64,000 nucleotides of DNA from Phenylobacterium deserti (GTDB taxonomy: Bacteria > Pseudomonadota > Alphaproteobacteria > Caulobacterales > Caulobacteraceae): the NCBI GenBank assembly GCA_943332615.1, contig CALQQB010000001.1:1-64000 (forward strand), read 5' to 3'. Shown here one piece after another: positions 1 to 64,000 of the stretch. Under the pieces are notes generated by a model. The model did no database searches, was not told the origin of the DNA, and was given only the letters and a program-made list of their open reading frames with translations. The position numbers were made by a program, and so were the translations under genes. Position 1 is the first letter of the stretch, and every line of letters starts with the position of its first letter.

Positions 1-1
1 C

Positions 2-487
2 ATCGCGCTAATCGGGGCGGAGAACATCGCGGTGGCCGCGCGCCGGCCCGGCATCGTGGCGGTGATGTTTGCCGGCCTGCTGGCAGCCATGCTGGGCCTG
101 AAGCTTATGGGCCTCGGAACCCTGCCCTTCCTGCTGATCCTGGGGGCGGGGCTCTTCAGCGGCAGCTATCTGATGGTCTCCGGACGGCTTACCGACGCCG
201 GGCGCCTGCGGATGGTCATCACCCTCGTGTTCGGGCTGATCCATGGCTTCGGCTTCGCAGCCAACCTGCTGGAGATGCAGCTGCCGCCCGAGCGCCTGCT
301 AGAGCTACTGCTGGGCTTCAATCTGGGTGTCGAGGTTGGGCAACTGACCCTGGTGGTCGGGGTGAGCCTGTTGGTGCTTGCCCTGCGGCGGGTCAAATGG
401 GCCGCGCCGCGTCCGATCGTCGTCGACCTGGCGGCCAGCGGGCTGATGGGGATCGGCGTCTTCTGGTTCGTGACCCGCAGCTACTGA
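2..487 (+). CDS. HupE/UreJ-like membrane protein, C-terminal part (5' end outside window)
   Basis: The reading frame is open to the first base of the window, so the GTG at 32 in the ORF track is not the real start and only about 161 C-terminal residues are visible. The protein has four to five hydrophobic segments. It carries the short motifs LIGAEN, FGLIHGFGFA and GFNLGVEVGQ, which are typical of the HupE/UreJ_2 family of small membrane proteins related to nickel or cobalt permeases. The last helix ends in an aromatic, Arg-containing tail. Substrate cannot be told from this fragment. Its stop codon overlaps the end of the convergent broken thiolase gene. Confidence 0.7.
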   Translation: MALIGAENIAVAARRPGIVAVMFAGLLAAMLGLKLMGLGTLPFLLILGAGLFSGSYLMVSGRLTDAGRLRMVITLVFGLIHGFGFAANLLEMQLPPERLLELLLGFNLGVEVGQLTLVVGVSLLVLALRRVKWAAPRPIVVDLAASGLMGIGVFWFVTRSY

Positions 488-1698
488 ACGGCTGTCCTGT
501 CGGCGACCTCGATCACCAGGGCCATGGACGAATCGCCCTCCGCGCAGCCCTGGAAGAGCCCCAGCCCGCCGCCGCGCAACGCAAGTTCCTCGATCAACTC
601 GACGATGGCGCGCAGGCCGGTCGGTCCCTGCGGGTGGCCCCAGATCAGCGAGCAGCCATAGTTGTTCATGTTAATCAGGTCCGCGCCCGTTGCGCGCGCG
701 AAGGCGATGTCGTTCACCGCGAACGGGTTGTGCGACTTGATCGCCGCCGGGTCGCCGATGCCGACGCCGGCATTTGAAAGCGCCGCCTGGCTGGCGTCGA
801 TGGGCGCCTCGGGCATGAAGCCCAGCTAGGCGCGGCCCTGGCCGAAGCTGCGCAGCGTCACCCGGATCGACGGGGTCTTGGACATCGCGTTGGCCCGTTC
901 CGGGGTGGTCAGCACAAGGCCGACATTGACGTCCGCCGGATGGGTCTGGGTGCCGAAGCTGCCGTGCCGCCTTCGCGGGCCGGCCTGAGCTTGGCGAGGC
1001 CCTCGGCGGTCGTTGCGAAGACGCCCTCGTCGCCTTCCATGATTGCCTCCTCGCCGGTGAGGTTCGGCTTCGGTACCGAGAAGGGCAGCGTCATGTAGTG
1101 CTTCTGGAACGCCGGGTCGTCCGCGAGCGCGTCCTGGTACTGCTCGTAGCGGCGCACCGTGACGTCGTTCTGCTCGGAGGCGGTGATCTGGAACTTGCCG
1201 GCCACGTTCTCGGCGGTCTCCATCATCGAGTGCCCGCCGATGGCGTCGTGCATCAAGTTGTAGGTGACATGGTCCTCCGACTGGCCGTAGCCGCCGGGGC
1301 GGCGCGGGGCGGGATAGCAGATGTGCGCTCCGTTCGAGCAGCGGTCCGCCGCCAGCAGCAGGGCTTGGTCGGCGAGGCCCAGCTGCACCTCCGAGGGGCC
1401 GCGAACACCACCCGCGCGCCGGTGGCGCAGACCTGGTTCAGCATGTGGCCGGGCGTGCGTTCGGCCCCCAGCTCATGGAGCGGCCAGGGCGTGCCGTAGA
1501 ACGACTGCTGCTGGGCGTTGGTCATGCCACGACGCCGGTGTCGAAGCTGGCCGGGTCGATGTTGCAGGCGGCGAGCTCACGCTTGGCCACGTGGGCGGCG
1601 AAGCGCATGGCGTGCAGATGTTGCAGCTTGCCCTGCCACCTGGCGAACGGCGTCGACCAGTAGGCGCCGTAGGGGATCTCAACGCGGTCGAAGTCCAT
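481..1698 (-). pseudogene. Broken thiolase (acetyl-CoA acyltransferase-like) gene
   Basis: Joining three frames gives a near full-length thiolase of the lipid-transfer/SCP2-thiolase type. The N-terminus starts with ATG at 1698 (MDFDRVEIPYGAYW). The nucleophile region is NQVCATGAR, the middle has AADRCSNG and GGHSMMETAENV, and the C-terminus has NNYGCSLIWGHPQGPTG. Four lesions break it. Single-base deletions lie near 1524 (GVVG to MTNAQQQ), near 1400 (RVVFAA to EVQLGL) and near 962 (GT to SFGTQTHPADV), and an in-frame TAG is at 826-828. The lesions are spread over the gene, which favours real decay over one sequencing error. It precedes an acyl-CoA ligase on the same strand and was probably once part of that catabolic operon. 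Confidence 0.85.
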
Positions 1699-1709
1699 CG
1701 GAATTCCCC

Positions 1710-3263
1710 CTATTCGGGCTGGGCGAAGAGACGGCGCAGCTCGTCCTTGCGCAGCTTGCCCGAGGCGGTGCGCGGCAGGGCCTCGATGAAGCGGACGTGG
1801 GCCGGATGCTTGTAGCGCGCGATCAGCGGCTGACAGTGCGCCTGCACGTCGGCGGCGGCCAGGTCTGCGCCGGGCTGGGCGACCACGAAGGCCACGCCCA
1901 CCTCGCCCCAGCGCGCGTCGGCGACGCCCACCACGCCCACTTCACGCACACCGGCCAGAAGGCCGATCGCATTCTCCACCTCGGCCGGATAGACGTTCTC
2001 ACCGCCCGAAATGTACATGTCCTTCCAACGGTCGACGAGGAAGAGGTAGCCCTCTTCGTCGCGGTAGCCGGCGTCCCCGGTGTGGAACCAGCCGTCCTCG
2101 AGCGCCTTGGCGGACGCTTCGGGCTGGTTCCAATAGCCTGGCGTGATCGCCGGGCCCCTGAGCCAGACCTCCCCCGTCGCGCCCACCGGAACGGCGGCGC
2201 CGTCGGCATCGACGATGCGGATCTCCATGGCCGGAACCAGCAGGCCCACGGAGCCCGGCTTGGCGCGCGTCGCGTCAGGGTCGATGGGCATATGGGCGAC
2301 GGTGCCGGCCTCGGTCGAGCCGTAGCCGTTCACGACCGTGACCCCATCGGCGAGAAGAGCGTTGCAGAGCGCCGTAGGCAGTGGTGCTCCGCCAAGGAAC
2401 AAGCCCTTGAGGCGTGAGAAGTCCGCTGTGGCCCAGGCGGGATCGTCGCGCAGCATCTGGGCGATCTGCGGCACACCGAAGAAGTGGGTGACGCAGAGCA
2501 CTGGGTCTGAGAGCCGCGCCAGCGCCCCGCCGGGCGTGAAGCGGTCGGAGAGCAGCAGGGTCCCCCCGCACTGCAGGATGCAGCGGCAGGTCGCCATCAG
2601 GCCGACCGTGTGGAACATCGGCGTGTCGCAAAGCATCACCGAATGGCGGCTGACGTCGCCGATGGCGGTGAAGTTGAAGGCGTTCCAGAAAATCCCGGCG
2701 CGGGTGATCATCACTCCCTTGGGCCGGCCGGTGGTGCCGGAGGTGTAGAGGATCACGCAGGGGGCGCCGGGCGCGCCGGGTCTCGCGGCGGCGGGTTCGC
2801 AGGCGGCGAACTCGGCGCGGACGCCGGCGGAGGAGGCCAGGACCGCGGCCGGCCAGGCCTTGCCGGCGGCTTCAGCCTGGTCGGAGAACTCTGCGTCGAA
2901 GAGGATCAGCGCCGGCTTGGCGTCGTCCGCCAGCTCGGCGATCTCGGCCGCCGTCAGCCGCCAGTTGAGCGGAGTGAAGATCGCGCCCGACCGCTCGCAG
3001 GCGTACATCAGAACCAGGCTTTCCAAGCCGTTGCGGGCGATGGTCGCCACCCGGGCGCCGAAAGGCTCGACCACCCGGGCGGCCAGCCAGGCGACGCCCT
3101 GCGCCACCAGCCGGTCGAGCTCGCCATAGGTGAGGGTCTCGCCGGTTCGCAGGTCGACGCAGGCGCGCCGTCCGGCGAGCGCGCCGGCGTGGTAGGCAAT
3201 GGCGTCGAGATCGGTCCAGGCGGCAGGCGCGCCTACGGCCGCCGCCTCGCGCACGCCATCCAT
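1710..3263 (-). CDS. AMP-dependent acyl-CoA synthetase/ligase
   Basis: A 517-residue member of the ANL adenylating-enzyme family that would activate a carboxylic acid to its CoA thioester through an acyl-AMP. The P-loop-like motif YTSGTTGRPKGV lies near residue 170 and GYGSTEAG near 315. The hinge and C-terminal motifs are YISGGENVYPAEVE and the catalytic-lysine motif RTASGKLRKDEL. Length is normal for the family. The start at 3263 has GGGAGA upstream. It lies 11 bp upstream of the broken thiolase in the direction of transcription and diverges from the amidohydrolase gene. The substrate is not readable from sequence; a fatty or aromatic acid fed into the nearby CoA transferase and dehydratase genes is an inference. 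Confidence 0.9.
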   Translation of the reverse strand: MDGVREAAAVGAPAAWTDLDAIAYHAGALAGRRACVDLRTGETLTYGELDRLVAQGVAWLAARVVEPFGARVATIARNGLESLVLMYACERSGAIFTPLNWRLTAAEIAELADDAKPALILFDAEFSDQAEAAGKAWPAAVLASSAGVRAEFAACEPAAARPGAPGAPCVILYTSGTTGRPKGVMITRAGIFWNAFNFTAIGDVSRHSVMLCDTPMFHTVGLMATCRCILQCGGTLLLSDRFTPGGALARLSDPVLCVTHFFGVPQIAQMLRDDPAWATADFSRLKGLFLGGAPLPTALCNALLADGVTVVNGYGSTEAGTVAHMPIDPDATRAKPGSVGLLVPAMEIRIVDADGAAVPVGATGEVWLRGPAITPGYWNQPEASAKALEDGWFHTGDAGYRDEEGYLFLVDRWKDMYISGGENVYPAEVENAIGLLAGVREVGVVGVADARWGEVGVAFVVAQPGADLAAADVQAHCQPLIARYKHPAHVRFIEALPRTASGKLRKDELRRLFAQPE

Positions 3264-3346
3264 CCCGGTCTCCCATGCTGGTGTGTTGCGAAAATTGTAT
3301 ATGACTTATAATCATCTCGGTCTAGCGCTGGCTCGGAGACACGTCC

Positions 3347-4171
3347 ATGGACCTCTCGCTGACCGATGGTGACCTGCCCCGAGGGGCTTGGGATTGCCAT
3401 ACCCATGTGTTCGGGTCGTTCGAGGCCTACCCCTTGCGGCGGCCGGGCCCGGGCACGCCCAATCCCGAGGCTGCCATCGAGGCGCTGATGGCGATGCACG
3501 CGGAGCTGGGGATCGCCCATGGCTGCCTCGTCCAGCCGGTGGAGTACGGGTGGGACCACAGCTATCTCCTGCACGCGCTGGCCGCTGCCGAGGGCGCCTA
3601 TGTGGGCGTGGCCATGGCCGATCCGGATCTCGGCCGGGCGGCAATGGCGCGGTTGGCGGCCGGCGGCGTCGGGGCGCTGCGGTTCATGTTCTTCGATCAG
3701 GCCAAGCTGACCCCGACGCGCGACGCGCTGATGGGAGGCGTCGCCGCGGCGCGCGACCTTGGCTGGCGCCTGCGGGTGTTGGGCTCGCCGGCCAACCATC
3801 CCGAACTCTTCGCCGTCCTGGAGGCCGTCGAGGACGTGCCGATCCTGCTGGAGCACATGGCCATGAGCGGGCCCGGACCGGTCGGCGAGGGCCTGGCGCG
3901 GATGCTGGCCAAGCCGAACGTGTGGCTGATGCTCTCGTCGGGCCACCGGCGCTCGCGGGAGCCGCCGCCTTGGCGGGACATGGCCGAGACATGCGCGGCT
4001 CTCTACGCCCTGGCGCCGCGTCGCTGCGTGTGGGGCAGCGACTGGCCCTACCTGGGCGCGGGCCCGCGGATCGACGAGCGCGATGCGCTGGCCCTGCTGG
4101 CGAGCTACCTGCCGGACGAGGCGGCCTGGCGCGCGGTGATGGCCGGCAATCCGGCCGCCTTGAATGCCTAG
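3347..4171 (+). CDS. Amidohydrolase_2 family metal-dependent hydrolase
   Basis: A 274-residue TIM-barrel amidohydrolase of the type that includes 2-pyrone-4,6-dicarboxylate lactonase. The first metal-ligand motif WDCHTHVFG is near residue 16. HLL-type ligand positions follow (LLEHMAMSG), and the C-terminal WGSDWPYLG motif supplies the catalytic Asp. There is no signal peptide, so it acts in the cytoplasm. Family members hydrolyse lactones or decarboxylate aromatic acids, which fits a ring-degradation cluster, but the actual substrate is unknown. Its 3' end overlaps the convergent nitroreductase by 4 bp. Confidence 0.85.
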   Translation: MDLSLTDGDLPRGAWDCHTHVFGSFEAYPLRRPGPGTPNPEAAIEALMAMHAELGIAHGCLVQPVEYGWDHSYLLHALAAAEGAYVGVAMADPDLGRAAMARLAAGGVGALRFMFFDQAKLTPTRDALMGGVAAARDLGWRLRVLGSPANHPELFAVLEAVEDVPILLEHMAMSGPGPVGEGLARMLAKPNVWLMLSSGHRRSREPPPWRDMAETCAALYALAPRRCVWGSDWPYLGAGPRIDERDALALLASYLPDEAAWRAVMAGNPAALNA

Positions 4172-5004
4172 CGCAACTCGAAACCTAAGCTCTCCAGGGC
4201 GGCGCGCAGTCGCTCGCGGCCGTTCAGTCCCTTCAGCACCCCGAGGCGATCGGCGACGATCTTCGACCAGGCCACCTCCGCCATCCCTTGCGCGCGCTGG
4301 AAGCCGCTGAGTGTGACGTCGTAGCGGGCGACGGCCTCGTCCGCCTGCGCCGGGTCATAGGTCTCGCGATGCAGCACTGCCTCCTGCGGAAGGCGGGGCT
4401 TCACCGACGTCGGACGTTCCGGGTCGGGCTTGCCGACGCAAAGGCCGAAGAGCGGCATCACCCGGGGCGGCAGGCCCAGCTCGGCGGCCACGGCCTGCGG
4501 ATGGTTGCGAATGCCGCCGATATAGACCGAGCCCAGGCCCAGCGACTCCAGCGCCGCCACCGCGCTCTGGGCGGCCAGCGTCGCGTCAACCACCGCCACC
4601 AGGAAGCTCTCGACATAGTCGATGCCTTCGCGGCCGCCGCCGGCCTGGGCCGAGAGCCGCTCGGCGCGGGCGAGGTCGGCCAGCCACACCAGGAAGAGCG
4701 GCGCCTGGACCACGTGCTTCTGGTCGCCCACCAGGGCCGCAAGCCGCGCCTTGCGGTCGGGCTCCTCCACCGCCACCACGGTCCAGACCTGCAGGTTAGA
4801 GGAGGTGGAGGCCGACTGGGCGGCGGCGACCAGGGTCTCCAGCGTGCCCGGCGCCAGCGGCTCGTCGAGGTAGCGGCGGACCGACCGGTGGCCGAGCAGG
4901 GTGCGGATGGTCTCGTTGAGCCGCAGCGGGGCGGCCGGCGCGTGGTCGCCATAACGCTCCCGCAGGAGGCCTTCTGGAGGCGGGGCCATGGTGAGGTCTG
5001 GCAT
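4168..5004 (-). CDS. Nitroreductase-family NAD(P)H-dependent flavin oxidoreductase
   Basis: An FMN-dependent nitroreductase-fold protein of about 278 residues. The motif TLLGHRSVRRYLDEPL near the N-terminus is the usual FMN-phosphate-binding segment, followed by AAQSASTSSNLQVW. GLGSVYIGGIRNHP and LFGLCVGKPD match the NfsA/Frp-type larger nitroreductases. I chose ATG 5004 (MPDLTMAPP), preceded by AAGGAC, over the longer ORF start at 5088. The extra 28 residues there are Arg/Pro-rich and not family-like. It could reduce quinone, nitro or enone substrates in the surrounding catabolic region; the specific role is unknown. Confidence 0.85.
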   Translation of the reverse strand: MPDLTMAPPPEGLLRERYGDHAPAAPLRLNETIRTLLGHRSVRRYLDEPLAPGTLETLVAAAQSASTSSNLQVWTVVAVEEPDRKARLAALVGDQKHVVQAPLFLVWLADLARAERLSAQAGGGREGIDYVESFLVAVVDATLAAQSAVAALESLGLGSVYIGGIRNHPQAVAAELGLPPRVMPLFGLCVGKPDPERPTSVKPRLPQEAVLHRETYDPAQADEAVARYDVTLSGFQRAQGMAEVAWSKIVADRLGVLKGLNGRERLRAALESLGFELR

Positions 5005-5163
5005 GGTCAGTCCTTGGCCGGCCGCTACGAGCCACGGCGCTGGGGCGTCTGCGGTGCGCTGGACGGGATTGCCCGCGCGGCGAAACAAGCTTTTACTTAT
5101 GCTCTAAATGCATCTCGTGACAATTGCCTCAAGATGTATCGGACCCGCGGAGAAAGCTCAGCC

Positions 5164-5988
5164 ATGCGTCAACCCCGGACCGCCGTTCTGCTGGCCCTGG
5201 TGCTTGCGTCAGGGGTCCCGAGTTTCGCGGCCGCCGCCAAGCCTTCCACGGCGCACGCGGCGGCTAGCATGCCGGACTGGAGCGGCGCATGGGCCCGCGC
5301 CAGCGGCGGGTTCTACGAAGCCAGCCCGGGGGCTACGGCTTTCGATCCGAAGCTGCCGCCCCACTCCGTGCCGACCCACCCGCCCTACAACGCCAAGTTC
5401 GAGGCGATCTTCCAGGAAAACCTCAAGCGCATCGCCGCGGAGCGCTATCCCGACCCGATCAGCATCTGCGGCACGCCGGCCGGTTGGCCCCGGCTCCTGG
5501 GCACGCCCGACGCCTACGAGTTCGTGGTGCGTCCCGAGCAGACCTGGATCCTCAGCGAGAACGGTCCCAACGTGATGCGGATCTACACTGACGGACGCGG
5601 CCATCCGAAGCCGGACGACATGTGGCTCACCTACACCGGCAACAACGTCGGGCACTGGGACCGCGACACCCTGGTGTTCGACTCCATCGGCATGAAGGGC
5701 GTCGGCTCGGTGATCCTCGGCCGGGGTGGCGTGGTGATGAGCGACAAGCTGCACGTGAGCACGCGGATGCGGCTGATCGCCCCGGATCGGCTGATGATCG
5801 CCATGGTGCTGGACGATCCCGACGCCCTGACCGCGCCCTGGCCGCTGACCTTCACCTTCACGCGCCTGCCGAAGGGGAGTTGGGTCTACGACTACGCTTG
5901 CGCCGAGAACAACCGCAATCCGATCCGGCCCGACGGCAAGACGCTGACCTTGGACACCAACGGCAAGGTGGTCGACACTTCGCCCTGA
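5164..5988 (+). CDS. Exported protein of unknown function
   Basis: A 274-residue protein that is the real gene inside the long ORF 4288-5988. The start at ATG 5164 gives a clear signal peptide (TAVLLALVLASGVPSFAAAA), whereas the upstream part of the ORF is antisense to the nitroreductase. The mature part has conserved-looking blocks such as NVMRIYTDGRGHP and TYTGNNVGHWDRDTLVFDS. I recognise this pattern from exported proteins of unknown function in sphingomonads and caulobacters, where they accompany catabolic gene sets. No catalytic motif is evident. Localisation is predicted periplasmic. Confidence 0.75.
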   Translation: MRQPRTAVLLALVLASGVPSFAAAAKPSTAHAAASMPDWSGAWARASGGFYEASPGATAFDPKLPPHSVPTHPPYNAKFEAIFQENLKRIAAERYPDPISICGTPAGWPRLLGTPDAYEFVVRPEQTWILSENGPNVMRIYTDGRGHPKPDDMWLTYTGNNVGHWDRDTLVFDSIGMKGVGSVILGRGGVVMSDKLHVSTRMRLIAPDRLMIAMVLDDPDALTAPWPLTFTFTRLPKGSWVYDYACAENNRNPIRPDGKTLTLDTNGKVVDTSP

Positions 5989-6000
5989 CCGCAGTTCAGC

Positions 6001-6022
6001 CTATAGTTCATATCATTCGTAT
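6001..6022 (+). promoter_or_regulatory. Shared 21-22 bp candidate operator, copy A
   Basis: CTATAGTTCATATCATTCGT lies in an AT-rich island 87 bp before the CoA transferase start. A near copy occurs in reverse orientation at 13927-13947 before another gene of the same cluster. It overlaps the perfect palindrome GTATATATATAC at 6019-6030. Likely a regulator or promoter site; the regulator is unknown. Confidence 0.4.
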
Positions 6023-6108
6023 ATATATACCTTGACCCCTATCGAGCCGCATCTGAGAGTGGTGAAGGTCGCCGCTTCAACCCGCGCAAACGCCCCGGGA
6101 GCACATCG

Positions 6109-7353
6109 TTGTCAGAACCAGAGTCCGCTAAGGGCCCCCTTTCAGGCGTGGTCGTCCTAGACCTGACGCGGGCGCTCGCGGGGCCGTTCGGCACCCTGCT
6201 GCTGGCCGGCCTCGGCGCGACGGTGATCCGGCTGGAAGAGCCGAAGGGCGATGGCCGCGAGAGCGCGCCGTTCCTCGGCAAAGGCGGCGCCAGCCTGCGC
6301 CGCATGGCGCCGGACGATGTCTCCATCGCCCACGTGATCCGTCACCGTGGCAAGCAGTCGATCACCCTCAACCTGAAGCACGGGGATGCGCGGCGGATCT
6401 TCGCCGACCTCGCCGCCCACGCCGACGTGGTGGTGGAAAACTACACCCGCGGCACGGCCGAGCGGCTAGGGGTCGGCTACTCCCAGGCCCGGGCCGTGAA
6501 GCCGGACATCATCTATTGCTCGATCAGCGGCTTCGGCCAGGAAGGCTCGGTCGGCGGCGGCAAGGCCATGGACGGGATCATCCAGGCGCTCTCCGGCATC
6601 ATGATGACCAGCGGCGCGGCAGAGGATCCGCCGGTCCGCATCGGGGTCCCCTTCGCCGACCTGGGCACGCCGCTGTTCGCGGTGATCGGCATCGTCTCGG
6701 CGCTGTTCCATCATGCGAAGACCGGCGAGGGCCAGCACATCGACGTCTCCATGCTGGGGGCAATGACCGCGCTACAGGCAGCCGAGCCTTTCAAGGTCCT
6801 GGAGGACCTGGGCGTGCCGATGCGGACTGGCAACACCGTGCCGCGCCTCTCGCCCTTCGGGGTCTATCCGGCCAGCGATGGCGACGTGGTCATCTGCTGC
6901 TCGGGCGACCTGAATTTCCACAAGCTGATGACCGTCATGCAGCGCCCGGACCTGGAAGCCGACGCCCGCTATGCGAGCCAGACGGCCAGGCTGGAGAACT
7001 ACCACTCGCTGGACCTGCAGGTCGCAGCCTGGACCGCCACCTTGCCGATCGCCGAGATCACCGAGCGGTTGGACGCCGCCGGCATTGCCGCGGCCGAGGT
7101 GCGCAACCCCGACCAGGCGATCCGCGACGAACGCGTCCAGGCGCGCGGCGAGGTTGTCGCCCTGCAGCACCCCGATCATGGCGCTACCCAGGAGATCTAC
7201 GGACCCGGCGTGCCGATCGTCTTCTCGCGCACCACGGCCGGCCTCGATCCGAAGACCGCCAAGCTCGGCCAGCACAACTTGGAGGTCTACGCCCAGATGC
7301 TCGGCTACTCGGCTGAAGAGATCGAACGGCTGCGATCCGAGAAGGCGATCTAG
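6109..7353 (+). CDS. CaiB/BaiF class III CoA transferase, atypical active site
   Basis: A 414-residue class III CoA transferase that would move CoA between carboxylic acids. The N-terminal Rossmann part has DLTRALAGPFGTLLLAGLGA, followed by VVVENYTRGTAERLG and SISGFGQEG. The segment TGEGQHIDVSML normally leads directly into the nucleophilic Asp of the family, but here the residue is Gly (SMLGAM), so the standard aspartyl-CoA mechanism looks impaired or altered. The start is TTG 6109 with GGGAG upstream. The next gene begins on the base after its stop codon, so the two are surely cotranscribed with the dehydratase genes. Confidence 0.85.
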   Translation: MSEPESAKGPLSGVVVLDLTRALAGPFGTLLLAGLGATVIRLEEPKGDGRESAPFLGKGGASLRRMAPDDVSIAHVIRHRGKQSITLNLKHGDARRIFADLAAHADVVVENYTRGTAERLGVGYSQARAVKPDIIYCSISGFGQEGSVGGGKAMDGIIQALSGIMMTSGAAEDPPVRIGVPFADLGTPLFAVIGIVSALFHHAKTGEGQHIDVSMLGAMTALQAAEPFKVLEDLGVPMRTGNTVPRLSPFGVYPASDGDVVICCSGDLNFHKLMTVMQRPDLEADARYASQTARLENYHSLDLQVAAWTATLPIAEITERLDAAGIAAAEVRNPDQAIRDERVQARGEVVALQHPDHGATQEIYGPGVPIVFSRTTAGLDPKTAKLGQHNLEVYAQMLGYSAEEIERLRSEKAI

Positions 7354-8742
7354 ATGGCCAAGGCAGCAGAGCCGGCGGCGAGCGCGGACGTCCTCTTCGG
7401 CGCGCCGGGCGCGGCGTGGCGTCCCTATCAGATGTTCCTGCTCGGCGTACTGCTGCTGGTGGCCATGTCGAGCTATCTCGATCGCCAGATCATGTCGTTG
7501 CTGCAGGAGGCCATCAAGAAGGACCTCCTGCTCAGCGACTGGGAGCTTGGCCTGGTGAGCGGCCCGGCCTTCGCGCTGCTGCATTCGATCGCAGGCCTGC
7601 CGATGGCCCGGCTCGCCGAGCGGATGAACCGGCCCCGGCTGCTTTCCGCCGCCATCGTGGTCTGGTCGACGATGACGGCGTTCTGCGCGCTCGCCACCAA
7701 CTTCGTGATGTTGGGTCTCGGCCGAATGGGCGTCGGCATGGGCGAGGGCGGCTGCAACCCGATCTGCCACGCCCTGGTGGCCGACAACTTCTCCGTCCGC
7801 CAGCGCGGCAAGGCGATGGCGGTGCTGTCCGCGGCCTCGCCCCTGGCGGCGATCTTCGCCCCGCTGATCGCTGGCGCGGTCGCCCTGACTTGGGGCTGGC
7901 GGGCGGCATTCGTCGTCGTCGGCCTGCCGGGCCTGCTGCTGGCCGTGCTGGTCTGGTTCACCCTGAAAGAGCCGCGCGCGGCGCGCACGGCGGATTCACC
8001 GCCAGCGCGGTCGTTCGCGACGGACCTGAAGTGGCTGTTGGGCAACCGCGCCTTCGTGTTCGTCTTCCTCGCCGGCGCCTTCCAGGGCATCGGCGTTCAG
8101 GGCACCGGGATCTTCACCGCCTCCTTCGTGATGCGGGCCTACCACCTGAACATCGCCGAGGCCGGCGGCATCCTGAGCTTCCGGGGCCTCGCATCCCTGG
8201 GCGCCACGGCGCTTGGCGGCTACCTGGCCGACCGCTTTGCGGGCCCTCGCGGGCGGTCCTACGTCCTGGTGCCCTGCATGGGAGCCGCGCTGGCGTTCAG
8301 CTTCTTCTTCTGGGCGTTCACGGCCACGCACGCGGTGATCTCGATCGGTCTGCTGATGGCGGGCGCCTGCGCCGCCGAACTGAAGAACGGCCCCAACTTC
8401 GCGGCCATCCAGAACATGGTGCCCTCGCACATGCGCTCGACGGCTGTGGCGGTCTTTTTCCTGGCCGCTACTGTGGTGGGCACCGCCGTCGGCGCGTCGC
8501 TGGTGGGCGGGATCAGCGACATGACGGCGGCGCGGGTCTTCCCAGCGAATCTCGGCGACTACGCGGCCTTCTGCCCCGGCGGCAGGTCCATCGCGAGCGC
8601 GGGGCCGGCTGCGGCGGCGGCCTGCGCGACGGCATCGGCCGAGGGACTGCGCACGGCGCTCGCGGCCATTTCCTTCGCCTTCCTCGGCTCGTCGATCTGC
8701 TTCTTCCTCGCCAGCCGCAAGATCACGATCAACACCGATTGA
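7354..8742 (+). CDS. MFS transporter, spinster-like
   Basis: A 462-residue major facilitator with about 12 membrane segments. It has the loop 2-3 signature region (LAERMNRPRLL) and, in helix 4, the GRMGVGMGEGGCNP motif seen in spinster/organic-acid MFS carriers of sphingomonads and caulobacters. It starts directly after the CoA transferase stop and overlaps the next start in TGATG. Operon position suggests it imports the substrate of the CoA transferase and dehydratase pathway. The substrate is not known. Confidence 0.85.
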   Translation: MAKAAEPAASADVLFGAPGAAWRPYQMFLLGVLLLVAMSSYLDRQIMSLLQEAIKKDLLLSDWELGLVSGPAFALLHSIAGLPMARLAERMNRPRLLSAAIVVWSTMTAFCALATNFVMLGLGRMGVGMGEGGCNPICHALVADNFSVRQRGKAMAVLSAASPLAAIFAPLIAGAVALTWGWRAAFVVVGLPGLLLAVLVWFTLKEPRAARTADSPPARSFATDLKWLLGNRAFVFVFLAGAFQGIGVQGTGIFTASFVMRAYHLNIAEAGGILSFRGLASLGATALGGYLADRFAGPRGRSYVLVPCMGAALAFSFFFWAFTATHAVISIGLLMAGACAAELKNGPNFAAIQNMVPSHMRSTAVAVFFLAATVVGTAVGASLVGGISDMTAARVFPANLGDYAAFCPGGRSIASAGPAAAAACATASAEGLRTALAAISFAFLGSSICFFLASRKITINTD

Positions 8743-9944
8743 TGGAACCGCCGATGACCGCCCTCGATGTGCTGCGCAGCCACCATGCGGACCCGCACAA
8801 GGCCGCGCTGGCGTGGAAGGCCAAGGGCGGCAAGGTGGTGGGCTACCTCTGTGACAATGTCCCCGATGAGCTGATCGCCGCGGCGGGCTTCTTCCCCCTC
8901 AGGATCAGCGGCGATCCGGACGCCGACGGCCAGGCCGTCCGGCAATACGTCGACACCCTCTACCCACCCGACGTGACCACGCGGCCGGGGTTTGCGACCG
9001 CTATGCTGAACCGCCTGCTTGACGGTACCTACGGCTACCTCGACTTCCTCATCGTCCCGCATAACCGCAACGCCATCCAGGCGATCTACCGCTCGCTTCG
9101 CGATGCGCGCAAAGCCCATCCGGAGCTGCCGGCCTGCGAGATGCACTACCTCGACAAGGCGTGGTCCTCGTCCTTCATCTCCGAGACCTACAACCGCGAC
9201 CAGGTGGTGAAGCTGAAAGCGAAGCTCGAGGTCTGGGCCGGCGCCGCGATCACCGATGACGCACTCCACGCCGCCATCGCGGTCGGCAACGAGAACAAGG
9301 CGCTGCTGGCCAAGATCGCGGCGCTCAGGGCGGCGACCCCGCCGAGGCTCTCCGGCGTCGACGCCCTGCAGATCATCGGCGCCTCGATGCTGATGGCCAA
9401 GGCCGACCACAACGCGCTCCTCAGGGACTTCCTGGCCAGCGCCGACAGCCTGCCGGAGCGGGCAGGCCCGAGGGTCTTCCTGGGCGGCAGCCCCATCGAC
9501 CACACGCGTATCTGCCAGGCCATCGAGGCCACCGGCGCGACCGTGGTCGCCGAGGACCACTGCTGGGGCAATCGGTCGTTCGACCTGCCGGTGGAGGGGC
9601 CGGCTTCGCCGATCCTGGAGCTCGCCAGCCGCTTCCACCGCAAGCCCGCCTGTTCGATCACCTTCCCGCTGTCGGAGACGGTGGCCGGCTGCGCGCGCCG
9701 CGCGGCGGCGGCGGCGGCCGACGCGGCGATCTTCTATGTCATGGACGAGGACTGGTCGCAGAACTGGGAGACGCCCAACGAGGTGCGGGCCATCGAGGCG
9801 AACGGCACGCCGAGCCTGCATCTCAAGCAACAGGCCTATGATGGCGGCGACCCGAGCGCCCTGACCGCGGTCGTGGCCGAATTCCTTGCCGCGGTCCAAA
9901 AGCGCGCTCCGCGCCGTGCGCCGGCCGAAGGGGCGACGGCATGA
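8742..9944 (+). CDS. 2-hydroxyacyl-CoA dehydratase family protein, subunit 1 (HgdB/BcrC-like)
   Basis: A 400-residue protein resembling the iron-sulfur subunits of 2-hydroxyacyl-CoA dehydratases and benzoyl-CoA reductases. The three Cys positions expected to hold the [4Fe-4S] cluster are visible: VVGYLCDNVPDELIAAAG at the N-terminus, ELPACEMHYLDKA, and VVAEDHCWGNRSFD. The C-terminal YVMDEDWSQNW segment is also family-like. I chose ATG 8742, which overlaps the upstream stop (TGATG); ATG 8754 is an alternative. Known members need a dedicated ATP-dependent activator and are oxygen sensitive, yet no activator gene is in the window. Reaction and substrate are unknown. Confidence 0.8.
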   Translation: MEPPMTALDVLRSHHADPHKAALAWKAKGGKVVGYLCDNVPDELIAAAGFFPLRISGDPDADGQAVRQYVDTLYPPDVTTRPGFATAMLNRLLDGTYGYLDFLIVPHNRNAIQAIYRSLRDARKAHPELPACEMHYLDKAWSSSFISETYNRDQVVKLKAKLEVWAGAAITDDALHAAIAVGNENKALLAKIAALRAATPPRLSGVDALQIIGASMLMAKADHNALLRDFLASADSLPERAGPRVFLGGSPIDHTRICQAIEATGATVVAEDHCWGNRSFDLPVEGPASPILELASRFHRKPACSITFPLSETVAGCARRAAAAAADAAIFYVMDEDWSQNWETPNEVRAIEANGTPSLHLKQQAYDGGDPSALTAVVAEFLAAVQKRAPRRAPAEGATA

Positions 9945-11173
9945 GCTTCTCTTCCGCCCAGACCCGCCTGCCCAGCGTCGATGCCGTGCGCACCCACCAG
10001 CGGGTGTGGTTGGACGACACCCGCAACCGCGTGCTGGCCGGCGAGCACTTCGCCATCTGCAACGCCGACGACTTCGAGGAAGTGTTCACCACCTTTGGCA
10101 TCCCGTCGCTGGTGATCAACTATTGGAACTCGGTGGTCACCTTCTCCGAGCGCAAGGGTGACCACTACGACGCCGTCCTGGCGGAGCACGGCTACGTCCC
10201 GAACCGCTTTGCCCATGGGTTCGGCACGGCGCTGGATCCCAGCCGGGCGCCCTGGGGGGGCCTGCCGAAGCCGACCCTGATCGTCGGCACCACGCGCGAT
10301 GAGGCGCAGCTGCGGGTCACCGAACTCTGGGCCGAGGCCTTCGGCTGCGAGTGCTATCCCCTCGATTTCAGCTGGGTGTCGCAGTTCAGCCACGAGCTGC
10401 CCGAGCGCTGGTGGGAGTTCCACCGCGACCGCAGCGAAAGCATGCTCGACCTGGCCCGCGTGGATCTGCGGCTGGAGCAGATGAAGGGGCTGATCGCCCA
10501 CCTGGAGGCGATCACCGGAAAGGCCTTCAGCCTGGCGGACTTCCGCGCCGTGATGGAGCGCCTCAACGAGCAGATGAACTATTGGGAGATGGCCCGCGAC
10601 CTGGTCGCCGCCGCTCGCCCCCTGCCGGTCACCCTGCGTGACCAGATGGCGCTCTACCAGGTCACCTGGCAGCGCGGGACGCCCGAGAACCTGGCCCTGG
10701 TGAAGGCCTACTACGACGAGGTGAAGGCGCTCGTGGCCGAGGGCGCGGGCTGCTACGCCCAGGAAGAGTTCCGCGTCTACATGGCCACCAGCGGCAACGA
10801 CCCGATGTACCATGGCTACCTGCGCGAGCGGCACGGCGGGGCGATTGTCTCCAACCGCTACGCCTGCATCGCGCCGATGTACGCCAGGACGATCGAGAAT
10901 GATGATCCCCTCCGCGCCCTGGCCGCCCGCCAGCTCTTCCTGTTCGACAAGGAGCCGCACTGGGAGGTCCATGAGGCCAAGCGCTGGGGAGCGGACGCGA
11001 TCTTCGGGATCGAGCCGGAAGGCGCGCCGCCGTCGCGTTACAGCGAGGTCTGCGAAGCCGCCGGGTTCCCCTACCTCGGCCTGCCCAGGGACGCCGATGA
11101 CGCCGACATCCGCGCGCGCATCGACCGCTTCGTCGACACGCGCCTGAACGCCCGGGCGCCCGCGGCGCAGTGA
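9941..11173 (+). CDS. 2-hydroxyacyl-CoA dehydratase family protein, subunit 2
   Basis: A 410-residue partner of the preceding gene, translationally coupled through a 4-bp ATGA overlap. Family-like features are HFAICNADDFEEVF (N-terminal Cys), GTTRDEAQ, AEAFGCECYPLDF (second Cys region) and SNRYACIAPMYAR (third Cys). It contains the long helical segment typical of the dehydratase middle domain. The two proteins probably form a heterodimer that each bind a cluster. It overlaps the following MFS gene by GTGA, so transport and dehydration are cotranslated. Whether it reduces, dehydrates or does neither is not decidable from the sequence. Confidence 0.78.
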   Translation: MSFSSAQTRLPSVDAVRTHQRVWLDDTRNRVLAGEHFAICNADDFEEVFTTFGIPSLVINYWNSVVTFSERKGDHYDAVLAEHGYVPNRFAHGFGTALDPSRAPWGGLPKPTLIVGTTRDEAQLRVTELWAEAFGCECYPLDFSWVSQFSHELPERWWEFHRDRSESMLDLARVDLRLEQMKGLIAHLEAITGKAFSLADFRAVMERLNEQMNYWEMARDLVAAARPLPVTLRDQMALYQVTWQRGTPENLALVKAYYDEVKALVAEGAGCYAQEEFRVYMATSGNDPMYHGYLRERHGGAIVSNRYACIAPMYARTIENDDPLRALAARQLFLFDKEPHWEVHEAKRWGADAIFGIEPEGAPPSRYSEVCEAAGFPYLGLPRDADDADIRARIDRFVDTRLNARAPAAQ

Positions 11174-12393
11174 CCCCTCCCGCGGACGCGCCGCCGGCCG
11201 AGGCGGGCTGGGTCCGCACCCTCTGGGCGGTCGCGCTCGTGCAGGCGATCATGACCGGGTCGTTTACGATCATCGGGCCGACGATCCCACAAGTTCTGCC
11301 CCAGCTCGGCGTGGAGACGGTCGGCGGCGTGCGGGCCTGGACCGGGGTGCTGATGGGCGTGACCCCACTTATGGCCGCCCTGACCTCGCCACTATGGTCC
11401 AACGTCGCCGACCGCCTGGGGCGGAAGCGGATCATCGCGACAACCGCCGTCGGCAACGCGTTGCTGGCGCTGCTGATGTCGGTCTGCACGAGCGCGCCGC
11501 AACTCCTCGTCCTGCGCCTGGCCATGGGTTCGCTCAGCGGGTTCTCGGCCGCCGGGATTTCCCTGGTCGCCGGCCGCGCGCCCAGCCGGCGGCTCGGGTA
11601 CGCGCTGGGGTGGCTCTCCACCGGCCAGCTTCTCGGCATGCTGATCGGGCCCGTCGCCGGCGGGATCATCGCCGACGCCTTCCACAGCGCGCGCGCCCCG
11701 TTCCTGCTGACCGCGACCATGTCGCCGATGGCCGCCGTGCTGGTCATGCTGGTGGTGCCTAAGGAGCGCCCGGCGCACAAGGACAAGGTGGCCAGGACCG
11801 TCTGGCAGGACCTAGCCCTGGTGGCGCGGTCGCCGCTGCTGGCCCCCCTCTTCCTGGCCATGCTGCTGGCCCAGCTCGCGATCCGCAGTGTCGATCCGGT
11901 GATCGTGCTCACCGCCCAGCAGCTACTGGCGGGCAACCTGCACATGGCCTCCCTGGCCGGCTTCGCGGTCTCGGTGACCGGGCTTGGCAACCTGGCGGCC
12001 TCGCCATTCCTCGGGCGGCGCAGCGACGTCATCGGCCACCGCAAGGTGCTGCTGATCTCGCTGATCGGGGCGGCGGCCCTGACCATGCCGCAAGCGGTGG
12101 TCGGCCAGTTTCCGCTGTTCGTCATCGAGCGCTTCGGGGTGGGGATGTTTATCGGCGGGGTGCTGCCGACGCTGAACGCCCTCATCGGGCGCACCGCCGC
12201 CGACGCTGACCGCACTTCGGTCTATGGCGTGATGAGCTCGGCCACCTTCCTGGGCGGCTTCGCGGGACCACTCGCCGGCGGCATGGTCTCCGCGGCTTTC
12301 GGCCTGGGGTCGGTGTTCGTGGTCTCAAGCCTGCTCATGGTCGCGGGCCTGGTCTGGATCGTCCGCAAGATCCCGGCGGACCGCAAGGCCTGA
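11170..12393 (+). CDS. MFS transporter (drug/metabolite type)
   Basis: A 407-residue major facilitator with about 12 membrane segments. The conserved loop motif NVADRLGRKRIIA follows helix 2, and a second SDVIGHRKVLL repeat follows helix 8, as in the DHA-type carriers. It starts with GTG at 11170, overlapping the dehydratase stop in GTGA. It is the last gene of the plus-strand run 6109-12393, making a second permease for one pathway; import of substrate and export of product is one possible division of labour, by inference only. Confidence 0.82.
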   Translation: MTPPADAPPAEAGWVRTLWAVALVQAIMTGSFTIIGPTIPQVLPQLGVETVGGVRAWTGVLMGVTPLMAALTSPLWSNVADRLGRKRIIATTAVGNALLALLMSVCTSAPQLLVLRLAMGSLSGFSAAGISLVAGRAPSRRLGYALGWLSTGQLLGMLIGPVAGGIIADAFHSARAPFLLTATMSPMAAVLVMLVVPKERPAHKDKVARTVWQDLALVARSPLLAPLFLAMLLAQLAIRSVDPVIVLTAQQLLAGNLHMASLAGFAVSVTGLGNLAASPFLGRRSDVIGHRKVLLISLIGAAALTMPQAVVGQFPLFVIERFGVGMFIGGVLPTLNALIGRTAADADRTSVYGVMSSATFLGGFAGPLAGGMVSAAFGLGSVFVVSSLLMVAGLVWIVRKIPADRKA

Positions 12394-12410
12394 CGCCCGG
12401 GTGGATCCCT

Positions 12411-13343
12411 TCAGGTCTGCACCCAGCCCTCGTACATCGGGGCCACTTGGCTGTTCCAGGGGTGAATGGCCTTCTGCGCGAACCGCCACTCGCCCTCCCG
12501 CCGCTCTAGGAGGTCGTCGTAGTAACCCATGTTGACCACCGTCGCCGGCGAACCCACCGTCCAGGTCTCCACCTTCCAGTAGGAGAACGTCCGCCAGCCC
12601 TTGCCCTCGCGGCGGTAAAGGATGGGGAAGATCCGGTGCTGTCGGCCCCCGAAGCCCGGACGGCCGGAGGCGGCGGCGAGGAAGGTCCGTATCCCCGCCG
12701 GGGCCGTCACCTTGCCGACGCTGCCGCTTTCGAACACCGCGCCGGGCGCGAAAGCGGCGGTCATGGCCGCGACATCGGCGGTGTCGAGCGCCGTGGCGTA
12801 GGTCATCATCAGCGCTTCCATGGCCGCGCGCTCGTCGGAGGTCGGCGTGTCGGGACCCTGGAGGCCGCCCGGGACCGTGCGCAGCAGGGGCTGATCGCCC
12901 AGCGGCGGCGCGGGCCTGTCGCTGCGGATGTGGTGCAATACCTTGGACTTGATCTTCCAGCTCACGCCATTGCGCACCACTTCGTCGACGTAGGCGCCCA
13001 TGGAGCCCATCTGCACCGGCTTGCCGACTGGCGCGCTCAGCGCCTGGTAGTAGGACGTGACCCTGTAGCCGTCGCCGGAGGCCTGGAAGAACATCGGCCG
13101 GATGTGATGCTGCCGGCCCCGGAACAGGGGGTTCTTCATAGCGTTGGCCGCGAACCGATAGATGCCGTCTCGCCCCGTGAAGCGCTCGCCCGCGGCGTTG
13201 GTCACCAGCCCGTCCTCGGTGAAGCAGGAGGCGACCCCCTCGGCGTGGCCGCGGTCCATGCTGTAGCCGTAGAACAGCAGGCAGTCCTGGATCGCCAGGC
13301 GGTCCGCCAGGCCGATGGTGTCGCGCGGGATGGGTTTGGGCAT
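12411..13343 (-). CDS. Tandem SnoaL/NTF2-like domain protein
   Basis: A 310-residue protein built from two SnoaL-like (NTF2-fold) domains. Domain 1 (about residues 8-150) contains IQDCLLFYGYSMDRGH and RQHHIRPMFF. Domain 2 (about 170-305) contains ALMMTYATALDTADV and RQHRIFPILY. The repeat RQHxIxP in both halves shows internal duplication. Single-domain relatives include dehydratases, isomerases and bile-acid 7-alpha-dehydratase BaiE. The start ATG 13343 has GGGGGA upstream; the longer ORF to 13499 is antisense to the next gene. Enzyme role is inferred only. Confidence 0.75.
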   Translation of the reverse strand: MPKPIPRDTIGLADRLAIQDCLLFYGYSMDRGHAEGVASCFTEDGLVTNAAGERFTGRDGIYRFAANAMKNPLFRGRQHHIRPMFFQASGDGYRVTSYYQALSAPVGKPVQMGSMGAYVDEVVRNGVSWKIKSKVLHHIRSDRPAPPLGDQPLLRTVPGGLQGPDTPTSDERAAMEALMMTYATALDTADVAAMTAAFAPGAVFESGSVGKVTAPAGIRTFLAAASGRPGFGGRQHRIFPILYRREGKGWRTFSYWKVETWTVGSPATVVNMGYYDDLLERREGEWRFAQKAIHPWNSQVAPMYEGWVQT

Positions 13344-13354
13344 AGCGGTCCCCC

Positions 13355-13873
13355 TCAGAGCTTGGCGACGGAAACGGTGGTGCTGTCCCAGCGCGTGATG
13401 ACCTTCTCGGCGATGCGCAGGTGCTGGCCGTCGCGCACGAAGGTGTCGGTGAACAGCCCCAGCTGCTGCATCGCCGGCGCCGGCGCGCCGGCCGTCCAAC
13501 TCAGCCGCGACCAGTAAGTGGTGGCGACGAAGGCCGAGCCCTTGGCCACCAGCTTGTTCAGCTGGATGTAGTGCGAACCGCCGGGCCCGATCGCCCGGAT
13601 CGCCGAGCGCAGGAATGCCGGCGCGCCGCCGTCAGCGGGCCGCCACAGCCGTCCCTCGATGTCGCGCACCGTCGCGTCGCGGCTGAACGCCCCGGCCGCC
13701 ATGGCCATGTCAGCATTGTCGAGACCCCACACGAAGCGGCTCTGGGTGTCCTGGATCGCCGCGCGAACCTCTGCGCTAGGCCCTTCCGCCGCGCGGGCCG
13801 GGCCCGCCGCTCCGGCCAACGCCGCGCCGAGCGGCAGAGCCGCGGACAGTTCCAATATCTGACGGCGATCCAT
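13355..13873 (-). CDS. Exported SnoaL/NTF2-like protein
   Basis: A 172-residue protein with an N-terminal twin-arginine-like leader (MDRRQILELSAALPLGAAL...ARAA), followed by one NTF2-like domain. The domain begins VRAAIQDTQSRFVWGLDNAD and includes DATVRDIEGRLW. It lies 11 bp upstream of the tandem SnoaL gene on the same strand, and the two are probably cotranscribed. It diverges from an exported alpha/beta hydrolase; the 77-bp gap holds the candidate operator at 13927-13947. Function is unknown; periplasmic location is predicted from the leader. Confidence 0.72.
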   Translation of the reverse strand: MDRRQILELSAALPLGAALAGAAGPARAAEGPSAEVRAAIQDTQSRFVWGLDNADMAMAAGAFSRDATVRDIEGRLWRPADGGAPAFLRSAIRAIGPGGSHYIQLNKLVAKGSAFVATTYWSRLSWTAGAPAPAMQQLGLFTDTFVRDGQHLRIAEKVITRWDSTTVSVAKL

Positions 13874-13926
13874 GGCGCTCTCCGGCCTTGACCCGCGCTC
13901 TTCGGCGCGCCCCTATTGCGCGAAAA

Positions 13927-13947
13927 GTACGAATGTACGAACTATAG
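13927..13947 (-). promoter_or_regulatory. Shared 21-22 bp candidate operator, copy B
   Basis: Read on the minus strand the site is CTATAGTTCGTACATTCGTA, matching copy A at 6001-6022 except for two substitutions and a one-base length difference. It sits between the divergent NTF2-like and alpha/beta hydrolase genes, where it could control both. Confidence 0.4.
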
Positions 13948-13950
13948 TCA

Positions 13951-15027
13951 ATGGCGAACGGCGGGGGGATTGTGGGCGGATCAAGCTGGGTCGCGACAGC
14001 GGCCGCTCTTATCGTCGCAATGGGCTCGGCCGCGTCCGCCGCCGCAGAGCCGTTGGTGATACGCGAGCAGGGCAGTTTCTTTGTTGCCGGCGCGCCGGTT
14101 CGCCTCGAAAATCCCAGCGCGGACATCGCTGGTCCGCCCGGCCGCGCGGCGCCGAACACGCCCGGCGCCTGGACCGCGGGCCAAGCCTATGTGAGCTATC
14201 AGATTCCCGACCGGCGCAGGCTTATCCAAGGCCGGCCGGCGCCGGCCGTCATCCTGCTCCACGGCTGCTGTCTGACGGGAAAGACCTGGGAGACCACGCC
14301 TGACGGCCGCGAAGGCTGGGCCACCTATTTCGTGCGCCAGGGCTTTCCGGTCTACGTCGTCGATCAGGTGGGCCGAGGCCGCTCCGGTTTCAACCCTGCA
14401 AAGCTGAATGATGCGCGCATGAGCGGGGGCCGTTCGATCGCGCCCCCGGCCCGCGCCAAGACCGAGGAGTCCACCTGGGAAACCTTCCGGATCGGCCCGC
14501 GCCCAGGGCAGCTTTATCCCGGAGCGAAGTTTCCGATTGAGGGCAAGGATCAGTTCTTCGCCCAGATCGTCCCTGACATGAACGACTGGGCCGATGGAGA
14601 CCCCTATCGGCCCAGCGTGGAGGCGATGGTCGCGCTGGCCGCCCGGATCGGGCCGGCGATCCTCGTCGTCCACTCCCAGTCCAGCCGCATGGGCTGGAGG
14701 ATCGTCGAAGCGCGCCCGGACAGGGTCCTGGCGCTCATCCAGATCGAGGGCGACTGCAGCCCCGACGCCGCCCAATTGGCGAGCGTCTGGCGACGGGTTC
14801 CGGTGATTTCGGTCTGGGGCGGCTACATCACCCCGGAGAACTGGGGCGATCGTGAGGACGCCTGTCGGCGAACGATGAGCGACATCGCGCGGGCAGGGGG
14901 CTCTGGAACCTTCCTGAAGCTAGACGAGGTGGGCTTGCCGGGCCACGGCCACATGCTGATGCAGGATCACGGGAACCTGGACATCGCCGACAGACTGATC
15001 GCCTGGATCCGGCGCGTGCTTGGTTGA
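13951..15027 (+). CDS. Exported alpha/beta hydrolase (esterase-like)
   Basis: A 358-residue alpha/beta hydrolase with an N-terminal signal peptide ending near GSAASAAAEP. The oxyanion-hole region is ILLHGCCLTGKTW, followed by YVVDQVGRGRSG. The nucleophile region is VVHSQSSRMGW, where HSQS replaces the usual GxSxG. The C-terminal LPGHGHMLMQDHGN supplies the likely catalytic His. ATG 13951 is the ORF-track start. GTG 13972 follows a much better ribosome-binding sequence (GGCGGGGGGATT) and may be the real start, giving 351 residues. The substrate is unknown. Confidence 0.8.
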   Translation: MANGGGIVGGSSWVATAAALIVAMGSAASAAAEPLVIREQGSFFVAGAPVRLENPSADIAGPPGRAAPNTPGAWTAGQAYVSYQIPDRRRLIQGRPAPAVILLHGCCLTGKTWETTPDGREGWATYFVRQGFPVYVVDQVGRGRSGFNPAKLNDARMSGGRSIAPPARAKTEESTWETFRIGPRPGQLYPGAKFPIEGKDQFFAQIVPDMNDWADGDPYRPSVEAMVALAARIGPAILVVHSQSSRMGWRIVEARPDRVLALIQIEGDCSPDAAQLASVWRRVPVISVWGGYITPENWGDREDACRRTMSDIARAGGSGTFLKLDEVGLPGHGHMLMQDHGNLDIADRLIAWIRRVLG

Positions 15028-15359
15028 CGGGTGTGGACACCTTGCCGACCACAGTGTCGATCATGGCCTAACTGGCTCGTGGCGGTGCAGGCAGTCTGTG
15101 GCCAACTGTCTCCGGTGCCCGCCTAGGGCGTTGCGACGATTTCGACCTGGCGGCGGGACAGCCGCCTGACGTCATTCTGGATGCAGTAGAGAATTGCGGC
15201 TTCTCATACAGACACAGGCTGTTGGTACTATCCGGTGGACTGGACCATTTCGCCTCGTAAGTTCGAGTCCTGCCGGGCCCACCAGCGCTGCTCCATGGGT
15301 GTCCAGGTGCTTGGGCATCCAGCAGGCGTCGGGCGCGACTGGGACGATCATCGCGCGCC
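15028..15359. other. Non-coding 330-bp gap at the edge of the Sec island
   Basis: I see no convincing gene here. The gap lies between the convergent hydrolase and UGSC genes and holds the tRNA 3'-end fragment at 15261-15284. Base composition looks less GC-rich than the neighbouring genes. Short ORFs in the track here have no recognisable features. Confidence 0.6.
15261..15284 (+). other. tRNA 3'-end fragment (possible attachment-site scar)
   Basis: GTTCGAGTCCTGCCGGGCCC followed by ACCA reads as a tRNA T-loop, 3' T-stem strand, acceptor strand and encoded CCA. The matching 5' T-stem and acceptor strands are absent upstream, so no whole tRNA folds. Isolated tRNA 3' ends are the classic trace of site-specific integration into a tRNA gene. 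Confidence 0.5.
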
Positions 15360-15878
15360 TCAGACCGTCAGCGCCTCAACGACCGAGTCCAGCACGGCGC
15401 GGGCCTTGGCGCGCATCTCGTCGTCGGTTGCGTCCTGGATCGGGTGATCGACCAGCACGTAGCGCGCGCCCTCCATGCCCAGCGCCTTGCGTTGAACTTC
15501 GGCGGCCTCGGCGAACTCGCTGGAGGCGATGGAAACGGCGGGAAGACCCTGGATCTCAAACCATACGGTGTCGTGCAGACTGCACGTCGTGCATGATCCT
15601 CAATCGGCGAGGGCTTCCACCAGGACGCTGCATTCCGACTTGATCCGCAGCCGCAGGTCCGAGGGGCAGGGCTTGGCGAAGGTCGGCTTGGCGTAGCGCC
15701 TGATCTCGACCTTGGGGTAGCGGGCCGCCAGCAGGCTCTGCAGCTCGTCCAGCAGGACGTTGCCGCGCGGCTTGCTGATGTCCAGCAGGCCGATCACGCC
15801 CGAGATATCGCCGGTCCGCGCCGTGATCTGTCGCGCCACCGGCACGCGCTCGTCGGTGGGATCCAGAATTGTCGTCAT
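15360..15878 (-). CDS. UGSC-family selenoprotein (TGA at 15600-15602 read as Sec)
   Basis: The ORF track stops this gene at TGA 15600-15602, but the frame continues for 79 more sense codons to a second TGA at 15360-15362. The junction reads VEALAD-U-GSCTTCSLHDTV, the signature UGSC motif of a known bacterial selenoprotein family. The full product is 172 residues with Sec at position 93. The continuation (IQGLPAVSIASSEFAEAA) is family-like and codon-normal. The start is ATG 15878 with GGAGAA upstream. A SECIS-like hairpin follows the Sec codon and the selC and selB genes lie directly upstream. The family function is not established; the U-GSC motif next to a CxxC thioredoxin-type partner suggests a redox role. 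It should not be annotated as two fragments or as a pseudogene. Confidence 0.93.
15572..15602 (-). promoter_or_regulatory. SECIS-like element of the UGSC gene
   Basis: Downstream of TGA come 13 bases, then CGTGCAGTCTGCACG, which folds as a 5-bp stem CGTGC/GCACG with loop AGTCT. The apical sequence closely resembles the E. coli fdhF SECIS tip (TTGCAGGTCTGCACC), including the loop GU needed for SelB binding, and the UGA-to-stem distance (11 there) is similar. Confidence 0.82.
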
Positions 15879-15909
15879 CGACGTTCTCCGAACTTCTGCG
15901 GCGACGCTA

Positions 15910-17496
15910 TCAGCATTCGATTTTCCTGGAAACGACGGCTGAGCCTGCCGCCCCGGTGACCCAGCCATGGAAGGCGGCGGAGAACTTCCCGGCCTCGGAA
16001 CCGGCGACGACGATGTGGATAAACTTGTCGCTGGCGAACTTCGGGGCCGGCGCCGCCAGTTGCGCCTCGGTCATCTTGGCGGCGGCCGCCAGGGGAATTC
16101 CGGCGCCGGAGACCTCATTGGAGACCATTTCGCGCAATGGTCGCGACGTCACCGCCTGGATCCGCTCGCGCAGGCGGACTTTGGCGTAGTCGCCCTCGCT
16201 GGTCAGCGTCTTGACGTGTTCGGGGCAGACCACCAGCAAGGCATCGACCGGCATCCGGTGGATCTTCGACAGGAACATGCCCTCCAGGCCCAGGCCCAGC
16301 GTGCCGGCGATCTGGTCGGGCTTGCGGGAATCCTGATCGACGATCTGCACAGGGCCGCTGGTCATGGCGAAGGCGGTTACCACCGAGTCCTCGCGCTGGA
16401 AGCCGCGCTCCACATGCAGGGGGTCCCAGGGCGAGCCTTCCTCATACTCGGCGAAGCACATGGTGAACTTCATCGGACTCGAGAGGGTTGAACGGTCCAC
16501 GCCACCGGGGCGGGCGCCGCCCAGGTTGCGCACCACCAGGCGCAGGGCGCGGCCGATGGTGGCGTTTGCGCGGTTGCCCGTGCCCAGGGCGCCCAGCTTC
16601 ATGTTCATGCCGATCCGCGCCCGGATCGGGCCATTGATCACCAGGACCGGCGAGGCGCCCATGGTGGTGGCGGTCACGCCATGCATGTTGAACGCGTCGG
16701 TGCAGACGGCCTCCACGGCGGCGATCACCACGGGCAGATATTCGGGCCGGCAGCCGGCCATCACCGCGTTGATCGCGATCTTCTCGACCGTCGCCGGGGC
16801 CATGTTGGGGGGCACCACCGCCACGATATCCTGGGCATTGCGCGTCGTGCCGGACAGCATGCGCAGCACCCGCTCCGGGGTCGGCGGCACCAGCGGCAGG
16901 CCGTCGCTGAAGCCCTGGTCGAACATGAACTCGTCGATGTCGTCAGCCGGCGCGATCTCGATCCGCCGCGCCCGGATCGGGCTGCCCTCGGCCTCGGCCA
17001 GCAGCCGGTCGTGGATGTCGGGGTCCAGGTGCTTCGAGCCGCAGCCTGGCCGCCAGTCCGGCAGCGCCGACCAGTGGACCGCCGCGGGCGGCGCGGCCAG
17101 ATCGGCGGCGATCTGCCGGGCGAGCGCCTCCCATTCCTGGCGCACGAATCCTTCCAGCGGCGCTCGCGGTGCGCCGTCGGCTCCGACCCAAAAGACCGCC
17201 GGCACGATCTCGAAGCCCCACGCCAGCGAGGTCCTGAGGGCGCTGTCATCCAGGATCGGCAGGGTCAGGCCGTGGCGGTCCTTGAGGATCGCATTGCCGT
17301 CGGCCGTCTGTCCCAGCATCCAGATGTTGGCGACATCGCCCCAGGCTTGATGGAACGCCTCCAGCACCGGCGCGGTCAGATTGCAGGTGTTGCAGTCCTC
17401 CTTCACGAAACAGATCAGGCTGGGCCGTCCCGTGGGGAACTGCCGGGTCTCGCCCGCCATGTCGCGGAGTGAGAAGGCCAACGGGGTCGCGCTCAT
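15910..17496 (-). CDS. Thioredoxin-domain fusion protein, UGSC partner
   Basis: A 528-residue protein lying between selC and the UGSC gene; the UGSC start is only 31 bp after its stop. Residues 1-130 look like a TlpA/AhpC-type thioredoxin fold with the redox motif C35-NT-C38 (FVKEDCNTCNL) and the cis-Pro-like segment FEIVPAVFWV. Residues about 180-528 form a large domain that I do not recognise by function, with MFDQGFSDGLPLVPPTPERV, NAVMAGCRPEYLPVVIAAVEA and GIPLAAAAKMTEAQL. No signal peptide is seen, so it is cytoplasmic. Co-location suggests it is the reductant or partner of the selenoprotein. It ends in Cys followed by tandem TGA-TAG. Confidence 0.8.
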   Translation of the reverse strand: MSATPLAFSLRDMAGETRQFPTGRPSLICFVKEDCNTCNLTAPVLEAFHQAWGDVANIWMLGQTADGNAILKDRHGLTLPILDDSALRTSLAWGFEIVPAVFWVGADGAPRAPLEGFVRQEWEALARQIAADLAAPPAAVHWSALPDWRPGCGSKHLDPDIHDRLLAEAEGSPIRARRIEIAPADDIDEFMFDQGFSDGLPLVPPTPERVLRMLSGTTRNAQDIVAVVPPNMAPATVEKIAINAVMAGCRPEYLPVVIAAVEAVCTDAFNMHGVTATTMGASPVLVINGPIRARIGMNMKLGALGTGNRANATIGRALRLVVRNLGGARPGGVDRSTLSSPMKFTMCFAEYEEGSPWDPLHVERGFQREDSVVTAFAMTSGPVQIVDQDSRKPDQIAGTLGLGLEGMFLSKIHRMPVDALLVVCPEHVKTLTSEGDYAKVRLRERIQAVTSRPLREMVSNEVSGAGIPLAAAAKMTEAQLAAPAPKFASDKFIHIVVAGSEAGKFSAAFHGWVTGAAGSAVVSRKIEC

Positions 17497-17544
17497 GGGG
17501 CCGTCCTCATCTTGGCGTCTGAGCCCAGGCTCGGCCCGCAGGGT

Positions 17545-17639
17545 TGGCGGAGGTGGATGGGAATCGAACCCACCACACGCCTTTGGGACGTGTCACTGGT
17601 TTTGAAGACCAGGGAAGCCACCAGACTCCAGTCACCTCC
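17545..17639 (-). tRNA. selC: tRNA-Sec (anticodon TCA)
   Basis: Read on the minus strand it begins GGAGGTGACTGGAG and ends CACCTCCG with encoded CCA, 95 nt in all. The anticodon arm is CTGGT-CTTCAAA-ACCAG with anticodon TCA, which decodes UGA. The acceptor 5' and 3' strands pair over 7 bp, with an A-C mismatch at the eighth position typical for tRNA-Sec. The T arm GTGGG-TTCGATT-CCCAT is intact. The long variable arm is ACACG-tcccaaagg-CGTGT, as expected of tRNA-Sec. It lies between selB and the thioredoxin-fusion gene on the same strand and is probably excised from their common transcript. Confidence 0.94.
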
Positions 17640-17685
17640 AGAGCGGCTGACACTAGAGCGGGTTCCGTGGAACGCCGAAGCGGTT

Positions 17686-19596
17686 TTATGCGTCCACTAC
17701 CCGCCGAATGTCGCTCTCGCGGACCGTGGCGCCGCGGGCGTCCAGTGCCTCCAGCACGGGCACGATGAATTTCCGGGACGTCCCCAGCGCCGCGCGCGCC
17801 TCGCCGGTGGTGAACGCGGCCGGCGACGGGAAGGTCCGGCGCAGGGCATCGAGCGCGGCGTCGAGCGCGTCCACGTGGAAGGTCAGGGTCTGGCGGAGCG
17901 CGTGATTGCGCAGCGATATCAGGCGTCCAGAGGCGATCAGCAGGCTCACCAGCACCGCGTCGCCGGTGTCGGCGCCGACCAGTGCGCCGGCGTCGGGCGG
18001 CGTCACCCCGCCCTCGCGATACGCCGCCTCGATCTGGCCAAGCCGGGCCAGCGCGGCGGGCGACAGCGCCGCGAACGGATCGTAGCCGGGCAGCGAAACC
18101 TGCCCACCCTCCAGACGGATCTCTCCGGCGGCGGCGAGGCGCTTCTCAACATGGGCCACGAGATCGCTTCGGGCCGATCGCGCGAGGTGGCTCCGGATCG
18201 GGCTCAGCGACACCGATGGCCGGGCGGGCGCCTGACGATGGGCCTCGGCGAGCCGCTCCAGATAGGCCTGCCCTAGGTCGGTGAGCGCGGTGCGCGTAGC
18301 CATCAGGTCGTCGTCCAGGGTATCAAAGGTTCCGCTCAGGTGATTGCGGACCTCGGAGACAGACTGCCGTGACAGTCGCGCGGCCTCGGCGAGCGACAGG
18401 GCGCCACCGTCGCGCAGTTCCAACTGGGCGGCGATCGGCCCCAAGTCGCCCGCGAGAACCGCGTCCAGCAGGGCGCACCGCTGCTCGATCCGACCGCGCA
18501 GCGGTATCGCCGCAGGATCCAGCACCACGACGCCCCCGATCGTCTCGGCAGGAGATGGCCGACGCAGGATGCCGCGCTGCCCGGCGTATGCGATCACGGG
18601 CGCCGAGAACCGCAACTGCGCTAGGCCACGCTCGCCGGGCGCGATGACATTCGCGCCGATGATGCGCACCTTGGCGATGTCCTGCCGGGCGCCCCACATC
18701 ACGCGCACCTCGTCCGAAGAATTCAGCGGGCGGGCGCTCTGCGGCGAGATCGCCAAGTCGACATCCACCAGCAGGCTGCGGTCATAGGCGCCCGGCGTGC
18801 AAAGGACGTCGCCGGGTCGGACCTCGTCCGTGGAGACGCCGCGCAAGCCCACCGCGACTCGACCACCGGGCCGGGCGATCTCGGGGGTCTTGCCGTGGAC
18901 CTGCAGGGATCGAATGCTGACCCTTCGCCCCGACGGCTCGAGCACGGCCTCCTGGCCTGCCGTCAGGCTCCCGCCCTGCAGCGTGCCCGTGCCGACGGCG
19001 CCGGCGCCGGCGACGCTGAAGATCCGATCTAGTGGCAGGTAGGCGCCCGGCAGCCGGTCGGGCGCCGGACTTCGGGCCGCGAGGGCCCGCAATTCGCCCG
19101 TCAACGCCTCCAGCCCGGCCCCGGTGACCGACGAACATGGCACGACAGGCTCGCCTGCCAGACAGGTGCCGGCGAGGTCGGCGGCAATCTGCTCCAGCAC
19201 CGCCGGCCAGGCGGCCTCCGGTAGCAGGTCCGATTTGGTGACCGCCACGATGCCGCTCCGAAGGCCCAGGAGGCCGGCGATCCGCAGATGCTCCCGCGTC
19301 TGCCGGGCGAACCCCTCGGCGGCCGACACGACCAGCAAGGCGGCGCGCGCGCCAGTGGCGCCCATCACCATGGCCCGGATGAAATCCTCGTGGCCCGGCG
19401 CATCGATGAAGTCGACGCCGCCCGCCATATCCTCCCGCCAGGCGAACCCCAGGGTGATCGAAAGCCCTCGCGCGATCTCTTCCTTGAGCCGGTCGGTCTC
19501 GATGCCGGTCAGGGCGCGGACCAGCGCGGTCTTGCCGTGATTGACATGGCCGATCACCGCGAGGCTGAGGGGCCCCTGGGCCCGCGCGTTGGTCAC
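17686..19596 (-). CDS. selB: Selenocysteine-specific elongation factor SelB
   Basis: A 636-residue SelB, the GTPase that carries Sec-tRNA to UGA codons marked by SECIS hairpins. The GTP-binding motifs are GHVNHGKT (G1), DAPGHEDF (G3) and TKSDLL (G4). EF-Tu-like domains II and III follow, then about 230 C-terminal residues matching the SelB winged-helix repeats that bind the hairpin (for example SPIRSHLARSARSDLV and the final TSRKFIVPVLEALD). Length is close to the 614 residues of E. coli SelB. The start is GTG 19596. It is directly upstream of selC and diverges from selA across 185 bp. Confidence 0.96.
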   Translation of the reverse strand: MTNARAQGPLSLAVIGHVNHGKTALVRALTGIETDRLKEEIARGLSITLGFAWREDMAGGVDFIDAPGHEDFIRAMVMGATGARAALLVVSAAEGFARQTREHLRIAGLLGLRSGIVAVTKSDLLPEAAWPAVLEQIAADLAGTCLAGEPVVPCSSVTGAGLEALTGELRALAARSPAPDRLPGAYLPLDRIFSVAGAGAVGTGTLQGGSLTAGQEAVLEPSGRRVSIRSLQVHGKTPEIARPGGRVAVGLRGVSTDEVRPGDVLCTPGAYDRSLLVDVDLAISPQSARPLNSSDEVRVMWGARQDIAKVRIIGANVIAPGERGLAQLRFSAPVIAYAGQRGILRRPSPAETIGGVVVLDPAAIPLRGRIEQRCALLDAVLAGDLGPIAAQLELRDGGALSLAEAARLSRQSVSEVRNHLSGTFDTLDDDLMATRTALTDLGQAYLERLAEAHRQAPARPSVSLSPIRSHLARSARSDLVAHVEKRLAAAGEIRLEGGQVSLPGYDPFAALSPAALARLGQIEAAYREGGVTPPDAGALVGADTGDAVLVSLLIASGRLISLRNHALRQTLTFHVDALDAALDALRRTFPSPAAFTTGEARAALGTSRKFIVPVLEALDARGATVRESDIRRVVDA

Positions 19597-19781
19597 CGCG
19601 CGCGTCTCGTCGCCTGGAAGCGCATCTTCAGTCCCTACGTTGAACCGGGGCGCTCGTCATCCGGGCCGCTTGCTCCCGTTATCCCGGGGTCTGTAAAGTC
19701 GGCGCTCTGACAGGGAGACAGACCGTCACGCTCCAGGCCCCACAGATTGGCAAGGCAGACCCGCGCCGCCGCCTGCCGGCG

Positions 19782-21131
19782 GTGGGCACGATCTGTGACG
19801 ATCCCGCCGCCCGGCCGCTGAACGCGCGGTTCGGGACCGTCGCCGTGACCGGGGCGTTGCGGACCGTGCTGGCTGAGGCGAGGAGGCGGCTTTCGGTCGA
19901 TCCGCTCGCCATTCCGTCGGTCGCCGATCTGCTGGATGAGGTCGGGCGTCGGCTGGCCGATGCGGAGCGCGAGACCCTGTTCCCCGTGATCAACGCCACC
20001 GGCGTGGTCATCCACACCAATCTCGGGCGGGCCCCGTTGGCCCCGGAGGCGGTCTCCGCGATGGCGGCGGCTGCGGGCTACGGCAATCTCGAGCTGAACC
20101 TGGAGACAGGCCGTCGCGCGTCGCGCCAGGACCATCTCGACGCGCTGGTGGCGGAGGTCTCCGGCGCCGAGGCCGGGCTTGCGGTCAACAATTGCGCCGG
20201 CGCCGTGCTGCTGGCGTTGGCCGCGGTCGCGGAGGGCGCGCCAGTCATAGTGTCCCGTGGCGAGCTGGTTGAGATCGGCGGCGGGTTCCGGGTGCCGGAT
20301 GTGGTGGCGCAGAGCGGGTCGGCTCTGGTCGAGGTGGGCGCAACCAACCGCACCCACCTGCGGGATTATGAGCAGGCTCTGCGCGATCACCCCGATGCCC
20401 GCGTGATCCTGCGTACCCATCCCAGCAACTTCCGCATGACCGGATTCACCAGCGCCCCGGCCCTGGATACGCTGGTCCACTTCGCTCATGCCTACAGCCT
20501 GCTGCTGGTCGAAGACCTGGGCGGCGGGGCGCTGATCGACCTGTCGCTCTACGGGATCGCCGACGAACCGATGGTGCAGGCCAGCCTCGCCGCCGGGGTC
20601 GATCTGGTGCTGTTCAGCGGCGACAAGCTGCTGGGAGGGCCGCAGGCCGGGATCGCGGCCGGCCGACGCGATCTGATCGACCGATTGGCGGGTCATCCGC
20701 TGGCCCGGGCGCTGAGACTGGACAAGCTGTCCGTCGCGGCGCTGGCCGCCACGCTGCGTCTCTATCGCCCGCCCGCCGATCCGACCCAGCGGGTGCCGGT
20801 CCTGCGGATGCTGACCCAGCCGGCTGCGGTCGTGGCGGCCCGGGCCGAAGCGTTGCAGGCTCGGATCGCCAGTATCCCGTCGCTTGAGGCCCGGTTGCAG
20901 GACACTCTCGGCTATGCCGGCGGCGGCGCCATGCCCATGCATGCGCTGCCCGGCGTCGCAATCGCCCTGCGCAGCGTCCGGTTCAGCGCGGAAGACCTGG
21001 CCCTGCGCCTGCGCACCGGCGCGACGCGTGTGCTGGGTCGAATCGAGCGTGACCTCGTCCTGCTCGACCTGCGCACCGTCACCGACGACGAGCTTCCGGC
21101 CCTCGCGAAGGCGATCCGGGCCGCCGCCTGA
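19782..21131 (+). CDS. selA: L-seryl-tRNA(Sec) selenium transferase SelA
   Basis: A SelA of at least 449 residues, the PLP enzyme that converts Ser-tRNA(Sec) to Sec-tRNA using selenophosphate. Diagnostic motifs are INATGVVIHTNLGRAPL, the substrate segment LVEIGGGFRVPDV and the PLP-lysine site LFSGDKLLGGPQAGI. The annotated GTG start cuts the family motif LPSVDxLL: the in-frame codons just upstream read RRRLPA before V, and the frame is open back to 19641. No ATG, GTG or TTG occurs in that stretch, so a rare start codon is possible. selD, the selenophosphate synthetase gene, is not in this window. Confidence 0.95.
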   Translation: MGTICDDPAARPLNARFGTVAVTGALRTVLAEARRRLSVDPLAIPSVADLLDEVGRRLADAERETLFPVINATGVVIHTNLGRAPLAPEAVSAMAAAAGYGNLELNLETGRRASRQDHLDALVAEVSGAEAGLAVNNCAGAVLLALAAVAEGAPVIVSRGELVEIGGGFRVPDVVAQSGSALVEVGATNRTHLRDYEQALRDHPDARVILRTHPSNFRMTGFTSAPALDTLVHFAHAYSLLLVEDLGGGALIDLSLYGIADEPMVQASLAAGVDLVLFSGDKLLGGPQAGIAAGRRDLIDRLAGHPLARALRLDKLSVAALAATLRLYRPPADPTQRVPVLRMLTQPAAVVAARAEALQARIASIPSLEARLQDTLGYAGGGAMPMHALPGVAIALRSVRFSAEDLALRLRTGATRVLGRIERDLVLLDLRTVTDDELPALAKAIRAAA

Positions 21132-21188
21132 CTTCGGAGTCGATGCCCAGGACGCGCTGGGCGTTCGGGCAAGGTCAACGCGCGCCAG

Positions 21189-21587
21189 TCAGGGGCGGCT
21201 GGCGACGCCGATGCGGCGCGGCTGCGAGGTCGGGGCCGTTTGCAACGCCATGGCCGCGGCCTTCGCGGCGCTGAGTTGGGCTTCGAGTTCGGCCTCGCGG
21301 CGGGCCACTGCCCGCAGGGCGCAGTCCTGGCCGCGGCCATCCTCTTCCTCGGCGCGGAGCACCTCGCGGATGTCCTCAAGGCTGACGCCGGCCTGGCGCA
21401 AAGGCACGATCCAGTCCAGGCGGCGCCGGGCGTCGGGATCGTAGAAGCGGGCGTTCAGCCGGTCTCGCCGGGCTTCGATCAGGCCGCGCTCCTCGTAGAA
21501 GCGCAGGGCGCGCGCGGTGAGGCCGTAGAGGCGCATGGCGCTGGCCAGGCCGAGGCGCGGCAGGTGGTGGACCTTGGGTTCAGTCAT
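21189..21587 (-). CDS. MerR family transcriptional regulator
   Basis: A 132-residue MerR-type regulator. The N-terminal winged helix shows LASAMRLYGLTARALRFYEERGLIEARRDRLNARFYD, followed by DARRRLDWIVPLRQAGVSLEDI and a C-terminal coiled coil (RREAELEAQLSAAKAA). ATG 21587 has GGAG upstream; the longer ORF start at 21683 adds a non-family leader. No metal-binding Cys pattern of the CueR/SoxR kind is obvious. It converges on selA and diverges from the XRE regulator. The target is unknown; control of a neighbouring operon is possible. Confidence 0.85.
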   Translation of the reverse strand: MTEPKVHHLPRLGLASAMRLYGLTARALRFYEERGLIEARRDRLNARFYDPDARRRLDWIVPLRQAGVSLEDIREVLRAEEEDGRGQDCALRAVARREAELEAQLSAAKAAAMALQTAPTSQPRRIGVASRP

Positions 21588-21758
21588 CGTCGGCTCCGCA
21601 GGGAAAAGTCGGGGCCCGCCCTTCCACACACGCCGGGGCGGCGAAACTGCGCGTCGGAGGCTCCCGGACTGGGGCCACGTCACACCGCGCGATGGGGCAC
21701 TGTTATCCTTGCGGTTTCAAATGACAACGTGCGAAGAAAGGTGGCTCCTGGAATGAGG

Positions 21759-21776
21759 TTTTGTAAAATTGCGAAC
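21759..21776 (+). promoter_or_regulatory. Candidate autoregulatory site, RamB-like
   Basis: TTTTGTAAAATTGCGAAC overlaps the TTG start of the XRE regulator. It resembles the TTTGCAAA-type half sites bound by RamB-family regulators, the family to which the gene belongs. Proposed from family knowledge and position only. Confidence 0.3.
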
Positions 21777-23187
21777 ACGCTACAAGCTGTTCGTCGGGCC
21801 CACGGTCCGCACGCTGCGGGAGCAGCACGGCTGGCGGCTCGAGGCCTGCGCGCGACGCCTCGGCATCTCGGTGAGCTACCTGTCGCAGATTGAAGCCAAC
21901 CAGCGGCCGGTGACCGATCGCGTGTTGATGGCCCTGGTCCAGACCTTCCACACGCCGATCGAGACCTTTGAGGTCGATGGCAGCCAGCGGCTGATCGCCG
22001 ACCTGCGTGAGGCGGTGGCCGAGAGCGGGGCGGGTGAGGAGCCGGTCCCCTTGAGCGAACTGCGCCAGGCCGCCCTGCAGGCGCCGACCCTGGCCCGCCG
22101 CTTCCTCGACCTGCACCGGGCAAACCACCGCCTGGGCGAGCGGTTGAAACTCACCGAGGAGGCGCTTTCCCTGGACGAGGCGACGACGTCCAGCTCGCTG
22201 CTGCCCTACGAGGAGGTGCGCGACTACTTCCACTTCAAGGACAACTACCTCGACGCCCTGGACCGCGCCGCCGAGGATCTGGCGCGCGAGGTGGGGCTGG
22301 GGTCGCAGCTGCGGGCCGACGCGGTGCTGGAAATGTACCTGCGCGAGCCACTGGGGGTGCGGGCGCGATACGCTCCGCTGGGCGACGTGATGCGCAGGTT
22401 CGATCCGACGACGAACGAACTGTGGCTGAATGCCACCAACCCCATCGCCACCAACGTCTTCCAGATGGCCTATCATGTGGCGGCAGCGGCGCTCTCGGAC
22501 ATCATCGAGCGGGAGCTGGCCAGCGCCCGGTTCAAGAGCCAGGAGGCGGTCGATGTCTGCCGGATCGGGCTGGGCAACTACGCGGCCGGCGCGCTGCTGA
22601 TGCCCTATGGTCGGTTCTCCGCCGCAGCCCGGGAGCTTCGGCACGACGTAGAGCAACTGGCCGCCCTGTTCGGGGTCAGCCTGGAGCAGGTCTGCCACCG
22701 CCTCTCGACGCTGCAGCGGCCGGGCCGCAAGGGCGTGCCGCTCTACTTCGTGCGACTGGATTACGCGGGCAATATCACCAAGCGCCACAGCGCCACGCGG
22801 TTCAGCTTCGCCCGGTTCGGCGGCGCCTGCCCGCTGTGGAACGTGCATGAGGCGGTAGGCGCCCCCGACCGATTCCTGGTGCAGGTGGCTGAGATGCCGG
22901 ACGGCGTGCGGTATCTCTGCATCGCGCGCGCGCTGGTGAAGCGCTCGGAATCCTATCTCACGCCGGACCGCCGCTTCGTGCTGGGCTTCGGCTGCGAGAT
23001 CGGCGACGCCCATGCCCTGGTCTATTCGGAAGGCGTGGACCTGAAGGGCCCGGCGACGCCGATCGGCATCAGCTGCCGCATCTGCGAGCGCGACGACTGC
23101 ACCCAGCGCGCCTTCCCGCCGGTGGACCGGCGACTTACCGTGCCGATCCACGAACGGCGGACCGTGCCGTTTCGGCTTGGCGGCTGA
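21769..23187 (+). CDS. XRE-family short-chain fatty acyl regulator (RamB/ScfR type)
   Basis: A 472-residue DNA-binding regulator. The N-terminal helix-turn-helix is LEACARRLGISVSYLSQIEANQRPVT. An IrrE/peptidase-like middle follows (TNVFQMAYHVAAAAL), and the C-terminal DUF2083 domain carries the conserved cluster CRICERDDC. Relatives regulate glyoxylate, propionate and short-chain acyl-CoA metabolism. TTG 21769 is the only plausible start, because an in-frame TGA lies 15 bp upstream. Its neighbours include a CoA transferase module, consistent with acyl-CoA sensing. Confidence 0.88.
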   Translation: MRTRYKLFVGPTVRTLREQHGWRLEACARRLGISVSYLSQIEANQRPVTDRVLMALVQTFHTPIETFEVDGSQRLIADLREAVAESGAGEEPVPLSELRQAALQAPTLARRFLDLHRANHRLGERLKLTEEALSLDEATTSSSLLPYEEVRDYFHFKDNYLDALDRAAEDLAREVGLGSQLRADAVLEMYLREPLGVRARYAPLGDVMRRFDPTTNELWLNATNPIATNVFQMAYHVAAAALSDIIERELASARFKSQEAVDVCRIGLGNYAAGALLMPYGRFSAAARELRHDVEQLAALFGVSLEQVCHRLSTLQRPGRKGVPLYFVRLDYAGNITKRHSATRFSFARFGGACPLWNVHEAVGAPDRFLVQVAEMPDGVRYLCIARALVKRSESYLTPDRRFVLGFGCEIGDAHALVYSEGVDLKGPATPIGISCRICERDDCTQRAFPPVDRRLTVPIHERRTVPFRLGG

Positions 23188-23263
23188 GGGGGCGACCTCG
23201 CTGTCACATTGAGGGGATCCTATCGCGACGGCGTCATGGATTTGGGTCCAGGGAGATCGTGAC

Positions 23264-24205
23264 GTGAGTTCGCCACTGCTGCCGCGCCGCGCTGTCCTGC
23301 AGGGCCTGAGCGGCCTCGCCGCCGGCGCCGGGACAGCCGCGCGGGCTGAGAGCGCCCCCACTGCCTTCGTCGCGATCGGCGACTGGGGCCGCAAGGGCGA
23401 GATGCAACAGACTGAGGTCGCCGCGGCCATGGGCCGGGCCGCCGCCGAGATCGGCAGCCGCTTCGTCCTGTCGGCCGGCGACAACTTCTACCCGGCCGGC
23501 GTCCAGTCCGCGGACGACCCGCACTGGAAGGAGTCGTTCGAGGACATCTACGCCGCGCCCGCGCTGCAAACGCCTTGGATCGCCGCGCTGGGCAATCACG
23601 ACTACCGTGGCAAGCCAGGGGCACAGCTTGCCTACGCCCGCCGAAACCCGCGCTGGCGCATGCCGCAACGCCACTATGTCCTCTCGGGCGCGGAATTCGG
23701 GGCGCCGCAACTGGACGTGTTCGTGCTCGACACCACCCCGATGGTTGGCGACGAGGCCGAGGCGGTGATGCGCCTGACTCGAGGGCGCGTCTCACTACCG
23801 GACCCTGAGCCGCAGATCGCCTGGCTGAAGGCCGCGCTTTCGGCATCGACCGCCGACTGGAAGGTGGTGGTCGGCCATCATCCGATCCGATCCGGCGGCC
23901 ATCACGGGGGCTCGCTGTTGCTGGCCGAGCGGATCGAACCGCTGCTCGCGACCCACAACGTCCAGGCCTACATCTGCGGCCACGATCACACCCTGCAGCA
24001 CATCCGAGCGGGCGGGGTGCACCACATCTGCACGGGCGCCGGGGCGTCAGCTGGTGACGCGGCCGCGGTGCAGGGCACATTGTTCCGGTACTCGCAGCCA
24101 GGCTTCGCCATGTTCGCCTTGGGGAGCGAGGGCCTGCGCCTGGAATTCCGCGACTTCGGTGGGCGCGCTCTTTACCAGGCAACGATCCCGAAAATTCCGG
24201 CCTGA
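23264..24205 (+). CDS. Exported metallophosphatase, purple-acid-phosphatase-like
   Basis: A 313-residue calcineurin-like phosphoesterase. The metal-ligand blocks are in the usual order: GDWGRKG, SAGDNFYPAGV, ALGNHDYRGK, VVGHHPIRSGGHHG and YICGHDHTLQH. The pattern is that of the tartrate-resistant (type 5) acid phosphatases rather than the large plant type. The N-terminus LLPRRAVLQGLSGLAAGAGTAARA is a twin-arginine-like leader, giving periplasmic placement. The start is GTG 23264. It stands between the regulator and the hotdog gene without tight linkage to either. Phosphate scavenging is the likely role. Confidence 0.85.
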   Translation: MSSPLLPRRAVLQGLSGLAAGAGTAARAESAPTAFVAIGDWGRKGEMQQTEVAAAMGRAAAEIGSRFVLSAGDNFYPAGVQSADDPHWKESFEDIYAAPALQTPWIAALGNHDYRGKPGAQLAYARRNPRWRMPQRHYVLSGAEFGAPQLDVFVLDTTPMVGDEAEAVMRLTRGRVSLPDPEPQIAWLKAALSASTADWKVVVGHHPIRSGGHHGGSLLLAERIEPLLATHNVQAYICGHDHTLQHIRAGGVHHICTGAGASAGDAAAVQGTLFRYSQPGFAMFALGSEGLRLEFRDFGGRALYQATIPKIPA

Positions 24206-24286
24206 CGCCGTCAAATCTGCGCTTTCCGTACCGTGTTTTCTGGCGGACTATGACGCCAACAGGCGCCAAAGCCTCCGGAGGAAGCC

Positions 24287-25123
24287 ATGTCCCAAGCCGC
24301 TGTCGCCGAACTGGCCGGTGAATACCGCACGCCTCGCAACGCGTTTCAGCAGGCGCCGGGATCCATCCACAACGACGCCGTGGCCTCCAAGCTGGGGTTC
24401 AAGGGCGGAACGGTGCCGGGCTCGGTCCACATGGACCAGTTCGTCCCCATGCTGCTTCAGACCTACGGCGAGCGCTGGTTCGAGACCGGCGACATTTCGC
24501 TCTACTTCACCCAGGCCACTGTCGACGCCGAGCAGGTCCGGGCGGTGGTGACCCCCGGCGAGGGCCGGTCCTGGCTCACGATGTATAACCAGTCTGGCGC
24601 CCTGATCTGCCGCGGCACCGCCAGCGTCCAGGCGCCCGACAGCCTGTCGGAACTGAGCCAGGTGCTGCAGCAGCAGGTCGCCGTCGATTCGTCGAAGCTG
24701 CGCATCCTGGGAGCTTACAAGGTCGGCGACGAAGTCACGGGCATCCCCATCCGGCTCGAGGTGGAAAAGCTGCAGGACAGCCTGAAGCGGATCACCGAGC
24801 CGCACGCGCTCTACACTGAGCGGAACGTCCTGCCGCCGTCGCACATGGTCAGCCTATCGCACCAGGTGCGACCCCGGGTATTGGAGAAGGCTGGCAAGTC
24901 CGTGGGCCTGTTCGGAGCGCTGGAGGTACGCCAGTACCGAGGCCCGCTCCACGCCGGCGTCGACTATGTGGCGCGCACAAAGATGCTGAAGTTCAGCGAG
25001 AGCCCCAAGGCCGAGGCGGTCTGGTACGACGTGGTCATCACCGACCCGAAGTCCGGCCTCGACGTCGCCTGCGTCCAGTACTTCCTGCGCTTCATGAAGG
25101 CCTCTTCGGCGCTGTACGACTAG
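24287..25123 (+). CDS. Hotdog-fold-like protein of unknown function
   Basis: A 278-residue cytoplasmic protein. The start ATG 24287 follows CGGAGGA. The N-terminal part NAFQQAPGSIHNDAVASKLGFKGGTVPGSVHMDQF and the C-terminal RGPLHAGVDYVARTKMLKFSES resemble MaoC-like or thioesterase-like double-hotdog proteins. The usual MaoC dehydratase Asp-His pair is not clearly placed. It precedes the tandem CoA transferase by about 100 bp on the same strand, which supports handling of a CoA ester. Enzyme activity is not assigned. Confidence 0.6.
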   Translation: MSQAAVAELAGEYRTPRNAFQQAPGSIHNDAVASKLGFKGGTVPGSVHMDQFVPMLLQTYGERWFETGDISLYFTQATVDAEQVRAVVTPGEGRSWLTMYNQSGALICRGTASVQAPDSLSELSQVLQQQVAVDSSKLRILGAYKVGDEVTGIPIRLEVEKLQDSLKRITEPHALYTERNVLPPSHMVSLSHQVRPRVLEKAGKSVGLFGALEVRQYRGPLHAGVDYVARTKMLKFSESPKAEAVWYDVVITDPKSGLDVACVQYFLRFMKASSALYD

Positions 25124-25227
25124 GCGTCGTCGGCGAGGAGCCGGCGCCTCATCCTGACCGGTTGGGCGCGCAAAGTGGCAATTGCGCCCGGCGTCCAGGT
25201 CAGCCGATGATGCCCTGCGGAGGAGAC

Positions 25228-27438
25228 ATGCGCCGATTGCTGGACGGACTGACTGTGGTCGAGGCCTCGCGCGGCGTGGCCGTGCGCTACTGTGGACGGC
25301 TGTTCGTGGCACTGGGGGCGACCGTGGTCCGCGCGGCGGGCGGCGACGATCGGACGATCGGCTATGGCGGCGAGGCGGGCGAGGCCTACGGGCGCTGGCT
25401 GGATGCGGGCAAGATCACGGTCGCGCCCGAGGAAGCCATCGACCTCGTGATCGCCGGCCAGGACGCGGATGGCGTGGCGGCCGGCGAGGCGCTGGCCGCG
25501 ACTCTGCCCGGCGCGCCCAGCCTGCTGGTCATCCGCTGGTTCCATCCCGCCGGCCCCTATGCTGCATGGCGGGGCACGGACGAGGTGGTGCAGGCGCTGG
25601 CCGGGGTGGCCTATCCGTTCGGCTTGCGCGAGGGGCCGCCGACTTTGGCCCAGGGTCACGGTCCCCAGATCGCCGGCGGGATCACCGCCTTCAACGCCGC
25701 CCTGGGCGCCCTGATCGCCCGGCCGCGGCCCCGACGGATCGAGACGGACATCTTCGAAGCCTACATGTGCCTCACCGAGACCGGAGCGGTGTCGGCGTTC
25801 ATGGAGGGCGGCGCCTCCGTGCGCCTGGGCGTGAATCGGTTCGTGCCGACCTATCCCTGCTCCAGCTATCGCACCGCTGACGGCTGGGTAGGGGTGACGG
25901 CCCTGACACCGGCCCAGTGGCGCGGGTTCTGCGGTATGATCGGCAAGCCCGAACTGGCTGACGACCCGCGCTTCACCACTACCGTCATGCGGCTGCTGGA
26001 CGGCGATGCGGTCGATGCCCTGTGCGAGCCGCCGTTCATCCATCGCACCACCGCCGAGTGGGTGGCCATGGGCGACGCTGCCCGCGTGCCGATCACGCCG
26101 ATGCCCAACCTGGCGGAGATGCCGAATGCGCCGCACTGGCGCGAGCGCGGCGCGTTCGGGCCGTTCGACGCGACAGATGCCGTCGCGCCGACCATGCCCT
26201 ACCGGATGGCCTTCGACGGCCCCTCGGTTGCGCGGTTTGCGGGAGGGACCCAGGCCGCGCCGCTGTCGGGCCTGAAGGTGGTGGACTTCACCATGGGCTG
26301 GGCGGGTCCGCTCTGCGCCCGCACGCTGGCCGACCTGGGGGCCAACGTCATCAAGATCGAGTCCGACAGCCACCCCGACTGGTGGCGCGGGTGGGAGGCC
26401 GACCAGTCCGGCGATCCGCCGCCGCGCGAGACCAAGTTCAGCTTCATCTCGGTCAACCGCAACAAGCGCGGCATCGTCCTCGACCTGGCGACGCTGGGGG
26501 GCCTGGCGACGGCCAAGGCGCTGGTGGCCGGCGCCGACATCGTGGTCGAGAACTTCGCGGCCGGGATCATGGACCGCCTGGGCCTGGGCCCCGCGGTGCG
26601 GCGCGCCTTAAACCCGGACCTGATCGCCATCTCCATGCCGGCATTCGGCAACGGCGGGCCGTGGTCGGCCATCCGCGCCTATGGCTCGACGGTGGAGCAG
26701 GCGTGCGGCCTGCCGTTCGCCAACGGCCACGACCACTGGCCGCCGTGCCTGCAGCATGTGGCCTATGGGGACCCGCTGGCGGGCCTGTTCGGCGCTAGCG
26801 CGGCGCTGGCGGCGTTGGCAGGCCGCCACCTGACCGGCGGGGCGGAGGTCGATCTGGCGCAGGTGGCCTGCCTGTTCCAGTTCGGAGCCGACGCCCTGGT
26901 GGCGCAGCAACTCAGCGATGTCCCCCTGCCGCGCACTGGCAGCCGCCGGCCCCGCGCGGCGCCGGTGGTCGTGAGCGCCAGCCTGGCCGAGGATGAGTGG
27001 CTGGCAGTGGCCGTGGACGGCCCCGAGGCGTGGCGCGGCCTCTGCGCGGTGCTGGAGCGCCCGGACTGGGCGGATGACCCGACGCTGGCAGATCCTGCCG
27101 GGCGCAATCGCCAGGGCGAGATGATCGAGGCTGCGGTGAGCGCTTGGGCCGCCGAACGCCTGTCGCAGGACGCAGCCGAGGTTTTGCAGGCGGCCGGCGT
27201 TCCCGCTGCGCCGGTGAACCGCATCGACGCCCTGGGCTACCATCCGCAGCTTTCCGACGCCGGGTTTTGGGTGACTATGGAACGGCGCTACGTCGGCTCG
27301 CATATCACGCCTGCCGCGCCGTTCGCTTACGACGGCGTCCGGCCGCCGCTGATCCAGCCCGCGCCGACCCTGGGCCAGCACACGGCCGAAGTGCTCGCCA
27401 ACCTCTGGGACGTTCCCGTCGTCGAGGCGGTCCCATGA
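25228..27438 (+). CDS. Tandem (two-domain) class III CoA transferase
   Basis: A 736-residue protein made of two CaiB/BaiF domains. The N-terminal domain (about 1-340) starts RLLDGLTVVEASRGVAVRYCG. The C-terminal domain (about 350-736) starts LSGLKVVDFTMGWAGPLCAR and contains VVENFAAGIMDRLGLG and ISMPAFGNGGPW. The nucleophilic Asp position reads DIFEAYM in domain 1 and DLAQVACLF in domain 2, so neither has the canonical Asp, although domain 1 has a nearby Glu. Tandem architecture is known from DddD and related enzymes. ATG 25228 follows GGAGGAGAC; the ATGA overlap couples it to the next gene. Confidence 0.85.
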   Translation: MRRLLDGLTVVEASRGVAVRYCGRLFVALGATVVRAAGGDDRTIGYGGEAGEAYGRWLDAGKITVAPEEAIDLVIAGQDADGVAAGEALAATLPGAPSLLVIRWFHPAGPYAAWRGTDEVVQALAGVAYPFGLREGPPTLAQGHGPQIAGGITAFNAALGALIARPRPRRIETDIFEAYMCLTETGAVSAFMEGGASVRLGVNRFVPTYPCSSYRTADGWVGVTALTPAQWRGFCGMIGKPELADDPRFTTTVMRLLDGDAVDALCEPPFIHRTTAEWVAMGDAARVPITPMPNLAEMPNAPHWRERGAFGPFDATDAVAPTMPYRMAFDGPSVARFAGGTQAAPLSGLKVVDFTMGWAGPLCARTLADLGANVIKIESDSHPDWWRGWEADQSGDPPPRETKFSFISVNRNKRGIVLDLATLGGLATAKALVAGADIVVENFAAGIMDRLGLGPAVRRALNPDLIAISMPAFGNGGPWSAIRAYGSTVEQACGLPFANGHDHWPPCLQHVAYGDPLAGLFGASAALAALAGRHLTGGAEVDLAQVACLFQFGADALVAQQLSDVPLPRTGSRRPRAAPVVVSASLAEDEWLAVAVDGPEAWRGLCAVLERPDWADDPTLADPAGRNRQGEMIEAAVSAWAAERLSQDAAEVLQAAGVPAAPVNRIDALGYHPQLSDAGFWVTMERRYVGSHITPAAPFAYDGVRPPLIQPAPTLGQHTAEVLANLWDVPVVEAVP

Positions 27439-28712
27439 GCGATGGCCTCCGCCGGGCCAGGTCCGTGGCCCTGGTGGCCAGCGGCAACTTCCTCGAGATG
27501 TACGACTTCCAGGTCTACGGCTTCTATGCCGCCGCCATCGGCGCGACCTTTTTCCCCAAGGGCGACGCTTACGCGGCCCTGATGCTGTCGCTGGCCACGT
27601 TCGGCGCCGGTTTCCTGATGCGGCCGGTCGGCGCCATCGTGCTGGGCGCCTATATCGACCGCCATGGCCGGCGGGTAGGCCTGTTGGTCACCCTGGCGCT
27701 GATGGCGGTGGGCACCCTGACCATCGCGGTGACGCCGCCCTATGTCGCGCTGGGACTGGCCGCGCCGATGCTGGTGCTGCTGGGCCGGCTGATCCAGGGG
27801 TTCTCGGCGGGTGTCGAGCTGGGCGGGGTCTCGGTCTATCTCTCCGAAATCGCCACGCCGGGCCGCAAGGGCTTCTACGTGGCCTGGCAGTCCGCCAGCC
27901 AGCAGGTGGCGGTGATCTTCGCCGCCGTGCTGGGCATCCTGCTGACCCGCCATCTGGGCGCTGAAGGCGTGAAAGCCTGGGGCTGGCGCATCCCCTTCCT
28001 GGTCGGCTGCGCGCTGATCCCGTTCCTGTTCCTGATGCGTCGGCGGATGGTCGAGAGCCCGGCCTTCGCCGTCCGCACCCATTCCGCCCCGACGCTGCGT
28101 GAAGCCTGGGCTATGGTGGCGCAGAACTGGGACACGGTGCTGCTGGGTATGATGCTGGTCACCATGACCACGGTGTCGTTCTACACGATCACCGCCTACA
28201 CCCCGACGTTCGGCACCAAGGAACTGCACCTGCCGGCCGAGAGCACCTTCCTGGTGACGGTCTGTGTGGGCCTGACCAACCTCATACTGCTACCGGTGAT
28301 GGGTGCGCTGTCAGACAGGGTCGGACGCGCGCCGCTGCTGATCGGGGCGACCGTGGCGGCGCTGGCCACGGCCTATCCGGCCCTGCGCTGGCTGGTGAGC
28401 GAGCCCAGCTTCGGCCGCCTGCTGATGGTGGAACTGTGGCTGGCGGTGATCTTCTCTACCTACAATGGCGCCATGGTGGTGTTCCTGACCGAGGTGATGC
28501 CCGAGCGGGTGCGGACCAGCGGCTTCTCGCTGGCCTACAGCCTGGCCACCGCCCTGTTCGGTGGCTTCACCCCGGCCATCGCCACGGGCCTGATCCACGA
28601 AACCGGCGACAAGGCCATGCCCGGGGCCTGGCTCTCAGTCGCCGCCCTGCTCGGTCTGATCGGCGCGCTGGTCCTGCGACGACGCCAACTCAGCGCGGCG
28701 GAGGCCGTTTAG
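27435..28712 (+). CDS. MFS transporter of the metabolite:H+ symporter (MHS) type
   Basis: A 425-residue major facilitator with about 12 membrane segments. It has the MHS hallmarks ASGNFLEMYDFQVYGFYA in helix 1, GAYIDRHGRRVGL in loop 2-3 and RLIQGFSAGVELGGVSVYLSE in helix 4. The related family includes citrate, alpha-ketoglutarate and tricarballylate carriers, so an organic acid is the likely substrate. Translation is coupled to the tandem CoA transferase (ATGA overlap), pointing to uptake of the acid that enzyme activates. Its 3' end overlaps the convergent EF-hand gene by 23 bp. Confidence 0.88.
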   Translation: MSDGLRRARSVALVASGNFLEMYDFQVYGFYAAAIGATFFPKGDAYAALMLSLATFGAGFLMRPVGAIVLGAYIDRHGRRVGLLVTLALMAVGTLTIAVTPPYVALGLAAPMLVLLGRLIQGFSAGVELGGVSVYLSEIATPGRKGFYVAWQSASQQVAVIFAAVLGILLTRHLGAEGVKAWGWRIPFLVGCALIPFLFLMRRRMVESPAFAVRTHSAPTLREAWAMVAQNWDTVLLGMMLVTMTTVSFYTITAYTPTFGTKELHLPAESTFLVTVCVGLTNLILLPVMGALSDRVGRAPLLIGATVAALATAYPALRWLVSEPSFGRLLMVELWLAVIFSTYNGAMVVFLTEVMPERVRTSGFSLAYSLATALFGGFTPAIATGLIHETGDKAMPGAWLSVAALLGLIGALVLRRRQLSAAEAV

Positions 28713-29412
28713 GACCGCCGCCGCCCTTGGCGTCTTGGCCCTTGCCGCCGGGCTCCCGCGCATAGAGCCGCTGGGCCGGGGTCGCGTGCAGTTCCGTGAA
28801 CACGATGGCGCCAGCGCCATCCACGTCCAGCAGGTCGAAGCGCCGGTCGGTGGCGGCGCGCCATTCGGGTTTGCTCACCCCCATGGAGACGTCGGCGTCG
28901 GCGCCGCGGATCGGGTGCGGTTCGTTGATCACGCTGTAGGTGGCGGCGCCCTGGGCGCGGGTGTCGAGCACATTGCGGCTGAGCGGCCCGGGTTGGCCGC
29001 CGCCAAATCCTCCGAAGGTCGGCTGGGTGATCTCCGGGACTAGCTCGTTTTCCCAGCGGGTGACCTCGGGCATGCTGATCTGGCCGTCCGAGTTGGCGTC
29101 CAGGGTCTTGAACCAGGTCTCGGCGTCGGCCCGGAACTCTTCGCGGGTCAGCCGTCCGTCGTGGTCGCGATCGGCCTGGGCGAACCAGGCGGCGACCGGG
29201 TAGGGCGCGCCCAACGGCGCCCGGAAGGGCTGGCCGGCCGGGCTGATGAAGAGCTGGGCCCGAGGCCGTGGCGGGCCGTCCTCCTGTTCGTCATCGGCGC
29301 CGAAGCTGCGCGGCCCGCCCGGCCCATCCCGGCCGCGGTCCGGGCCGCCACCGGCGCAGCCCGCGACCAGCAGCGCCAGCGCCACCACTGCAATTCCTGC
29401 CTTCACCCGCAT
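28690..29412 (-). CDS. EF-hand lipoprotein
   Basis: A 240-residue protein with a lipoprotein signal peptide (VVALALLVAGC), acylated at Cys. Three EF-hand-like loops follow: DRDHDGRLTREEF, DANSDGQISMPEV and DVDGAGAIVFTEL, the last imperfect. These would bind calcium outside the inner membrane. A Gly/Pro/Arg-rich linker follows the lipobox, and the C-terminus is also Gly/Pro-rich (GGGGPKRPPPR). ATG 29412 begins a proper lipoprotein leader; the longer ORF start at 29454 would bury it. The role is unknown, perhaps calcium sensing or envelope structure. Confidence 0.78.
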   Translation of the reverse strand: MRVKAGIAVVALALLVAGCAGGGPDRGRDGPGGPRSFGADDEQEDGPPRPRAQLFISPAGQPFRAPLGAPYPVAAWFAQADRDHDGRLTREEFRADAETWFKTLDANSDGQISMPEVTRWENELVPEITQPTFGGFGGGQPGPLSRNVLDTRAQGAATYSVINEPHPIRGADADVSMGVSKPEWRAATDRRFDLLDVDGAGAIVFTELHATPAQRLYAREPGGKGQDAKGGGGPKRPPPR

Positions 29413-29509
29413 GCCGACTCCCTGACGTCGAGGCTCACTGACGTCGAGGCTCAAGCATCCCTCTCAAAGCGGCGCGGTGATGTCCAGGCCGCTACAATCG
29501 GCGCAGGCG

Positions 29510-30547
29510 TCAGTACTTGCCGAAGCGAATCTCGGATCCGCCTGCGGGCAGGTCAATGAACATGCCGTCCTGGGCCAGCCGCCAATCCAGCTTACCGCCG
29601 TCGTCCATGCCCTTGGTGAAGGCCTCCGGCGTAAAGAACGGCAGCCCGGCCTGGGTGAGATGGCTGAGGACCAGGGCTTTGACGCCGGCGGCGCGCGCCA
29701 GGTCGGCGGCCTCCACCGGCGTGGTGTGATAGGTCAGGGTGTCGGTCATCAGCGAGCTCATCCGCGCGTTGCCCAACGTGGCCAGGCCCGCCGCCATCTG
29801 GCGGGTCATGCTGGCGTTCTGGGCTTCATGGATCAGCACGTCGGCGCCTTTGGAGGCGACGCCAAGCGGCGGCCAGGGGCGGGTGTCGCCGCTGATCACC
29901 ACGGAGCGGCCCTTGTAGTCGAAGCGATAGGCGAAAGCCGGCGAGATCGGATCGTGCGCCACGCGGATCGCGGTCACGGTGAGGTCACCATCCTTCCAGG
30001 CGACGGCGGTCCCATCGGCAGCCGGTATGGTGATCACCTTGGCCTTCAGCAGGCCCGCGGCGAGGTCGAACTTGAACGCGCCGTGCTCGTGGTGCGCTTT
30101 GCGGAAGCCGTGGTCGTTTTCGTAGGCGAGGTTGAGGCCAGTCGCGAGCTTGTCGACCCCGGACGGGCCGACCACGGCCATGGCCGCCGGCCGGCCTGAC
30201 ACCCAGCTCTGCAGGTTGAACTCGCCCAGATCGCCGATGTGATCGGAGTGCAGGTGAGTGATGAACACCGCCTTGGTGGTGGCCACCGGCAAGCGCCACA
30301 GCGTCAGGTTCTCAGTTGACTCAGGGCCCACATCGACGATGTACAGCGCGCCGCCGACCTGGATGGCCGTGCACGGCTTGGCCCGGCCGACGACCGGCAA
30401 GGGCCCCGACGTTCCACAGAAGATCACCCGCAGGCCGTCGGCCGCCATTGGTGCTGTCGCCGGCGGCTGGGCCTGGGCGCCAAGGGGCATGAGCGTCAGC
30501 GCCGCGAGCGCCAGGGTCATCCGCATAAACCATCGAACCGCAGACAT
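29510..30547 (-). CDS. Exported MBL-fold metallo-hydrolase
   Basis: A 345-residue metallo-beta-lactamase-fold protein with a signal peptide (MTLALAALTLMPLGAQAQ). The metal site is THLHSDHIGDLGEF, with a later SGDTRP block and an Ala-Leu-rich VKALVLSHL segment carrying the last His. The family-type start is IFCGTSGPLPVVGRAKPCTAIQVGG, as in RNase Z or arylsulfatase-like periplasmic hydrolases. ATG 30547 follows GGAAGGA. The substrate is unknown; location and the nearby sulfatase make an ester or lactone cleaving role plausible. Confidence 0.82.
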   Translation of the reverse strand: MSAVRWFMRMTLALAALTLMPLGAQAQPPATAPMAADGLRVIFCGTSGPLPVVGRAKPCTAIQVGGALYIVDVGPESTENLTLWRLPVATTKAVFITHLHSDHIGDLGEFNLQSWVSGRPAAMAVVGPSGVDKLATGLNLAYENDHGFRKAHHEHGAFKFDLAAGLLKAKVITIPAADGTAVAWKDGDLTVTAIRVAHDPISPAFAYRFDYKGRSVVISGDTRPWPPLGVASKGADVLIHEAQNASMTRQMAAGLATLGNARMSSLMTDTLTYHTTPVEAADLARAAGVKALVLSHLTQAGLPFFTPEAFTKGMDDGGKLDWRLAQDGMFIDLPAGGSEIRFGKY

Positions 30548-30648
30548 CGGATATCCTTCCGCCAACCCGCAAATCGCGGATTTAGTGACACGTATCATGC
30601 TATTACTTTTGGCGAGCCGGCGACGATGAATTTTTCAGGGGGACGCGA

Positions 30649-31299
30649 ATGACGCTCAGCTACGATCTCTACTGGTCCTTCAGGTCGCCCTATTCCTACA
30701 TGGTCGTGCCGCGCCTGATGGCTCTGGAGGCGGAATGCGACGTCGCCTGCAACGTGCGGCCAGTCTATCCGCTGGCGGTGCGTACGCCGGAGTTCTTCGA
30801 GACCCGAGACCCGCTCTGGATGCCTTACTTCATGACCGACGTGTTCCGGGAGGCTGCCTTCCTGGGCCTGCCATTCCGCTGGCCGAGACCCGATCCGGTG
30901 CAGCAGGCGCCGGGCATCGGCTACCGCATGCAGCAACCCTACATCCACCGGCTCACCCACCTGGGCGTGGCAGCGGGAGAGCGCGGCCGGGGCCTCGCGT
31001 TCCTGAAAGAGGCCAGCCACACGATCTGGAGCGGTGAGATCGACAACTGGCAGGAGGGCGATCATCTGGCCCGCGCCGCCGAGCGCGCCGGCCTCGACTA
31101 TGCCGAACTCAGCGCGGCGGTGGACGGTGACCCGGACCGCCACGCGGCGGTGGTCGAAGAGAACCAGGTCGCCCAGCGCGCCGCCGGCCATTGGGGCGTG
31201 CCGATGATGGTGTTCGCCGACGAACCGTTCTTCGGCCAGGACCGCTTCGACCAGATGCAGTGGCGGATGGGGCAGCAAGGGCTGTCGAAACGGGCCTAA
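30649..31299 (+). CDS. DsbA-family 2-hydroxychromene-2-carboxylate isomerase-like protein
   Basis: A 216-residue thioredoxin-fold protein of the GST-kappa/HCCA isomerase type. The N-terminal SFRSPYSYMV motif carries the active Ser that replaces CxxC, and the C-terminal GHWGVPMMVFADEPFFGQDRFDQM is typical of the family. Members use glutathione to isomerise aromatic-ring cleavage products, notably in naphthalene pathways, but many genomic homologues have other thiol-dependent isomerase roles. It is cytoplasmic and stands alone between divergent and downstream exported-protein genes. A glutathione-linked role is also hinted at by the GST gene at 37.6 kb. Confidence 0.82.
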   Translation: MTLSYDLYWSFRSPYSYMVVPRLMALEAECDVACNVRPVYPLAVRTPEFFETRDPLWMPYFMTDVFREAAFLGLPFRWPRPDPVQQAPGIGYRMQQPYIHRLTHLGVAAGERGRGLAFLKEASHTIWSGEIDNWQEGDHLARAAERAGLDYAELSAAVDGDPDRHAAVVEENQVAQRAAGHWGVPMMVFADEPFFGQDRFDQMQWRMGQQGLSKRA

Positions 31300-31327
31300 G
31301 CTGTCGGGAATCAAAGGGGAGACGGCG

Positions 31328-32875
31328 ATGAGGGAGATCACGACCGCGGTCGTCTGTGGACTGGCGCTACTGGCCGCCGCCAGCGCACCACGCGCGGTCG
31401 CCCAGAAACCACGGCCCCCGAACATCATCGTCATCCTGGCCGACGACCTGGGCTACGGCGACACCGGCGTCTACGGCTCGAAGATCATCAGGACGCCCAA
31501 TATAGATGCGCTGGCCGCCGACGGCGTGCGCTTCACGCAGGCCTATGTCACCCATCCAGTCTGCGCTCCGTCCCGGGCCGCAATCCTGACCGGCCGCTAC
31601 CAGCAGCGCTTCGGCTGGGAGTTCAATCCCGTCGGCCGTGACCGGCAAGGCGGCGTCTCGCAGAGCGAGGCGTTCATCGGCCAGATTCTGAAGACTGCCG
31701 GATATGCGACAGGCATGGTCGGAAAATGGCACCTGGGCGAGGCTCCCGGCTATCAGCCCCTGGACCGCGGCTTCGACGAGTTCTTCGGGATCACCACCGG
31801 CGCCAGCGCCTTCATGACGGCGTTCAAGCCGGGCGACGAGGCCCATACGCCGACTGGCGCCGAAGGCAGCTACCGCACGACCGTCGCCGCTGATCCGCTA
31901 CCGCCCGGCGCCACCGAGATGGATCGCATGGCGTCCGTCCGCCGCATGGCTCCGGTGCGTCGCGGCCGCGAGGTGGTCGAGGTGAGCGACTACCTTACCG
32001 ACGCCTTCACCGACGACGCAGTGCGCTTCATCGGCGCCCACAAGGACAGGCCGTTCTTCCTGTATCTGGCCTACAACGCGCCCCACACGCCGCTGCAGGC
32101 GCCGAAGGCCTACATCGACCGCTACCGGGACGTCGCCGATCCGGGCAAGCGGGTCTACGCCGCCATGGTCTCGGCCCTGGATGACGGCGTCGGCGCCGTT
32201 CGGGCGAAGCTGCGGGCCGAGGGGCTGGAGCGGAACACGCTCATCATCTTCCTCTCTGACAATGGCTGCGCGGGCTATGTCCTGGGGGCTTGCAGCAACG
32301 CCCCGCTGAACGGCTTCAAGGGCATGCACCTCGAAGGTGGCGTGAGGGTGCCCTACATCGTCGCCTGGCCGGGCCGGATCAAAGGCGGCCGGGTCGATGC
32401 GCGCGTGGTCTCAAGCCTCGACATCACCCCCACCGCCGCCGCCCTGGCCGGTGCGACGCTGCCACATGGCACGGATGGCGTGGATCTCTTGCCCTACGTA
32501 ACCGGCCGCAATGCCGCGACGCCGAACCCGACGGTCTACTGGCGCGCCGGCCCCAATTTCGCGATCCGCGATGGGACCTGGAAGCTGTGGTCGGTCAACC
32601 GCGCCGACCCGTCAGAAGCCGCCTCCGCAGGCGCCGAGGTGACCCCCGACGGCGTCCAGGCCACCGTCTCCCCCCTGGGCGCGTACGACATGCTCTATGA
32701 TCTCGCGGCCGACACCGGCGAAGGGCGGAACCTGTCTGCGGCGCGACCGGACATTTTGGCCAAGCTGAAGGCCAGGATCGCGGCGTGGGACAAGGGCAAC
32801 ATCGCCCCCCAGTGGACCAGCATGCGTCAGGCCGTGCGCCGCCAGGATGGCGTACTGGTCAAGATCTACGACTGA
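31328..32875 (+). CDS. Exported arylsulfatase-family enzyme
   Basis: A 515-residue type I sulfatase with a signal peptide (VCGLALLAAASAPRAVA). The metal/active-site start is VILADDLGYGDTGVYG. The formylglycine motif VCAPSRAAILTGR is a perfect CxPSRxxxLTG, so a formylglycine-generating enzyme elsewhere is required. Further family blocks are VGKWHLGEAPGYQPLDRGFDEFFG, AYNAPHTPLQAPK and SDNGCAG. It would release sulfate from an organic ester in the periplasm. The next gene starts 11 bp later and is probably cotranscribed. The specific substrate cannot be read from the sequence. Confidence 0.9.
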   Translation: MREITTAVVCGLALLAAASAPRAVAQKPRPPNIIVILADDLGYGDTGVYGSKIIRTPNIDALAADGVRFTQAYVTHPVCAPSRAAILTGRYQQRFGWEFNPVGRDRQGGVSQSEAFIGQILKTAGYATGMVGKWHLGEAPGYQPLDRGFDEFFGITTGASAFMTAFKPGDEAHTPTGAEGSYRTTVAADPLPPGATEMDRMASVRRMAPVRRGREVVEVSDYLTDAFTDDAVRFIGAHKDRPFFLYLAYNAPHTPLQAPKAYIDRYRDVADPGKRVYAAMVSALDDGVGAVRAKLRAEGLERNTLIIFLSDNGCAGYVLGACSNAPLNGFKGMHLEGGVRVPYIVAWPGRIKGGRVDARVVSSLDITPTAAALAGATLPHGTDGVDLLPYVTGRNAATPNPTVYWRAGPNFAIRDGTWKLWSVNRADPSEAASAGAEVTPDGVQATVSPLGAYDMLYDLAADTGEGRNLSAARPDILAKLKARIAAWDKGNIAPQWTSMRQAVRRQDGVLVKIYD

Positions 32876-32886
32876 GGGAGAATCAC

Positions 32887-33372
32887 ATGGTGAGCCGCAG
32901 GGAGGCCCTGATCGGGGCCGGGATGACGCTGGCCGCCGCGACGCCGGCGCTGGGCCAGTCGGTGAAGCCGCCGCCGGTCAGCCCGGCGCACGCGAAATTC
33001 GCCGCTGAGATCGCCGCGGCCCAGGGCGCGCTGGACGCGTTCATGACCGCCTTCAACGCCCGCGACCTGAAGGGTTTCGAAGCCAGCTTCAACTTCCCGC
33101 ATGTGCGCTTCGCCTCGAACACCGTGCGGACCATCAACCCGGGCGACATGAAGCCGGACATGTTCACCACCGGCTCGCTGGCCGAGTGGGACCACTCCGC
33201 CTGGGCTCGTCGCGCCGTGATCCACGCTGGCGCAGACAAAGTCCACATCGACACCCGCTTCAACCGCTATCGAAAAGACGGCAGCGTCCTGGGCGGGTTC
33301 GACAGCATCTACATCGTCACTCAACTGAACGGCCACTGGGGCGTCCAGGGGCGGTCGAGCTACGCGCCATAG
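32887..33372 (+). CDS. Exported NTF2-like protein
   Basis: A 161-residue protein with a twin-arginine-like leader (VSRREALIGAGMTLAAATPALG). After it comes an NTF2/SnoaL-like domain with AALDAFMTAFNARDLKGFEA and the typical cone-fold end IVTQLNGHWGVQGRSSYAP. The start ATG 32887 follows GGGAGAA and is just 11 bp after the sulfatase stop, so it is in the same operon. It resembles other small exported NTF2-like proteins at 12-14 kb. Its 3' end overlaps the opposing LMW-PTP-like gene by 56 bp. Function is unknown. Confidence 0.75.
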   Translation: MVSRREALIGAGMTLAAATPALGQSVKPPPVSPAHAKFAAEIAAAQGALDAFMTAFNARDLKGFEASFNFPHVRFASNTVRTINPGDMKPDMFTTGSLAEWDHSAWARRAVIHAGADKVHIDTRFNRYRKDGSVLGGFDSIYIVTQLNGHWGVQGRSSYAP

Positions 33373-33922
33373 GGGCCGTGTCTGAGCGCCGCGCTTCCAC
33401 GGCCTTGGCCAGGGCCAGCGGCAGCAGTCGATCCAGTTGGGCGACCACGTCGCGGTAGGCCAACATCGACTTACCCCAGGCGTCCGGAATCGGCTCTTCG
33501 GAGCCCTTCGCGTAGAACGCCAGGGTGAAGGTCTGGGCCTTCGCCTGCGGAAAACTGGCGATCAGCTTGTCAGCGTGCGCTCGCGTCATGGTCAGGATCA
33601 GGTCGGCATGTGAGACGTCGGCCGCCGCCACCGGACGCGCGCGGCGCGCTGAGACGTCGAAGCCTCGATCCGCCATCAGGACGCGGGCGTTGGCCTCCGG
33701 CGCTTCGTCGAATGGATCGACGTCCAGGCCGCGCGAGATCACGGCGACGGGCGCGCCGCGACGCGTGGCGAGGTCGCGGGCCAGGGTCTCGGCCATCAGG
33801 CTCCGGCCCGTGTTTCCGGTATCCACGAACAGGATTTTCAGGGGTTCTGCCGCCGTCGCGGCGCGGCGGGAGATCAGGCTGGACGCCGCGCCGAGCGCGA
33901 GCAGGTGTCGGCGAGACAGCAT
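33317..33922 (-). CDS. Exported LMW-PTP-like protein with catalytic Cys lost
   Basis: A 201-residue protein with a twin-arginine-like leader (LSRRHLLALGAASSL) and a low-molecular-weight phosphotyrosine phosphatase fold. The P-loop reads ILFVDTGNTGRSLMAE where the family has CxxGNxCRS: the catalytic Cys is Asp and the second Cys is Gly, so phosphatase activity is not expected. The late IPDAWGKSMLAYRD block matches the family general-acid region. Only the minus-strand frame starting at 33922 is real; the 638-residue ORF reaching to 35233 is a shadow of the propeller gene. It follows that propeller gene by 5 bp. Confidence 0.78.
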   Translation of the reverse strand: MLSRRHLLALGAASSLISRRAATAAEPLKILFVDTGNTGRSLMAETLARDLATRRGAPVAVISRGLDVDPFDEAPEANARVLMADRGFDVSARRARPVAAADVSHADLILTMTRAHADKLIASFPQAKAQTFTLAFYAKGSEEPIPDAWGKSMLAYRDVVAQLDRLLPLALAKAVEARRSDTAPMARSSTAPGRPSGRSVE

Positions 33923-33927
33923 CCGAC

Positions 33928-35514
33928 CTACTTCCCGCTGATCTTGTAGATCGCGTTCTCGACATCCGAGGAGAAGTACACGTCCCCCTTGGCGCCCACC
34001 GCGATGCCGCCCGACGGGGCATCGGGCAGGTAGCCGACCGGCAGTTCGCTGGCCAGTACGGTGCGTTGGCCGGAGGCGCGGTCCACCTGAACCACCTGGC
34101 GCGCGCCCACGTCCAGGACCACCAGCTCGCCGGTGGGCGTGAACGCCACGGCCCGGGGCCGCTGGAAACCGTCGGCGGATCTGGTCACGTCGCCGGTCTT
34201 CAGGTCCACGCGGGTGATCCGGCCCGCGTCGCGCTCGGCCACATAGACCGCGTCGCCCGGACCCAGCGCCAGGCTGACCGGCATCTTCAGACCGGAGGCG
34301 ATCACCGTCCGCGTCGCGCCCGAGACCCGCACGATGTCTCCGGCGGAGAGGCTGACGATCCAGTCGCCATTTGGCAGGCCGACCACATCGGTGGGGCCGC
34401 GGAACGGCTCCGAGAGCGAGAGCCGCTTGCCGGTGACCCTGTCGCGCACGTCCACCCGGCCGCCGCCGACCAGCAGCACCTTGTCGCCGGCCATGCCGAC
34501 GGCGCTGGGGGAGCTGAGCTCGTCGGAATAGGCCCGCGCCAGGTCGGTGACCTTGCCGGTCTGGCCGTCCACGCTGCGGAAGGCGAACCCGTCGGCGACG
34601 TAAAGCGTGTCCTTGCCGCCCTCGCTGGAGACCGCGATGTCGTAAGGGTTGGCCAGCGCGCCCTTGATCACCTGGCGCAGCTTGCCGGTCTTCAGGTTCA
34701 CTTCCTGGATGCCGTTGTCGGCCATGTTGGAGACGAACAGCCGGCCCTTGGCGTCGAACGCCATGTTGTCCAGCGAGGTCGCCAGCTGGGCGACCTTGGT
34801 CTTCGCCCCGGTGCGGATATCGATCCGGTAGAGCACGCCGATCTTGGTATCGATCGCATAGAGCGCGCCATCGGGACCGAACTTGGCGGCTGCCGGAGTC
34901 TGCAGGCCCTCGGCCACGACTTTGAGCGCGCCGGTGGCGGGGTCGATCCGCGCGATCTGGCCCTTGAACCACAGGGGCCCGTAGAGCGCCCCGTCCGGGC
35001 CGACATCGAAGCTGTTGAAGCCGCCGACGTCGACCGCGATCCTGCGCGGCGGCTTCACGCCCGCGGCGTCCAGTTCCCACACCCCGTCGCCGGCGAACAC
35101 CTGGCCCAGATAGAGGTGTTTCTTGTCCGGGCTGAACACGACCGAATTGGCGCCGGGCAGGTCCTTGGCGAGCACCTCGGCCGGCCCCTTGCCGCGCTTG
35201 GTATAGACCGTGCCGGTGGAGATGGCGGTCCACACCACCTGGCCGTCAGGGCCGAAGGCGATGTCGTCGGCCATGCCCTTGGGCGGCGGCTCGATCACCC
35301 GCCACGCGCCGGTCTCCGCGTTCACCGAGTAGAGCGTCTGGCCGATCACGCTGCCGGCGTAGAGCTGGCCGTCGGGGGCGAAGCGGATGCCATGGACGCC
35401 GTGGAAGGCCGAGCCCTGCACCAGCTTGGTGAGCTTCTGGGCCTGGGCGGCGACGGGGCCAAGGCCGGCCCACGCGAGGGTGAGAGCGGCGACGACGAGG
35501 GCGGTTTTGCGCAT
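33928..35514 (-). CDS. Exported SMP-30/NHL-type beta-propeller protein
   Basis: A 528-residue protein with a signal peptide ending near GPVAAQAQ. The rest is a repeated propeller pattern of about 40-50 residues with many Gly-Asp turns, for example FAPDGQLYAGSVIG, FGPDGQVVWTA and GPDGALYGPLWF. The later repeats (LGPGDAVYVAERDAGRITRVDLKTGDV) suggest a six-bladed, gluconolactonase-like fold, possibly duplicated given the length. It could bind or hydrolyse a lactone or sugar in the periplasm. It lies in one minus-strand operon with the NIPSNAP-like gene upstream and the PTP-like gene downstream. Confidence 0.8.
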   Translation of the reverse strand: MRKTALVVAALTLAWAGLGPVAAQAQKLTKLVQGSAFHGVHGIRFAPDGQLYAGSVIGQTLYSVNAETGAWRVIEPPPKGMADDIAFGPDGQVVWTAISTGTVYTKRGKGPAEVLAKDLPGANSVVFSPDKKHLYLGQVFAGDGVWELDAAGVKPPRRIAVDVGGFNSFDVGPDGALYGPLWFKGQIARIDPATGALKVVAEGLQTPAAAKFGPDGALYAIDTKIGVLYRIDIRTGAKTKVAQLATSLDNMAFDAKGRLFVSNMADNGIQEVNLKTGKLRQVIKGALANPYDIAVSSEGGKDTLYVADGFAFRSVDGQTGKVTDLARAYSDELSSPSAVGMAGDKVLLVGGGRVDVRDRVTGKRLSLSEPFRGPTDVVGLPNGDWIVSLSAGDIVRVSGATRTVIASGLKMPVSLALGPGDAVYVAERDAGRITRVDLKTGDVTRSADGFQRPRAVAFTPTGELVVLDVGARQVVQVDRASGQRTVLASELPVGYLPDAPSGGIAVGAKGDVYFSSDVENAIYKISGK

Positions 35515-35524
35515 GCGGCAACCT

Positions 35525-36235
35525 TCAGATCGGGACGAGGAGAGTGGAGGCGTTCCAGGTGTCCTTGGTGATGGCGCTGCGCCGCTGAAAGGCCGCCATG
35601 GCCGCCGTGCTGGGATCGCGCGAGCTCTCCCACATGCCGTGGTCTCTGTAACGGGTGATCAGCAGCAACCGCACCGCGCCGTTGCGAACATCGACCGCGG
35701 TCCGGTCCGCGGTGAACAGGCCGAAGATATTCGCTTCGAACCGGGTCTCGAAATCGCGCCAGCCCTCCTGCGAGAGGGCCAGGAACTCGGGCACATTCGC
35801 CGTCTTCACGACGAACCAGCGGTGGACGAAGATTCCCCCGGGACGCGGCTTGTCCGCCATTGCGGGGCGCGTAGTGGCGGCCAGCTTGCCGCGCTGGGCG
35901 AAGGTGACGGTCTTGCCCCGCATCAGGCCGCCGATCTCCCCGTCGCGGCCCTTGGCGTCGGGGGCCCAGCGGACCAGCAGCGCCGCCTGCCGCGCGACCC
36001 AGCCGATCTGCGGCGTGAACAGTCCCAGCACCTGGCCGCCGGCGGCGGAGATGCCTGGGAGCCGCGCCTTCAGCGTCTCGGCATAGGCCTTGGGCGGGGT
36101 CGTCCCCTCCGCGTCAGCGAGGTCCAGGAACAGGTAGTCGTAGGCGTACTCGGGCGACGGCTCGGCCGCCTGCGCCGAGGTGGCGATGAGGGCTCCGGCA
36201 GCGGCGAGCCAGGTGCGGCGGTCGATCTGTGTCAT
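35525..36235 (-). CDS. Exported NIPSNAP-like protein
   Basis: A 236-residue protein with a leader MTQIDRRTWLAAAGALIATSAQAA that has a twin-arginine flavour. The mature part contains two dimeric alpha-beta-barrel-like halves (for example VLGLFTPQIGWVARQAALLVRW and the second-half IFVHRWFVVKTANVPEF), similar to NIPSNAP/Dabb proteins. No catalytic signature is visible. It is first in a three-gene minus-strand run with the propeller and PTP-like genes. It diverges from the M28-like gene over 74 bp. Function is unknown. Confidence 0.7.
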   Translation of the reverse strand: MTQIDRRTWLAAAGALIATSAQAAEPSPEYAYDYLFLDLADAEGTTPPKAYAETLKARLPGISAAGGQVLGLFTPQIGWVARQAALLVRWAPDAKGRDGEIGGLMRGKTVTFAQRGKLAATTRPAMADKPRPGGIFVHRWFVVKTANVPEFLALSQEGWRDFETRFEANIFGLFTADRTAVDVRNGAVRLLLITRYRDHGMWESSRDPSTAAMAAFQRRSAITKDTWNASTLLVPI

Positions 36236-36309
36236 GGGACACCTTCCGGCGATGCATATGGCAGCGTCAAGCGCGTCGCGCGCCGCCGGAGTCCGCGGTA
36301 GGATACGGC

Positions 36310-37599
36310 ATGGACCATGTCAGAACCCCGTCCGCTTCGCGCCGCGCCGTCCTGGGCGCGGGCGCGCTCATCGCCGCGGCGCCGACCGCCGGCCGCGCCG
36401 CCGATCCCACGGCGGAGGCCGAGGCGAAACGCATTGTCGAGCGCTTCCAGACTTTCGGCGACAAGGCCTCCGGCGGGCCGGGCGACATCGCGTCCGGGGA
36501 ATGGCTGGAGGGCGAACTCAAGGCTCTGGGCTATGCCACGGCGCGGCAAGGCTTCGACGTTCCGGCCTACGACGGTACAGCCGAGCTGACCTCGGGTTCG
36601 ACCAGGACGCAGGTGATCCCGCAGGCGATTCTCACGCCGACGCCCCCGGCCGGCGTCACCGGGCCGATCTATCTGGCGGGCGCGGGAAAGGGGCCCGGCA
36701 TCGCGCTGGTGGTCCTGCCCCACGCCCGCTGGTCGACCATGGTGGGGCAGGTCGAGCGCAGGGTCGCCGCGACGTTTTCGGCTGGCGCCTCTGCGGCGGT
36801 GATCGTCACCACCGGCCCCACCGCAGAGGCCTGCGCCTTGAACACGCCGGTTGGACGGCGCTTGTTCGACCGCCCGGTGGTGGTGCTGGCGCCAAAGGAC
36901 GCGGAGCCCTTCCTCCAGGCGGCAGGCCGCGGCGAGATGGCGACACTGTCGATTCCGGGCCGCTCCTTCCGCCGTCCCGCCTTCAATGTCACCGCCCGCC
37001 TTGACCGCGGGGCGGCCAGGACCCTGGTGCTCTCGACCCCGCGCTCGGGCTGGTTCGGCTGTGCGGGCGAGCGGGGGACCGGGCTGGCCGCGTGGCTGCT
37101 GCTGGCCCAGTGGGCGTCGCGCGCCGGGCTGCCGGTCAACCTCGCCCTCGTCGCCACCAGCGGCCATGAGTACGAGTACGCCGGCGGCGAACGGTTCATC
37201 GCCGAACTTGCGCCGAAGCCGAAGGACACCGCGCTGTGGGTCCATCTCGGCGCCAATGTCGCGGCCCGCGACTGGCACGAGCGGGGACCGGTGCTGGCTC
37301 CCCTGCCCAGCGCCGACCCGCAGCGCTTCCTGCTGGCCAGCCCGCCGCTGGTCGCGGCGGCCAAGGCCGCCTTCGCGGGTCAGCCCGGCCTGGAGCAGCC
37401 GTACGCCGCCGATCCGGCCCAGGTGGCGGGCGAACTCGCCAGCATTCTGAAGGGCGGCTACGACCCGTTGGTCGGAATCTTCGGCAGCCACCGCTTCCAC
37501 CACACGCGCGCCGACGACCTGCGCTGCGTCTCGCCGGCGCTGATCCCGCCGGTGACCGAGGCGATGGCCAAGCTCATCATGGCCGCGCTCAAGACCTGA
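36310..37599 (+). CDS. Exported M28-peptidase-like protein with degenerate metal site
   Basis: A 429-residue protein with a leader (ASRRAVLGAGALIAAAPTAG). It has the M28 arrangement with a PA-like insert around residues 110-220 (AGKGPGIALVVLPHARW). At the expected first metal-ligand block, where M28 enzymes have HxDS and then DNxSG, it reads STPRSGWFGCAGERGTGLAA. The GEE-like block reads ATSGHEYEYAGGERF. Most zinc ligands therefore seem lost, making it a probable pseudo-peptidase or an enzyme with altered chemistry. It precedes a GST gene by 23 bp on the same strand. Confidence 0.72.
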   Translation: MDHVRTPSASRRAVLGAGALIAAAPTAGRAADPTAEAEAKRIVERFQTFGDKASGGPGDIASGEWLEGELKALGYATARQGFDVPAYDGTAELTSGSTRTQVIPQAILTPTPPAGVTGPIYLAGAGKGPGIALVVLPHARWSTMVGQVERRVAATFSAGASAAVIVTTGPTAEACALNTPVGRRLFDRPVVVLAPKDAEPFLQAAGRGEMATLSIPGRSFRRPAFNVTARLDRGAARTLVLSTPRSGWFGCAGERGTGLAAWLLLAQWASRAGLPVNLALVATSGHEYEYAGGERFIAELAPKPKDTALWVHLGANVAARDWHERGPVLAPLPSADPQRFLLASPPLVAAAKAAFAGQPGLEQPYAADPAQVAGELASILKGGYDPLVGIFGSHRFHHTRADDLRCVSPALIPPVTEAMAKLIMAALKT

Positions 37600-37622
37600 C
37601 AACGACAAGAGGAGGAGGTTTC

Positions 37623-38645
37623 GTGGACCACTACCGGATCCTGGGCGCGCTGGGCTCGCCCTACTCGATGAAGATGCGCGCCATCCTGCGCTACCGGCGC
37701 CTGCCCCACATCTGGATCCAGGCGAACGAGAGCCACAGCGCGGAACGCGCCCAGGTGCGTCCGGCGGTGATCCCGGTGATCCAGTACCCGGACGGCGCCT
37801 ACCACGTCGATTCGACCCCGATGATCTACGAGCTGGAGGCGCGACATCCCGGGCAGCGCTCCATCGTGCCGCCGGACGCCGGCGACGCCTTCCTGGCGTA
37901 TCTGCTCGAAGACATGGCCGACGAGTGGGCCACGAAGATCATGTTCCACTACCGCTGGCATCGGCCGCGCGACCAGAAGCAGATGAGCGAATGGCTGGCG
38001 TTCGACCGGTCCACGGGCGGCGGGCTGGCCGATGTGACGCGCTACGCCGGCTTCTTCCGTGACCGGCAGGTGGGGCGCATGGCCCTGGTCGGTTGCACGC
38101 CCGAGAACGCGCCCATCATCGAGGATGCCGCGGCGCAGCTGGCTGGGATGTTCGAGGCCCACGTCGTGAACCGTCCCTACTTCTTCTTCGGCTCGCGGCC
38201 GTCGATGGCGGAGTTCAGCTGGTACGGCCAGTTCAGCCAGCTGATCGTCGATCCCACCGCCAACGACACGCTGCGCGAGATCGCCCCCTTCACGGTGCGC
38301 TGGATCATGCACATGGACGACCTGTCGGGGGTCGAGGGCGAGTGGCGTGCGCCCGACGAGGCCCTGCCGGCGATCGTGCCCCAGCTGCTGGCCTTCGCTG
38401 GGGAGGTCTACCTGCCGTTCCTGGAGGCCAACGTGGCGGCGCTGGCGGCGGGCGAGGAGACCTTTACCCTCGACATCCTGGGCCGGCCGTACACGCAAGG
38501 CGCCTTCAAGTACCAGGCCCGCTGCCTGGAGAGCCTGCGTCGCGGCTATGCCGAACTGCCTGCGGCGGCGAGGACGCGGATCGACCCGTTGCTGCAGACG
38601 GCAGGGCTGATCGCGCCGCTGACGCGGAGCCGCCAGAGGGTGTGA
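37623..38645 (+). CDS. Glutathione S-transferase family protein
   Basis: A 340-residue GST-like protein that starts with GTG 37623 after AGGAGG. The N-terminal thioredoxin-like domain has GALGSPYSMKMRAILRYRRLPH (glutathione site near SPYS) and VIPVIQYPDGAYHVDSTPMIYELE. The C-terminal all-helical domain is longer than the common 200-residue GST, ending with an extra 60-residue tail. It is linked to the upstream M28-like gene. A glutathione transfer or dehalogenation role is likely; the substrate is unknown. Confidence 0.82.
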   Translation: MDHYRILGALGSPYSMKMRAILRYRRLPHIWIQANESHSAERAQVRPAVIPVIQYPDGAYHVDSTPMIYELEARHPGQRSIVPPDAGDAFLAYLLEDMADEWATKIMFHYRWHRPRDQKQMSEWLAFDRSTGGGLADVTRYAGFFRDRQVGRMALVGCTPENAPIIEDAAAQLAGMFEAHVVNRPYFFFGSRPSMAEFSWYGQFSQLIVDPTANDTLREIAPFTVRWIMHMDDLSGVEGEWRAPDEALPAIVPQLLAFAGEVYLPFLEANVAALAAGEETFTLDILGRPYTQGAFKYQARCLESLRRGYAELPAAARTRIDPLLQTAGLIAPLTRSRQRV

Positions 38646-38671
38646 GCCGGCGTTTGGGCTATAGTGCCGGG

Positions 38672-39472
38672 ATGATCGAGATTCCCCACGCCAGCGCGCC
38701 GCAGGCGGCGTCGCCCACCTACCGCCTGGCGTCCCTGGACCAGGACTTCATGATGGGCGGCTCCATGCGGGGCGTCCGGCTGCTGATGGAGTTCGCGAAG
38801 GCCGATGAGGCGCTGCGCGCCTGGGGGGTGCGTTCGACCATCGTGGTGTTCGGCTCGGCGCGGATCCGCGAGGACGGCTCTGACGATCACCGGCGGTGGT
38901 ATGGCGCGGCGCGCGAGTTCGCGGCCATCGCCTCACGGCTGGGCGGGGCACAACTTTCGGCCCGCAAGGAGCGGCACAATGTGATCTGCACCGGCGGCGG
39001 GCCGGGAGTGATGGAGGCGGCGAACCGCGGGGCGGCCGATGCCGGCGCGCCCTCGATCGGGCTGAACATCACCCTGCCGCACGAGCAATACCCAAACAGC
39101 TTTTCGACCCCGGAGCTCACGTTCCGCTTCCACTACTTCGCCATGCGGAAGCTGCACTTCGCCATCCGGGCAAACGCCCTGGTGGTGTTTCCCGGCGGTT
39201 TCGGGACCCTGGACGAACTGTTCGAAATCCTGACCCTGCGCCAGACGGACAAGTCCCCGCCGATTCCCATCGTACTGTTCGACGAGGCCTACTGGCGTTC
39301 CGTGGTGAATTTCGACGCCTTGATCGCGAACGGCATGATCGCGGCGGAGGACATGGCGCTGTTCCAGTTCGCCGAGTCGGCGGAGGCGGTCTGGGCGCAC
39401 CTCGTGAACGGCGGCCTCAGCTCGCACGAAGAACTGGACGAACCACCCCTGGGTCCGATCGGGCTGGCCTAG
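38672..39472 (+). CDS. LOG-family nucleotide phosphoribohydrolase-like protein
   Basis: A 266-residue Rossmann-fold protein of the TIGR00730/LOG type, often mislabelled lysine decarboxylase. The signature GGGPGVMEAANRGA and the hallmark PGGFGTLDELFE are both present. Characterised relatives cleave N6-substituted AMP or related nucleotide 5'-monophosphates to base and ribose 5-phosphate. There is no signal peptide. It overlaps the convergent NDH-2 gene by 4 bp. It is plausible but unproven that it links to the purine locus further downstream. Confidence 0.87.
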   Translation: MIEIPHASAPQAASPTYRLASLDQDFMMGGSMRGVRLLMEFAKADEALRAWGVRSTIVVFGSARIREDGSDDHRRWYGAAREFAAIASRLGGAQLSARKERHNVICTGGGPGVMEAANRGAADAGAPSIGLNITLPHEQYPNSFSTPELTFRFHYFAMRKLHFAIRANALVVFPGGFGTLDELFEILTLRQTDKSPPIPIVLFDEAYWRSVVNFDALIANGMIAAEDMALFQFAESAEAVWAHLVNGGLSSHEELDEPPLGPIGLA

Positions 39473-40758
39473 GTGTTGATGTCGTCGGGAGCGGTGTCAC
39501 CGCGGCGGCTGACGGCTTCAGGGATCAGGCGGGCGCCGCGTTCGAAGGTCAGGTAGGACCAGGTCCAATCAAGGACCACCTGCGCGCGATTGCGGAAACC
39601 TATCAGGAAATAGACGTGAGCTGCGCACCAGAAGGTCCAGGCCAGGAAACCGGTCAGGCGTACCGGACCGATGCTGACCGCAGCCGCCTTGCGGCCGACG
39701 GTGGCGAGGTTGCCGAAGTCGACGTAGCGGAAGGGCGGCGGACCGGGCTTGCCGGCGATCCGGGCGGCGATGGTCTTGGCCGCGTAGGCGCCGCCCTGCT
39801 TGGCGGCAGGGGCGACGCCGGGGACGACTACGCCAGCGGCGTCGCGCAGCAGGCCCACGTCGCCGACGACGAACACCTCGGGATGGCCTGGCAGGCTAAA
39901 GTCCGATGCGACCACGACGCGGCCGGCGCGGTCGGTCTCGGCGCCTAGCCACAGACCGGCGGGAGAGGCCTGGACGCCGGCGGCCCAGATGATGTTGGCA
40001 GCGGCAATGCGCTCAGCGCCCAGATCGACGCCGCCTGCGTCGCAACCGGTGACGGCATGGTCCAGTCGGACCTCGACGCCGAGGTGTTCCAGGGCGCGTT
40101 TCGCGTAGGCCGAGAGCGACGGGGGGAAGGCGCTCAGCACGCGCGGGCCGGCCTCAACCAGCATCACGCGGGCCATGACCTCACGGATGTGGCGGAAGTC
40201 GCTGGTGAGCGCGCGCTTGGCCAGTTCGGCGATGGCGCCGGCCAGTTCGACGCCGGTGGGCCCGGCTCCCACCACCACGAAGGTGAGCAGACGGCTGCGC
40301 TCGGCGTCGGCGACGGCGACCTCCGCGGCCTCGAAAGCCAGCAGGATGCGGCGGCGTAAGCTCAGGGCATCCTCGAGCGACTTCAGACCCGGAGCGTGCG
40401 CGGCCCATTCGTCGTTTCCGAAGTAAGCGTGGGTGGCGCCGGTGGCGACGATCAGGGAATCGTAGGGCAGCGTGCGGGCGCCCAGCCGGACATGGCGGTT
40501 CGTCAGGTCGATACCGGTGACCTCGTCCAGCTCGACGCTGACGTTGGCCTGGCGGCGCAGGACGGTGCGCACCGGGCTGGCGATCTGCGTGGGCGCAAGG
40601 CCGGCGGTGGCGACCTGATAGAGCAGGGGCTGGAACAGGTGATGGTTACGCCGGTCGATCACGGTGACATTGGAGTCGGCGCTGGCCAGCGCCTTCGCCG
40701 CCGACAGCCCGGCGAACCCGGCCCCGACGATCACCACCCGGTGTCGGTTCACGGTCAT
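39469..40758 (-). CDS. Type II NADH dehydrogenase (NDH-2)-like FAD oxidoreductase
   Basis: A 429-residue two-dinucleotide-binding flavoprotein. The FAD site is VVIVGAGFAGLSAAKALA near the start and the NAD site is FVVVGAGPTGVELAGAIAEL near residue 165. The C-terminal FLAWTFWCAAHVYFLIGFRNR is a membrane-anchoring helix typical of NDH-2. I chose ATG 40758 over the ORF start at 40785, because the upstream esterase stop is at 40760. It oxidises NADH and passes electrons to quinone at the inner membrane. The link to the esterase gene (1-bp gap) is likely only transcriptional. Confidence 0.88.
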   Translation of the reverse strand: MTVNRHRVVIVGAGFAGLSAAKALASADSNVTVIDRRNHHLFQPLLYQVATAGLAPTQIASPVRTVLRRQANVSVELDEVTGIDLTNRHVRLGARTLPYDSLIVATGATHAYFGNDEWAAHAPGLKSLEDALSLRRRILLAFEAAEVAVADAERSRLLTFVVVGAGPTGVELAGAIAELAKRALTSDFRHIREVMARVMLVEAGPRVLSAFPPSLSAYAKRALEHLGVEVRLDHAVTGCDAGGVDLGAERIAAANIIWAAGVQASPAGLWLGAETDRAGRVVVASDFSLPGHPEVFVVGDVGLLRDAAGVVVPGVAPAAKQGGAYAAKTIAARIAGKPGPPPFRYVDFGNLATVGRKAAAVSIGPVRLTGFLAWTFWCAAHVYFLIGFRNRAQVVLDWTWSYLTFERGARLIPEAVSRRGDTAPDDINT

Positions 40759-40759
40759 G

Positions 40760-42367
40760 CTAATTGCGGCTCGCGGCAATGACATCGAGGCGGGACTTCA
40801 GCGGGTCGGGCTCGGCCGCGGCGGCACCGTCGGTTCGGAAGACCATGATCTGGTCCTTGGCCGGCTCATACCTCGGCCAGGCGGGCAGGCCAGGGCCGTT
40901 GGGGTCGCCAGTCCTGGCGAAATTAAGCCAGTAGCCCTGGATCGTCCTGGCGACCGCCAGGTCGGCCTCGTTGGCTTCCCCCATGTGCCGGGGTGAAACC
41001 ATCGCGATGTAGCCTGGTCCGTAAGTGTCGAAGACGAAGGGTATCTCCGAGGCGTGCGGGGCGAGCCGCGGCGTCGGGCCCCGCAGCGCCGCACCAATAT
41101 AGTCGAAACGGTATTGGTAGGCCGCCACGCCCCGAGCTGCGAAGCTCGCAGCGGCGAAACGCGCAGGTTCGATCATCGCCTGGTCCATGCCCACCTTCTG
41201 GCGGATGGCCGACAGGTTCCCGATCCCCTCCGGATCGTAGGCGGTCAACGCGGCCTTGCGATCGCCCAGGGGCGCGAGCAGGGCGTCCAGGGTCGGCGCG
41301 CGGTTCAGGCCCAGGTCCGCCCCATTGGCTCCGACGATGATCGGGACCTTGACTTGGCGGCCGGCGCGATACGCGGCTTCTGGCGTTTCCGTCACCAGCT
41401 TCCCGTCCAGGACCGGCCCGGAGTAGGTCACTGGATTGAGCGTCATGAAGGTGCGCATGCTGAGCCCGCCCACCACCTTGTCCGGCGGCAGGGCGCGCAG
41501 TCTCGCCAGCGCCGCCGCGTCTGTCCCTTCGATGCCCTGAGATTTCGCGAAGGCGACGCCGATGGTTTCCGCCGACGGCAGGCCCGGCGCATCGACGCTG
41601 AGCGCCGGCGTGGCGCCTAGCTGGTCACGGCCGCCACCGGACTCCACGATCGCCCGGTGGAACAACCCCTTGCCCAGGGGCGACGCCAGCAGGGTATGGA
41701 CCGAGAAGCCGCCCGCGGACTCGCCAAAGACCGTGACGTTGCCCGGGTCGCCGCCGAACGCAGAGATATTCCGCTGCACCCATTTGAGCGCCGCGATCTG
41801 GTCCATGTAGGCGTAGTTGCCTTTCAGCTCGCCCGGCCGTTCGGCGGTCAGGGCCGGAAACCCGAAGAAGCCGAAGCGGCCCAGGCGATAGTTGATGCTG
41901 ACGAACACCACGCCCTGCCTGGCGAACTTGTCGCCCTGGTAGATCGCCGGCTGCGTGCCGCCGTTCACCAGCCCGCCGCCATAGATCCAGACCATCACCG
42001 GCAGCCTCTTCGCCGGCGCCCCCGCCGGCCGCCAGATGTTCAGATAGAGGCAATCCTCACTGAGGTCGGTTCCCAGCCCAGGGTCGCCGGCGATGGGCCC
42101 TTGGAGACAGTCCTTGCCGAGCGCCGTCGCTGGCCGCACATCCTTCCAGGCGGCGGCCTTCTGCGGCGAACGCCAGCGCAGATCGCCCACCGGTGCCGCG
42201 GCGAAGGGCACGCCCTTGAAGCTGAGCACGCCGTCGGTGACCGCCCCGTTCAGCCTGCCGGCTTCAACCCGAACCACGGTGGGCGCTGGCGCGGCCTGGG
42301 TCGGCGAGGCCAGCAGGGTCAGGACCAACAGGCCGAGCATTTGTCGGACGGGAAGGGTTCGGCACAT
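40760..42367 (-). CDS. Exported type B carboxylesterase
   Basis: A 535-residue type B carboxylesterase with a signal peptide (LGLLVLTLLASPTQA). The N-terminal GVPFAAAPVGDLRW and EDCLYLNIWRP blocks are standard. The nucleophile region is VFGESAGGFSVH, preceded by FGGDPGNVT, and the IYGGG oxyanion-hole motif is present. The late LAPHASEIPFVFDTYG block carries the catalytic His. ATG 42367 begins the leader; the longer start at 42448 does not. It hydrolyses esters in the periplasm; its substrate is unknown. Confidence 0.9.
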   Translation of the reverse strand: MCRTLPVRQMLGLLVLTLLASPTQAAPAPTVVRVEAGRLNGAVTDGVLSFKGVPFAAAPVGDLRWRSPQKAAAWKDVRPATALGKDCLQGPIAGDPGLGTDLSEDCLYLNIWRPAGAPAKRLPVMVWIYGGGLVNGGTQPAIYQGDKFARQGVVFVSINYRLGRFGFFGFPALTAERPGELKGNYAYMDQIAALKWVQRNISAFGGDPGNVTVFGESAGGFSVHTLLASPLGKGLFHRAIVESGGGRDQLGATPALSVDAPGLPSAETIGVAFAKSQGIEGTDAAALARLRALPPDKVVGGLSMRTFMTLNPVTYSGPVLDGKLVTETPEAAYRAGRQVKVPIIVGANGADLGLNRAPTLDALLAPLGDRKAALTAYDPEGIGNLSAIRQKVGMDQAMIEPARFAAASFAARGVAAYQYRFDYIGAALRGPTPRLAPHASEIPFVFDTYGPGYIAMVSPRHMGEANEADLAVARTIQGYWLNFARTGDPNGPGLPAWPRYEPAKDQIMVFRTDGAAAAEPDPLKSRLDVIAASRN

Positions 42368-42631
42368 GGCAGGCAGCCCCCGGTCGCGGTCCCTGCGCGG
42401 ATCGCGTTCCTCAGCATGCGGAAGTTCCCGTGTGCGCCACAAGCGCAATTTCGGAACCGCCTACTCCACCGGCTCCAACTCGGCAGGTCCCCCCAATGCG
42501 CGCCCGAAAAGCCACGGTTCGGGGCCGAGTAAAATCTGACACCAAACCTTCGCCATAGGGTCTTTGGGTCGGGCTTACGACCCCACCGCGCCGGGCGAAC
42601 CGGTCGCCACCACCGGTTGGGGATATCAGTC

Positions 42632-44998
42632 ATGCAAAGTAGACTCTTCGCGGCTTCCGCCGCCTGCGCGCTTCTCTGGGCGCTTTCGTCTCCTGCAATC
42701 GCGGCTGACGCCGTCGCGGCCGACGACGTGGCCGAGGTCGAAGCCATCGTGGTCTATGGCCAGGGTGAAAGCCGTCAGGTGCAGTCGCTTTCGGTCCAGG
42801 AAATCGAGCAGGCCGCGCCCGGAACCAGCCCGATCAAGATCGTCGAAAAGCTTCCAGGCGTGAACTTCCAGTCCGCCGACGCCTTTGGCGCCTACGAGTG
42901 GTCCACTCGGATCTCCATCCGCGGCTTCAGCCAGAACCAGCTGGGCTTCACCCTCGACGGCGTCCCGCTGGGCGACATGAGCTATGGCAATTTCAACGGC
43001 CTGCACATCAGCCGCGCCATCACCTCGGAGAATCTTGGCGGCGTGACGCTGGCGCAGGGCGCCGGTTCGCTGGAGACCGCCTCGGTGTCCAATCTGGGGG
43101 GCTCGCTGAAGTTCGTTTCGCGGTCACCGTCCGAGGCGTTCGGCGTGGATGTCGCGCTCACCGGCGGATCCTACAACACCCGGCGTGGCTATATCCGGTT
43201 GGACACCGGCGTCTTGCCGACCGGCGGCAAGGCCTACCTGTCCTACGCCGACCAGAAGTCCGACAAATGGAAGGGCGAGGGCGAGCAGAAGCAGCGACAG
43301 ATCGATTTCAAGTTCGTCCAGCCGATCGGCGAATTCACCCTCACCGGCTTCTACGATGCGTCACGCCGGCGCGAGCAGGACTATCAGGACCTCTCGCTCA
43401 ACATGATCCAGCGGCTTGGCTACGACCTGGACAACATCACCGGCCAGTGGGCGGACGCCAAGCAGATCGCGGCCGCCTATCAGAACCCGGCGAACTACGC
43501 CGGTGCGAAGCCGACCCTCGACGGCAATGGCTGCTACACCGGCAGCGGGACCAACCCCTATCCGGGCAAGTACCTCTGCGTCGACGATACGTACTACGAC
43601 GCCTCCGGTCTGCGGAACGACGACCTCTACGCCCTGTCGCTGGCCGGACCTGTCGGGCCGCTCAAGGTCCACGGCACGATCTATCATCATGACAACGAGG
43701 GGCAGGGCACCTGGTTCACGCCCTATGTGCCGTCGCCGAACTTCGGCGTCGCGTCTGCGACGACCAACAACGCGCCGATCTCTGTGCGCACCACCGAATA
43801 CGACATCGACCGCAGCGGCGTGTTCGGCGGCGCGAGCCTCGAGATCGCCACTCACGAGATCAGCGTCGGCGGCTGGTACGAGGACAACGACTTCCACCAG
43901 GCGCGTCGCTTCTACGGCCTGAACCTCGCTGCCCCGCAGCGCTCGGCGCTCAAGTTGCAGCGCGACCCCTTCGCGACGCAGTGGGAGTATCGGTTCAACA
44001 CCAAGACCACCCAGGGCTACATCCAGGACGTCTGGTCGATCAGCGACGCGCTGAAGGTCAATTTCGGTTTCAAATCCCTGAAGGTCGAAGCCACTTCGAA
44101 CACGGTCCAGGGTGCGCCGGTCATCGTTGGCAAGATCACCTCAAAGGACGATTTCCTGCCGCAGGTGGGCGCAACCTGGCAGATCAACGCCGACCATGAG
44201 TTGTTCGCAGGCTACACGGAGAACCTTCGTGGCTTCGGGGCCGCGCACACGGGAGCCTCGCCCTTCGCCGGCAACCAGGCCTCCTTCGACCTGATCATTG
44301 GCAAGGCCAAGCTGGCCAACGGCAAGAGCCTGGAACTGCGGCCGGAAACCTCCAAGACCTGGGAGGGCGGCTGGCGCTTCCATGCCGGGCCCGTCGAAGG
44401 CGTCGCCGCGATCTACTACGTGGAGTTCCAGAACCGACTGCTTGGTAACTCCACGGGCGCCGGCATCATCGGCAACCCGACGATCCTGTCGAACGTCGGC
44501 GGCGTCGAGTCCAAGGGCTTCGAGACGGCGGCGACCTGGACGATCAATGACGCCTGGTCGCTGTTCGGGTCTTACGCCTACAACGACAGCACCTATTCCG
44601 ATGACGTTCGCGATCCCAGTACCGGGGCGGTCACCCGCGCGATCTCGGGCAAGACGACGGTCGACACGCCCAAGCATCTCTTCAACGCCGAACTGGCCTG
44701 GAACCAGGGCGGCTGGTTCGCCAAGATCGCCGCCCACTACACGTCCAAGCGCTTCTTCACCTACACCAACGACCAGAGCGTTCCGTCCACGACGATGGTC
44801 GACGCCGCGGCAGGCTACAAGTTCGATGGCGAGGGCTGGACGAAGGGCCTGGAGATCCAGGCGAACGTCACGAACCTCTTCGACAAGACCTATATCTCGA
44901 CGGTTGGATCGAACGGCTTCGGCTATTCGGGCGACAACCAGACCCTCTTGAGCGGCGCGCCCATCGAGGGGTTCCTTACGGTGCGCAAGACATTCTAG
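42632..44998 (+). CDS. TonB-dependent outer-membrane receptor
   Basis: A 788-residue receptor with a signal peptide (CALLWALSSPAIAADAV). The plug domain starts about residue 35 with EIEQAAPGTSPIKIVEKLPGVNFQ and IRGFSQNQLGFTLDGVPLGD. The 22-strand barrel follows, with typical loops such as NVGHW-free Asn/Gly-rich segments, and the C-terminus ends in the aromatic FLTVRKTF required for assembly. Two Cys flank an extracellular loop (GNGCYTGSGTNPYPGKYLCVDD). Substrate specificity is not predictable. A strong terminator-like hairpin follows at 45020. Confidence 0.92.
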   Translation: MQSRLFAASAACALLWALSSPAIAADAVAADDVAEVEAIVVYGQGESRQVQSLSVQEIEQAAPGTSPIKIVEKLPGVNFQSADAFGAYEWSTRISIRGFSQNQLGFTLDGVPLGDMSYGNFNGLHISRAITSENLGGVTLAQGAGSLETASVSNLGGSLKFVSRSPSEAFGVDVALTGGSYNTRRGYIRLDTGVLPTGGKAYLSYADQKSDKWKGEGEQKQRQIDFKFVQPIGEFTLTGFYDASRRREQDYQDLSLNMIQRLGYDLDNITGQWADAKQIAAAYQNPANYAGAKPTLDGNGCYTGSGTNPYPGKYLCVDDTYYDASGLRNDDLYALSLAGPVGPLKVHGTIYHHDNEGQGTWFTPYVPSPNFGVASATTNNAPISVRTTEYDIDRSGVFGGASLEIATHEISVGGWYEDNDFHQARRFYGLNLAAPQRSALKLQRDPFATQWEYRFNTKTTQGYIQDVWSISDALKVNFGFKSLKVEATSNTVQGAPVIVGKITSKDDFLPQVGATWQINADHELFAGYTENLRGFGAAHTGASPFAGNQASFDLIIGKAKLANGKSLELRPETSKTWEGGWRFHAGPVEGVAAIYYVEFQNRLLGNSTGAGIIGNPTILSNVGGVESKGFETAATWTINDAWSLFGSYAYNDSTYSDDVRDPSTGAVTRAISGKTTVDTPKHLFNAELAWNQGGWFAKIAAHYTSKRFFTYTNDQSVPSTTMVDAAAGYKFDGEGWTKGLEIQANVTNLFDKTYISTVGSNGFGYSGDNQTLLSGAPIEGFLTVRKTF

Positions 44999-45019
44999 AG
45001 CTGATCTGATCGGGAGCGA

Positions 45020-45050
45020 CGCCGCCGGCAGGATGACCGGCGGCGCCCGC
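45020..45050 (+). terminator. Terminator-like hairpin after the TonB receptor
   Basis: A perfect 9-bp GC stem CGCCGCCGG / CCGGCGGCG (45020-45028 and 45037-45045) with an 8-base loop lies 22 bp after the receptor stop. Only a short T run (CCCGCTTTC) follows, so Rho independence is uncertain. Confidence 0.6.
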
Positions 45051-45135
45051 TTTCGGCGACCGGCGCCCGCCGGCGCTTGCCAAGCCGGGCGGACTGCACC
45101 CTGATTGAGGCGCGATCGCGCCAACAGGGGCCTGC

Positions 45136-46218
45136 ATGGACATCGGCGTCTTCATACCGATCGGCAACAACGGCTGGCTCATCTCGGAGACCTCGCCGCA
45201 GTACATGCCGAGCTTCGCGCTCAATAAGGCGATCACCCAGAAGGCGGAGGCCTACGGCTTCGACTTCGCGCTCTCGATGATCAAGCTGCGCGGCTTCGGC
45301 GGGAAGACCGAGTTCTGGGAACACAATCTCGAGAGCTTCACCCTGATGGCGGGCCTGGCCGCCGTCACCAGCAAGATCAAGCTGTTCGCCACCGTGGCGA
45401 CCCTGACCATCCCGCCGGCGATCGTGGCCCGGATGGCGTCCACCATCGATTCGATCGCGCCGGGCCGGTTCGGCATCAACCTGGTCACCGGCTGGCAGAA
45501 GGCCGAGTACGACCAGATGGGCCTGTGGCCGGGCGAGAGCCACTATTCGGACCGCTACAACTACCTCGCCGAGTACGCGACGGTGCTGAAGGGCCTGATG
45601 GAGACCGGGGTTTCGGACTTCAAGGGCGACTACTTCACCATGACCGACTGCCGGGTCAGCCCCAAGCCGACCCCTGGCGTGAAGATCATCTGCGCCGGCT
45701 CCAGCGACGAGGGCCTAGCCTTCACCGCCCAGTACGCCGACTATTCCTTCGCCCTCGGCAAGGGGACCAACACGCCCACCGCCTTCGCCTCGGTCAACGC
45801 CCGCCTGGAGGCCGCCAAGGCCAGGACCGGCCGTGACGTCGCCGCCTACATCCTGTTCATGATCATCGCCGACGACACCGACGCGAAGGCCATGGCGAAG
45901 TGGCAGCTCTATCGCGACGGCGCCGACCAGGACGCACTGGCCTGGCTGACGAACCAGGCCGCGCCCAACGCCGCCGCCGGTGGCACCACCAATACCAACA
46001 CCACCCAGCTGGCAGCCCCGGAATCGGCGGTGAACCTCAACATGGGCACGCTCGTCGGATCCTACGAAAGCGTCGCCCGCATGCTGGACGCGGTCGCCGA
46101 GGTTCCGGGCACCGCCGGGGTCCTGCTAACCTTCGACGACTTCCTCCAGGGTGTTGAAGCCTTTGGCGAGAAGATACAGCCCCTGATGAAGAGCCGGGCG
46201 CATGTCGTTGCCGCCTAG
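45136..46218 (+). CDS. rutA: Pyrimidine monooxygenase RutA
   Basis: A 360-residue luciferase-fold flavin monooxygenase that opens the uracil ring between N3 and C4, giving ureidoacrylate peracid. Diagnostic segments are [40 protein letters not shown] and [20 protein letters not shown] variable insert [17 protein letters not shown] lies near residue 285, as in other RutA proteins. It is the first gene of a run with rutB and rutC (17-bp and 12-bp junctions). RutA needs reduced FMN; the usual reductase gene rutF is not next to it here. Confidence 0.93.
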
Positions 46219-46927
46219 ACCCACCGTTCCCCGCGCCGGCGAAGTCACCGTGCCGGCCCGCCCGGAGAACCTCCCGATCAACCCGCGGGAGACCGCCCTG
46301 ATCGTGGTGGACATGCAGAACGCCTACGCCAGCCCAGGCGGCTACCTGGACCTGGCCGGCTTCGACATTGACGGCGCCGCCGCCGTTATCGACCGCATCG
46401 CGCTTACCGTCGAGGCGGCCCGCGCGGCGGGGGTGCAGGTGGTCTATTTCCAGAATGGCTGGGACGCGGACTATGCCGAGGCTGGCGGCGAAGGATCACC
46501 CAACTGGTGGAAGTCCAACGCGCTGAAGACCATGCGCGACCGGCCCGCGCTCCAGGGCACGTTGCTGGCGAAGGGAACGTGGGACTACGCCCTGGTCGAC
46601 AAACTGGCGCCTCAGCCCGGCGACATCGTCATCCCCAAGCCCCGCTACTCGGCCTTCTTCAACACGGCGCTCGACTCCATGCTGCGGGCGCGGGGCATCC
46701 GGAACCTGGCCTTCTGCGGCATCGCCACCAATGTCTGCGTGGAGAGCACCCTGCGCGACGGCTATCACCTGGAGTACTTCGGCGTGCTGCTGGAGGACGC
46801 CACCCACCAGGCGGGCCCGGCCTTCCTTCAGGAGGCCAGCGTCTACAACATCGAGAAATTCTTCGGCTGGATCTCCAACACCGCCGACTTCTGCGGCGCC
46901 ATCAGCCAGGCCCCGCCCGAGGCCTAA
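46202..46927 (+). CDS. rutB: Ureidoacrylate amidohydrolase RutB
   Basis: A 241-residue isochorismatase-fold amidohydrolase. The catalytic Asp motif is [18 protein letters not shown], the Lys is in [16 protein letters not shown], and the nucleophilic Cys is in [22 protein letters not shown]. It acts after RutA on the ureidoacrylate peracid or ureidoacrylate, releasing CO2 and ammonia and giving aminoacrylate. It overlaps the 3' end of rutA by 17 bp and precedes rutC by 12 bp, so all three are cotranslated. Length matches the family. Confidence 0.93.
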
Positions 46928-46939
46928 CGAGGAAACCCC

Positions 46940-47329
46940 ATGCCCAAGACCATCATCCTCCCGCCCGGGACCCAGAAGCCCATCGCCCCATTCTCGCCCG
47001 GGACCCTCGCCGACGGCGTGGTCTATGTCTCCGGCACGCTGGCGTTCGACAAGGACAACAACGTCGCCCACGTCGGCGACGCCGAGGCCCAGACGCGGCA
47101 GGTGCTGGAGACGATCAAGTCCGTGGTGGAAACCGCGGGCGGAACGATGGAAGACGTCACCATGAACCACATCTTCCTGAAGGACTGGGCCGATTACCCC
47201 GCGCTCAACAAGGTCTATGCGGAGTACTTCCCGGGCGACAAGCCGGCGCGGTTCTGCATCCAGTGCGGGCTGGTCCGGCCGGACTTCCTGGTCGAGATCG
47301 CCACCATCGCCCACATCGGAAAGCGCTGA
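46940..47329 (+). CDS. rutC: RidA-family aminoacrylate deaminase RutC
   Basis: A 129-residue RidA/YjgF-type protein. Family motifs are [24 protein letters not shown] and the C-terminal arginine-containing end [23 protein letters not shown]. In the rut pathway it removes the reactive 3-aminoacrylate. It is bound by ATG-TGATG overlap to the next gene (nitroreductase), so the whole set is one operon. Length and order (A-B-C) are those of canonical rut clusters. Confidence 0.9.
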
Positions 47330-47925
47330 TGACCACCGCCAACAATCGCACCAGTGAGTTCGACGTCGATCCGATGTTCCTGGAGCGCTGGTCGCCGCGC
47401 GCGTTCACCGGCGAGGCGATGCACCATGACGAACTGATGGCCCTGTTCGAGGCGGCTCACTGGGCGCCCTCGGCGTTCAACGCCCAGCCCTGGCGCTTCG
47501 TCTATGCGCACCGCGATACGCCCGCGTGGGCGCCGCTGCTGGACCTGCTGATTCCCTATAACCAACTCTGGGCGAAGAACGCCTCGGCGCTCGCATTCGT
47601 CATCTCGGATCGCTTCCGGCGCACGCCGGGTGGCGTTCCCCAGCCGATGCGAAGCCACACCTTCGACGCGGGCGCGGCCTGGGCCTACCTGGCGCTGCAG
47701 GCCAGCCGCTCAGGCTGGGCCGCCCATGGCATGGCCGGGTTCGATGTGGCCCGGTCCTATGAAGTTCTGGGTGTGTCGGAAGCGGACTACCAGGTGGAAG
47801 CCGCCATCGCCATCGGCCGCATCGCCGACCCGTCGGTGCTGGACGAAGCCTTCCGCGCCCGCGAGGTCCAGAGCCCCCGCAATCCCATCTCCAGCTTCGC
47901 CTTCGCGGGGACGTTCAAGGGTTAG
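47329..47925 (+). CDS. Nitroreductase-family protein in the rut operon
   Basis: A 198-residue nitroreductase-fold flavoprotein. The FMN segment WSPRAFTGEAMHHDELMALFEAAHWAPSAFNAQPW is clear. It occupies the position of rutE (malonic-semialdehyde reductase) and has its length, but its sequence is closer to general nitroreductases than to E. coli RutE. It could substitute for RutE, or serve as the FMN reductase for RutA in place of rutF. The start ATG 47329 overlaps the rutC stop (TGATG). It overlaps the convergent cupin gene by 4 bp. Confidence 0.82.
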   Translation: MTTANNRTSEFDVDPMFLERWSPRAFTGEAMHHDELMALFEAAHWAPSAFNAQPWRFVYAHRDTPAWAPLLDLLIPYNQLWAKNASALAFVISDRFRRTPGGVPQPMRSHTFDAGAAWAYLALQASRSGWAAHGMAGFDVARSYEVLGVSEADYQVEAAIAIGRIADPSVLDEAFRAREVQSPRNPISSFAFAGTFKG

Positions 47926-48344
47926 GGCGACCAACCCTCCGGCGCCATCTCGAAGCCTTCGAAGCGGAAGCCCGGGACCACGACGCAGCTGACCAGCGTC
48001 CAGCCCAGCTCGGCCTCGGCGGCCTGCCACTCGCCCGCGTGAACCAGCCGCTGGGGCGCCTCCGTCCTGCCGGGACCCAGCAACGTTTCGACCGTCACCC
48101 CATCGCTGGCGACCAGCAGGCGCAGCGGCGCGCCGGCCTGGAATATCCACAGTTCCTCGGCGTCCACCCGGTGCCAGTGGGAGCGGTGGCCATGCTCCAG
48201 AAGGAACAGGATCGCCGTGCCCGCCGCGCGCCCGTCCGGCATGGCGGCCTCCGACACCCAGGTCTGGCGATACCAGCCGCCCTCGGGGTGAGGCTTCAGG
48301 CCCAGGCGGTCGATCATGTCGGCGGCGGCGGTCATAAGACGCAT
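47922..48344 (-). CDS. DUF985-type cupin protein
   Basis: A 140-residue single-domain cupin. The starting block IDRLGLKPHPEGGWYRQTWVS, then HRSHWHRVDAEELWIFQAG and EWQAAEAELGWTLVSCVVVPGFRFEGFEMA, is the DUF985 pattern of small sugar- or metal-binding cupins. ATG 48344 is used; ATG 48335 is also possible. It is antiparallel to the rut operon, ending in a 4-bp overlap with the nitroreductase gene, and diverges from the exported adenosine deaminase gene. Function is unknown. Confidence 0.8.
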   Translation of the reverse strand: MRLMTAAADMIDRLGLKPHPEGGWYRQTWVSEAAMPDGRAAGTAILFLLEHGHRSHWHRVDAEELWIFQAGAPLRLLVASDGVTVETLLGPGRTEAPQRLVHAGEWQAAEAELGWTLVSCVVVPGFRFEGFEMAPEGWSP

Positions 48345-48416
48345 CTGAAAACCAAACCGCGCCGCGACGCCAGCCGGAGCTTGACCGGGAGGGCCCGGTC
48401 GGGCGGGCTGGTGGGC

Positions 48417-49904
48417 ATGAAACGAATCCTGCCGTTCCTGGCCGCCCTCGCGATCGCCGCGCCCGCATCGACGGCTTGGGGCGCCGCACCCGACCTGGCG
48501 AAGATGAGCCCGTCGGACCTCGCCGCCTTCATGCTGCCCTTCCCCAAGGGCGGCGAGTTGCACAATCACCTGGGCGGCAGCACCCCGGCCGAAGACCTGC
48601 TGGCCTGGGCTGTCGAGGACGGCCTGTGCGTCGATACCGCGGAGCTGGCGTTCCGGGCGTCCTGCGCCAGCGATGGCGTGAAGCCCGCCGCCGCCTACGC
48701 CGCCGATGAGGCCCTGCGCTCGGCGCTGATCGACAGCCTGACAGTGCGCCATCCCGGCTTTCGCGACCGCTCCGGCCACGACCAGTTCTTCACCTCCTTC
48801 GCGCGCCGGCGGATGCTGCCGAAGCGCGACGGCGACGCGCTGGCCGAGGTGCTGGACGGGCTCGCGCGGCAGAACACCTTCTACGCCGAACTAATGGTCA
48901 CACCGCAGATCGTCGCGTCGCGGGGCCTGGGCGCGCAGGTGGGCTGGAAAGGCGATCCGGCGGCGACGCGCGCGGCGCTTTCGGAGGCCGGCCTTGAGAA
49001 GCTGGTCCCCGCCATCGTCTCCGATACCGATGCGTTCGAGCGGCGCGCCCGGGAGGTGATGGCCTGCGGCAACCTCCAGGCGCATCCCGGCTGCCAGGTC
49101 ACTGTCCGCTACCTCTTCCAGGCCATCCGCCAGGGTCCGCCCGAACAGACCATGGCCCAGCTGCAACTGGGCGTGGCCACTGTCGCCGCCGACAAGCGCT
49201 GGGTCGGCCTGCAACTGGTCGCGCCCGAGGACAGTGCCGACGCGGTCAAATACTACGACGTCCACATGCGCATCGTGGCCGAGCTCACCGACAAGGGCGC
49301 CAAGGTCCCTGTCGCCCTGCACGCGGGTGAGCTGACCGCCAAGCTGGTTCCGACGCGCGAACTCAGCCACCACGTCGCCGACGCCGTCCGCATCGCCGGG
49401 GCGCGCCGCATCGGCCACGGCACGGACCTGCCGCAGGAAGCCGACGCCGACGCGCTGGCCGCCGAGATGGCCGCCAAGGGCGTGCTGGTGGAGGTCAACA
49501 TCCTATCCAACGCCGCGATCCTGGAGGTGAAGCCGGAGGACCATCCCTACGCCTGGCTGCGCAAGAAGGGTGTACCCGCCAGCCTCTCCACCGACGACGC
49601 CGGGATCACCCGCACCGAGCTTTCCCACGACTACGCCGCCGCCGTCCGCAACGGCGCCACCTACGACGACCTGAAGACCGCGGCGCGCAACGGCATCGCG
49701 TTCAGCTTCCTGACCGGGGAGGGCCTGTGGCTGGATCCGAACGTCTATCGCAAACCCGCCGCGGCCTGCGCCGGCCAGATCGGCGCGGAGACGCCCAAAG
49801 GTTCCTGCGCCGACCTCGTCGCCAGGAGCGACAAGGCGCGTGAGCAATGGCGGCACGAGCGGCTGCTGAAAGCGTTTGAGGCTCAGGCCTCGAAGGCCAT
49901 GTAG
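48417..49904 (+). CDS. Exported adenosine deaminase
   Basis: A 495-residue adenosine deaminase-fold amidohydrolase with a signal peptide (LAALAIAAPASTAWGA), so it acts in the periplasm, unlike the cytoplasmic Add. Metal and catalytic motifs are ELHNHLGGS, VALHAGEL (catalytic Glu), RIGHGTDL and SLSTDDAG. The protein is longer than the cytoplasmic enzyme (about 340), partly from an insertion around residues 75-200. It turns adenosine to inosine, possibly before uptake by the NUP/NCS2 carriers encoded opposite. It overlaps the NCS2 gene by 22 bp (convergent). Confidence 0.88.
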   Translation: MKRILPFLAALAIAAPASTAWGAAPDLAKMSPSDLAAFMLPFPKGGELHNHLGGSTPAEDLLAWAVEDGLCVDTAELAFRASCASDGVKPAAAYAADEALRSALIDSLTVRHPGFRDRSGHDQFFTSFARRRMLPKRDGDALAEVLDGLARQNTFYAELMVTPQIVASRGLGAQVGWKGDPAATRAALSEAGLEKLVPAIVSDTDAFERRAREVMACGNLQAHPGCQVTVRYLFQAIRQGPPEQTMAQLQLGVATVAADKRWVGLQLVAPEDSADAVKYYDVHMRIVAELTDKGAKVPVALHAGELTAKLVPTRELSHHVADAVRIAGARRIGHGTDLPQEADADALAAEMAAKGVLVEVNILSNAAILEVKPEDHPYAWLRKKGVPASLSTDDAGITRTELSHDYAAAVRNGATYDDLKTAARNGIAFSFLTGEGLWLDPNVYRKPAAACAGQIGAETPKGSCADLVARSDKAREQWRHERLLKAFEAQASKAM

Positions 49905-51211
49905 ACGAAGCGCGCCACGAACAGCGCCGCGAGCGCGAACAGCAGCCAGTCCGTCCGCGTCACCCGCCGCGCCGCGATCTTCAGCACCGCGAACGCGATC
50001 ACGCCGAAGGCCAGGCCGTTGGCGATCGAGAAGGTCAGCGGGATGGTGATCAGGGTCAGGAAGGCCGGGATCGCCACCACCGGGTCGTCCCAGTCGATCT
50101 CCGCCAGCGGCGCCATCATCATCGCGCCGACCAGGATCAGCGCCGGCGCCGTGGCCGCCGCCGGGATCACCTGGGCCCAGGGCGCCACGAACAGGGTGGC
50201 CAGGAACAGCAGGCCCACCACCACCGCCGTCAGCCCGGTGCGCCCACCCGCCGCCACGCCGGACGCGCTCTCGATGTAGCTGACCACCGTCGAGGTGCCC
50301 GCCAGCGACCCCACCACCGTGGCCGTGGCGTCGGCGAACAGGATGCGGTTCAGCCGGGGGATCGTCCCGTCCGGCTGCACCAGCCCGGCCTTCTTCGACA
50401 CCGCCACCAGGGTGCCGACGTTGTCGAACAGATCCACGAACAGGAAGACGAACAGGATCTCCAGCAGCGCCAGGCCGAAGCCTTTGCCGCCGATCCCGAG
50501 CGCCGCGGGGATGTCCAGCTTCAGCGCCGTCCCGGTCATTTCCGCCAGGCTGTAGGCGGCGGGTTTCCATTCGGCCAAGCCCAGCACCCAGCCCAGCACC
50601 GCGGTCGCGACGATCCCCACCAGGATCGCACCGCGCACCTTCAGCACGGTCAGCACCGCCAGGATCGCCAGCCCCAGCAGCGCCAGTTGCGTGGCCGGCG
50701 CATGGATGTCGCCCAGGCCCACGGTGGTCGCCGGATTGCTCACCACCAGGCCGGCGTTCTTCAGCCCGATGAAGGCGATGAACAGCCCGATCCCCGCCGC
50801 GATCGCCGAGAACAGCGCCCGCGGGATCGCCGCCACAATCAGCTGCCGCACGCCGGCCACCGTCAGCACAATGAACAGCACGCCCGATATGAAGACCAGC
50901 CCCAGCGCCGTCTGCCATGGGACCTGCATCGCGCCGACCACCGTGAAGGCGAAGTAGGCGTTCAGACCCATGCCAGGGGCCAGCGCGATCGGGTAGTTGG
51001 CCAGGAATCCCATCAGCAGGCACCCGACCCCGGCCGCCAGGCAGGTCGCCGCCGCCACGCCCGCCAGCGGCATCCCGGTCGTCGAGAGGATCGCCGGATT
51101 GACCAGCACGATGTAGGCCATGGTCAGGAAGGTGGTGAACCCGGCCAGCACCTCGGTGGGCGCCGACGTGCCGCGTTCGCCCAGCTTGAAGGTGCGATCC
51201 AGGAAGCTCAC
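49883..51211 (-). CDS. NCS2-family purine permease (AzgA-type)
   Basis: A 442-residue permease with about 13-14 membrane segments. The AzgA/PbuG signature FTTFLTMAYIVLVNPAILS follows the short N-terminal region, with ALAPGMGLNAYFAFTV and FLFVDLFDNVGTLVAVS motifs for substrate binding. It is expected to import hypoxanthine, adenine or guanine with protons. The start is GTG 51211, overlapping the stop of the upstream nucleoside permease gene by GTGA, so the pair is cotranslated. It sits between two nucleoside-handling genes. Confidence 0.9.
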   Translation of the reverse strand: MSFLDRTFKLGERGTSAPTEVLAGFTTFLTMAYIVLVNPAILSTTGMPLAGVAAATCLAAGVGCLLMGFLANYPIALAPGMGLNAYFAFTVVGAMQVPWQTALGLVFISGVLFIVLTVAGVRQLIVAAIPRALFSAIAAGIGLFIAFIGLKNAGLVVSNPATTVGLGDIHAPATQLALLGLAILAVLTVLKVRGAILVGIVATAVLGWVLGLAEWKPAAYSLAEMTGTALKLDIPAALGIGGKGFGLALLEILFVFLFVDLFDNVGTLVAVSKKAGLVQPDGTIPRLNRILFADATATVVGSLAGTSTVVSYIESASGVAAGGRTGLTAVVVGLLFLATLFVAPWAQVIPAAATAPALILVGAMMMAPLAEIDWDDPVVAIPAFLTLITIPLTFSIANGLAFGVIAFAVLKIAARRVTRTDWLLFALAALFVARFVYMAFEA

Positions 51212-52236
51212 TTCGCGGTCGCCTGCGGGAGGGTCGTCGCGTACTTGCCCCAGCCGGCCACCAGCGCCTTCACCACCGGCGCGCCCACCAGATAGGCGGC
51301 CTCGAACGCCGCGGCCGCCCCGCCCTCGGTGAACTCCACCACCTGGCTCTCCCCGTCGCCTTCGCGGGTGTAGTTGCTGCCGGTCCGCAGCACGAGCACG
51401 CGGCGGATGTCGATTTTTCCGGCCCGCCCGTACAGCGCCAGCACGTCCATGATCCCCTGGTCCTCGCACTCGCTCATGGCGAAGACGCCCTGGCCGTCGG
51501 TCCAGATCTTCACCCAGTCCCGCGCCCACTGGGTCCGGAGGTCGCCGTGCCAGAACCGGGTCGTGCCCAGGTCGTCGCCGATGAACACGTGCGGCGGCTT
51601 CTGCGCCGCCGGCTCGCTTTTGAAGCGGGCGCGGGTAGCGGCCAGGTGGGCGTTATCGGCCAGGGGGATGTCTTTGGTCAGCTGGTAGGCCCACTGGGTC
51701 AGGCCCGGGTCCAGTTTCCACACCATGTCGCTGGATCCCGGCGAGGCGCCCTTGATGCCCGGTTTCGGCGTTCCCAGGGCATAGAGCCCCCAGGGCCAGT
51801 CCTTGGGGATTTCACGATCGTCGAGTTCGAACAGCGGATCGGCATCGACCACGTAGTTCGCCCAGGCCGCGCTGCCGATCGAGCCGCTGCGCGGGTCGAC
51901 CCCGGCAATGCCGGCCACCACCCAGTAGGCGTGGCTGAGGTCCAGGTCCGGGTTCAGCAGCAGGGCCGTGACGCTTTCGCGCGGCCGCGCCCGCATCCCG
52001 GTCACCACCCCCAGCACCCCGTCATCGGAATATAGCACGCGGCCCTCGATGCCGGGGACCTTGAGCGGATGCTTCAGCGGATAGCGCTCGGCCCAGGCCT
52101 GGAACTCGCCGCTCTTCTTGGCCGACGAAGCGCCGCTCTCGAAGGTGGTCAGAACCACCACCTTGATCACCATGGGCTTGGCCAACGCCAGACCCGGCAG
52201 CAGCAGCGCGGCGATCAGCGCGATCAAGCGAAGCAT
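51208..52236 (-). CDS. Purine nucleoside permease NUP-family protein
   Basis: A 342-residue exported protein with a signal peptide (LIALIAALLLPGLALA). It matches the NUP (purine nucleoside permease) family: KVVVLTTFESGA near the start, GRVLYSDDGVLGVVTGMR, SHAYWVVAGIAGVDP, and DQGIMDVLALYGRAGKIDIRRVLVLRTGSNYTRE. The fold resembles nucleoside phosphorylases, and the name permease is historical; exported forms may bind or hydrolyse nucleosides. It is first in a two-gene unit with the NCS2 carrier and lies between guaD and ADA. Confidence 0.85.
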   Translation of the reverse strand: MLRLIALIAALLLPGLALAKPMVIKVVVLTTFESGASSAKKSGEFQAWAERYPLKHPLKVPGIEGRVLYSDDGVLGVVTGMRARPRESVTALLLNPDLDLSHAYWVVAGIAGVDPRSGSIGSAAWANYVVDADPLFELDDREIPKDWPWGLYALGTPKPGIKGASPGSSDMVWKLDPGLTQWAYQLTKDIPLADNAHLAATRARFKSEPAAQKPPHVFIGDDLGTTRFWHGDLRTQWARDWVKIWTDGQGVFAMSECEDQGIMDVLALYGRAGKIDIRRVLVLRTGSNYTREGDGESQVVEFTEGGAAAAFEAAYLVGAPVVKALVAGWGKYATTLPQATAK

Positions 52237-52297
52237 GGATGAGGACCCCCCGGATGAACCGCCATAGTCGGCAGGCTCGGGGCCGCCCCGCAAGCCC

Positions 52298-53605
52298 TCA
52301 GGCGCCGCGCCGCGTATGGGCCAGCCGGCCTGCCAGATAAGTGCGCTCCACCACCCGCTCGTCGGCGAGGACCGACAGCATGAACAGGGTCTCGGCCAGG
52401 GTCTTCGCCTGCGCCGTGCGCCGCGCCAGCAGCGGCGTCGCCGCCAGGTCCAGCACCACGAAGTCGGCTTCCTTGCCGGGCAGGAGGTTGCCGACCTTGT
52501 CGTCGATGTGCAGCGCCTTGGCGCCCGCCAGAGTGGCCAGGTAGAAGGCGTGCAGCGGGTCCAGGTTGTCGCCCTGCAGTTGGCCCACCTTGTACGCCTC
52601 GCCCATCATCGCGATCGGCGAGAAGCTGCCGCCCCCGCCCACGTCCGAGCCCAGGGCTGTGTTCACCCCGCATCCGCAGGCGCGCTTCAGCGGGAACAGG
52701 CCGCTGCCGAGCAGCAGGTTCGACGACGGGCAGAACGCCACTGAGGCTCCCGCCGCCGCGAGCCGTTCGAACGTGTCTTCGCTGGCGTGGACGCAGTGGG
52801 CGAACACCGAGCGCGGGCCCAGCAAGCCGAAGCGGTCGTAGACGTCCAGGTAATCTCGCGCCGCCGGGAACAGCCGCGCCACTTCTGCGATCTCGTCGCG
52901 GTTCTCCGACATGTGGGTGTGGACCAGCACGTCCGGGTGCGCGGCCGCCACCTCGCCGGCCATGGCCAGCTGGGCGTCGGTTGAGGTCACCGCGAACCGC
53001 GGCGTGACCGCATAGCCCAGCCGCCCGCGCCCGCGCCAGGCCCGGATCAGCGCCTCGGTGTCGGCGCGGCCGGTCTCCACCGTGTCCAGCAACCCCTCCG
53101 GCGCGCCCCGGTCCATCAGCACCTTGCCTGCCACCAGCCGCATGTCCCGCCCCAGCGCCGCCTCGAACAGCGCGTCGACCGAGCCCTTATGGACCGTGCA
53201 GAAGACCAGGGCGCTGGTCGTCCCGTTGGCCAGCAGCTGGTCGAGGAAGACCGCCGCTACCGCGTCCGCATGCGCCCGGTCGGCGAAGGCCAGTTCGGCC
53301 GGGAAGGTGTGGGTGTGCAGCCAGTCCAGCAGCTGCGTCCCCCACGCTGCCATCACGTCCACCTGCGGATAGTGGACGTGGGCGTCGATGAAGCCCGGCG
53401 TGACCAGACGGCCCGGCATATGCTCGATCGGCGTCCCCTCGGGCAGGCCGGGCGCCAGGTCGGCGTAGGCGCCGAACGCCGCTACGTGACCGCCCTCCAC
53501 GACCAGCAGGCCGTCAGGGTGATAGACCACCGCCTCGCCCGCCGACGCGCTCGCCGGGTCCGCCAGTGCATGCGCCAGCGCGGATCTGTAGGCCTGCCGG
53601 CTCAT
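52298..53605 (-). CDS. guaD: Guanine deaminase
   Basis: A 435-residue amidohydrolase of the guanine deaminase family. The metal motif PGFIDAHVHYPQVDVMAAWG is diagnostic for GuaD, followed by VHTHMSENRDEIA and FAHCVHASEDTFE, and later LGSDVGGGGSFS with the second metal ligand. It turns guanine into xanthine, feeding the XDH encoded upstream. Its start overlaps the allA stop by 4 bp. Length and motif spacing are normal for bacterial GuaD. Confidence 0.93.
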   Translation of the reverse strand: MSRQAYRSALAHALADPASASAGEAVVYHPDGLLVVEGGHVAAFGAYADLAPGLPEGTPIEHMPGRLVTPGFIDAHVHYPQVDVMAAWGTQLLDWLHTHTFPAELAFADRAHADAVAAVFLDQLLANGTTSALVFCTVHKGSVDALFEAALGRDMRLVAGKVLMDRGAPEGLLDTVETGRADTEALIRAWRGRGRLGYAVTPRFAVTSTDAQLAMAGEVAAAHPDVLVHTHMSENRDEIAEVARLFPAARDYLDVYDRFGLLGPRSVFAHCVHASEDTFERLAAAGASVAFCPSSNLLLGSGLFPLKRACGCGVNTALGSDVGGGGSFSPIAMMGEAYKVGQLQGDNLDPLHAFYLATLAGAKALHIDDKVGNLLPGKEADFVVLDLAATPLLARRTAQAKTLAETLFMLSVLADERVVERTYLAGRLAHTRRGA

Positions 53606-54099
53606 CCGCTGACGCTGATCCAGTCGGCCTCGGCCAGCACGATCTCGTGCAGGTTCTCGCCCGTCGCCCCGTCGCGATCAATGACCACGAAGTCGCTCTC
53701 GGCCTCCAGGGCCAGCAGGAAATGGTGCCACGTTCCCTTGGCGTAATTCACGCCCTGCAAAGCCTCGGCCCGGAACACCCGCACCTTCGCCGCATCGAAC
53801 GCGCCCGCCGGCGCGACCGCCACAAGATAGGGCCGCCCCTGCATCGGCACGAACGCCTGGCTCCCCAGCGGATGGCGCTCGAAGATCTTCAGCACCAGGG
53901 GGTCCAGCGGCTTCGACCGGAAGATGCTGACGATCGTGTGCCCGCCCTCGTCCCGGGTATCGATCCCCGCCAGGTCGTTGAACCGGGTGGTCCAGCCGTA
54001 GTTGATCGGCAGAACCTCGGCGGCGCCTGCGACTTCGATGACGTCGCCAAAAGGGGCGAACGCATCGGCGGTCAGGGGTTCCGGGGTGAGGCTACGCAT
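53602..54099 (-). CDS. allA: Ureidoglycolate lyase
   Basis: A 165-residue AllA-type cupin that splits ureidoglycolate to glyoxylate and urea, the last step of the allantoate branch. Characteristic blocks are LTADAFAPFGDVIEV, FNDLAGIDTRDEGGHTIVSIF, ERHPLGSQAFVPM and YAKGTWHHFLLAL. ATG 54099 was chosen over GTG 54102 one codon upstream. It is cotranslated with guaD (4-bp overlap). An inverted-repeat element lies directly upstream. Confidence 0.92.
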   Translation of the reverse strand: MRSLTPEPLTADAFAPFGDVIEVAGAAEVLPINYGWTTRFNDLAGIDTRDEGGHTIVSIFRSKPLDPLVLKIFERHPLGSQAFVPMQGRPYLVAVAPAGAFDAAKVRVFRAEALQGVNYAKGTWHHFLLALEAESDFVVIDRDGATGENLHEIVLAEADWISVSG

Positions 54100-54106
54100 C
54101 ACAAAA

Positions 54107-54236
54107 TCCGCTCATCCCAGCGAATGTCGGGACCCAGATCGAACGTCGCCTATGGTGGATTGGAGGCGCGCCGAGTTGATCGAGCCCACATCGATGCTTT
54201 GCCATCTGGGTCCCGGCATTCGCCGGGATGAGCGGA
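54107..54236. repeat. Inverted-repeat intergenic element (33-bp arms)
   Basis: Arms 54107-54139 and 54204-54236 are reverse complements with 2 mismatches in 33. The core CTGGGTCCCGGCATTCGCCG and GGGATGAGCGG looks like a dispersed repeat common in Caulobacterales intergenic regions. It fills the gap between puuD and allA. Confidence 0.7.
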
Positions 54237-54249
54237 CCAAAAGGAAACA

Positions 54250-55434
54250 TCAATCCGCCTTCGCTCCCGCCTTGATCCAGGCCCCCAGGCTCGCCCGCTC
54301 CGCCTGGGTCATCCCGGTCTCGTTGCCCTGCGGCATCGACGTCGTCGCCACCGCCCGCGTGTAGATCTTCTCGGCATGCTTGCGCAGGCCCTCAGGCGTG
54401 TCGAACATCGTCCCCGCCGGCGCCATGGGGACGCCTTTGTGCGTCGGGTTCGCCGAGTGGCACGTGATGCAGTGCTGATCGACGATGGCGCGCACGGCCG
54501 CATAGGTCGGGACCAGGTCGGTGGTCGGCGGCTTCGGCCGCGCCGCCTCGTTGGCCAGCGCCACCAGCACAAATACCAGCGCGCCGAACGCCAGCACCTG
54601 CGGCTGGGTTTTGCCCTGGTTCTTCAGGTTGAAGAAATGCCGGATCGTGACGCCCGCCACGCCCAGCCCCGCCAGCCACAGCCAGTTCAGCGGCGCGGCG
54701 AAGATCATCGGATAGTGGTTGCTGATCATGATCAGCAGCACCGGCAAGGTCATGTAGTTGTTGTGGACGCTGCGCTGCTTGGCCTGCTTGCCCAGCGACG
54801 GGTCCGGCGCCTGCCCGGCCAGCACCTGAGCCACCACCTTGCGCTGGTTCGGGATGATGATCAGGAGGACGTTGGCAACCATCACCGTGCCGATGATCGC
54901 GCCCACGTGCATGAAGGCGCCGAGGTCGGAGAAGACCCGCGTGAGGCCCCAGCCGGCCGCCGTCAGGGCCACGAACCAGGCCGCGCCGAACGCCCGCAGG
55001 TTCTGCCCGATCGGCGAACGGCAAAGGCCGTCGTAGGCGATCCAGCCCGCAGCCAAGGACCCCAGCCCGATCCCGATCGCCTGCCAGGGCGCCAGATCCA
55101 GCTTGGCCTTGTCCACCAGGTTGAGATCAGCGCCGAGGTAGAAGATCAGCGCCAGCAGCAGGAAGCCGGAGATCCAGGTGGTGTAGGCCTCCCATTTGAA
55201 CCAGTGCAGCGTCTCTGGCATCTCGGACGGCGCGACCATGAACTTGATCTGCCGATAGAAGCCGCCGGAGTGGACGCTCCACAGCTCGCCGGCCACGCCG
55301 TCGCGCCGCTCCGCGCCGGGTTTCAGATGGCTGTCCAGCCACATGAAATAGAACGACGACCCGATCCAGGCGATGCCGGCCACCAGGTGCAGCCAGCGGA
55401 GCGCCAGGTTCGCCCAGGCCTCGAGTGCGGCCAT
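54250..55434 (-). CDS. puuD: Urate hydroxylase PuuD with C-terminal cytochrome c
   Basis: A 394-residue membrane protein. The N-terminal part (about 1-300) is the eight-helix PuuD domain (WLHLVAGIAWIGSSFYFMWLD, MVAPSEMPETLHWFKWEAYTTW, NNYMTLPVLLIMISNHYP). The C-terminal soluble part has a haem c motif CITCH, followed by an axial-ligand-like Met (TSMPQGNETGMT). It oxidises urate to 5-hydroxyisourate and passes electrons to the respiratory chain, so no H2O2 is made, unlike uricase. It is in the xdhC-puuD-allA-guaD run; the stop of xdhC overlaps its start. Confidence 0.92.
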   Translation of the reverse strand: MAALEAWANLALRWLHLVAGIAWIGSSFYFMWLDSHLKPGAERRDGVAGELWSVHSGGFYRQIKFMVAPSEMPETLHWFKWEAYTTWISGFLLLALIFYLGADLNLVDKAKLDLAPWQAIGIGLGSLAAGWIAYDGLCRSPIGQNLRAFGAAWFVALTAAGWGLTRVFSDLGAFMHVGAIIGTVMVANVLLIIIPNQRKVVAQVLAGQAPDPSLGKQAKQRSVHNNYMTLPVLLIMISNHYPMIFAAPLNWLWLAGLGVAGVTIRHFFNLKNQGKTQPQVLAFGALVFVLVALANEAARPKPPTTDLVPTYAAVRAIVDQHCITCHSANPTHKGVPMAPAGTMFDTPEGLRKHAEKIYTRAVATTSMPQGNETGMTQAERASLGAWIKAGAKAD

Positions 55435-56399
55435 CAGGCGCCCGTCTCTGGCAAGACAACCTCTTCGGTCAGCTTCAACAACTGCGCCGCCAGCGCCACG
55501 GCTATCACCGCCGGCTCCTTGCCCTTCAGCTCGGCGATGCCGATCGGGCAGGTGAGGCGGGCGAGGTCGTCGTCGCCCAGGCCGTCGTCGCGCAGCCGCT
55601 TGTCGAACCGGGCCCGTTTAGTGCGCGACCCGATCAGGCCGACATAGGCGAGCTCGGGGCGGGCCAGCGCCGCCCGCGTCAGCCGGTAGTCCAGATCGTG
55701 GCTATGGGTGAAGATCGCGATCAGGCTCTCGGCTGGAGCAGCCTCGACCGCTTCCTGCAGCTCGTCTTCCGAGAGGATGGTCGCCTGCGTGCCCCCGGCT
55801 TCCGGACGCAGGTCGTCACGGCTGGCCAGCCAGTCCAGGTGGAAGGGCAGGGGGGCGAAGGCGCGGGCAACGGCCTGGCCCACGTGGCCGGCGCCGAAGA
55901 TCACCAGGCGTGGCAGGGCGGGGCGGATGGTTTCGGACAAGCAGCGGACCTCCGCGATCAGCGTGCGGGGGCCATCCGAGCCATGCGGCCCCGGCCCGCC
56001 GAGCGACCGACGCATGCGGCCTGCTTTGAACTTCGCGGTCAAGGTGAAGGGTGTGCGTGCGGCTGCCGCCGGCTCCAGCCAGCCCAGGCTTTCGGCATCC
56101 ACGCGCTCGACCAGCAGCCGCACATGCCCGCCGCAGCACTGGCCCAGCAGCGGGCCCAGCGGATAGTCCTGCAGCGCGTGCCGCCGGCCGTCCTGCGCCA
56201 GCAGCTTCCGCGCCTGCTCCAACCCCTGCCGCTCCAGCGACCCGCCGCCGATCGTGCCGGTGAACCGCTCCGGCCACACCAGCATCCGCGCGCCCAGTTC
56301 GCGTGGGGTAGAGCCCTGGGCGCCGACCACGGAGACCATGGCGAGCTGCTGACCCTGGCGCACGGATCTAAGCGCCTCGTTGATCCAGGCGCAGGTCAT
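55434..56399 (-). CDS. xdhC: Xanthine dehydrogenase accessory protein XdhC
   Basis: A 321-residue XdhC/CoxI protein that binds molybdenum cofactor and inserts the sulfurated form into XDH. Characteristic features are VVGAQGSTPRELGARMLVW, IGGGSLERQGLEQARK and GQCCGGHVRLLVERV with its Cys pair. The second half is the Rossmann-like domain (LVIFGAGHVGQAVAR, FTHSHDLDYRLTRAAL, YVGLIGSRTKRARF). It lies downstream of xdhB after the 219-bp repeat region, on the same strand, and is coupled to puuD by TGATG. Confidence 0.93.
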   Translation of the reverse strand: MTCAWINEALRSVRQGQQLAMVSVVGAQGSTPRELGARMLVWPERFTGTIGGGSLERQGLEQARKLLAQDGRRHALQDYPLGPLLGQCCGGHVRLLVERVDAESLGWLEPAAAARTPFTLTAKFKAGRMRRSLGGPGPHGSDGPRTLIAEVRCLSETIRPALPRLVIFGAGHVGQAVARAFAPLPFHLDWLASRDDLRPEAGGTQATILSEDELQEAVEAAPAESLIAIFTHSHDLDYRLTRAALARPELAYVGLIGSRTKRARFDKRLRDDGLGDDDLARLTCPIGIAELKGKEPAVIAVALAAQLLKLTEEVVLPETGA

Positions 56400-56402
56400 C
56401 TC

Positions 56403-56610
56403 CCCTCCCCGCGTGAGCGCAGCGAACGGAGAGGGAGGGGGTAGGGGGTGGGCCGGCTGGGCGACTCCGGATGCCGACCCGAGGGCCCGCCGCCGGCTCC
56501 ACCGCCCGAGGGCCCTCGGGCTGCCATCCGGTGCGCCGGGCTCGCACGCGCCGACCCACCCCTTACCCCTCCCTCTCGTCGCGCCTTCGGCGCTCGGGGG
56601 AAGGGATGTG
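56403..56610. repeat. Nested inverted-repeat element between xdhB and xdhC
   Basis: An outer pair (GAGGGAGGGGGTAGGGGGTG at 56431-56456, complemented at 56551-56577) encloses an inner pair 56468-56488 and 56510-56530 centred on CCGAGGGCCC. Both imperfect arms could fold into one long stem of about 150 nt. No coding signal is visible; it fills the gap between the two genes. Confidence 0.65.
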
Positions 56611-56618
56611 CGAAACGC

Positions 56619-58934
56619 CTACCCACCTGCCCGCCTCCGCAGATCGTTTACCGCCGCCAGCACCCGCTCCGGCGTCGCGGGCGCGTCCAGGTTCGGCATC
56701 ACCCGATGTCCGCCGACGCTCGCCACCGCATCGGTCAGCGCCGAAAATACCGAGATCGCCAGCATCAGCGGCGGCTCGCCCACGGCCTTGGAGCGGTGGA
56801 CCGTGTCCTCGCGGTTCTCGCCCGGCGCCCAGATGGCCATATTGAATATCTCCGGCCGGTCGCCCGCCGTCGGGATCTTGTAGGTCGAGGGCGCGTGCGT
56901 GGTCAGTCGGCCCTTGGCGTCGAACACCAGTTCCTCGGTGGTCAGCCAGCCCATCCCCTGGATGAACCCGCCCTCGATCTGGCCCAGGTCGATGGCCGGG
57001 TTCAGCGAGCGGCCGACGTCGTGGAGGATGTCCACGCGCACCACCTTGTTCTCCCCGGTCAGGGTGTCGACGGCCACCTCCGAACAGGCTGCCCCATAGG
57101 CGAAGTAATAGAACGGCCGGCCGGTGTGGGTGGCGCGGTCGTAGTGGATGTCCGGGGTCTTGTAGAAGCCCGCCGCCGACAGCGAGACGCGCGCCAGATA
57201 GGCCTCGTTGACGAAAGCCTTGAACGTCATCGTCCGCTCGCCGACCTGCACGCCCCCGGCGGTGAATTCCGGCGCGACACCAAACGCCGCCAGCGCATAG
57301 GCCGCCAGCCGATCCTTAATCTCATTGCAGGCGTTGAGCGCCGCCATGCCATTCAGGTCGCTGCCGGAGGAGGCCGCGGTGGCTGAGGTGTTGGGGACCT
57401 TGTCCGTCCGGGTCGAGGTGATCTTCACGCTGGCGAGCGGGACCTGGAAGGCGTCGGCGACCACCTGGGCCACCTTGATGTTCAGCCCCTGGCCCATCTC
57501 GGTCCCGCCGTGGTTCAGGCTGATCGAACCGTCGGTGTAGACGTGCACCAGGGCGCCGGCCTGGTTCAGGTGGGTGGTGGTGAAGGAGATGCCGAACTTC
57601 ACCGGCGTCAGCGCGATGCCGCGCTTCAGGTGCTCGTGCGCGGCGTTCCAGCGGGTGATGGCGGCCCGGCGGGCGCGGTAGCCGGAACTCGCCGCCAATT
57701 CCTCCATGATCTCGCGGGCGACGCTGTCGGTGACCGTCTGGCCGTAGGGCGTCAGGTCGCCGGACACGCCGTAGAGATTGGCCAGGCGCACATCCAGCGG
57801 GTCCTTGCCCAGCGACAGCGCCGCCGCGTCCAGCGCCCGCTCGATCACCATCATCCCCTGAGGCCCGCCGAAGCCGCGGAAGGCGGTGTTGGAAACCGTA
57901 TGGGTGCGCAGCCGGTGTGAAATGATCTCGGCGCTCTGCAATGCATAGGCGTTGTCGGCATGGAACATCGCCCGGTCGTTGATCGCGTGGCTGAGGTCCG
58001 CCGAATGGCCGCAGCGCGCGGCGAACTCGAAGGCGGCGCCGTGCAGGCGGCCCTCGGCGTCGAAGCCCAGTTCCCAGGCGATCTCGAAGTCGTGCCGCTT
58101 GCCGGTCAGGACCATGTCGTCGTCGCGGTCCAGGCGGATCTTGGCCGGCCGCCGCGTCTTCAGCGCCGCCAGCGCCGCCATGGCGGCCCACTGCACCGAT
58201 TGGGTTTCTTTGCCGCCGAAGCCCCCGCCCATCCGGCGCACCTCGACGGTGATCGCCGCGTCCATGCAGCCCAGCACGCGGGCGATCACATGCTGGGTCT
58301 CGGTGGGGTGCTGGGTGGAGGTCCAGACATGCAGGTCCGGGCCCTCGCCGGGGATCACCAGGGCGATCTGCCCCTCCAGGTAGAAGTGCTCCTGCCCGCC
58401 GACGCTTAGATGGCCGGAGACCCGGTGCGGCGCCGCGGCGATCGCGGCCGGCGCGTCGCCCAGGCGCATCTCCTGGGTGGCCTCGATCCGCGACCCCGCG
58501 GCCCGCGCAGCCTCGGTCGTCACCAGCGGCTCCAGGTCGGCGTACTCAACCACCGCCAAGGCGGCGGCCGCCCGCGCCTTTGGCAGGCTCTCGGCGGCCA
58601 CGCAGAACAGCGGCTGGCCCATGAACCGCACGAGGTCCTCAGAGAACAGCGGGTCGTCGCCGGCGAAGGGGCTGATGTCGTTCTTGGCCGGCACGTCGTC
58701 CGACGTCAGGACCAGCACCACGCCAGGCGCCTTGCGGACGGCCGATAGGTCCAGCCTCGTCACCCGCGCATGCGCCCGCGCCGCCTGTCCGACGTAGAGG
58801 TGGAGCAGGCCCGGCGGCTCCGGAATGTCGTCGATGTAGAGCGCCTCGCCGGACACATGGCGCGGCGCGCTGTCATGGCCGCTCGGCGCGCTCAACACGG
58901 GCAGGATGCGCGCCGCCGCGCCGGAGTCAGCCAT
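56619..58934 (-). CDS. xdhB: Xanthine dehydrogenase molybdopterin subunit XdhB
   Basis: A 771-residue large subunit carrying the molybdenum site. The N-terminal hallmark is HVSGEALYIDDIPEPPGLLHLYV, followed by VYVDG-like and RMGGGFGGKETQ, ALKTRRPAKIRLDRDDDM and AFRGFGGPQGM. The late GGTEMGQGLNIKVAQVVADAF and the catalytic-Glu block near GEPPLMLAISVFSALTDAV are present. It oxidises hypoxanthine or xanthine to urate together with XdhA. ATG 58934 was chosen over the longer ORF start because xdhA ends at 58927, giving an 8-bp overlap. Confidence 0.95.
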   Translation of the reverse strand: MADSGAAARILPVLSAPSGHDSAPRHVSGEALYIDDIPEPPGLLHLYVGQAARAHARVTRLDLSAVRKAPGVVLVLTSDDVPAKNDISPFAGDDPLFSEDLVRFMGQPLFCVAAESLPKARAAAALAVVEYADLEPLVTTEAARAAGSRIEATQEMRLGDAPAAIAAAPHRVSGHLSVGGQEHFYLEGQIALVIPGEGPDLHVWTSTQHPTETQHVIARVLGCMDAAITVEVRRMGGGFGGKETQSVQWAAMAALAALKTRRPAKIRLDRDDDMVLTGKRHDFEIAWELGFDAEGRLHGAAFEFAARCGHSADLSHAINDRAMFHADNAYALQSAEIISHRLRTHTVSNTAFRGFGGPQGMMVIERALDAAALSLGKDPLDVRLANLYGVSGDLTPYGQTVTDSVAREIMEELAASSGYRARRAAITRWNAAHEHLKRGIALTPVKFGISFTTTHLNQAGALVHVYTDGSISLNHGGTEMGQGLNIKVAQVVADAFQVPLASVKITSTRTDKVPNTSATAASSGSDLNGMAALNACNEIKDRLAAYALAAFGVAPEFTAGGVQVGERTMTFKAFVNEAYLARVSLSAAGFYKTPDIHYDRATHTGRPFYYFAYGAACSEVAVDTLTGENKVVRVDILHDVGRSLNPAIDLGQIEGGFIQGMGWLTTEELVFDAKGRLTTHAPSTYKIPTAGDRPEIFNMAIWAPGENREDTVHRSKAVGEPPLMLAISVFSALTDAVASVGGHRVMPNLDAPATPERVLAAVNDLRRRAGG

Positions 58935-60372
58935 AGGCCACAGCCTGGGCCGTCCGGATATCTTCACCCGCTTCGGACGCCTCGACATAGGTTCGGATCA
59001 GCAGGTTCTTCGCCGCCTCCAGCCGGTAGGCGGCCGAGGCACGCATGTCGCCGATCGGCGTGAAGTCCTGGCTCAGCGCCTCGGCCGCCGTCTCGACGGT
59101 CGCCCCGGTCCAGGGCTGGCCGGTCAGCGCGGCCTCGCAGGCCGCCGCCCGCCTCGGCGTCGCCGCCATGCCGCCGAAGGCGATGCACGCGTCGGTCACC
59201 CGACCATCCGCTACGCCGATGTTGATCCCGGCGCAGACCGCCGAGATGTCCTGGTCGAACCGCTTCGACAGCTTGGCGATCCGGAAGATGCGATCCGGGG
59301 CCGGCTTGCGCACGATCACCGCCTCGACGAATTCGCCCGGCTGCCGGTCCTGCTTCCCATAGGCTAGGAAGTAGTCCTCCAGCGGCATCTCCCGCCGCGC
59401 TTGGCCCTTGCGTAGCACCAGCGTCGCGCCGGCCGCGATCAGGGCCGGCGGCATGTCGCCGATCGGCGAGCCGTTGGCGATGTTGCCGCACACGGTGCCC
59501 AGGTTCCGCACCTGCAGCCCGCCCAGCCGCCGCAGCAGTTCGCCGAACTGCGGATGCAGGCGCGCCAGCCCCGCATGCGCGTCGACGTAGCGGACCGCCG
59601 CGCCGATCCGGATCGATCCGCCGAGGTCGTCGATCCCGCGCAGGTCGGCGGCATCGTTCAGTGATATGACAGTCTCCAGCACGCGCTGCTGCTTCGTCAC
59701 CCACAGGCCCACATCGGTGCCGCCCGCGAGGATCGTGGCCTGCGGGTGCTCCTCGTAGATCTTGGCGAGTTCATCCGCCGAAAGCGGGCTGAAGAACCTG
59801 CGGCCCTTGTGCTCCAACTCCAGCCCCTCGGCCGGCTGGATCGCTCGCAGAGCCTCGGCCAGCGCGCCGTCGCCGGCCGTGTCGGGGCTGGCGCCCATCG
59901 TCGCCCCCGCCGCCAGGATCGGCCCATAGCCCGTGCAACGGCATAGATTCCCCGCCAGCGCGTCCTTCAGGCTGGCTGCATCCGTCGTCGCCCCCGACCG
60001 TTGAGCCGCATAGAGGCTCATCACGATCCCCGGCGTGCAGAAGCCGCACTGCGAGCCATGGCTGTCCACCATCGCCTGCTGCACCGGATGCAGCGCCCCC
60101 TCGCGCCCCAGGCTCTCCACCGTGAACAGCGCCCGGCCATCCAGAATCGGCGCGAAGAGGATGCAGGCATTCACCGCCCGGAACCTCACCTGCCCGCCCT
60201 CCAGCTCGCCCAGCACAACGGTGCAGGCCCCGCAGTCGCCCTCCGCGCAGCCCTCCTTCGTTCCGGTCCGGCGCAGGTGGTAGCGGAGTAGGTTCAGCAC
60301 CGTCAGCGTCGGGGCGATCCCCGACAGTTCCCGGACCCCTCCGTCCAGCAGGAACCGGATCGGCCGCCCCAT
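58927..60372 (-). CDS. xdhA: Xanthine dehydrogenase FeS/FAD subunit XdhA
   Basis: A 481-residue small subunit with two [2Fe-2S] clusters and FAD. The plant-type cluster is CAEGDCGACTVV, the second is SQCGFCTPGIVMSLY plus NLCRCTGYGPI. The FAD domain has TILAGGTDVGLWVTK and LGTVCGNIANGSPIGD. ATG 60372 lies just before the uraH stop, so the two genes are only 1 bp apart. It passes electrons from XdhB's molybdenum site to NAD+. Confidence 0.95.
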   Translation of the reverse strand: MGRPIRFLLDGGVRELSGIAPTLTVLNLLRYHLRRTGTKEGCAEGDCGACTVVLGELEGGQVRFRAVNACILFAPILDGRALFTVESLGREGALHPVQQAMVDSHGSQCGFCTPGIVMSLYAAQRSGATTDAASLKDALAGNLCRCTGYGPILAAGATMGASPDTAGDGALAEALRAIQPAEGLELEHKGRRFFSPLSADELAKIYEEHPQATILAGGTDVGLWVTKQQRVLETVISLNDAADLRGIDDLGGSIRIGAAVRYVDAHAGLARLHPQFGELLRRLGGLQVRNLGTVCGNIANGSPIGDMPPALIAAGATLVLRKGQARREMPLEDYFLAYGKQDRQPGEFVEAVIVRKPAPDRIFRIAKLSKRFDQDISAVCAGINIGVADGRVTDACIAFGGMAATPRRAAACEAALTGQPWTGATVETAAEALSQDFTPIGDMRASAAYRLEAAKNLLIRTYVEASEAGEDIRTAQAVAYG

Positions 60373-60373
60373 C

Positions 60374-60715
60374 TCAGCTGCCCCTGTAGGTAGAATAGCC
60401 GTAGGGGCTGACCAGCAACGGCACATGATAGTGGCTGGCCAGGTCCGCGACCCCGAACTCGATGGCCACGACATCCAGGAAGGCGGGCGTCGGCAGGGTC
60501 ACGCCCAGGTCGCGGTAGTACTCGCCGATGTCGAACTCCAGCCGATAGGCGCCCGCCGTCATCGCCTCGCCGGTCAACAGCGGCTGGTCGCAGCGCCCGT
60601 CGATGTTGGTGATCGCCGCCGTCACCACCTCGCCGTTTCGCAGCAGGCGCAGGCTGACGCCCGAGGCCGGGCGGCCGTGCATGGTGTCGAGAATATGGGT
60701 GGTGAGGCCGCTCAT
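60374..60715 (-). CDS. uraH: 5-hydroxyisourate hydrolase
   Basis: A 113-residue transthyretin-related hydrolase (PucM/UraH). The N-terminal THILDTMHGRPASGV carries the catalytic His, a second His/Arg block is GRCDQPLL, and the C-terminus ends in the diagnostic YRGS (SPYGYSTYRGS). It converts the PuuD product 5-hydroxyisourate to OHCU. It is the first gene of the long minus-strand purine run uraH-xdhA-xdhB-xdhC-puuD-allA-guaD, and is divergent from puuE over 214 bp. Confidence 0.95.
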   Translation of the reverse strand: MSGLTTHILDTMHGRPASGVSLRLLRNGEVVTAAITNIDGRCDQPLLTGEAMTAGAYRLEFDIGEYYRDLGVTLPTPAFLDVVAIEFGVADLASHYHVPLLVSPYGYSTYRGS

Positions 60716-60929
60716 CTGGCTCCGTTACCGCGGCCACCCAGAATCGGCGCTTGGGCGGACAATTGCAACCTCGGCCAAGGATTGCGACGCTGTGCGCCCA
60801 GCGAAGCCTGCCCGGACCATTCGTCGCCAAGGTTGAATCGGGCTCAGAGCGACGGATGGTCCATTCTTGGCTAGAGTCTCGAGCAATAGGCGGTTCAAGC
60901 GAACCGCCTATTGCTCGAGGGGGTCAGAC
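60716..60929. promoter_or_regulatory. Divergent uraH/puuE intergenic region
   Basis: This 214-bp gap must hold the promoters of both halves of the purine operons. I see the 19-bp inverted repeat at 60878-60919 but no certain -35/-10 pair or known operator. Confidence 0.5.
60878..60919. promoter_or_regulatory. Perfect 19-bp inverted repeat upstream of puuE
   Basis: CTCGAGCAATAGGCGGTTC and its exact reverse complement are separated by AAGC. The right arm ends 10 bp before the puuE ATG and overlaps the start of the GAGGGGG ribosome-binding site, so an RNA hairpin would hide it. As DNA it could be an operator for a dimeric regulator. Confidence 0.7.
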
Positions 60930-61838
60930 ATGCCCGACGCCTACCCCCGCGACATGATCGGCTATGGCCAGGACCCGCCCCATGCCGACTGGCCGGGCGG
61001 CGCTCGTATCGCGATCCAGTTGGTGCTCAACTACGAGGAGGGGGCCGAGACCTCGGTGCTGCACGGCGATCCGACCTCCGAGACCTTCCTCTCCGACATG
61101 ATCAATCCCGCCCCGGTGGTCGGCGCGCGGCACATGAGCATGGAGCAGATCTACGAATACGGCTCCCGCGCCGGGGTCTGGCGGCTGCTGCGGCTGTTCA
61201 AGCGCTACGGCGTGCCGGTGACGGTGTTCGGCGTCGCCATGGCGCTGGAGCGCAACCCCGCGGCGGTCAACGCCATGCTGGACGGCGGCCACGAGATCGC
61301 CGCGCACGGCTGGCGCTGGATCAACTACCAGGACGTGCCTGAGCGGATCGAGCGCGAGCACATGATGCGCGCGATCGAGGTCCACCGCCGCCTGACCGGC
61401 GAGCGGCCGCTGGGCTGGTACACCGGCCGCACCAGCCCCAACACGCGCCGGCTCGTCGCCGAGGACCGGGGCTTTCTCTACGACGCCGACGACTACTCCG
61501 ACGATCTTCCGTTTTGGGCGACCGTTGGACGGCATCAACAGCTGATTGTGCCCTACACGCTGGAGGCCAACGACATGCGGTTCTCCGGCACGGGGCTGAA
61601 CACCGGCGAGCAGTTCTTCTCCTATCTGAAGGACGCCTTCGACGTGCTCTATGCCGAGGGTGAGGAGCGTCCGAAGATGATGAGCGTGGGCCTGCATTGC
61701 CGTATCGCTGGGCGGCCAGCGAAGATGGCCGGCTTGGAACGCTTCATCCGATATGCCCTGGACCACCAGGATGTCTGGTTCTGCCGGCGTGTAGAGATCG
61801 CCCGGCACTGGCGGGAGCGGCATCCCCATGTCGGCTGA
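60930..61838 (+). CDS. puuE: Allantoinase PuuE (polysaccharide deacetylase fold)
   Basis: A 302-residue PuuE, the NodB-fold allantoinase that opens allantoin to allantoate. Diagnostic blocks are IQLVLNYEEGAETSVLHGD, EYGSRAGVWRLLRLFKRYG, HGWRWINYQDVPE and RFSGTGLNTGEQFFSYLKDAFD. The start ATG 60930 follows GAGGGGG inside the hairpin region. It is the first of a plus-strand unit with the hydrolase, uraD and alc genes, and complements the divergent minus-strand genes. Confidence 0.93.
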   Translation: MPDAYPRDMIGYGQDPPHADWPGGARIAIQLVLNYEEGAETSVLHGDPTSETFLSDMINPAPVVGARHMSMEQIYEYGSRAGVWRLLRLFKRYGVPVTVFGVAMALERNPAAVNAMLDGGHEIAAHGWRWINYQDVPERIEREHMMRAIEVHRRLTGERPLGWYTGRTSPNTRRLVAEDRGFLYDADDYSDDLPFWATVGRHQQLIVPYTLEANDMRFSGTGLNTGEQFFSYLKDAFDVLYAEGEERPKMMSVGLHCRIAGRPAKMAGLERFIRYALDHQDVWFCRRVEIARHWRERHPHVG

Positions 61839-62637
61839 GATGGTGTTCCGCACGTCCTACGTGGCGTTCCAGACCCGGGCCGACCCGCCGCTGACGGTGG
61901 CCGGCCAACTTCGGGTCCCGCCGATCGAACCCGGCCAGCCGCCGCCGCGGGTTCCGGCGGTGGTCGTCTGCCACGGATCGGACGGGGTGGATGGCCGCGG
62001 CGGGTTTCACATCGGCGCGCTGAACGCCGCCGGCATCGCCACGCTGGAGGTCGACATGTGGGCGGCGCGGGGAACCACGCGCGGCGCCACGGGCCGGCCT
62101 TCGTCGGTGCCGCAGACGCTGCCGGACGCCTTCGCGGCTCTGGCCTTTCTGGCCCGCCAGCCGGAGATCGACTCGCAGCGGATCGCCATTGCCGGCTTCT
62201 CCTGGGGCGGCGTGGTCAGCCTGCTGTCGGCCACCAGGGCCTATGCCGATGCGTACGCCGAGCCCGGGACCGCCTTCGCCGCCCACGCGGCCTTCTATCC
62301 CGCCCTCTGGAGCTACAACCGCGCGCCGGGTCACGACTTCCGGAACCTGACGGGCGCGCCGGTGCTGATCCAGGCCGGGACCGCCGACGCCTATGACGAC
62401 CCGGAGGTCTGCGCCGGCTTCCTGGGCTCCCTGGCGCCGGCTGACCGGGGGCATGTGACCCTGGTGGCGCATGAAGGCGCGACCCACGCCTTCGACCGCG
62501 ACATGCCGTCCAAAATCATCACCGACCCCTATGCGCACAAGGGCACGGGCGGTCCGGTGCTGTTTGAGTTCAATCCTCAGGCTGCGGCGACGGCGCGCGC
62601 GAACCTCGTCCGATTCCTGCAGCAGGCCTTCGCGTGA
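61828..62637 (+). CDS. Dienelactone hydrolase-family alpha/beta hydrolase
   Basis: A 269-residue alpha/beta hydrolase. The nucleophile region is IAGFSWGGVVSL and the oxyanion-hole block is VVVCHGSDGVDGRGG. The late His is in VAHEGATHAFDRD. It overlaps the puuE stop by 11 bp and the uraD start by 4 bp, so it is fully part of the purine unit. It has no established role in purine breakdown; cleaning up a side product or a nearby ester is a guess. Confidence 0.82.
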   Translation: MSAEMVFRTSYVAFQTRADPPLTVAGQLRVPPIEPGQPPPRVPAVVVCHGSDGVDGRGGFHIGALNAAGIATLEVDMWAARGTTRGATGRPSSVPQTLPDAFAALAFLARQPEIDSQRIAIAGFSWGGVVSLLSATRAYADAYAEPGTAFAAHAAFYPALWSYNRAPGHDFRNLTGAPVLIQAGTADAYDDPEVCAGFLGSLAPADRGHVTLVAHEGATHAFDRDMPSKIITDPYAHKGTGGPVLFEFNPQAAATARANLVRFLQQAFA

Positions 62638-63113
62638 TCCCGTCCGACCAGATGTCCCGCGCAGCGTTTCTGGTCCGCTTCGGCCCGGTCTATGAGGCCT
62701 CGCCCTGGGTGGCCGAGGGCGTCTGGCCCGATCCGCCCAAGGATCTGAAGGGCCTGGCAGCGGCCATGGCCGCCGTCGTCGACGCCGCGCCCTGCGCCGC
62801 GAAACTGGCCCTGATCCGCGCGCATCCCGAACTGGCCAGCCGGGCGAAGATGGCCGACGCCTCAGTGAAGGAGCAGTCGGGCGCGGGACTGGACCAGTGC
62901 AGCTCGACGGAGTTCGAGGCCTTCCAGCGCCTCAACACCGCCTACAACCTCCGATTCGGCTTCCCCTTCATCTTCGCGGTGAAGGGCGCGACGCGGGCTG
63001 ATATTCTGGCGGCCTTCGAGGCGCGGCTCGCCAACGATCCCGAAACAGAGTTCGCCACCGCCATCGCCCAGATCCACCGGATCGCCGGCTTCCGCCTCGC
63101 CGACCTGCTTTAG
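62634..63113 (+). CDS. uraD: OHCU decarboxylase
   Basis: A 159-residue OHCU decarboxylase that turns 2-oxo-4-hydroxy-4-carboxy-5-ureidoimidazoline into (S)-allantoin. Family blocks are FLVRFGPVYEASPWVAEGVW, HPELASRAKMADASVKEQSGAGLDQC and NTAYNLRFGFPFIFAVKG. The start is GTG 62634, giving a 4-bp overlap with the hydrolase; ATG 62652 is an alternative. With UraH it makes urate breakdown stereospecific. Length is normal. Confidence 0.93.
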   Translation: MIPSDQMSRAAFLVRFGPVYEASPWVAEGVWPDPPKDLKGLAAAMAAVVDAAPCAAKLALIRAHPELASRAKMADASVKEQSGAGLDQCSSTEFEAFQRLNTAYNLRFGFPFIFAVKGATRADILAAFEARLANDPETEFATAIAQIHRIAGFRLADLL

Positions 63114-63123
63114 AGAGGCCTTC

Positions 63124-64000
63124 ATGTTCGACGACCTGCGCCGCCAGTATGTTGACCTCGCCCAGCCCCGGCTGGGCAGTGAGGTGGTCTTCGCCACCGA
63201 CGATTTCTTCGCCGACAAGGCCCGCCTGATCGACCCGGCCCCGCCGGTGTTCATCCCCGGCAAGTACGACGACAACGGCAAGTGGATGGACGGCTGGGAA
63301 AGCCGCCGCAAGCGCGTACCCGGCCATGACTGGTGCGTGATCCGCCTGGGCGCCGCCGGCGTGGTCGCCGGCTTCGAGATCGACACGGCCCACTTCACCG
63401 GCAACTACCCGCCGGGCGCCGAGATCGAGGTGTGCCGCTCCGACGAGGCCAGCCCGGAGACTGGCTGGGTAAAGGTGACGCCGCGCCTGGACCTGAAGGG
63501 CGACGACCGGATCTATGTGCCTGTCGAGCAAGCCGACCCGATCACCCACGTGCGCCTGCACATCTACCCCGACGGTGGCGTGGCGCGCCTGCGGGTCTGG
63601 GGCCGGGTCGATCCGGACTGGAGCAAGGTCGGCGCGGACCAGGTCATCGACCTGCTGGCCGTCGCCTGGGGCGGGCGCGGCGGCATCGCCAACGACGAGC
63701 ACTATGGCGCGGTCGGCAACCTGACCGCCCCGGGCCGTGGCGTGAACATGGGCGACGGCTGGGAGACGCGACGCCGCCGCGAGCCGGGCCACGACTGGTC
63801 GGTGCTGGCGCTGGGCTGCTTCGGTAAGGTCGAAGAAGTCGTCGTCGATACGGCGCACTTCAAAGGCAATTATCCCGACCGCTGTTCCATCCAGGCCTCG
63901 GCTCGTGCGCACGGCACGCCGGCCGAGATCGCCGTCCAGGCCGAGACCTGGCCGGTGCTGCTGCCGGAGGTGAAGCTGTCGGCGGACACGGTCCACACCT
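63124..64000 (+). CDS. alc: Allantoicase (3' end outside window)
   Basis: The frame from ATG 63124 is open to the last base, so only about 292 residues are seen and the ORF track omits it. Allantoicase features are duplicated, as in the two-domain family: DGWESRRKRVPGHDWCVIRLG with DTAHFTGNYPPG, and GDGWETRRRREPGHDWSVLALG with DTAHFKGNYPDR. It splits allantoate to ureidoglycolate and urea, which AllA then finishes. It starts 10 bp after uraD. Confidence 0.94.
   Translation, partial: MFDDLRRQYVDLAQPRLGSEVVFATDDFFADKARLIDPAPPVFIPGKYDDNGKWMDGWESRRKRVPGHDWCVIRLGAAGVVAGFEIDTAHFTGNYPPGAEIEVCRSDEASPETGWVKVTPRLDLKGDDRIYVPVEQADPITHVRLHIYPDGGVARLRVWGRVDPDWSKVGADQVIDLLAVAWGGRGGIANDEHYGAVGNLTAPGRGVNMGDGWETRRRREPGHDWSVLALGCFGKVEEVVVDTAHFKGNYPDRCSIQASARAHGTPAEIAVQAETWPVLLPEVKLSADTVHT

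Follow-up and report, generated by a model that had tools for sequence, protein, structure and literature searches.

A thioredoxin-fused partner of the selenoprotein UGSC, likely to form with it a GrdB-like reductase

Next to the gene of the selenoprotein UGSC, Phenylobacterium deserti carries a long gene whose product joins a thioredoxin domain to a much larger second domain. In this study we ask what this large domain (LD) could be, and whether the two neighbouring proteins work together. The window, that is the whole stretch of DNA analysed, is 64,000 nucleotides long, and the fusion gene and its parts lie in it as follows:

15910..17496, minus strand: thioredoxin-LD fusion gene, 528 aa (open reading frame, translation, homologues and model)
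17098..17496, minus strand: thioredoxin (ResA/TlpA-like) domain, residues 1-133 (Foldseek matches in the PDB; CxTC motif and cis-proline P99)
17383..17394, minus strand: redox motif C35-N-T-C38 (from the sequence; kept in relatives)
17041..17043, minus strand: linker cysteine C152, in the motif PGCGS (present in 71/71 fused relatives)
15913..16950, minus strand: LD, residues ~183-528, ~345 aa (from the alignment of relatives; without a library match)

The open reading frame starts with ATG, contains no internal stops and, as the first-pass annotation had stated, ends 31 bp before the start of the UGSC gene (gap 15879-15909). It is a real gene, since its frame is conserved, with 80-88% identity in four other Phenylobacterium genomes and 37-41% in other families.

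Residues 1-130 had been read as a TlpA/AhpC-type thioredoxin with C35-NT-C38, and this reading is borne out. The AlphaFold model of the fusion protein has a pLDDT of 95 and a pTM of 0.90, and the best PDB folds found by Foldseek for the N-terminal domain are ResA, StoA and DsbE-type TlpA (E 2e-8 to 2e-7, TM ~0.8 on the target). The profile of the fusion protein matched thioredoxins among PDB sequences, and Pfam searches with its relatives returned AhpC-TSA (best E 1.3e-11), Redoxin and Thioredoxin; the window protein itself gave no thioredoxin-family match in Pfam at E<=0.1 and did not reach the gathering score. CxTC and the cis-proline P99 are conserved throughout the thioredoxin-fused relatives: among the 71 that have the domain, C35 is found in 69 (the other two have X), T37 in 70 and C38 in 68 (T in two). 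Two Chloroflexi thioredoxin-LD proteins (L050 and L051) have CPTT in place of CxxC. Fold, CxxC and cis-proline are thus common to ResA, TlpA, StoA and residues 1-133, whereas here the domain is fused to the LD and stands in neither a periplasmic cytochrome-c nor a sporulation context. Inspected by eye, the N-terminus (MSATPLAFSLRD) shows no obvious signal peptide.

The rest of the protein, some 350 residues in which no function had been recognised at first, gave no trustworthy match in NCBIfam, Pfam or PHROGs, and these libraries likewise give the family no known function unrelated to UGSC. Foldseek searches of the full fusion model against the PDB and viral models returned lists that were weak or filled with thioredoxins, and no LD fold emerged. 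A Pfam match to MAML1_3_TAD2 (E 0.004 for the window protein, found in 1/81 relatives) is a chance match. Three possible kinships were rejected: with GrdE/PrdA (no PF09338 match in 81 LD proteins; hhalign of the LD against GrdE-like proteins, E 0.8), with GrdB (hhalign E 0.56), and with UGSC itself through duplication (hhalign E 0.45). Within the LD, C249, C347, H272, D387, H427 and K486 are near-invariant, and we would guess that these residues, together with the linker C152, could take part in binding the substrate or in a thiol relay. In the plasmid records examined the LD is annotated as 'hypothetical protein'. Scanning GTDB genomes located 80 named LD loci, in Pseudomonadota, Chloroflexota, Actinomycetota, Acidobacteriota, Myxococcota and others, and the LD is also found in haloarchaea. 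In the LD tree the thioredoxin-fused members make up one large, well-supported part, and the more distant LDs are free-standing.

An LD family living mostly apart from UGSC would have spoken against a joint role, as the first-pass annotation had pointed out, and the opposite was found: UGSC lies within 10 kb of the LD in 116 of 120 LD copies, mostly immediately downstream. Of the four exceptions, one (L096) sits at a contig end and two (L059 and L162) are one gene read twice; UGSC is present elsewhere in the genomes of L096 and L059. In a phylum sample of 399 evenly drawn genomes, where UGSC was detected with PF24696 and the LD with its own profile, the genomes with UGSC and those with the LD were the identical six, with the genes adjacent in 6/6. 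Two of these six are the query and a congener; by hand calculation, the other four would coincide by chance with a probability of about 1/C(397,4), or ~1e-9. Furthermore, a Rokubacteria genome holds seven UGSC and eight LD genes, with an LD beside every UGSC. Thioredoxin-LD and UGSC are thus very likely functional partners. In Rokubacteria AR23 (G431; C111, ~81-113 kb), the genome with the seven UGSC/LD pairs, GrdE-like and Sec-containing GrdB-like genes are also present. At several loci (L010/L165, L055, L057, L105, L180, L182 and L183) one UGSC is accompanied by two different LD genes, which suggests that the two LDs form a heterodimer or that one of them is a second subunit for specificity.

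What kind of enzyme the pair might form can be approached from the UGSC side, where the window holds:

15360..15878, minus strand: UGSC selenoprotein gene, 172 aa (PF24696, NF041046, in-frame TGA)
15600..15602, minus strand: selenocysteine (Sec) codon TGA (U93, codon 93) of U-G-S-C-T-T-C, that is UxxCxxC (from the sequence)
15556..15602, minus strand: possible SECIS hairpin right after the UGA (z -1.2, consistent with a SECIS but alone not significant)

The protein is a clear member of its family (PF24696, E 2.1e-48 and 165.1 bits for a cut-off of 25; NF041046, E 1.7e-50 and 170.8 bits for a cut-off of 125), and its Sec codon lies in the motif where one would expect it; these two models leave the thioredoxin-LD partner uncovered. 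Zhang and Gladyshev 2008 (PMC2398784) described UGSC as fused to a domain 'Unknown_1' and guessed at a thioredoxin-like fold. 'Unknown_1' is probably the LD, so that the fusion part of the present finding may have been seen before. The thioredoxin fold guessed in 2008 for UGSC is not supported: the predicted fold is a flavodoxin-like alpha/beta fold, and is neither that of a peroxiredoxin, nor of a glutathione peroxidase, nor of a thioredoxin. The UGSC profile gave one chance match only among PDB sequences.

Beyond their own family, the commonest matches of UGSC proteins are the B subunits of glycine, sarcosine and betaine reductases, over the Sec motif. Among 64 UGSC proteins scanned, TIGR01917 (GrdB) matched 38 (best E 8e-6), GrdF 37 (1.6e-5) and TIGR01918 17, with scores that stay below the curated cut-offs of the GrdB, GrdF and PrdB models (25 bits against 602 for TIGR01917). 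In hhalign, UGSC aligned with three GrdB-like proteins at E 3.6e-5, Sec to Sec; the control comparisons were the three of the LD given above and that of UGSC with GrdE (E 0.23). The common pattern U-G-[ST]-C-x-x-C is complete in one of these three GrdB-like proteins and partial in the other two. On these profile comparisons, the UxxCxxC site of UGSC and the GrdB/GrdF Sec domain are distant homologues. GrdB- and GrdE-like genes occur in two UGSC-bearing genomes. The PF07355 matches found in proteobacterial genomes, including that of P. deserti, are partial, and no GrdB was seen among the reading frames inspected.

Gene fusions and operons tie the parts together in separate lineages. A single annotated coding sequence spans UGSC and LD in Vibrio europaeus, Sporomusa termitida and Variovorax boronicumulans, and in-frame fusions also occur in Acidovorax T1 and at several Rokubacteria loci. 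Arthrobacter ERGS1:01 has separate, adjacent trxB-trxA-LD-UGSC genes, the free trxB-trxA standing in for the fused thioredoxin domain; Roseovarius THAF8 has LD-UGSC-trxB, and in Variovorax SRS16 trxB lies nearby. Family models confirmed these assignments. A thioredoxin reductase-like gene was found within 6 kb of 11/48 LDs without a fused thioredoxin and of 2/72 with one (Fisher p 7e-4, in a non-random sample). In these arrangements, the links UGSC-LD, thioredoxin-LD and thioredoxin-TrxB have each been seen in lineages of their own. UxxC is kept in nearly all UGSC copies. The fusions of Sporomusa termitida (L173, 6329-8053) and Vibrio europaeus (L174, 6386-8071) read DMGTS at the Sec/Cys motif, with aconitase X and DUF126 adjoining, and are possibly a non-redox branch. 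Methionine stands there at the Sec/Cys position, so the LD/UGSC scaffold can persist without the redox residue; with the CPTT of the two Chloroflexi proteins, this means that electrons cannot take one and the same route throughout the family.

The first-pass annotation had proposed that the two proteins could form one redox enzyme, in which the thioredoxin domain reduces the Sec. Co-occurrence, the UGSC::LD fusions and the replacement of the fused thioredoxin by trxB-trxA support this idea, and the passage of electrons from the thioredoxin domain to the Sec of UGSC is probable. It is strengthened by the distant homology of UGSC to GrdB, as in glycine reductase the electrons come from NADPH by way of thioredoxin reductase and thioredoxin (PMC3091704). 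The earlier idea did not include the kinship with GrdB, the setting in organic-acid catabolism or the subfamilies without a fused thioredoxin or without Sec/Cys. As to that setting, organic-acid catabolism is indicated by the neighbours of stand-alone LD/UGSC genes, among them TRAP and tripartite carboxylate transporters, CoA-transferases, a CoA ester lyase, aconitase X and LysR regulators. The neighbours conserved in the thioredoxin-fused clade, acyl-CoA dehydrogenase (at 16 loci), SDR and AMP ligase, are of too broad a kind to serve as a substrate clue, and no consistent substrate-indicating neighbour was found there.

We therefore favour, as on balance likely, that thioredoxin-LD and UGSC are subunits of one thioredoxin-driven, GrdB-like reductase with a substrate subunit of its own, acting in organic-acid catabolism. 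Co-inheritance, adjacency, fusions, thioredoxin/TrxB gene context and UGSC-GrdB homology are observed; from them we infer a physical complex of the two proteins and the path of the electrons, and the type of bond and the substrate are suggested by analogy. In UGSC, the selenolate that carries out catalysis would be U93 of UxxCxxC, borne on a flavodoxin-like domain that is a homologue of the GrdB Sec domain. The LD would be its obligatory partner and probably the part in which the substrate, most likely a small organic acid, is bound and brought into position. If the chemistry follows that of GrdB/PrdB, the Sec would attack an activated carbon-heteroatom bond and end in a Se-S bond to C96 or C99. 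This bond could then be reduced by the N-terminal thioredoxin domain (C35/C38, perhaps with the linker C152), itself recharged by NADPH-thioredoxin reductase. In the proposed cycle of proline reductase, a selenide-sulphide bond on PrdB is likewise resolved (PMC3091704).

The likeness to the glycine, sarcosine, betaine and D-proline reductases (GrdB/GrdF/GrdH/PrdB with GrdE/PrdA) lies in UxxCxxC and in a Sec subunit paired with a second subunit. It extends to the electron source, thioredoxin reductase and thioredoxin in glycine reductase and, by the genetic evidence of trxB-trxA-LD-UGSC and of the thioredoxin::LD fusion, here as well. In contrast to these systems, no GrdE/PrdA relative and no selenoprotein A gene was seen here, UGSC is devoid of the N-terminal ~330 residues of GrdB, the LD belongs to a different family and the thioredoxin is fused. 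Since the LD has no detectable kinship with GrdE/PrdA, pyruvoyl chemistry cannot be carried over. Moreover, the hosts include alphaproteobacteria, actinobacteria and haloarchaea, whereas those of the Grd/Prd systems are Stickland fermenters.

The alternative that fares best is a thioredoxin-dependent peroxidase or detoxification system, in which a peroxide or electrophile would oxidise the Sec of UGSC, the fused thioredoxin would recycle it and the LD would have a regulatory or docking role. Many Sec proteins are indeed thiol peroxidases, a fused thioredoxin fits an oxidisable Sec, and the thioredoxin-fused clade lies near general genes and not in a single pathway. PMC3091704 also cites a paper on GrdB acting as a peroxidase, which counts on the same side. 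We nevertheless hold this alternative to be unlikely: UGSC has none of the peroxiredoxin, glutathione-peroxidase or thioredoxin folds, the LD is the bigger component and no less conserved, and the substrate-type expansion of paralogues (one genome with seven pairs) and the transporter/CoA-transferase settings suggest catabolism. Furthermore, a peroxidase role is impossible for the forms of Vibrio and Sporomusa that lack Sec/Cys.

Those same forms retain the LD and adjoin aconitase X and DUF126, and this, with the lyases, CoA transferases and similar genes of haloarchaeal and proteobacterial clusters, is what speaks for a non-redox organic-acid isomerase, lyase or hydratase, with U/C93 as nucleophile or base and thioredoxin merely keeping it reduced. 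Such an enzyme is a still less probable account of the family, because UxxC is nearly always retained and thioredoxin or TrxB is linked to the pair repeatedly and in several ways. As a rule, Sec persists where redox chemistry requires it, which also counts against a non-redox role.

The proposed thioredoxin-driven reductase is encoded, in the window, within a set of selenium genes:

17545..17639, minus strand: tRNA-Sec, anticodon tca (ending 48 bp ahead of the fusion gene)
17686..19596, minus strand: selB, Sec elongation factor (TIGR00475 above cut-off)
19782..21131, plus strand, divergent: selA, Sec synthase (TIGR00474, E 3.8e-150)

The order on the minus strand is selB, tRNA-Sec, thioredoxin-LD and UGSC, and tRNA-Sec is placed likewise in about 12 alphaproteobacterial-type loci. 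Six genomes of the genus have selA above cut-off, and five of them carry the LD-UGSC pair, in each case no more than a few kb from selA; the sixth is a 73%-complete assembly. Where a genome of the genus lacks selA, the pair is absent too. A Sec formate dehydrogenase was represented in the P. deserti genome by just a sub-threshold match without an internal stop. In loci of Henriciella, a Hyphomonadaceae and a Rhodobacteraceae, selA, selB, tRNA-Sec, thioredoxin-LD and UGSC stand together with a SelD-domain gene in which SelD is preceded by an oxidoreductase domain. Loci L033 and L036 (also L032 and L034) show a compact selA-selB-tRNA-Sec-thioredoxin-LD-UGSC order followed by a gene with TIGR03169 and SelD; the cassette of L032-L034 and L036 amounts to a near-whole Sec system around one evident client.

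The position of the window pair inside the selA-selB-tRNA-Sec island would suit a neighbourhood without joint function, in which the two genes were merely co-transferred, but this highly improbable explanation is already contradicted by the gene fusions and the unbiased genome sample, which show the same association, and by its persistence with Cys-form UGSC (haloarchaea, Arthrobacter) where sel genes are absent nearby. Since the Cys form is found in haloarchaea and several bacteria (e.g. Arthrobacter), the LD-UGSC link is more than a by-product of selenium islands.

We tentatively suggest that UGSC and LD may represent a new class of enzyme, a two-subunit Sec/Cys-dependent organic-acid reductase that would be partly of GrdB-type descent, with an LD unrelated to the GrdE/PrdA it replaces and with a fused or operon-encoded thioredoxin drive. 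It would be spread over many bacterial phyla and haloarchaea, and accompanied in some alphaproteobacteria by a complete Sec kit (selA, selB, tRNA-Sec and, at some loci, a selD with an N-terminal extension), whose sole evident client it would be. Linking the orphan UGSC to an obligatory partner, to an electron donor and, distantly, to the glycine and proline reductases makes it a testable enzyme.

At one locus, that of Candidatus Blastococcus massiliensis AP3 (L070, 11266-11268), the Sec position of UGSC is encoded by TAG and not TGA; UAG-Sec has been described in Geodermatophilaceae. Elsewhere in the window, a RamB/ScfR-like regulator lies downstream of selA (21769-23187, plus strand; NF038139 E 2e-128, short of the cut-off) and carries ScfRs and Peptidase_M78 domains, and the region beyond UGSC (12411-15027) contains SnoaL/NTF2-like reading frames, recognised by eye, and an alpha/beta hydrolase.
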